Source: Treponema sp.
GTDB taxonomy: Bacteria > Spirochaetota > Spirochaetia > Treponematales > Treponemataceae
Assembly: GCA_012838745.1 (NCBI GenBank)
Contig: DUOS01000035.1
Span: 1 to 37,986, forward strand
Direction: 5' to 3'
DNA: 37,986 nt
Below, one piece after another: positions 1 through 37,986 of this stretch. Both the position numbers and the translations under genes were made by a program. Every line of letters starts with the position of its first letter. The first letter of the stretch is position 1. A model generated the notes under the pieces. That model did not search any database. It was not told the DNA's origin and was given only the letters and a program-made list of their open reading frames with translations.

Positions 1-21
1 AAAATATCTACCTTGCTGCGA

Positions 22-58
22 GTAAAAGTTTTTTGTCGTAAGACATAAAAGCTTTTAC
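22..58. repeat. Long AT-rich inverted repeat (hairpin)
   Basis: The arms at 22-37 and 42-58 are complementary over about 16 bases with one bulge and one mismatch, around a 4-base loop (gtaa). The right arm read on the minus strand is GTAAAAGCTTTTATGTC. It lies downstream of the minus-strand gene ending at 350, so it could end that transcript or one entering from the left. No T-run follows it on either strand, so it is not a textbook rho-independent terminator. The rest of 1-349 shows no gene that I can support. Confidence 0.5.
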
Positions 59-349
59 CGCTTCCTTCTTTCCCTTCCCTTATTTTTTCAAAGATCAAAT
101 GTACACCAGCGCAGGTGCGCTTCGTACTATATAAAAAAGACACACAAAAAAGTGCCTGTTCTAACCTGAGTCATTTTCTATCTTTGGATAATTGGCTTAT
201 GCGGGCAATTAAAGAAGAGCCCATACATCAACGATCAAGTATTATCAAAGAACCGCACCCTTTACTCTGTATCGGTGCGACAAGGATATTTATACCATTT
301 TCACTTACAGAAGGTCAATAGGTATTATCCTTTTTCTTTGCTTTTCTTT

Positions 350-661
350 CTACTCAATCTCAGCAGCCTTCATCCCTCTACCATCAAGCTCATCTACAAC
401 TAAAGTGAGCTCTGCAATCAATTCTTCAGCCTCACGAGTTTTGAGAGATAATCGCTTCCCTTCTCCAGTACGTTCATACACATACTGGCCAAGATCGGCA
501 TACAGTTCTTGTTTACGTTTTTGCAAACGGTGCGTATCTATATTTTTTATAACAGTATCACTCGCGTCTTGTAGTTTTTCTCCGGCCTTTGAAGAAAAAG
601 ACATCAACGTTTCCTTGCCTTTGGATGCATACTCTTTTATAGTTTCAGTAAGTTTTGTCAT
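350..661 (-). CDS. Small charged helical protein of unknown function (103 aa)
   Basis: I do not recognise this protein. It is almost entirely predicted helix, rich in Lys, Glu and Ala, with no signal peptide and no membrane segment. An N-terminal stretch (about residues 1-35) looks amphipathic and apolipoprotein-like, and the middle (about 45-65, with QKRKQELYADLGQYVYERT) is coiled-coil-like. The start is supported by a GGAG ribosome site (667-670) five bases before the ATG. It follows the SpoIIE phosphatase gene by 40 bases on the same strand, so it may be co-transcribed with it. No anti-sigma or STAS signature is visible, so it should not be called the phosphatase's partner on position alone. 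The start and reading frame are fairly secure; the function is open. Confidence 0.7.
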   Translation of the reverse strand: MTKLTETIKEYASKGKETLMSFSSKAGEKLQDASDTVIKNIDTHRLQKRKQELYADLGQYVYERTGEGKRLSLKTREAEELIAELTLVVDELDGRGMKAAEIE

Positions 662-701
662 AATAACTCCTTATTCATAATTGTAGCAGTCAATAGCAGT
701 C

Positions 702-3700
702 CTACCGCTTGCGAACTCCCAAAACTGTTAGGTCATCATATTGATCATCTTCTCGTACATGGGTGTAGTATCGATATTCATTGAACTCAGGATGATCAAT
801 CCGCCGCTCACAATACTTATTATACTGTACAAAATACTTTCCGAGAAAAGTATCAACTCGTTTGTCCACTTGAACCCGCTCAAATTCCCCTGCTTCTGGA
901 TCACTATACATACGAAAAACTTTTTCTATCGAAATCAGGGCTATAATAGCTTCTTCGAGCGTTCCTTCACCTTCAGTGAAATCGAAGTCGTAGGCCACGT
1001 CCCCTTCAGGATTATGCCATTTCGTCATAGTATATTTTCTTCGTGCAAATACTGATTCGATTATTTCGTGCACATGATCTGCTCCCAACTCTTCATTATC
1101 CTGCCCCACAGAATGATTTCCGTGGAGGTCATCTACTTCAAGACCGGGCTCTGCGCAAACATAAAGGTTCAAGTCAGGAGTACGGAAAAAACGTTTTGCT
1201 TCCTCTATACCGTCAGTATATAGAAACAAAACATCACCCGCCTGAATTTTCAAAGTTGAAACCTTGAATCCTCCCTTCATATCGACCATAAAAGAAGGGA
1301 ATACACCAGCAGCTGAGCTTTCTGGTAAAGTAATTGTTTTTACCTTTTTTGTAGCTGCCTCATATAAGTGTACGAGATTATCTCCAGCATTGCAAAAATG
1401 AGCTAAGCCAGATACCGCATCTAATATAAGCAGGGTAAATGCCGCAAATCTTCCCTTGAATCCGCGAGATTCAAGGAGGTCATTTATGCGAGAAACGATT
1501 AATTCAAGGCGGTATCCATCTTTTTTATACGTCCAGTCTTTAAAATAATCAAGAAAAAGAGTTGCTACCTCAACCATGATGAGTGCGGCGGGAACACCCT
1601 TTCCTGCTACGTCGCATTTAATTATAGCGTAGTGGCGTTCATCGAGCTTGATGTAATCAAAATAGTCTCCTGAAACACCCTTTGCTCCTTCGTAATACCC
1701 AAAAAACTCTGCGTGATCATCTAAACTACTACCACAGGTGAGTTTTCTTCCTGAATCATCAGTATCCAGCGGTATAAACATTTTCTGAATTTCTTTACCA
1801 ACGGTCAAATCTTTAGAAGCAGAAGCAGCTCGAACAAGCCCACGAGTCATGTCATTGATAGTCTCTCCAAGCAAACCAATTTCATCTCGAGATGTAATTT
1901 TTAGATCCTTTCCATCGAGCTCTTCTTTGTCTTCGGTGTCGCGGATCATTGCAACGTGGGCTGCTAGCCGGCGAATAGGAGAAATAATAATAGAGGCAAG
2001 AGCGAGAGCTCCGAGCACCCCAATGAGAACGGCAAATAACGCAATATAGGCAGTTGTCTGTACAAGCGCTTCACGATCAAGATCTACCGCTTTTAGAAGA
2101 GACTCTGTGGATATTTCCACGCGCACAGTACCGTGTACGTACTGATCAGATGTGCCCTGCCGATAGAGAACAGGTTTATAAAATATATAGTCTGTGTTTT
2201 CACGGGATAATTCGTTTGGATTATATTCTGGGAACGACCCTGATCCCGAGACAGAAAGAGCTTGAAGTTCAGAGTTTAGTTTTTCTTCGAGCTGTCGAGT
2301 TATAACTTGAATTTCATCGCGACGCTGTACAGATTCGGCATCTGTACTCAAGGCCAGACGTATACCCTCTTTAGTGAGCGTACTAATACCTTCGGATAAC
2401 TCACCAACGCTTTTTTTTGCCTGTTCGTTTAATACAGAAACACGTTCGTCAATTCCCTTGTTTTCCGGTCGCAAGAGGCGGGACTGTCCAGGTATAAGGC
2501 CCTCAGTACTAATCCATTCTTGAATTTCTGAATCGTTGGTTGCCCACACAAAATCAACACCGGTAGCAGAACTGGTCGCATTGCTTCCTGTTATAGTTGC
2601 ATATCGTGCTTCGGAAAGGGCTGCTATTTGCTCAGGCAGGAATCCAAGTTCAAGAACATTTTGACTCGGAAGATAGGCACGTGCTCCAGATGCAAGACTT
2701 TCCAGGAGTACTTGAACGCGAGATTCAAGGCCCTGTACTAAGGTACGTTCTTGATTTTGAGAAAATTGTAAGCCTATAGGAATGGATACCAGCAACACAA
2801 CGGATATAACCAAAGTTGTGGTAAAAAAGGAGAGCTTGAATCTAAGGCCAAGCCCCTTTCTACGCAATGAAACGAGTTTTTTCTTCTTTTCAAAGGGCAT
2901 AACATCTCCTGTAATCAACGCACGTACTTCGTTGTGTATCATGACCGAATCTCGGGCTGATGTAGTAATTCCATAAGAGGACACAACAAGAATAAGCAAA
3001 GCAAATGCAAAAATAGAAACAAGCAGCACTGTGGCTGGGGTAATTCCAAAACCAGTATCTCGGGTAGCAATACCCCAATTAGGTTCAAATGTATAGCGAT
3101 AATCTCCAAGCTTTACTGTACCAGAGGAGGTTATTGCAACAAGTGGCGAAGAAACATACCGGCCCCGAACGGGATGCTGGATAACAATTCGGTAGGAACC
3201 TTCTTCCATATCTGAAAGCTGAATACCCGTAATAAACCGGTCGTGTAGCACTTTGAAATCACCGTCTTTTTGAGTGAGGAGCCGATCCCAAGGAGCAGTG
3301 CCGTCACGATCTAAATAAATCGCAGTAATTGTTCCTTCATCAGTAAATCCACGCCCGAGAATAGAAACGGACAGTTCTCCAAAATCATCTACGAGGGAAT
3401 CTACCCGAGTAATTATGGTATAAGGAATATATTTATCTAAGGCAAAATACTGTACGGTGGGTTTACCAACATTTCCAACTGAATCAACTGCTGATATCGA
3501 TAGGGCATACAAGCCGTTATCGCGGTTGGAAAATGAAACCACCGGTTCTTTAATTCGAACTTGTGAGCGGGGTGCAGACGGTTGGAACCTAGATTCTACA
3601 AGCGTTTTTAAATCAAGCTGCTGCGGTATTTCTTGACCAGACTGAGCGGCATTAAGAGCTTCGTTACGGATAATTGTATTTAATTCTTGCAATGATGCAA

Positions 3701-5336
3701 GGTATTCTAAGTTCCAAGTATACCCTGCTAAATCATCGTCTTCGGCTGGGGCCCATTGTGCGGAAAAGGTGTTCGAAGATAGATATCCCCCTTCGTTACG
3801 ATTGAGGGGAGCAAAATTCGGTGCTTTAGGGGGAGTGGTATCCCGACTATACTCTACATACCGCGGTTCAGACCAGTTACCGGCATAGTCTACTACACGA
3901 ACACCGAGGTACCAGGTACCGTCTTCGTTGGCGGTAACATCAAGGCGAGTTTCATCTGGCAGTTTTTGAATAAACTCAGGAACTGGAGCTGCAGTATCTT
4001 GAGCCCAACTATATGAATAACCAGCAATGCCTGATGAGTCTTCGGGAATGGCTATACGCGTTTGAACTAAATCATTTCTGCCCTTACCGCCATCAGTAAA
4101 GTTTAATGCAGCAATACTAGGTGGTGAAGCTGAGAAATCAGGAGAAAGACGAACAATTCGGTTGCGCCCTTTACTAGTTGCTTGTTGCCAGTACACTTCG
4201 ACATTAGATCCCACATTTACAATACGCCCGAAGACAGCGTTGTCTTTTGATCGGGAAAGATCAATTTCATCCCAGAGAAAACCATCCTTGAGAGCCATAT
4301 ATACTCTATTAACACCCCGCCTATTATCGAACCAGACCACGGCAGGTGCACCATCAAAAAGAATAATATCGGGATCATAGCAATAACCATCACCAAGAGA
4401 AACGCGCTCTATTTGATTTGCCGAAAGCGTTTCGGGATTTATAGTTGTATAGTAAATTGCATATTTTTCATTTGACGTTCGGGCACGTTCCCAAACCAAG
4501 GAAATGTCTTTTCCCGTCTTTCTAAGCTGGGGTCTCTGATTATGATATAATTCACTGCGAGCATCAGAACTTCCAGCTGGTAAAGACGGTTCTGGAAAAC
4601 CAGTAACTAATACTGGTGGAGTCCAGTTTCTTCCAGAATCAGTTGAAGTTGATGCATATAATTGATAAGAAGCCCTGCCAGTTCCTTCATTAAAAGCCTG
4701 AAACAATACAATGTCTTTTCCGTTCGTTGCTGAATGTGTGGGTAAAAAAGCCCGTCTAAGACCTTCCGAAGCAGAAAACGGCTGAAAATCTTGCCATCGG
4801 TCACCAGCTTCGGATCGTGAATATACGAGGGTAAAAGTATCTTCCGTTCCGCGAGTTGCAAACAAAAAGTACCCACCGTCTCCACGAACAAAAATTCGTG
4901 GGCCAACCAGGCCAATATTTTTCCCATTTATTTTGGATTGTGTAAAACTCTTCCCAAGATCTTCAGAAATAAAAACGGTTACTACATCTACGTCTGTTAC
5001 AGCTGGAATAAGAATGCGATTTTTTGTATCAAGTGCAACGGAAACTATAGAGGGTATTTCTCCTGAGTAAGAGAATGGGCCAGCAAATCGATTAAGAATT
5101 CGCCATGATTTTCCATCATAGACGCGGCAAGAAAGCCAAATAGAACCTGCTCCACGCCCACTTACCTCAATATCCTGCCAAACAACGGCGGAGACCGATC
5201 CATTTGTTGCAGATGCAGGGAATACACTGTTTTCAGCACCGGCAACTTCTGGGGATTCCCAGTAAAAATCACGAGCTGGGAGAACCGCCAAAATGATGAG
5301 GAAAAATACTGCACAACAGGCGGTTCGTAGGGTCAT
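702..5336 (-). CDS. Membrane SpoIIE/PP2C-type serine phosphatase with large extracytoplasmic sensor and HAMP domain
   Basis: This 1544-residue protein is a membrane signal-transduction phosphatase. Residues 1-21 form a signal peptide. Residues about 30-400 contain BNR/sialidase-like Asp-box repeats (SEDLGKSF, STDSGRNW), suggesting a beta-propeller outside the cytoplasmic membrane. Fibronectin-like segments follow (about 410-640; DTTPPKAPNF). Membrane helices lie near 770-795, 835-860 and 1095-1120, enclosing a second outer domain at about 865-1090, then a HAMP region (about 1115-1175). The C-terminal PP2C/SpoIIE domain (about 1195-1540) has the metal-binding motifs VSGDYFDY (near 1222), KCDVAGKGVPAAL (near 1245) and LYTDGIEEA (near 1375). 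Family members dephosphorylate a serine on STAS-domain anti-sigma antagonists. Its ATG overlaps the stop of the upstream TPR gene (ATGA), implying translational coupling. No STAS or RsbW-like gene is present in this window, so the target is unknown. Confidence 0.88.
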   Translation of the reverse strand: MTLRTACCAVFFLIILAVLPARDFYWESPEVAGAENSVFPASATNGSVSAVVWQDIEVSGRGAGSIWLSCRVYDGKSWRILNRFAGPFSYSGEIPSIVSVALDTKNRILIPAVTDVDVVTVFISEDLGKSFTQSKINGKNIGLVGPRIFVRGDGGYFLFATRGTEDTFTLVYSRSEAGDRWQDFQPFSASEGLRRAFLPTHSATNGKDIVLFQAFNEGTGRASYQLYASTSTDSGRNWTPPVLVTGFPEPSLPAGSSDARSELYHNQRPQLRKTGKDISLVWERARTSNEKYAIYYTTINPETLSANQIERVSLGDGYCYDPDIILFDGAPAVVWFDNRRGVNRVYMALKDGFLWDEIDLSRSKDNAVFGRIVNVGSNVEVYWQQATSKGRNRIVRLSPDFSASPPSIAALNFTDGGKGRNDLVQTRIAIPEDSSGIAGYSYSWAQDTAAPVPEFIQKLPDETRLDVTANEDGTWYLGVRVVDYAGNWSEPRYVEYSRDTTPPKAPNFAPLNRNEGGYLSSNTFSAQWAPAEDDDLAGYTWNLEYLASLQELNTIIRNEALNAAQSGQEIPQQLDLKTLVESRFQPSAPRSQVRIKEPVVSFSNRDNGLYALSISAVDSVGNVGKPTVQYFALDKYIPYTIITRVDSLVDDFGELSVSILGRGFTDEGTITAIYLDRDGTAPWDRLLTQKDGDFKVLHDRFITGIQLSDMEEGSYRIVIQHPVRGRYVSSPLVAITSSGTVKLGDYRYTFEPNWGIATRDTGFGITPATVLLVSIFAFALLILVVSSYGITTSARDSVMIHNEVRALITGDVMPFEKKKKLVSLRRKGLGLRFKLSFFTTTLVISVVLLVSIPIGLQFSQNQERTLVQGLESRVQVLLESLASGARAYLPSQNVLELGFLPEQIAALSEARYATITGSNATSSATGVDFVWATNDSEIQEWISTEGLIPGQSRLLRPENKGIDERVSVLNEQAKKSVGELSEGISTLTKEGIRLALSTDAESVQRRDEIQVITRQLEEKLNSELQALSVSGSGSFPEYNPNELSRENTDYIFYKPVLYRQGTSDQYVHGTVRVEISTESLLKAVDLDREALVQTTAYIALFAVLIGVLGALALASIIISPIRRLAAHVAMIRDTEDKEELDGKDLKITSRDEIGLLGETINDMTRGLVRAASASKDLTVGKEIQKMFIPLDTDDSGRKLTCGSSLDDHAEFFGYYEGAKGVSGDYFDYIKLDERHYAIIKCDVAGKGVPAALIMVEVATLFLDYFKDWTYKKDGYRLELIVSRINDLLESRGFKGRFAAFTLLILDAVSGLAHFCNAGDNLVHLYEAATKKVKTITLPESSAAGVFPSFMVDMKGGFKVSTLKIQAGDVLFLYTDGIEEAKRFFRTPDLNLYVCAEPGLEVDDLHGNHSVGQDNEELGADHVHEIIESVFARRKYTMTKWHNPEGDVAYDFDFTEGEGTLEEAIIALISIEKVFRMYSDPEAGEFERVQVDKRVDTFLGKYFVQYNKYCERRIDHPEFNEYRYYTHVREDDQYDDLTVLGVRKR

Positions 5337-8290
5337 AACAGAGAGTCTATCCTTTTTTTCAAATCGAGTATCTTAGTAGAATTGCGGCTTTTACTGTTTT
5401 GCAACAATTGTTCCACAATAGCAGAGGCAGTAATTTTATTTCCTCGTTGCAGTTCTTGAACTGCTTGTTGGTAACGCGACTCGTCTTCTGCAGAAAGAAC
5501 GGCAACCGCTTGTCCTCCAATAGCAGTTTGCACACGGTCTTTTAAGGCTATTGCCGATTGATTATCAGGATTGAGTTTAATCGCTTCATCGAGCTGGCTT
5601 AGGGCAACTTGAAACATACTACGAGTATTTGCATCATATATTCTGCGAGCAGATCGGGTTAATTCTGTGGATCGTGAAATACTTGCAGGATTGGGTGGCG
5701 GTATTTTTACACCAAGGTATATTTCAACATCATCAACTAGTTTCTTTAAACCGGGAAAAGAGGGGTCAATTTCATATAAATCAAGCAATTCGCTATATAC
5801 CGTTCTTCCTTCACTTCGATAATTAGCACGAATATACTCTACCTTTTGTCGAAAAAAGAGTCTAAAAACCTCAGGATCAATTACTTGATCTATGCGCAAG
5901 GTTAATTCTCCCGCCTCTCTGTTCAAAGGATACACAAGCTGAACTTGTTGTAATTTCTTTTTAGCATCGGTGAGCAGGGAAACAGCTTCCATCCGCCCTC
6001 CCGTAGATATGAGTTGACGCCCCTGAATATACATCTTGTTCGCATTACTAAGAATCTGACTCATTTGAGGATATAACGGCGCCGACACAGGAATATTACG
6101 GCCTGTTTTCATAGAAAGTGCGGTGTTCACTATGTCTAACCAATGAGTAACTTCGGCATTTTGTTCAATATTCGTTACCCGCCAGCGATTATTTGCTTGT
6201 ATAAAGACCTGCTCTGCTTGATCAAAGTTACCGAGATAGTACAAGTTTCGTCCTGATGAAATAAGCTGACGAACCTCGCGTACAACATATTCGTTTTCGG
6301 TACGGGTTATGTCATTTCCAAGGTTTTCGAGATTACGGTCACTTTCTTGCCGAAGTGCGATTGAGTCTTGTAATGCAAGCGATTGGCTAAACCTTTCCCG
6401 AGAACGCTGTAAGTTGTCTCGTGCAGATTGGAAATCATTACGTTTAAGCGCCGCCCTAGTTTGAGCCAAACGCAACTCAGCTTCCTGGCGAGCAAGACTA
6501 GCTTGTAAAACCATTGCGTTCGCGCGAGAAATATCTTCGGTAGTTTGGCTCGAAATTGAGCTAAGAGCCGTCTGCGTTTCCCGGATAGTATTCACTGATT
6601 CAACGTAAGCAGAATCTTGAAGCACATCTGCAGGAGCGGTATTCATTTCTAAAAGTAGTTGTGCAATAACCGTACGATCATTTTCTGCACCGGTTTTCAC
6701 CTTATTTAAATCATCCAATGCTTCCTTAGGGTAAAAATAAGTACTCATGCCGTCTGGAGACGGAACACCCTCGAGTTTAACCAAGGATCCCGTATACATT
6801 TCTTGCCATTGTTCACTCATGAGCGCTATGGCTTCGCTACGTTGCTGGGCAAAGTTCCGATGCAGGGCCAACCGATCACCGGCTATCATAGCAAGAATTT
6901 CATCTTTGCGGCGCATATAATCGTTGGTATAGCCAGAAACAGCAGGAGTGTTTTCTACCGGTGTGGATACACGATTAATATCGTTCACAACTCCTGCAAG
7001 ATCATTGAGAAAGCCTGCATACCCAGTTGAACCTCCGTCTGATCGAAGGCGAACTTCCTGTAAAGATAGCTCTTTCTCAGAATAATTAGAAATCCGTTCT
7101 TGGATAGCATTGTAATTTTTTCGCACACCACCAAGAGCAAGTAATGCATCAAGATGAATTTGAATACGACTGTATCGTGTAACAACGGTTGTAGCATCGC
7201 GCTGGCCATAGGTTTGTTCCCGAAGAACAAAATTTTCTGCAACATTCGTAAAGCGGCGCCCTTCGTTGAGTATCCGTGACGCCTTGGAAATTTCTATTTC
7301 TGAAGTTTCCACTACCCCAGATCCAACGGCATCATAGGCTTTTTTCCAAGAATCTCTGGCTGCATCCTCAACTGCTGTCTCAAAAGAATCGAGGCGCCGG
7401 TTCCACTGGGCATCAAGCGCTCCAAGTACACCTTCAAACCGTTCTGAAGTATCACGACCGAGGGTAAACCGCCAGGCAAAAGGTAAAAAAGAGTTATCGG
7501 TAATCACTTGGTTTTTAGATTGACTTTTAGCAAAGGTATCTGTGAAGAACCAACCAGTTTCTGCTATTTCATTCCGACGGGCGCTTAGCCGAACCAAGTC
7601 GTTACGGAAAGCACCTAAAGCTACATCAAGTTCGGCAAAGCTTTTGTTCGCAACCATTCTGTTTGCCTGATCTGCCGAGGTATTAACAGCTAGCTCCAAG
7701 GTACGATATTCTTCTAAGAGACCTAATACCCTGCCAAGCCGCGAGTTAACTGCTGATAAGAGTTCGGGAGAAGCTTCATCGTCAAAGTCACTCTTATAGA
7801 ATGTGTATCCTTCAGTAAATTTAAATGCAGCCTGTGTATACAGGCCCTCGTCAATTAATCGATTACCTTCATTCATTATTTCGTCAAATTTTGCTCGATA
7901 ATAGGTAAACTGCGCGGCTTCCTTAGTATCGCGAATAAATGACTGGGCTGATTCGTTGGGATTTTTTTCAAGAGTTTCTAGATAGGTGATCATCTTGAGT
8001 TTTTTTTCATCGTTTGTAGGCTCGTTGGCTATTACTCCAAGGAGCAATAAGGCTTGGTCATTATATTTTTCGCGCATCGCTACAATCTTTCGAACACGAC
8101 GCTGTCCCCCGTAAAAATCATCGGGATTATCGGTCATGTATCGTGCAAGTTCTAAAATAGCATCGTTATAATTACGCTCCTTTATAAGACGGTCAACAAG
8201 GGGCAACCCTACCTCAGGATTACCCCGGGCAGCAATTACTGCGTTGAACAGTAGCGTCATTATAATGAGAACCACGAACTTTTTTTTCAG
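5333..8290 (-). CDS. Large secreted TPR/coiled-coil protein (about 985 aa), probable CTG start
   Basis: The protein begins with a clear signal peptide (MKKKFVVLIIMTLLFNAVIA if the first codon is read as Met), cleaved near residue 20, so it should be exported. The rest is nearly all helix: repeated tetratricopeptide-like units near the N-terminus (two-helix units such as LIKERNYNDAILELARYM), long coiled-coil stretches rich in Gln, Arg, Glu and Ala in the centre, and C-terminal TPR units (QLDEAIKLNPDNQSAIALKDR). I infer a periplasmic scaffold. The frame stays open upstream to 8407, but that extension begins with TTG, runs through the divergent promoter region and would place non-signal sequence ahead of the signal peptide. 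A CTG at 8288-8290 lies seven bases after AAGGG and fits best. It is translationally coupled by ATGA to the phosphatase gene, so the two probably work together. Confidence 0.72.
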   Translation of the reverse strand: MKKKFVVLIIMTLLFNAVIAARGNPEVGLPLVDRLIKERNYNDAILELARYMTDNPDDFYGGQRRVRKIVAMREKYNDQALLLLGVIANEPTNDEKKLKMITYLETLEKNPNESAQSFIRDTKEAAQFTYYRAKFDEIMNEGNRLIDEGLYTQAAFKFTEGYTFYKSDFDDEASPELLSAVNSRLGRVLGLLEEYRTLELAVNTSADQANRMVANKSFAELDVALGAFRNDLVRLSARRNEIAETGWFFTDTFAKSQSKNQVITDNSFLPFAWRFTLGRDTSERFEGVLGALDAQWNRRLDSFETAVEDAARDSWKKAYDAVGSGVVETSEIEISKASRILNEGRRFTNVAENFVLREQTYGQRDATTVVTRYSRIQIHLDALLALGGVRKNYNAIQERISNYSEKELSLQEVRLRSDGGSTGYAGFLNDLAGVVNDINRVSTPVENTPAVSGYTNDYMRRKDEILAMIAGDRLALHRNFAQQRSEAIALMSEQWQEMYTGSLVKLEGVPSPDGMSTYFYPKEALDDLNKVKTGAENDRTVIAQLLLEMNTAPADVLQDSAYVESVNTIRETQTALSSISSQTTEDISRANAMVLQASLARQEAELRLAQTRAALKRNDFQSARDNLQRSRERFSQSLALQDSIALRQESDRNLENLGNDITRTENEYVVREVRQLISSGRNLYYLGNFDQAEQVFIQANNRWRVTNIEQNAEVTHWLDIVNTALSMKTGRNIPVSAPLYPQMSQILSNANKMYIQGRQLISTGGRMEAVSLLTDAKKKLQQVQLVYPLNREAGELTLRIDQVIDPEVFRLFFRQKVEYIRANYRSEGRTVYSELLDLYEIDPSFPGLKKLVDDVEIYLGVKIPPPNPASISRSTELTRSARRIYDANTRSMFQVALSQLDEAIKLNPDNQSAIALKDRVQTAIGGQAVAVLSAEDESRYQQAVQELQRGNKITASAIVEQLLQNSKSRNSTKILDLKKRIDSLL

Positions 8291-8406
8291 AACTATACCC
8301 TTACGGTCAAAATAGACCTCTTTAATGATTTTCGGCAGATAAAAGATGCAAATCCAGTATAAAACGGAAGAATAACGTCCAAAAATGCAATATACTGTAA
8401 TTGTCA
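8291..8406. promoter_or_regulatory. Divergent promoter region between TPR gene and UPF0164 gene
   Basis: The region must drive both neighbours. On the plus strand, TATACT (8391-8396) lies ten bases before the ATG at 8407, with no ribosome site, suggesting a very short leader. On the minus strand, TATACT (8356-8361) has TTGGAC (8377-8382) upstream at a poor 15-base spacing. A perfect TTGACA on the minus strand (8402-8407) lacks a good -10 at 17 bases. Assignments are tentative. Confidence 0.35.
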
Positions 8407-9672
8407 ATGTATAACCGACGTTTTGCTGTGATAATCATCTTCTCTCTCTTTTTTGCCAGTACGGCAACTGCGCTAGACCTGTCGGATCCGTACATCGATA
8501 TATCAAATATCTTTGAACCATTTATCGATGTAAACGAAGGTTTAACCTCTTTTCGTTCCTTGCTCGTGCCCGGTGGCGGTAGGTCAGAAGCTATGGGATC
8601 GGCCTTCTGTGCCCTTGCTAATGATATCAGTTTTTTTGAGACAAATCCTGCTGGTAGCTCAACCATGAAAAACACTGAACTAGCTGTATTCCATAATAAC
8701 TGGATAGCTGATTCCCGGCTAGAAACCGTTTCAGTTACTTCCCGAACTGGAAATTTTGGCTATGGCGCTTCCTTCCGTTGTTTTTATGTACCCTTTACTG
8801 AATATAACACTTTTGGCGAGCGTGTATCTCGAGGATATTACAGTGAAACCTTTGCGGTTCTTAACGCCTCATACAATTTTCTTGCAGGATACTACTTTAA
8901 AGGTATCGCCGTTGGTGCAAATCTAAAGGCAGGATATAGGTATATACCCGACTATTCTGATAACTATGGCAATCTCAAATCGGGATCGGGTTTTGAACAA
9001 TCTGCTGTTGCCGTAATGGGAGATATTGGCTTTCAAACTCAATTTAACTTACTTAAACTTTACAATTCCCGCGACTCAAATTTCTTTCTCGGTTTGACTT
9101 TTCGCAACTTTGGTCCACCGGTTATGAAGGAACCCCTACCAAGTGTAATAACTTTTGGAACTGCCTATAAACCCGCAAACCCAATAACTATTTCTGCAGA
9201 AATACAAAAACCAATCAACCTTTCTGATCCTGCTTTATCAGGCACCATGATTTACGGAGCTGGAATTATAGTAGACGTTGCGAGTTTCTTCAGTTTTCTT
9301 GGTGGTATACAACTCAAGGGAGCAAACCCCCGCATAAGTATTGGTGGCGAAATCAACGTGGGAGATATGCAGTTTAATATAAATTATACACTCGATATGA
9401 CGACGCAGGCTGCACTTTTTAATCGGATTAGTTTAGCAGCAAAACTTAATCTAGGTGACAAGGGCCGAGCAGAACGTGCTCGCCGAGTAGAAGAAATATA
9501 CATTGAAGGACTCAAACTGTACGCTTCTGGAGATCTAGAAGCGGCAATTGCTCAGTGGAATAAATCGCTTGCCATAGATAAGCGTTTTGACCCTGCAAAA
9601 GAAGGTATAGAAACCGCACGCATTACGCTTTCCTTGCAGAAGAAAATTCGCGAAATCCAACAACTTGAATAA
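8407..9672 (+). CDS. UPF0164/FadL-like outer-membrane beta-barrel protein with C-terminal TPR
   Basis: The 421-residue product starts with a signal peptide (about 1-21, ending ASTATA before LDLSD). The body has alternating hydrophobic and polar residues with many Gly, Tyr and Phe, as in outer-membrane beta-strands, and the motif FFETNPAGSS near residue 77, resembling the NPAG signature of FadL/UPF0164 proteins of treponemes. The last 70 residues carry one or two TPR-like helical pairs (IYIEGLKLYASGDLEAAIAQ) that probably face the periplasm. FadL-type proteins carry hydrophobic molecules across the outer membrane; transport here is inference. I chose the ATG at 8407 over the TTG at 8401 because it gives the better signal peptide. 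No Shine-Dalgarno sequence precedes it, and a TATACT box ten bases upstream suggests a nearly leaderless mRNA. The divergent neighbour is the TPR gene. Its stop faces the GH57-like gene with 33 bases between and no clear terminator. Confidence 0.8.
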   Translation: MYNRRFAVIIIFSLFFASTATALDLSDPYIDISNIFEPFIDVNEGLTSFRSLLVPGGGRSEAMGSAFCALANDISFFETNPAGSSTMKNTELAVFHNNWIADSRLETVSVTSRTGNFGYGASFRCFYVPFTEYNTFGERVSRGYYSETFAVLNASYNFLAGYYFKGIAVGANLKAGYRYIPDYSDNYGNLKSGSGFEQSAVAVMGDIGFQTQFNLLKLYNSRDSNFFLGLTFRNFGPPVMKEPLPSVITFGTAYKPANPITISAEIQKPINLSDPALSGTMIYGAGIIVDVASFFSFLGGIQLKGANPRISIGGEINVGDMQFNINYTLDMTTQAALFNRISLAAKLNLGDKGRAERARRVEEIYIEGLKLYASGDLEAAIAQWNKSLAIDKRFDPAKEGIETARITLSLQKKIREIQQLE

Positions 9673-9705
9673 GCTTAACGCGTAAATAGTTTTTTAAAAT
9701 ATGTA

Positions 9706-11295
9706 TTATTTCTTTTTACTGAATACACGATAGTTTATCTCTGGAAACAGATTATCACGTTTTTCAGTACGAGTAAGCCACTCGGTACTAATAAAGTTTG
9801 AGCCAAGGGATTCATAAACAACGGTAAATGCTTTTATGCAATCTTCGAAACGTTCACGTGCATACGCACTCTGGTCCCCCCGATTCATCATCAAGGCCCA
9901 GTCCATTGATTGCGCTAGAAGTAGTTGCCGAGCGGCCATATTCAGCGATCTCTCTTTGAGACTAGAGTCGTCTGGAAATCGTTCGGCAAGATCAATCATG
10001 CGAACAGTTGCCTTACGAACAAAGAAATACATCCAGTCATTTGTACTGTTAAGCACTTCTTCTGCGTATCCGCTTTTGTGCCAAGAAGAATAATAGGGAG
10101 TTACTATTTCAGAAGATGTCTGAAGCCGAAGACTCTCAGACGGAAGAGTAAGAGAAATATCACACATTTCTCCAACTTTTCGTGCGAGGGATTCAAACCA
10201 GTCTACCCCCTCATGCCATTCTTGACCAAAAAACGAAGCTGGTAGAGCAATAACATTGGCTACAGGCTTATCGTCTAAAAGTTTTTCTGCTTTATTGAGT
10301 AGGCGGACACGATCTTGTAAAAACGTATCCACGTCCTTTTCTCTTTGCGCATCAGCTGCATCAATATTATACCATGTAGATTTGCCACAGCTCTCTTTTC
10401 CCTTTGAATGAAAACAAAATCCAGTTCTTCGCCGGCCGAGAGAAACATCAAATAGAGAGGAAATATCTTGATCATCATAGTCAAAGCCAATATCGCGCTC
10501 CAAATCAAGATACGCATCATTACAAGCAATTCCACCAAGAGCAGAAAGACTTTCACAAGCAAGTGTGTCGCGTGCATATACTGTAAACCCATTTTCGCAT
10601 TTTGCAGGCGCAAAAATACCGCACTTGGGGGGAGGATCTGCAAAAAGAAGACCATGGGCATCTACTATCGTATATAAAAAACCGTATGATTTTAGGACTT
10701 TTTCTAAGCCGTCTACCCAAGCCATAGCCGGAAGCCAAAAGCCGGTGGGAGCCGTAGCAAAATGATTACGATAGACGACCAAGCCTGTTTCAATTTGGGC
10801 ATTAATTGCTTCGGGAATATCAGTATAGAGGGGAAAAAAACAGGAAGTTGCCGTTGTAGCCAGTATTTCCAAATATCCGTGCGTTGCAAAATAATCAAAC
10901 TTCTTGAGTATATTACGCTCGTATATCTCAACATAATCATTGCGGTTGAGTTGCTGGCGTTCAAGCTGATGATTAATAACAGCAGTAAGCTCTGGGATAT
11001 TTGCATGACGTTCAAGTTCTTCTATACCAAAGATTATTGAAGAGTCAAGAAAATCCACATAGCGAGTCTGTAGGAGAGGATCTGCAAGCATTTCACAAAG
11101 CATAGGAGAAAATGCTATAGATAGTTTAAAAGGTACGCCACTGGTCTCTAAAGCAGTGCAAGCACGTAAAAGAGGAAGATACGTTTCCGAAATAGCCGTA
11201 AACAACTGGGATTCTTCCATCCGGCCAGGTTCGTCTAAGTGACGAATAAAGGGTAACTGTGCGTCTAAAATAAAAATAAGTGATGTATCTATCAT
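9706..11295 (-). CDS. GH57/DUF1957 family protein, probably catalytically inactive
   Basis: The fold assignment rests on the N-terminal LPFIRH segment, TGFWLPAMAW (184-193), FGQEWHEGVDWFESLARKV (356-374), and the C-terminal DUF1957-like LLLAQSMDWALM stretch (458-469), all in the order found in bacterial GH57 alpha-1,4-glucan branching enzymes of about 530 residues. The catalytic positions do not match the family. The first H-x-H motif is D11-A12-Q13, the T-H-G of motif 2 is T150-S151-C152, the nucleophile Glu expected in LPEC is A190, and the acid Asp expected in DAELFGHWW is P352. I infer a pseudoenzyme, perhaps glucan-binding or regulatory. It follows the DUF4912 gene by 18 bases; those two families often occur together. 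The ATG has only a weak AGGA just upstream. There is no signal peptide, so it is cytoplasmic. Confidence 0.8.
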   Translation of the reverse strand: MIDTSLIFILDAQLPFIRHLDEPGRMEESQLFTAISETYLPLLRACTALETSGVPFKLSIAFSPMLCEMLADPLLQTRYVDFLDSSIIFGIEELERHANIPELTAVINHQLERQQLNRNDYVEIYERNILKKFDYFATHGYLEILATTATSCFFPLYTDIPEAINAQIETGLVVYRNHFATAPTGFWLPAMAWVDGLEKVLKSYGFLYTIVDAHGLLFADPPPKCGIFAPAKCENGFTVYARDTLACESLSALGGIACNDAYLDLERDIGFDYDDQDISSLFDVSLGRRRTGFCFHSKGKESCGKSTWYNIDAADAQREKDVDTFLQDRVRLLNKAEKLLDDKPVANVIALPASFFGQEWHEGVDWFESLARKVGEMCDISLTLPSESLRLQTSSEIVTPYYSSWHKSGYAEEVLNSTNDWMYFFVRKATVRMIDLAERFPDDSSLKERSLNMAARQLLLAQSMDWALMMNRGDQSAYARERFEDCIKAFTVVYESLGSNFISTEWLTRTEKRDNLFPEINYRVFSKKK

Positions 11296-11313
11296 ATCCT
11301 AACTCTATTTGGT

Positions 11314-11976
11314 TTAACCGAAAGACTGGCGATGATTTCGTAAATGCGTTTTTCGCAGTTCCGAAATTCCCGACAGCTCCAAAATTGGCGACTTCCTTTT
11401 ACGGGTATTTTCTGGAGTACCAAGAGTATTTTCTAGCCGAACTCCGTGCACACTAGATGCAGCAAGAATCCTATCTTTCTCCTGTTTAATCCGACAGAAT
11501 AAATCTACCCGATAATAATTCTTTTTATCTGATAAACGAACATACCATTTACGATCTGTGGCCCCCACTTCAACATCGAAAAAATCAAGAAGTTGGGATG
11601 AGTCCTCCCGAGAAAAGGTGTTTACTCGAAGGAAAAAACTATCAAAGTTTGGATTATCAAAAAGAGTATTAAACTTACTAGTGTGAAAATCCCAATAGAT
11701 ATAAATCCAGCCTGGATCACGTAATAAAACCGTAATTCGCGTTTCATTATAGCTCTCAGGAAGACTTTCTTCTGGGATTGGCATAGCAGAATCGGCTAAT
11801 GCTGCAGTTTTTACTGCATAACGCGCATTGTCTTCAGCCATTTCAAGTAATTCGCCGATAATAAAACGACGATTCAAGCCAGCAGGTATATCAACACCGT
11901 AGTCGTCTGCTATTTCAAGAAGGTCGTGCGTGGACAAACTTTCAAGATGCGTTTTTGTAAGCTTTTCTTCATCCAT
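11314..11976 (-). CDS. DUF4912 protein with Rho_N/SAP-like N-terminal domain
   Basis: Residues about 3-45 (LTKTHLESLSTHDLLEIADDY then GLNRRFIIGELLEMAED) form a helix-turn-helix-like pattern typical of Rho N-terminal or SAP domains, which bind nucleic acid or act as protein contacts. Residues about 65-190 match DUF4912 (RITVLLRDPGWIYIYWDF, then WYVRL and YYRVDLFCRI), a beta-rich domain found beside carbohydrate genes. The biochemical role is unknown. I chose the ATG at 11976 (220 aa); an in-frame TTG at 12015 would overlap the RluA gene and adds no conserved sequence. The Shine-Dalgarno is weak, so translation may depend on the RluA gene 25 bases upstream. Together with the GH57-like gene downstream it probably forms a polysaccharide-related module. 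Confidence 0.75.
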   Translation of the reverse strand: MDEEKLTKTHLESLSTHDLLEIADDYGVDIPAGLNRRFIIGELLEMAEDNARYAVKTAALADSAMPIPEESLPESYNETRITVLLRDPGWIYIYWDFHTSKFNTLFDNPNFDSFFLRVNTFSREDSSQLLDFFDVEVGATDRKWYVRLSDKKNYYRVDLFCRIKQEKDRILAASSVHGVRLENTLGTPENTRKRKSPILELSGISELRKTHLRNHRQSFG

Positions 11977-12001
11977 AGTATAGCTTATGATGGACAAAAC
12001 C

Positions 12002-12667
12002 TCATATTGTGTCAATAGAGAGTGGAAATGTTATGCCAAGGGATTCAACACACCGCATCATATGATCAGGAAATGGAATTATAAAATGACGAGGAAGGTT
12101 AAGCTCCTGAGGCAGCTCCAACTCGTTTGCCACAAGTTGGAGCTTTCGAATTCCATGGTCTTTTCGTATCTGTCGGTTTAAGGGAAAGTTGCCATATTTG
12201 TCGTCTGCTAGTATGGGGCAGCCAATTGAAGCCAAATGAATGCGAATTTGATGGGTTCGCCCAGTAATGAGCTCGGCAGAAATAAGGGAGTATGTTCCGG
12301 CCGTTGCTAACACACGGTAACGTGTTTCAGCATTTTTTTTATCAATGCCCCTGCCCACAGGAGTCGTAATGCTCCCGTACAACTGGGAAGGAACGCCCAT
12401 GGTTACGGCACAGTATTTTTTTACAATTTCAGTTCCCGAAAGCAATCGAGTCAATCGAGATGCAGTAGCTGCATTGCGCGCTACTAAAAGTAGCCCTGAG
12501 GTCTCACGATCAAGCCGATGTACAGGAAACACGGGGCTACCTGTTTGACGAGTTAATATATCAACGAGGCTTATTGATATACCTGCGCCACCTTGAACAG
12601 GAATGCCGCAGGGTTTATTAATCAACAAGATGTCGGTATCTTTATAGAGCACCGAAATATCTTTCAT
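12002..12667 (-). CDS. RluA-family RNA pseudouridine synthase
   Basis: This 221-residue enzyme should convert uridine to pseudouridine in rRNA or tRNA. It begins in the catalytic domain (VLYKDTDILLINKPCGIPVQ) and lacks the S4 RNA-binding domain found in longer RluC/RluD proteins. The signature HRLDRETSGLLLVA contains catalytic D53, and the second motif LITGRTHQIRIHLASIGCPILADDKYG (conserved R-T-H-Q-I-R-x-H) is intact. The exact target site cannot be read from sequence. The start ATG (12665-12667) is 15 bases from the divergent ATG at 12683 and has no Shine-Dalgarno; a TACACT box seven bases upstream raises the possibility of a leaderless mRNA. It is the first gene of the run 12667-9706. Confidence 0.88.
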   Translation of the reverse strand: MKDISVLYKDTDILLINKPCGIPVQGGAGISISLVDILTRQTGSPVFPVHRLDRETSGLLLVARNAATASRLTRLLSGTEIVKKYCAVTMGVPSQLYGSITTPVGRGIDKKNAETRYRVLATAGTYSLISAELITGRTHQIRIHLASIGCPILADDKYGNFPLNRQIRKDHGIRKLQLVANELELPQELNLPRHFIIPFPDHMMRCVESLGITFPLSIDTI

Positions 12668-12682
12668 GAGAGGTAGTGTACA

Positions 12683-13831
12683 ATGATCACGAAAAATAAT
12701 CTTCTTTCCTTGCGGCTTATTTCAATGTTTGTTTTATTGCTAGTTTGTGGATTCGCCGCAGCCGAACAGCTTATTTCAACTGACTGGGGATACGGGCTCG
12801 ACCTGCCCGAGGGCTACACCCTAGAAAACAAGGATGGATCAAGCCGCTACCATTTTTCTCACCAACTCTTTCCTATAACTCTTCAAATTGCTCTTTACCC
12901 TAAGGGCGATTTCAAACAGGCTTCGGCCGCGCTTACCTTTGTTACCAATCAGCTTGCGTCTGAGGGTCGGCAAGTGTCCTTCCCTTGGCGTCTTCGCGGT
13001 GCAGCAATTACTCAGCTCAAGTTTCCAGGTGGTGCCGGATGGGCTGCGTCCGTTGAGCTTGCGCATGATAAGGGCTGGCTTGTACTTGCCTGCCATACTA
13101 AGCCAGAACTCGCTACTGAGCTTGAACCTATAATAATTTCTACACTAGACACCATTGCAACCGACCGATTATCTTGGCGCGAACCGGGGCCCATGACTGC
13201 CTTTGCCTGGGCTGATGAAAAAGAAATCGAAAGCACGTTCCCCGGTGCAGATCGAACGATTCGTGTGCCTTTTAATTCAGTAGATAGCCAGGCAAATCAA
13301 TCGGTGATTGACCGCGAGTTTTCTCTCCTTACGAGCTACTTAAACACTCCCTTTGTATACACTGCTTGGGAACGATATTATAGAATAATCTACCGGGACG
13401 CTTTTACACGATTTGAAAAAGCTGCCTTCCTTATGGAATCCTTCCTTCCTGAAGCAAGTGAAGAAAAAGCGGCCACCCTACTAGCATGGACACAGAGCTT
13501 TGAATACGTACGCGACAGAGAAGGCGCTGATTTTCTTAACTTGCCGGAAACATATATGAATCGATCTGGGGATTGCGACAGCAGGGCACTGCTATTAGTT
13601 GTGTTACTCAAACATATGGGTGTAGATGCTGTACTACTTATTTCACCCGAATACAGCCATGCCCTTGCAGCGATAGACTGTGCGGGAAAGGGAGCGCGGT
13701 TCTCTGTAGATGGAAAGGATTATTTGATAGCTGATACGACGGCGAAGGTTGGAATCGGCCTAATCGCAAGCGATATGGCCGATCCAGATAAATGGTTCAT
13801 AGTTAGATTCCCTGAACCAGAATTACCCTGA
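12683..13831 (+). CDS. Secreted transglutaminase-like (papain-fold) protein
   Basis: The 382-residue product has a signal peptide (about 1-27, ending GFAAA). Residues about 30-160 form an unassigned beta-rich N-terminal domain. The C-terminal half is a bacterial transglutaminase-like domain with the triad C298 in SGDCDSRALLL, H326 in YSHALAAI and D351 in YLIADTT, all in the right order and spacing. Family members are usually cysteine proteases or amidases acting on envelope proteins or peptidoglycan; the substrate here is unknown. The start has GAGAGG eight or nine bases upstream. The stop (TGA, 13829-13831) is directly abutted by the stop of the convergent HTH-EIIA gene, leaving no room for a dedicated terminator. 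The promoter must lie within the divergent RluA gene. Confidence 0.8.
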   Translation: MITKNNLLSLRLISMFVLLLVCGFAAAEQLISTDWGYGLDLPEGYTLENKDGSSRYHFSHQLFPITLQIALYPKGDFKQASAALTFVTNQLASEGRQVSFPWRLRGAAITQLKFPGGAGWAASVELAHDKGWLVLACHTKPELATELEPIIISTLDTIATDRLSWREPGPMTAFAWADEKEIESTFPGADRTIRVPFNSVDSQANQSVIDREFSLLTSYLNTPFVYTAWERYYRIIYRDAFTRFEKAAFLMESFLPEASEEKAATLLAWTQSFEYVRDREGADFLNLPETYMNRSGDCDSRALLLVVLLKHMGVDAVLLISPEYSHALAAIDCAGKGARFSVDGKDYLIADTTAKVGIGLIASDMADPDKWFIVRFPEPELP

Positions 13832-14485
13832 CTATTCGCGAGCAACAAGAAGGTTATACGCTGCCAAGGGAGTCTCAGCGGCAAGCAGACCTTCACGAAG
13901 TTCGGCGTTTTTAAGCCGGGTACTAAAATAGGAAAGAGTTTGCAAATAATATGCGTGCTGATTATATGCAGCGGCAATCATAAACAAGAGGCGAACTGGC
14001 ATATCATCAATAGTTTGAAAATCGATTATATCATTGCGGCATAACCCCACTGCCATAACAAGGTCTGTAACAGAAGAAAGGCGAACATGGGGAATAGCAA
14101 TACCGCGGCCAATCGCAGTAGACATGAGATCCTCTCGACGGAGTATTTCCACAGAGAGTTCGTTGCGGTTTTTTATTTGGGGAGCAGAACCTAAAGTATC
14201 GGCGAGAGCCACCAGAGCATCGTGCTTTGTTGAATGATCTAATAGCACAATCCTGTCGGGTGAAAGAATATTTTGAACTTGAACATGGGGGTTAGGTTGT
14301 TGTGATCGTGTTGAACCAGTAAGGCGTTCATTAACCCACTTTTCAATTTCGTCTTTTTTAAAACGCCAGACAGTTCCTATTTTCCCAGCGGGAATTTCAC
14401 CCTTTTGTGCCCAATCATATACTGTGCGTTCGGAAACACGTAGATACTTGGCAACTTCTTCTATAGTAAGTATATCGTCTGACAA
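13832..14485 (-). CDS. ptsN: Excisionase-type HTH fused to PTS EIIA (PtsN-like) regulator
   Basis: Residues 1-53 form an excisionase/MerR-type helix-turn-helix (LTIEEVAKYLRVSERTVYDWAQKGEIPAGKIGTVWRF, given in part). After a Gln/Pro/Asn linker (about 55-72), residues 73-217 match fructose/nitrogen-type PTS EIIA, with the phospho-accepting H133 in GRGIAIPHVRL. It should take phosphate from HPr or NPr and use it to regulate, with the HTH giving direct DNA binding. This architecture is known in spirochaetes. The start is TTG at 14483-14485, supported by GGAG eight bases upstream (14494-14497). A sigma70-like promoter with an internal palindrome lies just upstream, suggesting autoregulation. No EIIB or EIIC transporter gene is present, consistent with a regulatory rather than transport role. 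The gene symbol is assigned by domain only. Confidence 0.85.
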   Translation of the reverse strand: MSDDILTIEEVAKYLRVSERTVYDWAQKGEIPAGKIGTVWRFKKDEIEKWVNERLTGSTRSQQPNPHVQVQNILSPDRIVLLDHSTKHDALVALADTLGSAPQIKNRNELSVEILRREDLMSTAIGRGIAIPHVRLSSVTDLVMAVGLCRNDIIDFQTIDDMPVRLLFMIAAAYNQHAYYLQTLSYFSTRLKNAELREGLLAAETPLAAYNLLVARE

Positions 14486-14516
14486 TTTTTGCTCTCCTAT
14501 TTCATCATTTTACGCT

Positions 14517-14545
14517 ATTTTGCAATATACAGTAGTATATGTCAA
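14517..14545 (-). promoter_or_regulatory. Promoter of the HTH-EIIA gene with operator-like palindrome
   Basis: On the minus strand a perfect -35 TTGACA (14540-14545) is followed after 17 bases by CAAAAT (14517-14522). The spacer contains the perfect inverted repeat ATATAC-tact-GTATAT (14525-14540). Such a dyad between -35 and -10 is a typical repressor site; the HTH protein itself is the obvious candidate. The -10 is only a partial match. Confidence 0.55.
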
Positions 14546-14585
14546 GCATTACCAGTAGAAACGTGGTTTGTGCTTGCAGACGGTA

Positions 14586-14999
14586 CTAGACATCAGCGAG
14601 TTCGTGGAGAGCATCGAAGGGAAAAAGTGAACCAAGGGTAGTATGAACCGCACGTTTATAATCTGGACCAAAAACTACAGGAGTTTCTGGACTCATAAAT
14701 TCAGATAATACCTGACGACAGGCGCCGCAAGGACTCACGGGATAATCGGAATCCGGGGTCGCAACCGCTATAGCGGTAAACTTCCTTACACCGGATGAAA
14801 CCGCGGCATAAATCGCGCTTCGTTCAGCACAGTTTGTAAGCCCAAAAGATCGATTTTCTACATTGACTCCCGTAACAATAGTTCCATCTTCGAGCAAAAG
14901 AGCTGCCCCCACTCTAAATTTTGAATATGGTGCATAAGCCCGAGCTGCAGTTTCGAGTGCGGCAGCATACAACGAACGATATTCTATTGCTTTTTCCAT
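14586..14999 (-). CDS. cdd: Cytidine deaminase
   Basis: The 137-residue product deaminates cytidine and deoxycytidine to uridine and deoxyuridine for pyrimidine salvage in the cytoplasm. The zinc site is complete: C57-A58-E59 (TNCAERSAIYAAV; Glu is the proton shuttle) and C91-G92-A93-C94 (SPCGACRQVLSEF). Length fits the homotetrameric short form. The N-terminal ASSKFRVGAAL-like substrate segment (YSKFRVGAALL, 25-35) is present. There is no Shine-Dalgarno sequence; instead a TATAAT box ends six bases before the ATG, so transcription should begin at the start codon itself (leaderless mRNA). The next gene on the strand, HTH-EIIA, has its own promoter. Confidence 0.93.
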   Translation of the reverse strand: MEKAIEYRSLYAAALETAARAYAPYSKFRVGAALLLEDGTIVTGVNVENRSFGLTNCAERSAIYAAVSSGVRKFTAIAVATPDSDYPVSPCGACRQVLSEFMSPETPVVFGPDYKRAVHTTLGSLFPFDALHELADV

Positions 15000-15005
15000 A
15001 CAGCT

Positions 15006-15034
15006 ATTATACCATTGTATGCCATGAACATCAA
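15006..15034 (-). promoter_or_regulatory. Strong sigma70 promoter for leaderless cdd
   Basis: On the minus strand TTGATG (15029-15034), a 17-base spacer and a perfect TATAAT (15006-15011). The A of the cdd ATG (14999) is the seventh base after the -10 box, where transcription normally starts. The spacer contains the ATG (15024-15026) of the divergent gene, so the -35 lies inside that gene's coding sequence. Confidence 0.75.
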
Positions 15035-16112
15035 AGGAAATCTCAAGTACCTGGTCGCGGGAGCTACACTTTTTTTACTAGTATATTTATTTCTCGCAGC
15101 AGTTCCTATTGGGCCAGATTTTTATTTTGAGCCTTCCTGGATACTCACACTCCCCGACGAGTCTCTGCCTCACGACGAACAAACCGAACCTCAAATATTT
15201 CCTGAAAATGCAGAACCTTTTGTTTTGGGAGATACCTTCGGGTTTTTTAGTCCAAACGGCACTGTACTCTATACACAAAAAACAGAAGACCGAATTGCTA
15301 TTTCTAAACACGGTTGGGCTACTTACCCCTACGATGCCCATAAAACTACTCTGCATTTTACCGATACAACACCTGAATATACGCTTTGCGAACCAGGATA
15401 CGTACATCTTGACGATGGACATATCTATTTATTTCATCCCGGTGGAAACCGTGTAAGCCGCCATTTACCCAACGGAGACCGCCTTTGGATCCGGGAGCAT
15501 ACTGCACCAATAACTGCATTTAACTGTTCAGCAGCGGGAACAGTTATTGGGTATGCTGATGGAAATCTGACCGCAATAGCACCGGATGGAAGCGAATTGT
15601 TTACTTTCTGGCCTGGTGGGAGTGATCAACAAATAATTCTTGGCGTATCCATAAGCGAAGATGGATCCCATATTGCGTGTATTAGCGGTATAAACCAGCA
15701 GCGATTTATTGTTGCGAGTCGCATGAGTAATCAGTACCGTATCCTATACCACACCTATCTAAAAGGTAACTTACGACGACAAGCGTACATAAATTTTGAA
15801 AAAAGCGGACGATATGCTTTTTTTGAAACCCATAACGGGCTCGGTATATTCGACAGCAAAACAAAAGAATCTCGTATTATACCCCTCTCAGGCAGAGTTC
15901 TCTCCACCGGCGATTATCCAGGAGACTCTTTGTTTGTGGTCTTAACACAAAATGGGGAGGATTACACACTTTCAGCTATTGAACAGCCAGATCATTTGGT
16001 CGCAACCGCAAACTTCTCCGGAAAAAATGCTTTTTTAGTGCAGCGGAGCAATGTTGTTTACCTTGGTATTAACGACCACATAACCAGAATCAATATCAGG
16101 GGGATTGAATGA
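15024..16112 (+). CDS. Membrane-anchored beta-propeller-like protein of unknown function
   Basis: The 362-residue protein has one N-terminal membrane anchor or uncleaved signal (about residues 8-30, YLVAGATLFLLVYLFLAAVP), and the remainder should lie outside the cytoplasmic membrane. The body is beta-rich with propeller-type blades: repeated units ending in phrases such as GTVIGYADGNLTAIAPDGSELF and DGSHIACISG, like WD40 or PQQ repeats. No catalytic motif is visible. I chose ATG 15024 rather than TTG 15015. No Shine-Dalgarno precedes it and cdd's promoter overlaps the start, so expression of the two genes may interfere. It overlaps the next gene by ATGA (16109-16112), so the two are translationally coupled and probably partners in the envelope. 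Confidence 0.7.
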   Translation: MNIKGNLKYLVAGATLFLLVYLFLAAVPIGPDFYFEPSWILTLPDESLPHDEQTEPQIFPENAEPFVLGDTFGFFSPNGTVLYTQKTEDRIAISKHGWATYPYDAHKTTLHFTDTTPEYTLCEPGYVHLDDGHIYLFHPGGNRVSRHLPNGDRLWIREHTAPITAFNCSAAGTVIGYADGNLTAIAPDGSELFTFWPGGSDQQIILGVSISEDGSHIACISGINQQRFIVASRMSNQYRILYHTYLKGNLRRQAYINFEKSGRYAFFETHNGLGIFDSKTKESRIIPLSGRVLSTGDYPGDSLFVVLTQNGEDYTLSAIEQPDHLVATANFSGKNAFLVQRSNVVYLGINDHITRINIRGIE

Positions 16113-16966
16113 AGCGTGTTTTATTTATTCTTTTTACAGCAACAGCATTTTCCGTCCTTACTGCTTTTGAGTGGCCGGTATCTCAAATACTTCCGACAAG
16201 CCTTTTTGGTCAAAAAACAGAATCATCTGTTGAATGCGGTATTCGTCTTCAAAACAGCCAGCTAGTTCGATCTGCGGGAAACGGAACGCTCATTATGATC
16301 CTTGAAAAAGGAAACCCTATGACTAGTTTTCCAAACACACTGGGGAATGCTGCTATTATTGCACATGATGAGGGGCTTATTTCCGTATACGGGAATCTTC
16401 AATCCCACGACCACCTTCAAAACAGAACTACTATAGAAGCAGGAGCGATTCTCGGAGAATCGGGTACAAGTGGCTGCGCGCCTGAAGGAACAACATTTTT
16501 TCAGATTATTGATCAATTAAAACGCAGATATATTAACCCCCTCCTTGTGCTTCCAGCATTGGCAGACTCACGCAAACCAACAATAAAAACGGCAACCCTC
16601 ACGGGAGACAATGGCCGGGTTCACACTCTTGCTAGAGCTAAATCCTTGCGTCAGGGAAGATACCAGTTACACGCTGATACTTCAGATACCCTAGACGAAG
16701 TGCGAAACGAACTAGCCACATTCAGAATAACGGTACTGCTTAACGGTAGTGAATACACAAATATTGCTTTTGAGGTTATCCTCAGTAAATCAGGAAAACT
16801 ATTTTTAGGAACCGACTGCCAAGACACGGATAGCTTATATGATGATTTGGGGCAAGTGTATCTAGGAGATATTTCCTTAGCACGAGGCAAGAACGATATA
16901 AGCATTATTGCCCGTGATGTTATTGGGAATGAACGAATCGCAACTTACAGTATTACCGCAGAATAG
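16109..16966 (+). CDS. Degenerate M23/LytM-like protein (probable pseudo-peptidase)
   Basis: A signal peptide (about 1-19) directs export. Residues about 40-140 follow the M23 peptidase pattern: VECGIRLQNSQLVRSAGNGTL, then GNAAIIAHDEGLISVYGNLQ, then IEAGAILGESGTSG and a final strand FFQIID. All expected metal-site residues are changed: the first H and D are E42 and R46, the H of the AHL motif is N96, and the H-x-H pair is T128 and F130. As in EnvC or NlpD LytM domains, such proteins can bind and activate other hydrolases without cutting peptidoglycan; that role is inference. Residues 150-285 form a beta-rich tail of immunoglobulin type (GDNGRVHTL, DVIGNERIATYSI). It is coupled to the propeller protein upstream and converges with nifU, five bases away. 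Confidence 0.72.
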   Translation: MKRVLFILFTATAFSVLTAFEWPVSQILPTSLFGQKTESSVECGIRLQNSQLVRSAGNGTLIMILEKGNPMTSFPNTLGNAAIIAHDEGLISVYGNLQSHDHLQNRTTIEAGAILGESGTSGCAPEGTTFFQIIDQLKRRYINPLLVLPALADSRKPTIKTATLTGDNGRVHTLARAKSLRQGRYQLHADTSDTLDEVRNELATFRITVLLNGSEYTNIAFEVILSKSGKLFLGTDCQDTDSLYDDLGQVYLGDISLARGKNDISIIARDVIGNERIATYSITAE

Positions 16967-16971
16967 TAATC

Positions 16972-17568
16972 TTATTCCCCGTATAAATGTTCAAGTTCAT
17001 GTAAAAACTCTAAAGTTCGCTCTTTACAGCTTCCACATGCAGTGCCAATTTTAGTACGTGCTTGAAGATCAGACCAACTCCGGTCTCCAGCCTTGTAAGC
17101 TTCTTCAATATCTCGATCTGTAATATTAAGACAACTACATATTACTTCAACATTTTCTTGGCCCTTGAGCGGGGGCAGCTTGTTCCTTTCAAGATAATCA
17201 TCTATGGCAGTCCGAAGAGCCTTGTCTCCCAAAACCGAACAGTGAATCTTGTTTGTAGGTAAACCACCAAGCTTTGAAACAATATCTTCCGGTTTTAGGA
17301 TATACGCATCCTCTATGCTCATCCCTATTATTGCTTCTGAAAGAATAGATGTTGAAGCAAGGGCACTCGCACAACCGTAGGTCTTCCATCGGCAGTCAGT
17401 TATTACCCCGTCTGAAATACGGAGTAAAATAAGCATTTGATCTCCGCATCGAATATTTCCAACAATACCGCGACCATCACTAGGCCAGTCGGCCTCGTCA
17501 GTCTCCAAAACATTACGGGGATTTATAAAATGGTCTTTAACCGTATCTGAGTATAACCAATCATTCAT
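16972..17568 (-). CDS. nifU: NifU-like Fe-S scaffold with BFD-like [2Fe-2S] domain
   Basis: This 198-residue protein assembles Fe-S clusters using sulfur from the NifS partner. Residues 1-130 are an IscU-type scaffold with three ligand cysteines C41 (in RCGDQM, with the conserved Asp D43), C66 (YGCASALAST) and C110 (IHCSVLG). Residues 140-185 carry a BFD-like [2Fe-2S] binding domain with C144, C146, C178 and C181 (ICSCLNIT and TACGSC). The C-terminal Nfu domain of full-length NifU is missing. The gene starts one base after nifS, so they form a two-gene operon driven by the promoter at 18836-18864. Confidence 0.92.
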   Translation of the reverse strand: MNDWLYSDTVKDHFINPRNVLETDEADWPSDGRGIVGNIRCGDQMLILLRISDGVITDCRWKTYGCASALASTSILSEAIIGMSIEDAYILKPEDIVSKLGGLPTNKIHCSVLGDKALRTAIDDYLERNKLPPLKGQENVEVICSCLNITDRDIEEAYKAGDRSWSDLQARTKIGTACGSCKERTLEFLHELEHLYGE

Positions 17569-17569
17569 T

Positions 17570-18793
17570 TTATCGCTCCTTAGGTGAAATAGTCGAAAAC
17601 GACCGAAGTTTTGCTATAATTGGGGGAACCATTTCCAATACATACGCAATTTCTTCTTCTGTAGTTTCGTGGCCCATACTAAATCTGATTGAGCCATGAG
17701 CTAATTCTGGGCCCACACCAGTAGCAAGTAATACGTGAGACGGTTCAAGGTCTCCGGAAGCGCAGGCAGAACCGGTTGATACATCAATTCCTACGAGATC
17801 AAGATGCAATAAAATCGCCTCTCCTTCTGCACCAGGAAAGGAAATATTGAAAGTATTAGGCAACACATATTCGCTGTGCCCGTTGATATGAACATCAGGA
17901 ACTGCAGCTAAAAAACCTTCGCGTAATAGATTTCGCAAACGAAGCATGGTAGTACCATAATCTCCAAGAGATTCTGCAGCTAGGCGAGCGGCTTCGCCAA
18001 AAGCAATTATTACTGGAGAATTATAGGTACCAGCTCGCATACCTTTTTCTTGATGACCACCTCGAATCAGCGGTTCAAGAGGCCTACCCTTTGCAACAAA
18101 GAGAGCGCCTACGCCCTTAGGACCATATATTTTATGGGCTGAATACGTAAGATAATCAACCCCGAGAGTTTGCACATCTACCGGTATTTTTCCAACTGCT
18201 TGAACAGCATCAGAATGGAAAAGCGCTCCCGCTTCGTGAGCAAGGGTAGCAAGCTTCTGTATATCTTGAATAGTTCCTATCTCGTTGTTTGCCATCATAA
18301 TAGATACAAAAAGAGGCATTTTTTCTCTCTCACCGCTTTTAGCACCCTCTAACAAAAGGTCACGATAGATTTCTTCATTAATTCTTCCTGCAGAATCAAC
18401 GGGAACAAAGTGAACGTCCATACCAAGAGAAGCAAGGTGTTTTGCAGATTCCATAACACAAGGATGCTCAATAGCAGAAACGATGATACGTTTTTTGCCA
18501 GCATACAACTCTTTACGTGAAGTAGTGGTTTCTAAAGCAGAAGAAACCATAGTTCTGAATATAGTATTATTCGATTCTGAACCACCAGAAGTAAAAATGA
18601 CTTGTTCGGGTAAAGCATGTATAAGCGAGGCCACATGTTCTCGAGCCGTTGCTACTGCAGCAGCCACACGACGGCCGTCTTCATGCATACTCGAGGCATT
18701 TGCATAATTACCGAGTTCAGCTATTAATATGTCCTGCACCCTGCGGTCAACAGGGGTTGTTGCGTTATAATCAAGATAAATTCTTTTAGCCAT
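17570..18793 (-). CDS. nifS: Cysteine desulfurase (NifS/IscS family)
   Basis: A PLP enzyme that takes sulfur from cysteine, giving alanine and a persulfide passed to NifU. From the chosen start (407 aa) the N-terminus is the standard MAKRIYLDYNATTPVD. H110 (AIEHPCV), the PLP lysine K221 (TYSAHKIYGPKG) and the persulfide cysteine C344 (GSACASG) are intact. A reading frame open to 18844 is excluded because that start overlaps the -10 box of a strong promoter. The ATG at 18793 lies 17 bases after GAGGAGG, an unusually long spacing, so translation initiation is not completely clear. The gene is the first of a nifS-nifU operon and diverges from the phosphoglucomutase gene. Confidence 0.92.
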   Translation of the reverse strand: MAKRIYLDYNATTPVDRRVQDILIAELGNYANASSMHEDGRRVAAAVATAREHVASLIHALPEQVIFTSGGSESNNTIFRTMVSSALETTTSRKELYAGKKRIIVSAIEHPCVMESAKHLASLGMDVHFVPVDSAGRINEEIYRDLLLEGAKSGEREKMPLFVSIMMANNEIGTIQDIQKLATLAHEAGALFHSDAVQAVGKIPVDVQTLGVDYLTYSAHKIYGPKGVGALFVAKGRPLEPLIRGGHQEKGMRAGTYNSPVIIAFGEAARLAAESLGDYGTTMLRLRNLLREGFLAAVPDVHINGHSEYVLPNTFNISFPGAEGEAILLHLDLVGIDVSTGSACASGDLEPSHVLLATGVGPELAHGSIRFSMGHETTEEEIAYVLEMVPPIIAKLRSFSTISPKER

Positions 18794-18835
18794 GATATTG
18801 GGTTTACCAACCTCCTCAAACACTAGTACAAAATA

Positions 18836-18864
18836 AATATACAAAAAATTACCAGTAATGCCAA
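18836..18864 (-). promoter_or_regulatory. Promoter of nifS-nifU
   Basis: On the minus strand TTGGCA (18859-18864), exactly 17 bases, then TATATT (18836-18841), each one base from consensus or close to it. It leaves a leader of about 35 bases before the ATG at 18793. No IscR-type site is recognised. Confidence 0.7.
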
Positions 18865-18886
18865 CCGGAAAGATAAGAAATAAAAA

Positions 18887-18915
18887 TTGATTATTGATTC
18901 GTGGTATGATAAAAT
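18887..18915 (+). promoter_or_regulatory. Promoter of the phosphoglucomutase gene
   Basis: TTGATT (18887-18892), 17-base spacer, TAAAAT (18910-18915). Transcription would begin near 18922, just before the GGAGGG ribosome site (18924-18929) of the ATG at 18933, giving a very short leader. The two divergent -35 boxes are only 22 bases apart. Confidence 0.65.
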
Positions 18916-18932
18916 CTCCGATCGGAGGGTTT

Positions 18933-20903
18933 ATGAGTAAATACTACGACAAAACAACTGGTTTTCTATTTGGTGATTCAAAAGAAGTGCCTCTTTCGGG
19001 CCTCCTGCCCGACTCTATTGAGTTGCAAAAAGAATTTGATACGCTCATTCTTTCTGCATCCGGTTGGCGCAAAGTTTTTACTGTAAGCTCAGACGAAAAT
19101 GACTCCTGTGAAGAAATAGGCAAAGCTAACACCGTTTTAGCCGTTCTTATGGCAGATACCTTTGCTTCCTATGTACTCGACCGCCCTCATCTTGGCAATC
19201 AAGTTGTTATAGGTAGGGATACACGACCCACAGGAAGAGTTGTAGCAGATATTTTTTGCCGAGTATGCCTTGCTCGCGGTCTTTCTGTACGGTTTCCTGG
19301 CATAACAGCAGCTCCTGAGGTTATGGCATATTCCCGCTCCATAGGCCCCTTTGCCTATATTTCTGCAAGCCACAATCCCATAGGGCACAACGGTTTAAAA
19401 TTTGGTGGTACCGACGGTGGGGTATTCGATCGCGAACAAGCAGAAATACTCATTAATTCGTTCCGCACTCGTATGGCCTGTCCAAATGTTGCAAAAACCG
19501 CTGCTGAACTTATAGCTGCTTGTACCGAAGAAGACATTGCCAACGTTTGGATACAAAGCGCTGATGAAAAAAAAGCAGCATTAAAAGCCTATGATTCCTT
19601 TACCCGAGAAATTGTTTCGGGACCATTTAAAGATTCTTTTTTTTCCGACTTACGCATCGCTGCCGAGCGCCGAAGCGAAACGGCTAAGCCTCTTTCTCTT
19701 CTCGTAGACTTTAATGGTAGCGCTCGCACCATATCAATTGACCGCGACTTTATTGCTGATGCTGGATTTCACCTGAGCGTAATGAATGAAAAACCTGGGG
19801 CCATTGCCCACCGTATTGTACCCGAAGGCGATAGCCTCCTTTTTTGCGCAGAACGGATGAAGGAACTTAGGTTGCATGGAACCGGCCCCGAACGCCATAC
19901 TCTTTTAGGCTATGTTCCAGACTGTGATGGCGACCGCGGAAACATTGTTTTTTGGAATGAAGAAGAAAATGTTGCACAAATTTTAGATGCCCAAGAGGTA
20001 TTTGCTCTTTCTGCTATTTCGGAATTATCCTTTCTCGTCTATTCAGGACAATTACAAGTTTTACCGGAAAATCGAGCCAACACCAATACAACAGATCCCG
20101 TTACAGGCACAGCAAGGGCTGTTTCTAGCCCTAAGTGCGCAGTTGCGGTAAATGGACCCACTTCGATGAGAATAGAGGCCATAGCGGCTGCTTTTGGCAC
20201 ACAAGTTATGCGCGCAGAGGTAGGAGAAGCAAACGTAGTAAACCTTGCTCGCTCTCTACGCGAACAAGGATATCTCGTACGATTTTTAGGAGAAGGTTCT
20301 AACGGAGGCAATATTACCCACCCAGCCGCAGTTAGAGATCCCTTGAACACCGTCTTCGCCCTAATAAAATTATTAACGCTCGACGACACGGAAAAAAGAA
20401 AGGGCATGTTTCATATTTGGTGTTCACTTTCAGGCCAAGAAACAGCGTACAAAAAGGGCTTTACCTTTGCCGATATTCGCCGTACACTCCCCCCTTTTGC
20501 AACCACAAGTGTCTATGAATCTTATGCCCAACTCAAAATTCAAACTACATCTCATGCTGTACTTAAAAACAAATTCCGAAAAGTCTTTTTAAGAGAATGG
20601 GAAAACGGCAAGTTCCCCTTATTAAAACCAGGTGAAAAATGGACGTGGAAAGCGGTTACACACAACGGAACTCAAACACGAGAACTAGCAGAGGATTTTT
20701 CAGTTTCGCTCAACGGTGGCTTAAAAATTATTTTTTATAATAATGAGGATACGCCTGAGGCATTTATTTGGATGAGAGGTTCAGGAACTGAACCTGTATT
20801 CCGCATTCTTGCTGATGTTTCAGGTTCAAATCAGAAAAAAGAAGAAGCATTACGTGAATGGCTATCACGTATGGTACTTGAGGCTGACAGTGAAATAGAG
20901 TAG
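18933..20903 (+). CDS. Phosphoglucomutase/phosphomannomutase (alpha-D-phosphohexomutase family)
   Basis: The 656-residue enzyme moves phosphate between C1 and C6 of a hexose. The active-site serine loop is YISASHNPIGHNGLKF (S146 catalytic), the magnesium loop is DCDGDRGN (D330, D332, D334), the sugar-binding loop is near GEGSNGGNITHP, and the phosphate-binding loop is RGSGTEPVFRI near residue 615. The length exceeds the usual 450-580 residues because of inserts, including a spacer between the magnesium loop and domain 3. The preferred sugar cannot be read. An upstream ATG at 18894 is rejected because it lies inside the promoter; ATG 18933 has GGAGGG four bases upstream. The PUR gene follows after 28 bases and may share the transcript. 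Confidence 0.88.
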   Translation: MSKYYDKTTGFLFGDSKEVPLSGLLPDSIELQKEFDTLILSASGWRKVFTVSSDENDSCEEIGKANTVLAVLMADTFASYVLDRPHLGNQVVIGRDTRPTGRVVADIFCRVCLARGLSVRFPGITAAPEVMAYSRSIGPFAYISASHNPIGHNGLKFGGTDGGVFDREQAEILINSFRTRMACPNVAKTAAELIAACTEEDIANVWIQSADEKKAALKAYDSFTREIVSGPFKDSFFSDLRIAAERRSETAKPLSLLVDFNGSARTISIDRDFIADAGFHLSVMNEKPGAIAHRIVPEGDSLLFCAERMKELRLHGTGPERHTLLGYVPDCDGDRGNIVFWNEEENVAQILDAQEVFALSAISELSFLVYSGQLQVLPENRANTNTTDPVTGTARAVSSPKCAVAVNGPTSMRIEAIAAAFGTQVMRAEVGEANVVNLARSLREQGYLVRFLGEGSNGGNITHPAAVRDPLNTVFALIKLLTLDDTEKRKGMFHIWCSLSGQETAYKKGFTFADIRRTLPPFATTSVYESYAQLKIQTTSHAVLKNKFRKVFLREWENGKFPLLKPGEKWTWKAVTHNGTQTRELAEDFSVSLNGGLKIIFYNNEDTPEAFIWMRGSGTEPVFRILADVSGSNQKKEEALREWLSRMVLEADSEIE

Positions 20904-20931
20904 TATTCTTGGTTACTAAGGAAGGTTACAA

Positions 20932-21312
20932 ATGGGAATACGTGGAGAATTGTTTACTACAGAGGTAATACTCGACAACCGGACATATTTCTTTAACATT
21001 AAAGAAAACCGGATGGGAGACGTTTTTCTCCAAGTTGTTGAAAGCAAAAGTGCCGAAGGATCAGGCTTTGATCGCCATGCGATTGTCGTGTTTGAAGAAG
21101 ACATGCAACGTTTTCTCGGAGGACTCGAAAGCAGCTTACAATATATTGAAAAAACAAGAAAAACCCGACAGAAAACCTCACCAGAAACAAAAGGGAAAAA
21201 AATTGTCCGCAGAAGAGCAAGCCCAACAGAAAGCGAGTCTGTTAACCCGCATGACAAAACACCCCCGCCAAAACCAGGCCGGCGTGTAAAAGTAATACCT
21301 AAAAAAAAGTAA
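20932..21312 (+). CDS. PUR-domain (DUF3276/Bpur-like) nucleic-acid-binding protein with basic tail
   Basis: Residues 1-75 match the bacterial PUR-alpha domain: GELFTTEVILDNRTYFFNIKENRMGD, then FLQVVESKSAEGSGFDRHAIVVFEED (shown in part), a pattern shared with the Borrelia Bpur protein and Bacteroidetes DUF3276. These bind single-stranded DNA or RNA. Residues about 80-126 are a Lys/Arg/Pro-rich tail (SPETKGKKIVRRRAS, PPPKPGRRVKVIPKKK), probably disordered and nucleic-acid-binding. The ATG has an AAGGAAGG ribosome site seven bases upstream. It lies 28 bases after the phosphohexomutase gene and converges with rnhB over a 20-base gap. Whether it regulates genes, as Bpur is reported to do in Borrelia, is inference. 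Confidence 0.82.
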   Translation: MGIRGELFTTEVILDNRTYFFNIKENRMGDVFLQVVESKSAEGSGFDRHAIVVFEEDMQRFLGGLESSLQYIEKTRKTRQKTSPETKGKKIVRRRASPTESESVNPHDKTPPPKPGRRVKVIPKKK

Positions 21313-21332
21313 TTTCTAACGTCTCTTTATAG

Positions 21333-21962
21333 TCAGAATAAACCAAGCTGGCCTTCGCCCTTAAGATGAAACGATTTTCGTTGAATGGGAGAGGGCCCAT
21401 TTTGTTTCATGGCCTCTATATGGCCCTTAGTAGGATACCCCTTATGCTGCTCATAGCCATATTGTGGATATAACCATGAATACCGCATCATCATGCGATC
21501 CCGTGCTGTTTTTGCCAAAATTGACGCTGCCATAACAGCAGGACAGGTAGCATCGGCACGTGGGATTGCTCTGCAATTTTCTAAACCAAGATCAGGAACA
21601 AAAAGTCCATCAACAATTATTTCTAGCTTTTTTGGATCAAAACTCTTTTCCTCTAGGGAAGCTTCTTTACGCATCATTCCTTCAAATGAACGTTTCATAG
21701 CAAGCAATGATGCCTGTAGAATATTAATTCGGTCAATTTCTTCTGGATAAGCCCAGCCTACTGACCACGCTTGTGCATGAAGAAGAATTTCCCTCATTGC
21801 AAAATCTAGTCGTTTTTTGGTAAGTTTTTTTGAATCATTTAAAAAAGAGCAATCAAAATCAAGAGGTAGAATAACAGATGCGGCACAAACAGGACCGGCC
21901 ATAGGACCACGCCCCGCTTCATCAAGACCGCAAATTATTGGAGAATTAAGATCAAGCTTCAT
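21333..21962 (-). CDS. rnhB: Ribonuclease HII
   Basis: The 209-residue enzyme cuts the RNA strand of RNA-DNA hybrids and removes misincorporated ribonucleotides. The N-terminal signature CGLDEAGRGPMAGPV (D14, E15) is intact, as are the third acid in IIVDGLFVPD (about D116) and the last in AKTARDRMM (about D158). The C-terminal YGYEQHKGYPTKGH segment is typical. It starts two bases after the beta-helix gene and is the last gene of a run beginning at 25227. The stop faces the PUR gene. Confidence 0.93.
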   Translation of the reverse strand: MKLDLNSPIICGLDEAGRGPMAGPVCAASVILPLDFDCSFLNDSKKLTKKRLDFAMREILLHAQAWSVGWAYPEEIDRINILQASLLAMKRSFEGMMRKEASLEEKSFDPKKLEIIVDGLFVPDLGLENCRAIPRADATCPAVMAASILAKTARDRMMMRYSWLYPQYGYEQHKGYPTKGHIEAMKQNGPSPIQRKSFHLKGEGQLGLF

Positions 21963-21964
21963 AG

Positions 21965-24619
21965 CTATCTCGTTCCAGTTTTCCTGGGGTATTTAAAACC
22001 ATTTATTGTTAGGTTTTGTTCTGAAACAATAAGAGTGTTCTTATCCATCCAAAATGCCGTATCTGCATTTTCTAATCCAGTGTAAAGCCGTTCGAGCATT
22101 ACATCGTTGATCACAATAGATGCGCCCCAAGATTCTACAGCACGAGAAGCATTTTTTGCGGAAACGGTAATCCTAGCAGCTAAAAGAGTTGTTCTACCTC
22201 CGGTAATAGAAATGCCGGAGGCTATACGAGAATGAACTTCAAAAGATGAATCCTTTGCATAAAAAATTGAATTACGAGTATCTACTGCACAAGCATACTC
22301 ATCGGCAGAAAGGAAAAAATGAGATGAGTGGCATACTATATTTGATTTTTCACTGCGTAATATAGTACCAGATCCTGCACCAGTATCGCGTATCGTGCAA
22401 TTGGTTATAAGAATTTTTCCGTTAACTACTTCGAATAGTGGAAGCGAGCCAGAATTACCAGCATAACCACCTCCAGCTCTTAAACTATTTGATCGAGTAA
22501 TAGAAATTCCGTTGAGCTCAAGCGTCTCAGAGTACATCCTGATTACAGCATTTGGACCCGCTGTAATTTTGGCCTTTGAACCGGTAAGAGAAACTTTCGC
22601 CTGCAGACTGTGCGGGCGGTCAAGACGTACTGAACCTGTAAGAGATACACGCCAGCTCCCCCTTCCCTTTATTACCGCAAGAGCTGAATCAAGATTAGTA
22701 AAAGGTGCCTGTAGGGTTCCGTCAGAAATCTTTGATCCAGAATATCCTCCATCAACATACAGGGCATTTCGATCTACAGTAATTTTTTGTTCAGTTACTG
22801 GGCTCTTATTCCCTGCACGATCAACGGAAAAACTGGAAACAGTATAGGCAACAGAATGGTCAGGATCTCCCGTGAGTACCCATGAAGAATCAGAGTGTTC
22901 AAAAATGGGAGGATTAATCGAAACCTGAATCATGTCTTCTCCAGAAACTCGAATAGTTACTGGGTCCCTAGAATAGGTTAAAGACGAAGGGATACCTAAA
23001 GATGGAGCTCTAGGGGCTTTTCGATCGAGAATAAATTGAGCAGAAAGTTCTCCATGGGCAACGCCATCGTGAACGGCAAGTATACGTACCACATAGGGTT
23101 CACAAGCTCCTTGTGGGGTTTCTAAAAGCAAACCGCTTGCTAACACTGGAGCATTATCACCGAGTTCGACCTGCAAAGGCGGAAATGCCGATCCAACCGA
23201 ATAATACAAGGTATACGGGGATTCGGAGACACTTAAAAAAACTGGTTCTGCTGTAACGCCGGCTAGCGGGATCCCAGAAAGTTGCGGCTTAACCGGTAAA
23301 GGAATAGATTGGACCTTTCCATTATCCCAAGTAGGGGCGTACCAGTAAACAAAAGAGTTTTCCGTACGTTCTAGGACTACCGGCTCCTTATAATCAAACC
23401 AAGTTCTCTGATCATGTGAATAAAAAACAGGGCTATCAAATGCAATAGACATAAAATGCCAGTCATGAAAAGAAAGCCGTGGTTGTGGTTTATTTGAAGT
23501 TTTTACCGTATCTTCTTTAAGAATAAGTGAGGGGCTCGAAGAATTTTCGCTTCCAGCGGCAAAGACCCAACGCCAAAAAGTTCTTTCTTTTCTTATTGTA
23601 ATTGGATACAAACGGCGTATTCCCTCGGGTACAGAAAAAAGAACCCTTTTTTGTTCTTTTCCAGAACGCCAAGGATTGCCAATGGTACAGGTATACCCTT
23701 CAGGAAGTGTGTCTTCAAAAAAAGTACCAGCCTCAAAAACGCCGTTAGAAGAAGGTAAGTTTGTTGTAAGGGGGGCCGTCTTTTCATTAACTGTATATAA
23801 AACAGTCTCAGTCCATAGAGTACCTTTTGGGTCTTGGGCGGCTAACCTCACAGTAACAGAACCTGCTGCATCTATAAAAACAGGGTTGGAATATTCAATT
23901 CCTTGTGCCACAGGATCTGTTCCATTTAGGGTATACAGTAATTTAGTTCCTAGTAAGGAATCTATAACTAGGGTTTGCCGATTTGCCCAAGAACCAGAAA
24001 CGGGATTAACGACAGAGAAGGGTTGCTGGTCATGTATTCCGGTTTCTGGAGTAACTGACGACGGGTTGCTTTGATTACCAGCCAAATCGACAGCATAGGA
24101 ACAAAAAACGGCTCCGCTAGGAAGAAAAACCAATTCCTTATTGGTCGTTTCCCCCCGGGAAACAGAACGATAAAAAGGATGATACACAGCATAGTGGATA
24201 ATTACAGGTTCGTCTGAAGAAGATATAACCTGCACGCCTCCCTCGGTTTTAGAGAGAATATAGGAAGGCACAGCTGGTCGTTTTTTGTCAATTTTCCATT
24301 CAAGAACATCTGAGGCAATAAGCGGAGACTCAGGATCAAGGGAACGCAGTTCCGTTTTTATCCGGTACATTTTCTCTTCGCCGTATTCTGCGTACAAAAG
24401 CAAAGGAGCTGAACTATCGTCAAGACGAATACCATTTAAGAATAGTGTAAGACGAGTGTTCGGATTCACTACAAAAGAAAGCAACTGGTCTGTAGCATAA
24501 ACACCGGGCTTAGGGACTACTTGCAAACCTTGGAAAGCAAAAACATTTGAAGCACACAAGAGGAGAAAAGCAGTCGCAAGCGATTTATAACTTTTAAAGA
24601 CTCCCCTGTGCCCTATCAT
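21965..24619 (-). CDS. Secreted protein with chitobiase C-terminal-like and right-handed beta-helix domains
   Basis: An 884-residue exported protein (signal peptide about 1-28, ending SNVFA). Residues about 200-285 match the chitobiase/beta-hexosaminidase C-terminal-type domain (PVSGSWANRQTLVIDS, LLYTLNGTDPVAQGIEY). The middle has further immunoglobulin-like beta segments. Residues about 630-870 begin with YVDGGYSGSKISDGTLQAPF, the DUF1565-type opening of parallel beta-helix proteins, followed by short beta coils (NGISITRSNSL, NCTIRDTGAGSG). No catalytic residues are evident; carbohydrate binding or surface display is inference. The ATG overlaps the phosphoribosyltransferase stop by one base (TAATG) and rnhB begins two bases after the end, so an envelope protein is tightly embedded in an operon of housekeeping enzymes. 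Confidence 0.75.
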   Translation of the reverse strand: MIGHRGVFKSYKSLATAFLLLCASNVFAFQGLQVVPKPGVYATDQLLSFVVNPNTRLTLFLNGIRLDDSSAPLLLYAEYGEEKMYRIKTELRSLDPESPLIASDVLEWKIDKKRPAVPSYILSKTEGGVQVISSSDEPVIIHYAVYHPFYRSVSRGETTNKELVFLPSGAVFCSYAVDLAGNQSNPSSVTPETGIHDQQPFSVVNPVSGSWANRQTLVIDSLLGTKLLYTLNGTDPVAQGIEYSNPVFIDAAGSVTVRLAAQDPKGTLWTETVLYTVNEKTAPLTTNLPSSNGVFEAGTFFEDTLPEGYTCTIGNPWRSGKEQKRVLFSVPEGIRRLYPITIRKERTFWRWVFAAGSENSSSPSLILKEDTVKTSNKPQPRLSFHDWHFMSIAFDSPVFYSHDQRTWFDYKEPVVLERTENSFVYWYAPTWDNGKVQSIPLPVKPQLSGIPLAGVTAEPVFLSVSESPYTLYYSVGSAFPPLQVELGDNAPVLASGLLLETPQGACEPYVVRILAVHDGVAHGELSAQFILDRKAPRAPSLGIPSSLTYSRDPVTIRVSGEDMIQVSINPPIFEHSDSSWVLTGDPDHSVAYTVSSFSVDRAGNKSPVTEQKITVDRNALYVDGGYSGSKISDGTLQAPFTNLDSALAVIKGRGSWRVSLTGSVRLDRPHSLQAKVSLTGSKAKITAGPNAVIRMYSETLELNGISITRSNSLRAGGGYAGNSGSLPLFEVVNGKILITNCTIRDTGAGSGTILRSEKSNIVCHSSHFFLSADEYACAVDTRNSIFYAKDSSFEVHSRIASGISITGGRTTLLAARITVSAKNASRAVESWGASIVINDVMLERLYTGLENADTAFWMDKNTLIVSEQNLTINGFKYPRKTGTR

Positions 24620-25227
24620 TATTTCTCGTTTAGCATCGAAAGAATGGGCCTAAGTTCCGGATCTTTTTGGTAATAATATTCCTCAAGTTCCTTTTCGCTT
24701 AGACCAATTAATTCATGACTCATATAATGAATCCAGCAGTCATCTTCTGGTTTATCAATTGTGTGTTTTCTGCACCAATAATCAGGCTGAATAGGAAGCT
24801 GTTCATCATGGAAAGAAAAATACTTATAATCATGAACGGCAACTTTTACATCTCGACGAGGGATTCCTTTTTCAATTAGGATTTCCACCAGATGGTTAAT
24901 AGTTTTCCCTGTATCAAAAATATCATCTATGAGAAGGATCTTATCTCCATGGCGGAGGTGTTCCGGTGAATAAGTCCACCCATCTACCATAACGCGATCC
25001 CGCTGGCGAATATCCGAATAAGAACGAGCTACAACAGCAGCGTACAAAACTGGGTGCGCATCTTTTCGAACAATTTTAAAAAACTCGCTTACCACGTTAG
25101 CAAGATAGGCACCACCACGAAGTGACACATAAATAACATCAGGAACAAAGCCTTCATTATAAATTTTGTATGCCATTTTCAGAGCATTATTTCGAACAGT
25201 TTCATAGGGCAAAAATTCTTTGTGCAT
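24619..25227 (-). CDS. Phosphoribosyltransferase (type I, purine-type)
   Basis: The 202-residue product has the PRPP-binding signature KILLIDDIFDTGKTINHLVE (residues 96-115, with D101, D102 and T106-K108) and an upstream SLRGGAYLANVV loop (35-46) typical of PRT type I. The length and the C-terminal WCRKHTIDKP region resemble the xanthine/guanine/hypoxanthine phosphoribosyltransferases of archaea and spirochaetes; the exact base is not predicted. The ATG is well placed, with AGGAG seven bases upstream. It is the first gene of the operon with the beta-helix protein and rnhB. Confidence 0.85.
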   Translation of the reverse strand: MHKEFLPYETVRNNALKMAYKIYNEGFVPDVIYVSLRGGAYLANVVSEFFKIVRKDAHPVLYAAVVARSYSDIRQRDRVMVDGWTYSPEHLRHGDKILLIDDIFDTGKTINHLVEILIEKGIPRRDVKVAVHDYKYFSFHDEQLPIQPDYWCRKHTIDKPEDDCWIHYMSHELIGLSEKELEEYYYQKDPELRPILSMLNEK

Positions 25228-25247
25228 ACAACAACTCTCCTGTATTT

Positions 25248-25276
25248 ACTGTAACCTCTTTTTAATGATTGCTCAA
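25248..25276 (-). promoter_or_regulatory. Possible promoter of the phosphoribosyltransferase operon
   Basis: On the minus strand TTGAGC (25271-25276), 17-base spacer, TACAGT (25248-25253), four matches of six in each box. It sits just after the T-run of the HtrA terminator, the expected place. The evidence is only moderate. Confidence 0.4.
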
Positions 25277-25280
25277 GAGA

Positions 25281-25322
25281 AAACAAAAAACGGGCATTTT
25301 CCGCGTAGGAAAAATGCCCGTT
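25281..25322 (-). terminator. Rho-independent terminator of htrA
   Basis: On the minus strand the arms AACGGGCATTTTTCC and GGAAAATGCCCGTT (with one bulged base) enclose the loop TACGC (stem 25289-25302 and 25308-25322), and the run TTTTTTGTTTT follows at 25290-25281. It begins 14 bases after the htrA stop. This is the best terminator in the window. Confidence 0.93.
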
Positions 25323-25336
25323 CGTATAATCAAAAA

Positions 25337-26842
25337 CTAGTGCTTATAGCGTATGGTAGAAACAGTTTGACCTTCTCGAAGAATATCATACCAAGTTTCT
25401 TTTACGCTTTTATCTGATATATAGGTATAAAAATCACTGAGTTTTTTAATTTTCTTATCATTAACCGCAGTAATTATATCGCCAGATTGCATGCCCATAA
25501 CTGCCGCAGGACTCTTTGCTTGAATACCATAAACTAGTACGCCTTTAACATCCTTGGAAATCTTTGCTTCTTTGCGAACTTCATCCGTTAAAGGGATAGG
25601 AATAAATCCTGGCCAAAGTTTAGATGCATCAGAAACAAGACTCTCGTTCCTTTCTTCTATGCGCACGGTAAGAGTTTCTTCTTTGCCCTGACGAATAACA
25701 CCAAAGGTTACCGTTTCACCGTTTTCAAGATCGCCAACATCGCGAACAAGTTGGTCTACAGAACGTACGTTAATTCCGTTGAGTGAAATAACAAAATCAC
25801 CAGGTATCATACCGCCCTTTTCTGCTGGAGAGCCTATGAAAATCTGTGAGGCAAGCGCGCCTCGCGTATTAGTTATTCCTAACTCATCAAGCATTATTTG
25901 ATTAGCAGAAGAAAGAGAAACTCCTAACCAACCGTACTTTATTTTTCCCGTCTTAATAAAGTCGTCTATTGCTTTTTTAACGTTGTTTATAGGAATCGAA
26001 AATCCTAGGCCCTGAGAACCACCAGTTGAAGAAGCAATCCATGAATTTATTCCGACTATTTCGCCGTAAATATTGACGAGAGGACCACCTGAATTTCCCT
26101 GGTTTATTGCCGCGTCAGTTTGAATAAAATCATTAATATTATTATTTGGTCCGCCGGAACGCCCAACAGCGCTTACAATACCCTGCGTTATTGAAGACAT
26201 ATACCCGAGGGGAGCGCCAACAGCAAAGACAATATCTCCTGCTTGTACCGTTTGTGAATCCCCTATTTTAGCAAGAGGAATGTTTTTATCATTTGATTCA
26301 AACGATACCAAGGCAATATCCTTGCGTTCATCTCCACCAATAAGCTTTCCGGTAAACTCTCGTTCATTAAATAGCTTGACCCGTATTTCAGTTGCAGACC
26401 CCACAACATGCTGATTAGTAAGCACGTAGTACGTCGTTCCAGTTTTTCTAACAATAACACCAGATCCTAGACCCTCTGCGCGATATTCTCTTCCACGGGG
26501 CTTTTCATCTGAACGCTCTTCGCCTTTTTTACCATCGGGCCCCTGAAAGAAAAACCACGGGAAACCCTCTAAGGGTGTTGACGGTACCGTTTTTGTTTCA
26601 ACAACATCAAGAGTAACAACTGTGGGCAAAACCGCCGCAGCAACAGCTCGGTTTGCACTCTGCATACCCTCAAGAAGTGTTATAGCCTCTTGTGGAATAG
26701 GAGTAACATCAAGAGAATCTGCAAATGCTGTCTGTGCAGAACCCGGAACCCTGGTACAACATAATACTACCAGTGTAAAAGTCAAAAAGGCTCCTAAAGA
26801 AAGTAAAAGGAGTTTTCCCATTTTTTTTGTAGTACGTTTCAT
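25337..26842 (-). CDS. htrA: HtrA/DegP-family serine protease with two PDZ domains
   Basis: The 501-residue protein is a periplasmic quality-control protease. Residues 10-30 form a signal or membrane anchor (LLLLSLGAFLTFTLVVLCC); the double cysteine at its end leaves lipoprotein processing possible. The trypsin-like domain (about 60-295) has the triad H145 (LTNQHVVG), D175 (DERKDIALV) and S251 (INQGNSGGPLVN). PDZ1 spans about 300-395 (GWLGVSL) and PDZ2 about 425-498 (GDIITAVNDKKI). The GGAGGT ribosome site lies four bases before the ATG. It has its own promoter (26883-26912) and a strong terminator, so it is a single-gene transcript. Confidence 0.94.
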   Translation of the reverse strand: MKRTTKKMGKLLLLSLGAFLTFTLVVLCCTRVPGSAQTAFADSLDVTPIPQEAITLLEGMQSANRAVAAAVLPTVVTLDVVETKTVPSTPLEGFPWFFFQGPDGKKGEERSDEKPRGREYRAEGLGSGVIVRKTGTTYYVLTNQHVVGSATEIRVKLFNEREFTGKLIGGDERKDIALVSFESNDKNIPLAKIGDSQTVQAGDIVFAVGAPLGYMSSITQGIVSAVGRSGGPNNNINDFIQTDAAINQGNSGGPLVNIYGEIVGINSWIASSTGGSQGLGFSIPINNVKKAIDDFIKTGKIKYGWLGVSLSSANQIMLDELGITNTRGALASQIFIGSPAEKGGMIPGDFVISLNGINVRSVDQLVRDVGDLENGETVTFGVIRQGKEETLTVRIEERNESLVSDASKLWPGFIPIPLTDEVRKEAKISKDVKGVLVYGIQAKSPAAVMGMQSGDIITAVNDKKIKKLSDFYTYISDKSVKETWYDILREGQTVSTIRYKH

Positions 26843-26882
26843 AACACCTCCGCTAGAATGCGTTCAATAATTTGATTATTCA

Positions 26883-26912
26883 TATATATAATGTAATAAA
26901 TTTGATGGGCAA
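26883..26912 (-). promoter_or_regulatory. Promoter of htrA
   Basis: On the minus strand TTGCCC (26907-26912) followed by the AT run TATATATA; TATATA at 26883-26888 gives an 18-base spacer (a 16-base register is also possible). The leader is about 35 bases and includes GGAGGT. I see no sigma-E-type site. Confidence 0.5.
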
Positions 26913-26932
26913 GGGGTTACATTAAAGGGCTT

Positions 26933-27694
26933 TTATTCTTCGTTTGGATTAAGAATTGTAAGAATTTCGGTATGATCTTCAAAAACGGCAACGGTATGCT
27001 CCATATGACAAGAAGTTTTTCCGTCGGCAGTTATAACTGTCCATCCGTCCTTTTGTAGTTTTATATCTCCCGTACCCAAGTTTACCATTGGCTCAATAGC
27101 TAAAACCATACCCGGCACAATTCTAGGATTTGGGCCTCTTTCAGGTACATTGGGAATCTGTGGATCTTCGTGAACTGCTAAACCTACTCCGTGCCCACAG
27201 TATTCATACACCACACCAAAACCAGCACCCGAAGCAACATCGTACACTGCACGAGAAATATCTCCGATGCGGTTTCCTTTGCGACAAGCGGCGATTCCTG
27301 CATCAAGCGCTCGTATAGTCGTATCTACCAATTCTTGCTCACGAGGTGTAATAGTTCCCACAGGTACGGTTACCGCTGAATCACTAAAATATCCGTTGAG
27401 ATCAATACCAATATCGAGAGAAACAAGGTCTCCATCGCGTATTATTCGCTTTTTTGAGGGAATGCCGTGTATAACTTCATTATTTATGGAGATACAAGCA
27501 GCTCCAGGAAAATCCTGAGAATACCAGGCGGGAGTTCCTCCGCCTCTTTTTATATAGTCAACACAAAATGCGTCTATGTCCTGTGTTGTTACTCCAACTT
27601 GTACGAGAGGTATTACCTCTTTGTACAGTCGAGCAAGCATTTTACACGATTTACGTATACCATCAATCTGATTTTCATTTTTTATTCGTATCAT
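26933..27694 (-). CDS. map: Methionine aminopeptidase type I
   Basis: The 253-residue enzyme removes the initiator methionine from new proteins. The two-metal site is complete: D94 and D105 (VSLDIGIDLNGYFSDSAV), H168 (YCGHGVG), E201 (LAIEPM) and E232 (CHMEHTVAV), with the substrate-facing H76 (NNEVIHGIPS). The length fits the short type I form with no zinc-finger extension. Its ATG overlaps the stop of the J-domain gene (ATGA, 27691-27694). It is the last gene on the leftward run that begins with the V-ATPase genes; no hairpin terminator follows it before the htrA promoter. Confidence 0.95.
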   Translation of the reverse strand: MIRIKNENQIDGIRKSCKMLARLYKEVIPLVQVGVTTQDIDAFCVDYIKRGGGTPAWYSQDFPGAACISINNEVIHGIPSKKRIIRDGDLVSLDIGIDLNGYFSDSAVTVPVGTITPREQELVDTTIRALDAGIAACRKGNRIGDISRAVYDVASGAGFGVVYEYCGHGVGLAVHEDPQIPNVPERGPNPRIVPGMVLAIEPMVNLGTGDIKLQKDGWTVITADGKTSCHMEHTVAVFEDHTEILTILNPNEE

Positions 27695-28533
27695 ATCTCA
27701 CCTCTTAGATCTTCAAACTTTATTTTCAATCTTCTGGATAGTTCCTTTACACCTGTCATTGTTGGTTCCCTGCGAAGGGCTTGTATAAGGCAGATGCGCG
27801 CAGTTGGAAAATCACCAATACGTTCATAACAAACAGCCATAAGCTTAAGAATAGCCGCATCATCTTTTTTACCAAACCCAAGTTCTAAAGCAGATTCAAG
27901 GCAGTCGAGGGCCAACTCATCGGAGAGGAATCCTACAATGCGGTTTTTTATAATATTCCGCGTAAAAGAAAGAACCTCGGAGAAAAAATGTCGAAAGTAT
28001 GGTCGATTCCGTTCCAATACAATTACCTCTTCTAAAAGAAGGAAGGCATCATAAACATCGTTTCGAAGTGCTAGTTCTTCTGCAAGCACAAATGCACAAT
28101 CCATAAAATCTTCTCGACCAAAGAAGGCTGAAAGAACAAAGCCGCCTAAATCATTTCGTCGAATTCGGTACTCTGAAACGGCTTCTTCTTCTAGTTCATG
28201 AAAAAGATCAAAGAAAATGAGCTTAGCACGGCTTTCCTTATCGGTTCTCTGCAAAAGCCAGGCACGATAATCAAAACTGGCCGTTGCTCCGTGACTACCT
28301 TTAGCCCGTCGAAAAATACCGTAAAGAACGTCGAATTCGGCACGTCTTTCAGGCTCAGAAAGTGTTTCATAGGCTCTAATCAGGTCACGCATTTTCTCTG
28401 CACGAGAAGCCTGAGAAAAAGCCGGTCCTGGTATATCCGGATGGAGTTCCTTAGCACGCCTACGATAGGCTCTTTTTATCTCGGCTGCGGATGCAGAAGT
28501 CGAAACGCCTAATATTTGGTAACAATCATGCAC
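27691..28533 (-). CDS. J-domain (DnaJ-like) protein with helical C-terminal region
   Basis: Residues 1-72 form a J-domain with H31-P32-D33 intact (AKELHPDIPG) and flanking helices (YQILGVSTSASAAEIKRAYRR), so it can stimulate Hsp70 ATPase. The remaining 208 residues lack the Gly/Phe and zinc-finger regions of DnaJ and are helical, with TPR-like units near the end (AVCYERIGDFPTARICLIQALR). It is therefore a J-protein co-chaperone of unknown client, not DnaJ itself. The start is GTG at 28531-28533 with only a weak ribosome site, eight bases after the preceding gene, so it may depend on coupling. No hydrophobic segment suggests a cytoplasmic location. Confidence 0.85.
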   Translation of the reverse strand: MHDCYQILGVSTSASAAEIKRAYRRRAKELHPDIPGPAFSQASRAEKMRDLIRAYETLSEPERRAEFDVLYGIFRRAKGSHGATASFDYRAWLLQRTDKESRAKLIFFDLFHELEEEAVSEYRIRRNDLGGFVLSAFFGREDFMDCAFVLAEELALRNDVYDAFLLLEEVIVLERNRPYFRHFFSEVLSFTRNIIKNRIVGFLSDELALDCLESALELGFGKKDDAAILKLMAVCYERIGDFPTARICLIQALRREPTMTGVKELSRRLKIKFEDLRGEI

Positions 28534-28541
28534 TATTTAGT

Positions 28542-28952
28542 TCAGCCTATGTTGGCACCAACATCTACAGCGTGTTGTTCACCTTTAACAATGTCAAAAT
28601 AATCCAAACGCAAACCCTGCGACTCAAGTATGTGCATGAGGTTTCGGCAGGTTTTAGCGGAACGAAGGCCAACCTTCAATACTAAGGCGCATCCTTTTTT
28701 ACCTGAAAGAGTTCCAGAGGCGGCTAAAGTTTTGAGTACAGATTCTGGAACCTTTGTAGAAAGGGCACTTATTGGTCTAATAAGAACCGCAATATAATCG
28801 AACATTCCAAGGTGAGTTGACGTTTTATTATCAAGACCGTCTACGAGAACAACCTCGTTACCACGACCTTCTGAAGCTTTTTTTAGTATCGCTAAGATCT
28901 TATCGTCATCTTTTGAACGATTTACAAGAAAATGCACAAGTGCTACACGCAT
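28542..28952 (-). CDS. Conserved-looking 136-residue protein, unknown function
   Basis: I do not recognise the family. It alternates beta-strand and helix (MRVALVHFLV, then KKASEGRGNEVVLVDG, then FDYIAVLIRPIS, then GKKGCALVLKVG), a pattern like flavodoxin or CheY folds. There is no FMN phosphate loop, no signal peptide and no membrane helix. GGAG lies eight bases before the ATG, so the gene is credible. It sits between the UspA-like and J-domain genes in the V-ATPase run. Confidence 0.7.
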   Translation of the reverse strand: MRVALVHFLVNRSKDDDKILAILKKASEGRGNEVVLVDGLDNKTSTHLGMFDYIAVLIRPISALSTKVPESVLKTLAASGTLSGKKGCALVLKVGLRSAKTCRNLMHILESQGLRLDYFDIVKGEQHAVDVGANIG

Positions 28953-28975
28953 GATTCAATCTCCAATGAGAGGTG

Positions 28976-29473
28976 TTAGGACAGTTTAAATAACTGTTCT
29001 ATCATTTTTTCCTTAACAATTAGTACAGAGCAACGAGCGCGAAGCATAATTGTGCGATAAGACGCAGAAATAATTTCTTTTTCTTCACCAGCTTCTACTG
29101 CTTCTCCATCGTTTCCGCCAAGAAGGATTACATCAATCTTCTTTTCCTCCGCAGAGGTAACAACTTCAGACCAAATAGCACCATGGCGAAGTTCAGTTTC
29201 AATTTTTACACCTTTTTCTTGTGCCATTTCTTCTACAAAAGCGAGATAACGCCTACCATTGTCTTCTAGGCTTTGTTCATATTCTCGACTTTCTTCTTCG
29301 ATGAAAATACGGTTAAGTGTTAACTGTTTAATAGTTGCGGTGTCTACCACATAAATCGCATAAACTCGGCACCGATACAATTTTGCCATTAGGACAGCAA
29401 AACGTACTGCATTTATTGATGCATCGGTGCCATTAACCATAACCATAATATTCTGAAAAAGTGGTTTTATCAT
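28976..29473 (-). CDS. Universal stress protein (UspA) domain, nucleotide site altered
   Basis: The 165-residue product has the UspA fold: strand FQNIMVMVNGTDASINAVRFAV (part), a helix, then VYAIYVVD, and the final VLIVKE strand. In ATP-binding members the first strand ends in an Asp (VDGS) that contacts adenine; here it is N14 (VNGT). The G-x2-G-x9-G-S/T loop is also incomplete (GGNDG, with no second Gly-Ser at the right distance). It may therefore not bind ATP, or bind it differently. The ATG overlaps the V-ATPase subunit D stop (TAATG), which couples its translation to the ATPase genes and suggests a role in controlling or protecting the ATPase; that is inference. Confidence 0.85.
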   Translation of the reverse strand: MIKPLFQNIMVMVNGTDASINAVRFAVLMAKLYRCRVYAIYVVDTATIKQLTLNRIFIEEESREYEQSLEDNGRRYLAFVEEMAQEKGVKIETELRHGAIWSEVVTSAEEKKIDVILLGGNDGEAVEAGEEKEIISASYRTIMLRARCSVLIVKEKMIEQLFKLS

Positions 29474-30099
29474 TATTTGGATCCCCCACTCCTAGCCTTC
29501 AGCACTTTAAGTACAAAGACGCTTTCACGTTCCCTTTCTTCGAGAATACCTTCAATATAGGTCATAGTTTCTCGAGTTTGCGGAATTACCTGCTTATCAA
29601 GGGCATTTACTCTGCGCTGAGTTTTTTTCACTTCTTTCGCAAGCCGCCAGACAATGGTCCGTATTGAGGCCATTTCAGTAAGCAGACGAAGCAATTCAAA
29701 AAAGTCTACCATGACTTTGTCACATTGGGCAAATGAATTTAAATAAGACCAAGCAAGACGTCGTTTAGGTAGTTCTACAGAAACAGACGAAAAGTTCATT
29801 CCTGCAAGAAATACTCGATGTTCGCTAAGCTCAAAGTTATATGAAACCATTTTTGCCGCACGTTCGGTGCGATCCCGCCCAACAGTCATAAACATATGGC
29901 GAAGAGAAGGATACGCTTTTTCAATTTGCTTTTCAATATCATTTTCAAGCAATTTGACCTTTTCCACCATCTGCATGAGCTCCATTACTAAAATCTCACG
30001 CTTTTGCTCGAGCAGTTCGTACCCATCTTGGGCTATTGTAAGCTGTTCTTTTATTGCGAGCAAGTTAGACTTAGTTGGCGCTATTGGCAGTCTTGCCAT
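29473..30099 (-). CDS. atpD: V-type ATPase subunit D (central shaft)
   Basis: The 208-residue helical protein forms the rotor shaft that turns inside the A3B3 ring. The N-terminal MARLPIAPTKSNLLAIKEQL and the following long coiled coil (about 15-70), plus the C-terminal helix with RRVNALDKQVIPQTRETMTYIEGILEER (part), are typical of subunit D. It starts one base after atpB ends and is joined by TAATG to the UspA-like gene. Length is normal. Confidence 0.93.
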   Translation of the reverse strand: MARLPIAPTKSNLLAIKEQLTIAQDGYELLEQKREILVMELMQMVEKVKLLENDIEKQIEKAYPSLRHMFMTVGRDRTERAAKMVSYNFELSEHRVFLAGMNFSSVSVELPKRRLAWSYLNSFAQCDKVMVDFFELLRLLTEMASIRTIVWRLAKEVKKTQRRVNALDKQVIPQTRETMTYIEGILEERERESVFVLKVLKARSGGSK

Positions 30100-30100
30100 A

Positions 30101-31528
30101 CTATGATCCTACCTTTTGGGGTACATCGGATAGTTTTTTTTCATAGGCTTCCACTGCAGCTTGCATATACTTTTCAATATATTCAGGTTTAATACGGTAG
30201 AGTTCATTTTTGGGAAGATAAGAAAGAGCCCACCAACCAATATCCAATGTTTCTTCTATAGTTCGATTCTCAAACTCACCTTGGGTAAGGAAGTTCTGTT
30301 CAAACACTTCTCCGAATTTAAGATACTTTTTATCGATATCAGAAAGTTCTTCCTCACCGATAATTGACGCAAGATTTCGTATGTTTTTTACTCGAGAATA
30401 TCCTGCAAAAAGCTGACTCGATACATCCTTGTGATCCTCACGAGTCATACCCTTTCCAATGCCGTCCTTCATAAGACGGGAAAGGCTTGGCAAGCCGGCA
30501 ACAGGGGGATAAATCCCTTTTTGTGAAAGTTCGCGGTCAAGCACGATCTGTCCCTCAGTAATATAGCCAGTAAGATCCGGTATTGGATGACTAATATCGT
30601 CGTTAGGCATAGATAGGATGGGAATCTGTGTTATAGATCCCGTGGACCCCTTGATCCGGCCTGCTCGTTCATACAGTTCTGCAAGGTCGGAATACAAGTA
30701 CCCAGGATAACCCTTTCGACCTGGGACCTCGCCACGAGTTGTAGATATTTCTCGAAGAGCTTCGCAATAGTTAGTCATATCAGTGAGAACAACGAGAACG
30801 TGCATATTCTTTTCATAGGCTAAATATTCTGCCGCGGTTAAGGCACATCGAGGAGTAATAATCCGCTCAATAGACGGAGCGTCCGCCAAAGAAAGAAACA
30901 TAGCTACTCTAGAAAGAACCCCAGATTTTTCGAAGGTATCTATGAAAAAGCGAGCCACGTCATATTTAATACCCATACCAGCAAACACCATAACAAAACT
31001 TTCATCAGAGGAAAGTATTTTTGCTTGGCGAATTATCTGAGCAGTAAGGCGGTTATGAGAAAGACCATTACCAGAAAAAACCGGTAGTTTTTGACCTCGA
31101 ATTAAGGTATTCATTCCGTCGATAGCCGATATACCGGTTTGAATAAAGTCCTGAGGATAAATGCGCGCAAAGGGGTTTATTGGAAATCCATTTACATTGA
31201 CCATTTTCGACGAATACATTTCGGGAAACCCATCTGTAGGTTTTCCCAACCCGTTAAAAACGCGACCTAATAGACCGTCAGAAACCCTCATTTCCATGGG
31301 AGTTTCAAGAAACTCAACGGTTGTTTCATCAAGAGAAAGCCCCGATGTTGAACCGAAAATTTGAACGACACAAACCTCTTCAGAAACATCAATAACACGA
31401 CCAGTTCGGGTTGCTCCACGATGATCACGAACAGAAACTATTTCACCAAATGAAATGTTCTCTCGCCTTTTTACTATAATAATGGGGCCGTCAACAGATT
31501 CAACACCCCGATATTCTACACCTTTCAT
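30101..31528 (-). CDS. atpB: V-type ATPase subunit B (non-catalytic)
   Basis: This 475-residue subunit alternates with subunit A in the head. It has the B-type pattern [15 protein letters not shown] in place of a Walker A loop, plus [18 protein letters not shown] and [23 protein letters not shown] (part) that are characteristic of bacterial and archaeal B subunits. Its ATG overlaps the atpA stop (ATGA, 31525-31528). The protein is complete. Confidence 0.95.
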
Positions 31529-33327
31529 GAAAGTTCCACCTTCCGGTATAACCGATCAATTTCATCAAGCTGTTGATTCATACGAGTCTCTACAGCGGAA
31601 ATCCCCGCAAGGTCTTCGTTAACAAAGGCGGTTTTAATACGCATAATTTCATCCCTACAGGGAAGATTCACCAGCTTGGCAAGTGGCGCGCCGTTGTAAA
31701 TTATGGAACGCGCACGTTTGTAAAAATCCATAATTATCACTAAAATCATTATTTGTTTTTCAGGAACAGAAAACATGTCGGTCTCATCAAACGCACTTTG
31801 TTGAAGAAATCCAATTTTTACCATTTCCGCTGCAACCATAATAATGCGTTCAGTATCAGGCAATGCGTCCGGTCCAATCAAGCGAACAATCTGTTCCAAC
31901 CGCTGCTCTCGTTTGAGCAGATCAAGGGCTTGAAGTCGTACATCATTCCAACGAGGATCGAGACGATCCCACCATGGTCGAATTTCCTCTGCATATTCTG
32001 AATAAGACTCTATCCATCCAATTGCTGGATAATGACGAGCATAGGCAAGCTCACGATCTAGAGCCCAAAAACAGCGAATAAATCGTTTAGTGTGCTGAGT
32101 TACCGGTTCGGAGAAGTCGCCTCCAGGGGGAGAAACCGCACCGACGATCGAAACAGAACCTGTGCCTCCACCGAGGGAGGTAATACGCCCTGCACGTTCG
32201 TAAAATTCAGCAAGGCGAGTTGGTAAATACGCTGGGAAGCCTTCTTCTGCTGGCATTTCTTCCATACGACCAGAAAGCTCACGAAGAGCCTCTGCCCAAC
32301 GGCTCGTTGAGTCTGCTAAAATTGCAACATCCATTCCCATATCTCGGTAATACTCAGCGAGCGTTATTCCTGAATACAGGGAAACCTCTCGCGCTGCTAC
32401 TGGCATATTAGATGTATTCGCAATTAGTATGGTTCTCTCCATAAGAGAGCGTTGGGTTCTAGGATCAATAAGCTGTGGAAATTCGGTTAATACGTCGGTC
32501 ATTTCATTCCCACGCTCGCCACAGCCAATATATACAATGAGGTCAGCGTCGCACCATTTTGCAATTGCATGCTGAGTCATGGTTTTTCCAGTGCCAAATC
32601 CACCTGGGATTGCCGCCGTACCACCCTTTGAAAGGGGGAAAAACACGTCAATTACCCGCTGTCCTGTTATAAGAGGCTCGGAAACTGTAAGCTTTTCCCG
32701 GTAGGGGCGCGCATTGCGCACCGGCCAGTAATGAGCGAGATAAATAGGTTCATCTAATTCTGTTTTAGCTATTACATCATTAATTGTGTATTCACCCGTC
32801 TCGGCAATCCAAGTAAGAGATCTACCACGAACAGTCGGCGGAACCATGATTTTATGAAGTATTGATTCAGTTTCCTGAACCGTTCCTAAAAGGGTCCCCG
32901 CTGCTATGGGCATACCTGCTAAAACAGGTTCTCCTGCTTGTGTATTTGCCAGAACAAAACGCCATTTTTTATCATCATTGAGAGGAGTGCTACGTTCTCC
33001 GGGCATTAAGAAAGCACCAGAAGATTCATAGAGATCTTCGAGTGGTCGTTGTATTCCATCGTATATTGTGCCAACCAGCCCTGGGCCAAGCCGGACAGAA
33101 AGTGGGCGTAAATGGCAAACTACTTTTTCACCGACACGCATGCCGGTGTCATCCTCATATACCTGAATTGTAGCAATTCCGTCTCTAAGACGTATTATTT
33201 CGCCAATAAGTGCGGCTTCTCCCACATCTACAACATCGTATAGACCGCATGCACCGAGTCCTGATGCATATAAAATAGGCCCGGATATCCGGGTAACAGT
33301 TCCTTCAATGCGAGTTTGGTTAATCAT
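31525..33327 (-). CDS. atpA: V-type ATPase catalytic subunit A
   Basis: The 600-residue catalytic subunit hydrolyses or makes ATP. The Walker A loop [15 protein letters not shown] is near residue 240, and [23 protein letters not shown] and [11 protein letters not shown] are the conserved A-type blocks. The family's non-homologous region (about 115-200, [13 protein letters not shown]) is present, distinguishing A from B and from F-type beta. The overlap with atpE is ATGA (33324-33327). All core residues appear intact, so an active enzyme is expected. Confidence 0.96.
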
Positions 33328-33950
33328 TCAGGCAACCTCCCGCCCATGAGTGCCAATGCCAGCTCTTGACGTTTTTCTGACATGAGATCCTCAAAAAGTT
33401 CTTCTTTAGTTACTCGGCATAACACAGACCGGTTATCCGACTCAAGGTAAAGACCATCAGAATAACCGGATTTACTGGCTTCTGCTGGAGTTAACTCGGA
33501 AAGAGAAAAACTAACGGAATCGTCAAAAACGCTGGTTAAGGCTTTACGTACAGCTGCTTCACCATAACCGGTGTACTGTACAGTCATAGAAGACGGTTTA
33601 AAAACCGTCCGATATTTTTTCATCATGTCTGTATATAAAGCAAGTCGACGGTCTGGACCTATACTGGTAAACCAGTCTGTAAGGGCCTGTGAAACCGATG
33701 TATCCACAAAGGAAACAATTCGACGCTGTTTTTCGAGCGGTATAGCGGAAGCTGAGTCATTTCTATATGATTCCGCCTTTTGCTTATACTCGTGGCTCTT
33801 TTCTTCACGACTTTTTTCAATGCGGAGAGAAACATCGTCATAAATAGCACGACATTCAGCTTCGCTTGTTTTGAGTATTTTTTCTGCTTTTCTCCGGGCA
33901 TCTTCTAGTATTTCCCGGTCTAGTATTTCTGTTGAACGTAGCTCTTCCAT
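33324..33950 (-). CDS. atpE: V-type ATPase subunit E (peripheral stalk)
   Basis: This 208-residue protein has a long charged N-terminal helix (about 1-75, [20 protein letters not shown]) and a folded C-terminal domain (about 90-208) with the [14 protein letters not shown] and GLYLES segments. It forms a stalk with the small G/H-type subunit encoded at 37628-37930. The start has GGAG four bases upstream. It begins 13 bases after atpF. Confidence 0.87.
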
Positions 33951-33963
33951 CTTGCTCCCACTC

Positions 33964-34305
33964 TTATACGTGTATACCGATTGCTTCTCGAATAGAAGCA
34001 GTCAACGTCTTGCGTCCAGGCAAATGCCCGTGCAAACCGGGTATTTCCACAATGAGCGGATATTCAGCACTCATTTGCCAATCGCGAACTTCTTCTTCTA
34101 GCATGGCGGAAGCTTCTTCGGTTAAAATTAGTACCTTGGCGCGTTCTTCCGTTACCGGAGCGCCACCTGCTAACATGCTCCCGCGGCCAGTTACTCGGTA
34201 AAACGCATCAAGCGCTTCATCTCTATTTCGCACTACCGTGCCCGGTACTCCGACTAGAGAAAAACCGAGAACAAGCTCACGCTCCCCGATTATCCAGTAT
34301 TTCAC
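33964..34305 (-). CDS. atpF: V-type ATPase subunit F
   Basis: The 113-residue protein has the compact alternating fold of subunit F: MKYWIIGERELVLGFSLVGV at the start, AKVLILTEEASAMLEEEV in the middle, and PLIVEIPG near the end. Subunit F binds subunit D on the rotor. The start is GTG at 34303-34305, with GGAAG eight bases upstream. It begins 15 bases after atpK ends. Confidence 0.9.
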   Translation of the reverse strand: MKYWIIGERELVLGFSLVGVPGTVVRNRDEALDAFYRVTGRGSMLAGGAPVTEERAKVLILTEEASAMLEEEVRDWQMSAEYPLIVEIPGLHGHLPGRKTLTASIREAIGIHV

Positions 34306-34320
34306 TGTGTATCTTCCGTA

Positions 34321-34629
34321 TTAAAAGAGGAGGATCAAAAGTGCGACTAGAAATCCCCACAAACAAATACCTTCGGCAAGCCCAACAAAAGGAAGTGCCT
34401 TTCCAGAAAGCTCAGCATTCTCACTCATTGCACCCATTGCTGCAGCACCAATACGGCCTACAGCCATACCACCAGCAATACATGCAATACCAACCGCAAT
34501 CGCGGCAGAAAGATACTTAATGCCCGCTACCGAAGAAGTGGCAGCTTCGGGACTCACCGACCCTTCATTTGCAAACACCAGTGCACCGGCGAAAATCAGC
34601 CCTGCAGCTGTTAAAAGTTTACGAATCAT
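34321..34629 (-). CDS. atpK: V-type ATPase subunit K (membrane rotor ring), single hairpin with leader
   Basis: The 102-residue proteolipid forms the ion-carrying ring. An N-terminal hydrophobic segment (about 4-21, ending LVFA before NEG) looks like a signal peptide or extra helix. The hairpin proper comprises a helix at about 37-65 (GIKYLSAAIAVGIACIAGG, then MAVGRIGAAAMGAM) and one at about 78-102 (LPFVGLAEGICLWGFLVALL), with the ion-binding Glu in GLAEG. The ATG at 34629 is preceded by GGAG (seven-base spacing); the ORF open to 34707 has no ribosome site and lies inside atpI. Many bacterial V-type K subunits have two fused hairpins (about 150 residues); this one has one. The ion cannot be assigned. 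Confidence 0.9.
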   Translation of the reverse strand: MIRKLLTAAGLIFAGALVFANEGSVSPEAATSSVAGIKYLSAAIAVGIACIAGGMAVGRIGAAAMGAMSENAELSGKALPFVGLAEGICLWGFLVALLILLF

Positions 34630-34630
34630 A

Positions 34631-36613
34631 TTATTTCTCCTTGTAAGTAAATCGGAAGGGTATAAATTCCCTACCGGTTTCTGTAAAAAATTTTGAAAAG
34701 AACTCATAATACTGGAGACGAATTACTTGTATAGCAACAATTAGTCCTTCCAGAACAATGATAACTAGATTTCCTAAAACAGCAATTAAGATTCCTCCAG
34801 CAGATAAAGATCCGCCAACAAATCCTGTCATAGTAAAAATTATAAAGCTTAAAACTGCATGTGCAAGAGCAAAGGCACCCACACGTAGAAAACTGACGGA
34901 GTTTGATAAATATGAAGAAACAACTTCCAACAATTCTACAACTCCCTCAATAAGTGCAGAGAAAAGACCATTTTCTAAAACTGGTCGGTGGCCATCCATA
35001 ATTCGGGAAAAAGGTTCGCCAAAAAACAAACCGATAAGTGAAGTTCCCAAAACGGCTGCATCGTACCAAGCAAAACCAAAATCCGTAAGGCCAATACGCA
35101 AAGCAAAGAAAATCACATACCAGAAAAACACTGCACCACAAATTCCTGTTTTACTAAAAATAGCCTTTGAAGGGCGACCGAGGGAAAATTGATTAACAAT
35201 GTTTATTATTAAACCAACCGAGTTAATGATAAAACCAATTACGAGAGTAAAGGCGAAAAAGTACATTAGTTTATCTAAAGACCCCTTAGAGGGCATTATC
35301 TCCAATATAACATCACGCGGTTCACCAAAAAGACCCGTTACCCAATAACCAAAGGGCTGCAAAACGTTTGAATTAGCAAAAAATTCGCCGGTTAACAAGC
35401 CCATAATCATGCTTGAAGTACCGATAGCAAGAAAAATTGGCCCAAACTGGTATGATTTACGCAAAATTGGAACAAGTTTTTTTGTAAGAAGGACTCCTAT
35501 TAAGAAGAAAACGAGCCCCTGCCCCACATCTCCAAACATAATACCAAACAGAAGTGTAAAGAAAAATGCTACGATGGGTGTTGGATCTACGGTTCCATAC
35601 AGAGGAGCACCATAACTAAAAATCATACGCTCAAAGCTCTTAACTAGCGCACCATGTTGAAAGCGAACGGGTACTTTTTCCCGTCCATTTTGAACCGATG
35701 GAACTTCGTTCGGGGCATATAAACGAATAGCGATACGACCCTCGGTACGGTCGTCAAGATCTTGCATGAGAATGGTAGAGTCATCTGCTGAAATCCAACC
35801 CATAATGCGATAAACGAGCTGGGTAGATTCAAGAGATTCACGAACAGACTGCACCTTTGAACCGAGAGAAAAAGTCAACATAAGACGAATGATTTCTTCT
35901 CGATGTATTGAAGAAAAACGAGCGCGTTCTTTCGAAACGCTCGCTACATGAGCGGTGGATTCTTCAACCTGCTTTTTAAGACTCTCAAGAACATCGTCGG
36001 GAATTCCCTTAAAGTCTTTAGGAATTTCAAGAGCAGCAAAACCATAGCGCTTGAGTTCGGTATCCAGAGCAAAGCGACCTTTTTTTGAGGTTGCTGCTAG
36101 TATTCGTGTCTTATCTTCGCCAAGAGGAACTATAACCGCGCGATCTCCAACTGAAAACTTGAGCTCTTCAAAATACTGGGGATCAATTTTTCCAATTCGC
36201 ATAGTGAGAAAGGTTAGATGTTCAAACTCGCTATACGCTACTTTAAGATTAGCAAAAGAAAGAGCTTCTTCATAAGCATTAACTACTCGCTTTTTTTGTT
36301 CGGCTGCGTCTTGTTCTTGTTGACGTAGATTTTCTACATCATCAAGAATTACGCTTGCTGAATCTATATCTTTTTCGGTAGGCAAAGTTGTATCTTCTGC
36401 ATACTCATGGGCATCGGAAAAACTCAAATACCCGCGAGCTCCTTGAAGGCTGGCGAGCATCTCACTGTGAGGATTATCCTCTTGGCCGCCCGAATAATCA
36501 GTTTCATTTTGTATCTGAAAGTTAGCAGTTTTTCCTAGATATTCAAGAACTTGATCTATATCCTGTTTCAGGACCATCAATTCTGCAAGTTTCATTTGTG
36601 ATGTTTTACGCAT
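34631..36613 (-). CDS. atpI: V-type ATPase subunit I (membrane stator, a-subunit equivalent)
   Basis: The 660-residue protein has a cytoplasmic N-terminal half (about 1-325) with coiled coils and a membrane half (about 335-660) with about seven helices, including GAPLYGTVDPTPIVAFFF, LFGIMFGDVGQGLVFF and LRVGAFALAHAVLSF; this last helix carries the conserved Arg that works with the ring Glu. The ATG at 36613 overlaps the atpC stop by eight bases and has GGGGGA about ten bases upstream; farther upstream starts would overlap subunit C more. atpK follows one base after the end. The function is the half-channel for ions and anchoring of stalks. Confidence 0.92.
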   Translation of the reverse strand: MRKTSQMKLAELMVLKQDIDQVLEYLGKTANFQIQNETDYSGGQEDNPHSEMLASLQGARGYLSFSDAHEYAEDTTLPTEKDIDSASVILDDVENLRQQEQDAAEQKKRVVNAYEEALSFANLKVAYSEFEHLTFLTMRIGKIDPQYFEELKFSVGDRAVIVPLGEDKTRILAATSKKGRFALDTELKRYGFAALEIPKDFKGIPDDVLESLKKQVEESTAHVASVSKERARFSSIHREEIIRLMLTFSLGSKVQSVRESLESTQLVYRIMGWISADDSTILMQDLDDRTEGRIAIRLYAPNEVPSVQNGREKVPVRFQHGALVKSFERMIFSYGAPLYGTVDPTPIVAFFFTLLFGIMFGDVGQGLVFFLIGVLLTKKLVPILRKSYQFGPIFLAIGTSSMIMGLLTGEFFANSNVLQPFGYWVTGLFGEPRDVILEIMPSKGSLDKLMYFFAFTLVIGFIINSVGLIINIVNQFSLGRPSKAIFSKTGICGAVFFWYVIFFALRIGLTDFGFAWYDAAVLGTSLIGLFFGEPFSRIMDGHRPVLENGLFSALIEGVVELLEVVSSYLSNSVSFLRVGAFALAHAVLSFIIFTMTGFVGGSLSAGGILIAVLGNLVIIVLEGLIVAIQVIRLQYYEFFSKFFTETGREFIPFRFTYKEK

Positions 36614-37625
36614 GGAAGATATCCCCCACATATTCATTCAATTCAGTTTCATTCGCTCCAAGACGAAGTCCTTCAGCCGCAATTCTTATCATTTGATCCT
36701 CAAGTTGTTTTATTTTTAAAAACGAAACCAAAACACCCACGGTAAAGGGGTTCTGATGGAAGCTGGTCATTGCGGTACGATACAAAAACTTATCACCCTC
36801 AAGCTGAGCCCAGCGGGGGTCAAGTTCCCAAGGAAATCCTTCCTCGTGCGGATTCAAGAGCCATGAATATTTCCAGCCATCCCAATCAGTATGCGTATCA
36901 AAAGAACGGGTAAGAACATACAAAGCCGGGCCACACAGTTTTTCGCGTGTGGGTTCTTTTTCGTTAATGCATGCAAGCATAGGAATAATTTGCTCCGGAT
37001 CCATATGATAATAGGAGGTTAAACGCATTGCCCAAACAATATTTTGAAGTATTATTTCTTCTTGAATTATAGTTTCCGTCGAAGCGCGATCTTTAGTGGA
37101 AAGAGATAAAAATGCATTCCAGACAGCAGTATAATATTCATGGTCAAGTCTTGTTTCCCATACTACCTGCTCCTCAAGTTCTGGCACTCTATCAAACCAA
37201 GCAAGAGGGGAGTTTTTAGTCATAGCTTGAATATCTGGCCATTGTTTTCTATCCAAAATAGAAAATTGTTTTATGTCTACCATAAAAGGTGGTTCTTCCG
37301 CACCAACACTCACAGCGGAAGCCGCTGCCTTGAGATTATTATAGTCATAGAAAGAAAGAAGCGTTCTAGATAGAAGATCCGGTTTGTCATAAGCAGAAAG
37401 AAGAGAAATAAAATCGTTCACTCCACGCTCTTCTGCTCTTCGTTCTAAATAGAGTGCAAGAAGGCCTTCGGGAACAAGAGGAACCTCGTCCTCAAACAAG
37501 AGACTCCATAAATCACGAACTCGCTTGGCTTGAAAGAGACCAGAGACACGCTTACCAATAAATGAACGTGAATAAATACCGCTTGCCTTTGCATATACAT
37601 ATGAATCAGCAGCAACTCGGTCCAT
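36606..37625 (-). CDS. atpC: V-type ATPase subunit C (AC39/d type)
   Basis: This 339-residue protein caps the membrane ring and connects it to the shaft. It is mostly helical with repeated C/d-type features (SYVYAKASGIYSRSF at the start, SFYDYNNLKAA at about 92, and PFTVGVLVSFLKIKQLEDQMIRI near the end, part shown). The ATG at 37625 is chosen; a TTG at 37631 overlapping the preceding TGA is an alternative and adds two residues. The ribosome site is weak, so coupling to the upstream gene is likely. Confidence 0.88.
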   Translation of the reverse strand: MDRVAADSYVYAKASGIYSRSFIGKRVSGLFQAKRVRDLWSLLFEDEVPLVPEGLLALYLERRAEERGVNDFISLLSAYDKPDLLSRTLLSFYDYNNLKAAASAVSVGAEEPPFMVDIKQFSILDRKQWPDIQAMTKNSPLAWFDRVPELEEQVVWETRLDHEYYTAVWNAFLSLSTKDRASTETIIQEEIILQNIVWAMRLTSYYHMDPEQIIPMLACINEKEPTREKLCGPALYVLTRSFDTHTDWDGWKYSWLLNPHEEGFPWELDPRWAQLEGDKFLYRTAMTSFHQNPFTVGVLVSFLKIKQLEDQMIRIAAEGLRLGANETELNEYVGDIFHA

Positions 37626-37627
37626 AA

Positions 37628-37930
37628 TCAACTACCGAGAAAAAGGGAGTCAAGGTATGTGTTGAAAGCCTTCCCATCTTGTTCGATAGCACTGAGGCGC
37701 TCGGCAATTTCGTTGTATTCTTGTTCGCGCGCATTATTACAGTGCTGTTTTTCCTTGGCAAGAGCAGCTTCCTGCTCCTTTACAATAGATTCATGTGCAG
37801 TTCGAAACTGTTTTTCAGCCTCTTCTCTCGCCGTGGTTTTTCTTTTATCTGCTTCGGTTTGGGCATCCATCATCATGTCGAAGGCAGAGCGCTCAACATC
37901 AATCAAATGACCAATTACATCTTGATCCAT
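37628..37930 (-). CDS. V-type ATPase small stalk subunit (G/H-like)
   Basis: The 100-residue product is one long charged helix (about residues 15-85, AQTEADKRKTTAREEAEKQF) with Ala/Glu/Lys-rich coiled-coil heptads, matching in size and character the G/H-type peripheral-stalk subunit that pairs with E. It is first in the operon, as NtpF is in Enterococcus hirae. The ATG at 37930 lies nine bases after GAGG; a GTG at 37945 is in frame but would bury that ribosome site in coding sequence. The operon promoter would lie at or beyond the right edge (37931-37986), where I see a GC-rich stretch but no clear promoter. Confidence 0.75.
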   Translation of the reverse strand: MDQDVIGHLIDVERSAFDMMMDAQTEADKRKTTAREEAEKQFRTAHESIVKEQEAALAKEKQHCNNAREQEYNEIAERLSAIEQDGKAFNTYLDSLFLGS

Positions 37931-37986
37931 TAAAAGTAACCTCACACTTTTCGGTGCCGGTCATCACGGCCGGTTCGCCGTTTTGG

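Follow-up and report, generated by a model that had tools for sequence, protein, structure and literature searches.

A gene in a 37,986-nucleotide stretch of Treponema sp. DNA (the window) encodes a full-length homologue of GH57 glycogen branching enzymes (GBEs) in which every catalytic residue has been replaced, and the loss is common to its orthologues in the order Treponematales. Order-wide retention, descent in one clade and purifying selection strongly support, as far as sequence comparison can tell, the proposal of an earlier note on this DNA that the protein (pseudo-GH57) is a selected pseudoenzyme and not a product of decay.

A full-length GH57 protein without catalytic residues

The pseudo-GH57 reading frame lies on the minus strand (11295..9706), starts with ATG and contains no internal stops. 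Matches to BE_C (5.2e-33) and Glyco_hydro_57 (PF03065; 3.3e-22) were both above the curated Pfam cut-offs, and the match to both PF03065 and PF09210 places the protein in the GH57 fold. Its scores against the two NCBIfam GH57 branching-enzyme models were 200.6 and 165.1 bits, far below the equivalog cut-offs of 920 and 1000, respectively. The best PDB relative was T. maritima AmyC (2b5d; E 9e-82), with residues 6-527 covered in a full-length phmmer alignment. The features of the locus are as follows.

9706..11295, minus strand: pseudo-GH57, a 529-aa GH57 GBE homologue, full length and intact (ORF, Pfam, 2b5d alignment)
9721..10017, minus strand: BE_C helical domain (PF09210), residues 427-525, retained (Pfam)
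11257..11265, minus strand: CSR-1, expected H-x-H, here D11-A12-Q13 (alignment to 2b5d HAH)
10840..10848, minus strand: CSR-2, expected T-H-(A/G), here T150-S151-C152 (alignment to 2b5d THA)
10726..10728, minus strand: CSR-3 nucleophile Glu site (AmyC E185), here A190 (2b5d alignment)
10240..10242, minus strand: CSR-4 acid/base Asp site (AmyC D349), here P352 (2b5d alignment)
10216..10224, minus strand: CSR-4 tail, expected G-H-W-W, here G-Q358-E359-W360 (2b5d alignment)
11314..11976, minus strand: DUF4912 gene, directly upstream of pseudo-GH57 with an 18-bp gap (ORF, Pfam, homology)
12002..12667, minus strand: RluA-type pseudouridine synthase, upstream of DUF4912 (ORF, Pfam, gene context)

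The comparison with a characterised GH57 branching enzyme that the earlier note had proposed showed that all catalytic positions are replaced in the window protein. The residue numbers given there for four lost motifs (DAQ, TSC, A190 and P352) were exact on the 2b5d alignment, and the CSR-4 tail is a fifth lost element beyond these four. The gene was likewise found to be intact, its 529-aa open frame aligning end to end with AmyC, and the C-terminal region is retained as had been stated, although the domain is BE_C (PF09210) and not the 'DUF1957-like' region that it had been called.

The loss extends to the substrate groove. From the groove set of AmyC (W29, R237, F261, W356, W402, W411, S462, D463 and F466), the window protein keeps only R242, W405 and D465 in its own numbering, and W29, F261, W356, W411, S462 and F466 (AmyC numbering) are gone from the proteins of its family. 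The CSR-1 and CSR-2 histidines, the nucleophile Glu, the acid/base Asp and a complete groove, which mark a functional GH57 branching enzyme, are thus all missing. At columns that are at least 90% conserved among 54 orthologues outside the order, the window protein keeps none of the catalytic residues and 3 of 15 catalytic-plus-groove residues, compared to 89 of 128 at the other columns (Fisher p = 3e-4), demonstrating that loss at the catalytic and groove columns exceeds chance. In the fold comparison 2b5d was the top match for the pseudo-GH57 model (TM 0.66). The models of pseudo-GH57 and of the DUF4912 protein (pLDDT 61 and 63) are of moderate confidence, as both were built from 8 sequences, taken from the window and related loci.

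Loss of catalysis across the Treponematales

Orthologues of pseudo-GH57 were present in 141 of the 149 genomes of the order and in 105 of its 107 good genomes. None of the 104 order orthologues that were aligned and tabulated keeps all six catalytic residues; the best-retaining one (L063) has five, with D changed to N. In a 154-row tree all order members grouped in a single clade (SH-aLRT 99), and the complete catalytic set was found in 0 of 100 rows inside the order compared to 45 of 54 outside. The comparison among spirochaetes suggested earlier therefore bore out that losses at the same positions are common to the order and that spirochaetes outside it mostly keep the catalytic set. This tree leaves out L105 and the long-branched L107; a first tree that included L107 gave two label changes for the order. 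L107 (G136:C174) is a lone additional GH57 GBE in which the six catalytic residues are all present; its contig of 3.5 kb carries no DUF4912 gene beside it, and it would be either a transfer or a contamination.

The intermediate stages of the loss are visible among the families of the order. Seven members of family f5 retain E and D together, with N and R replacing H10 and H355. Families f3 and f4 keep D, H12 and mostly GHW, while H10 is changed to N and the nucleophile to Q, H or other residues. In the window's family f1 (Treponemataceae) nearly everything is lost and a few members hold single residues, such as the copy of genome G030 (L094), which retains E and has P at the acid position. The entropy of the catalytic columns lies at percentiles 39-75 in f1 compared to 0-24 in the active set, showing that these columns are ordinary in f1 and implying that no alternative catalytic residue has been fixed at those sites. 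No new conserved acidic cluster that might represent relocated catalytic residues was found, so that such a relocation is unlikely. The result provides a natural case of an enzyme becoming a pseudoenzyme within a single operon throughout a bacterial order, in which the name '1,4-alpha-glucan branching enzyme', prompted by the domain matches, would be wrong.

A profile search of the class Spirochaetia, in a sample that included the order itself, detected orthologues in 244 of 297 genomes. Orthologues from the rest of the class, and those of remoter phylum members with an adjoining DUF4912 gene, in most cases still have HAH, TH, E, D and GHWW. As this complete state is found outside the order and also in the outgroup, it is simplest to assume that the loss took place within the order; since the active-looking orthologues of the class also stand behind DUF4912, the operon is ancestral and catalysis was lost within it. 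The active-looking orthologues of the sister orders are ready controls. Nine of the 54 outside rows lack at least one catalytic residue and four of these nine lack the E/D pair, indicating that catalysis was eroded more than once. Repeated erosion would fit a second role that was already present in the ancestor. Independent partial catalytic losses were observed in other Spirochaetia families (L188, L189, L191, L195, L203, L204 and L132).

Retention under selection

Nei-Gojobori dN/dS ratios for close pairs within the order, excluding pairs with saturated dS, were mostly 0.015-0.15, indicating strong purifying selection. The nearest orthologue of the window gene (72% identity) is dS-saturated, so the evidence for selection comes from other order members. 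With retention in nearly all good genomes and these ratios, a decaying remnant or an annotation or assembly artefact is hardly credible, even though root-to-tip paths are longer in the order (median 3.4 compared to 1.9 changes per column) and one copy is split, as reading frames are full length nearly throughout the order. The split copy, that of Brucepastera parasyntrophica (G028; L066 / L042), consists of two overlapping frames; the genome is a single contig with only 88% completeness, making a sequencing error likely.

Linkage with a DUF4912 gene

The DUF4912 gene was found directly upstream of and co-directional with the GH57 gene in 151 of 154 loci, the three exceptions being L101, L107 and L138 (in which the GH57 match starts 9 bases from the contig end). 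The gap between the two genes was less than 60 bp in 54 of 61 f1 loci, all 38 f2-f5 loci and 43 of 47 class loci. The window, with DUF4912 upstream on the same strand, thus carries the two-gene unit of the Spirochaetia. The earlier description of pseudo-GH57 as a partner of the DUF4912 protein holds in the sense of this gene linkage, adjacent, co-directional and usually within 60 bp, and only in that sense. The start of the DUF4912 gene (ATG at 11976) was chosen by homology; the longest ORF begins with TTG at 12015. The RluA-type pseudouridine synthase gene is a probable member of the same operon and stands upstream of DUF4912 in the window's genus and part of the order. Further along, positions 13832-14485 (minus strand) encode an HTH_17-type DNA-binding domain fused to PTS EIIA_2, with 84-89% identity across the genus.

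The window DUF4912 protein matched PF16258 (E 7e-20). Its helical N-terminus resembles Rho_N at E 0.003 (0.0003-0.0007 in three relatives), which is below the Pfam cut-off, and its DUF4912 sandwich resembles FN3/Ig domains (best E 1.4e-3, from the moderate-confidence model). These similarities give a hint that the protein may bind nucleic acid. Lys/Ala-rich histone-like tails were observed on the DUF4912 proteins of three distant phylum members (L214, L222 and L237), that of L214 (3848-4630) being histone-H1-like with an HC2 match of E 1.5e-4, below the cut-off. In phylum members outside the class, DUF4912 can occur without GH57 within 4 kb, suggesting that this partner is not needed everywhere. 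A PDB sequence search with the window DUF4912 protein gave no match, a literature search on DUF4912 returned a mention in an unrelated context only, and a literature search on the guessed T. pallidum locus tags TP0357-TP0360 returned nothing relevant.

Glycogen genes of the order

GlgA and GlgC were detected above cut-off in 131 and 116 of the 149 order genomes, respectively, and canonical GH13 GlgB in 1 of 149 order genomes and 4 of 294 class genomes. The GH57 enzyme is therefore usually the sole recognisable GBE in the rest of the class, and the order has almost none. The only order genome with canonical GlgB is that of B. parasyntrophica. Alpha-amylase_C (PF02806) was found in 0 of 13 sampled order genomes. 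The GlgB counts rule out replacement by GH13 GlgB. Two other candidates were rejected: for a GH13 protein of about 716 aa, present in most order genomes, those copies that were examined proved to be GlgX, and a GH13 protein of about 1200 aa, considered as an order-specific replacement, is class-wide (212 of 294 genomes) and occurs also where GH57 looks active. The copy of the latter in the window's genome (L270:1701-5315, minus strand, contig C165) matches GH13 only weakly and has no relative in the PDB.

The same genome encodes a second GH57 protein of 636 aa (L238:2806-4713, plus strand, contig C175), which is 4-alpha-glucanotransferase-like with 1k1w as its best PDB match. Its nucleophile is lost, WLTERVW of TlGT being aligned to WLPASAW. 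Together with pseudo-GH57, it makes two GH57 pseudoenzyme candidates in one genome.

Genome G030 belongs to the window's family and is a single contig of 1,139,633 bp with 99% completeness. The results showed that DUF4912 and pseudo-GH57 adjoin in this genome, and no GlgA, GlgB, GlgC or any GH13 was found in it, demonstrating that the pair is retained there without any glycogen-synthesis gene. At 1.14 Mb the genome is T. pallidum-sized, and the finding offers a testable lead on the function of a gene that is kept even in so reduced a genome. A cheA gene was observed near the pair in G030.

Possible roles of pseudo-GH57

The reading that we consider probable is that in the ancestral spirochaete operon a GH57 GBE still capable of catalysis stood behind DUF4912, that GH57 chemistry was lost in the lineage leading to the Treponematales, and that the protein was kept for a second, non-catalytic role. 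In the Treponemataceae, the protein has lost its catalytic residues along with the alpha-glucan groove, but its barrel core and BE_C domain are still conserved. We infer that the protein forms a physical complex with the DUF4912 protein encoded by its neighbour, for which it would serve as a rigid scaffold, structural or regulatory in nature. That partner combines an Ig/FN3-like domain with a Rho_N-like N-terminus that putatively binds nucleic acid, and the process served by the two would not depend on glycogen synthesis. A more specific version is put forward only tentatively: throughout the Treponematales, including the reduced genome, the former GBE may be the non-catalytic half of a conserved DUF4912 complex, a dead barrel joined to a Rho_N-like nucleic-acid binder in a function unrelated to glycogen.

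The old groove might alternatively still hold alpha-glucan in a lectin-like or allosteric manner and report on it or tether it to, for example, GlgA. The common occurrence of GlgA and GlgC in the order and the retention of W29, W402, W411 and S462 at 78-95% in f2-f5 are consistent with such a role, but the groove has been dismantled in the window's family and G030 retains the protein without glycogen-synthesis genes, so that as a general explanation it is unlikely. The suggestion of the earlier note that the protein binds glucan is accordingly weakened for the window's family, where most groove residues are lost, and stays plausible for the other families; judged from these residues, the protein is unlikely to be a glucan receptor in f1 but may be one in f2-f5.

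It is rather improbable that the protein has been repurposed as an enzyme acting on another substrate through D243, D268, E362 or the order-specific E169. In f1 each of the four is conserved at 95% or more, and GH57-type barrels resemble GH38 and polysaccharide deacetylases by fold; however, D243, D268 and E362 are conserved in active enzymes too and may be structural, and the catalytic columns drift freely with no new conserved cluster taking their place.

That the protein, alone or with DUF4912, still branches glucan by an unrecognised route is very improbable. The scarcity of GlgB and the absence of PF02806 from the sampled genomes, in an order in which GlgA and GlgC are common, would be explained, but the nucleophile, acid and histidines were lost together, the residues that replaced them vary freely, and the protein persists where GlgA is absent; an undescribed other enzyme could do the branching. 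Compared to these alternatives, the non-catalytic scaffold or regulator remains the reading that we prefer.

Comparison with known systems

AmyC of T. maritima has been characterised as a glycogen branching enzyme, and its hydrolytic activity is substantial (PMC6616209). The window protein resembles it in end-to-end homology, in BE_C and as its top fold match, but AmyC retains HAH, TH, E185, D349, GHWW and most groove aromatics, while in the window protein all catalytic residues and most of the groove are lost. The DUF4912-GBE pair of the class Spirochaetia (e.g. L134, L141 and L186) shares the operon and about 50-55% identity with order members (e.g. L073), whereas outside the Treponematales its catalytic set is intact. 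The upstream gene clearly belongs to DUF4912 (PF16258), a family that elsewhere in the phylum stands without GH57.

GBE-like GH57 proteins lacking catalysis were already described as a group, comprising 60 bacterial sequences that are GBE-related and have no catalytic residues (PMC6037648). The window protein is likewise a GBE homologue without catalytic residues, and the length listed for the group is 520 aa. The main text of that paper gives no spirochaete assignment, gene context or lineage analysis, whereas here all CSR residues are lost in the window protein, its order forms one clade, and linkage with DUF4912 and loss of the groove are shown. Compared with that main text, the apparently new elements are the order-wide lineage, the linkage with DUF4912, a loss in stages that takes in the groove, and the retention of the protein where glycogen genes are absent.
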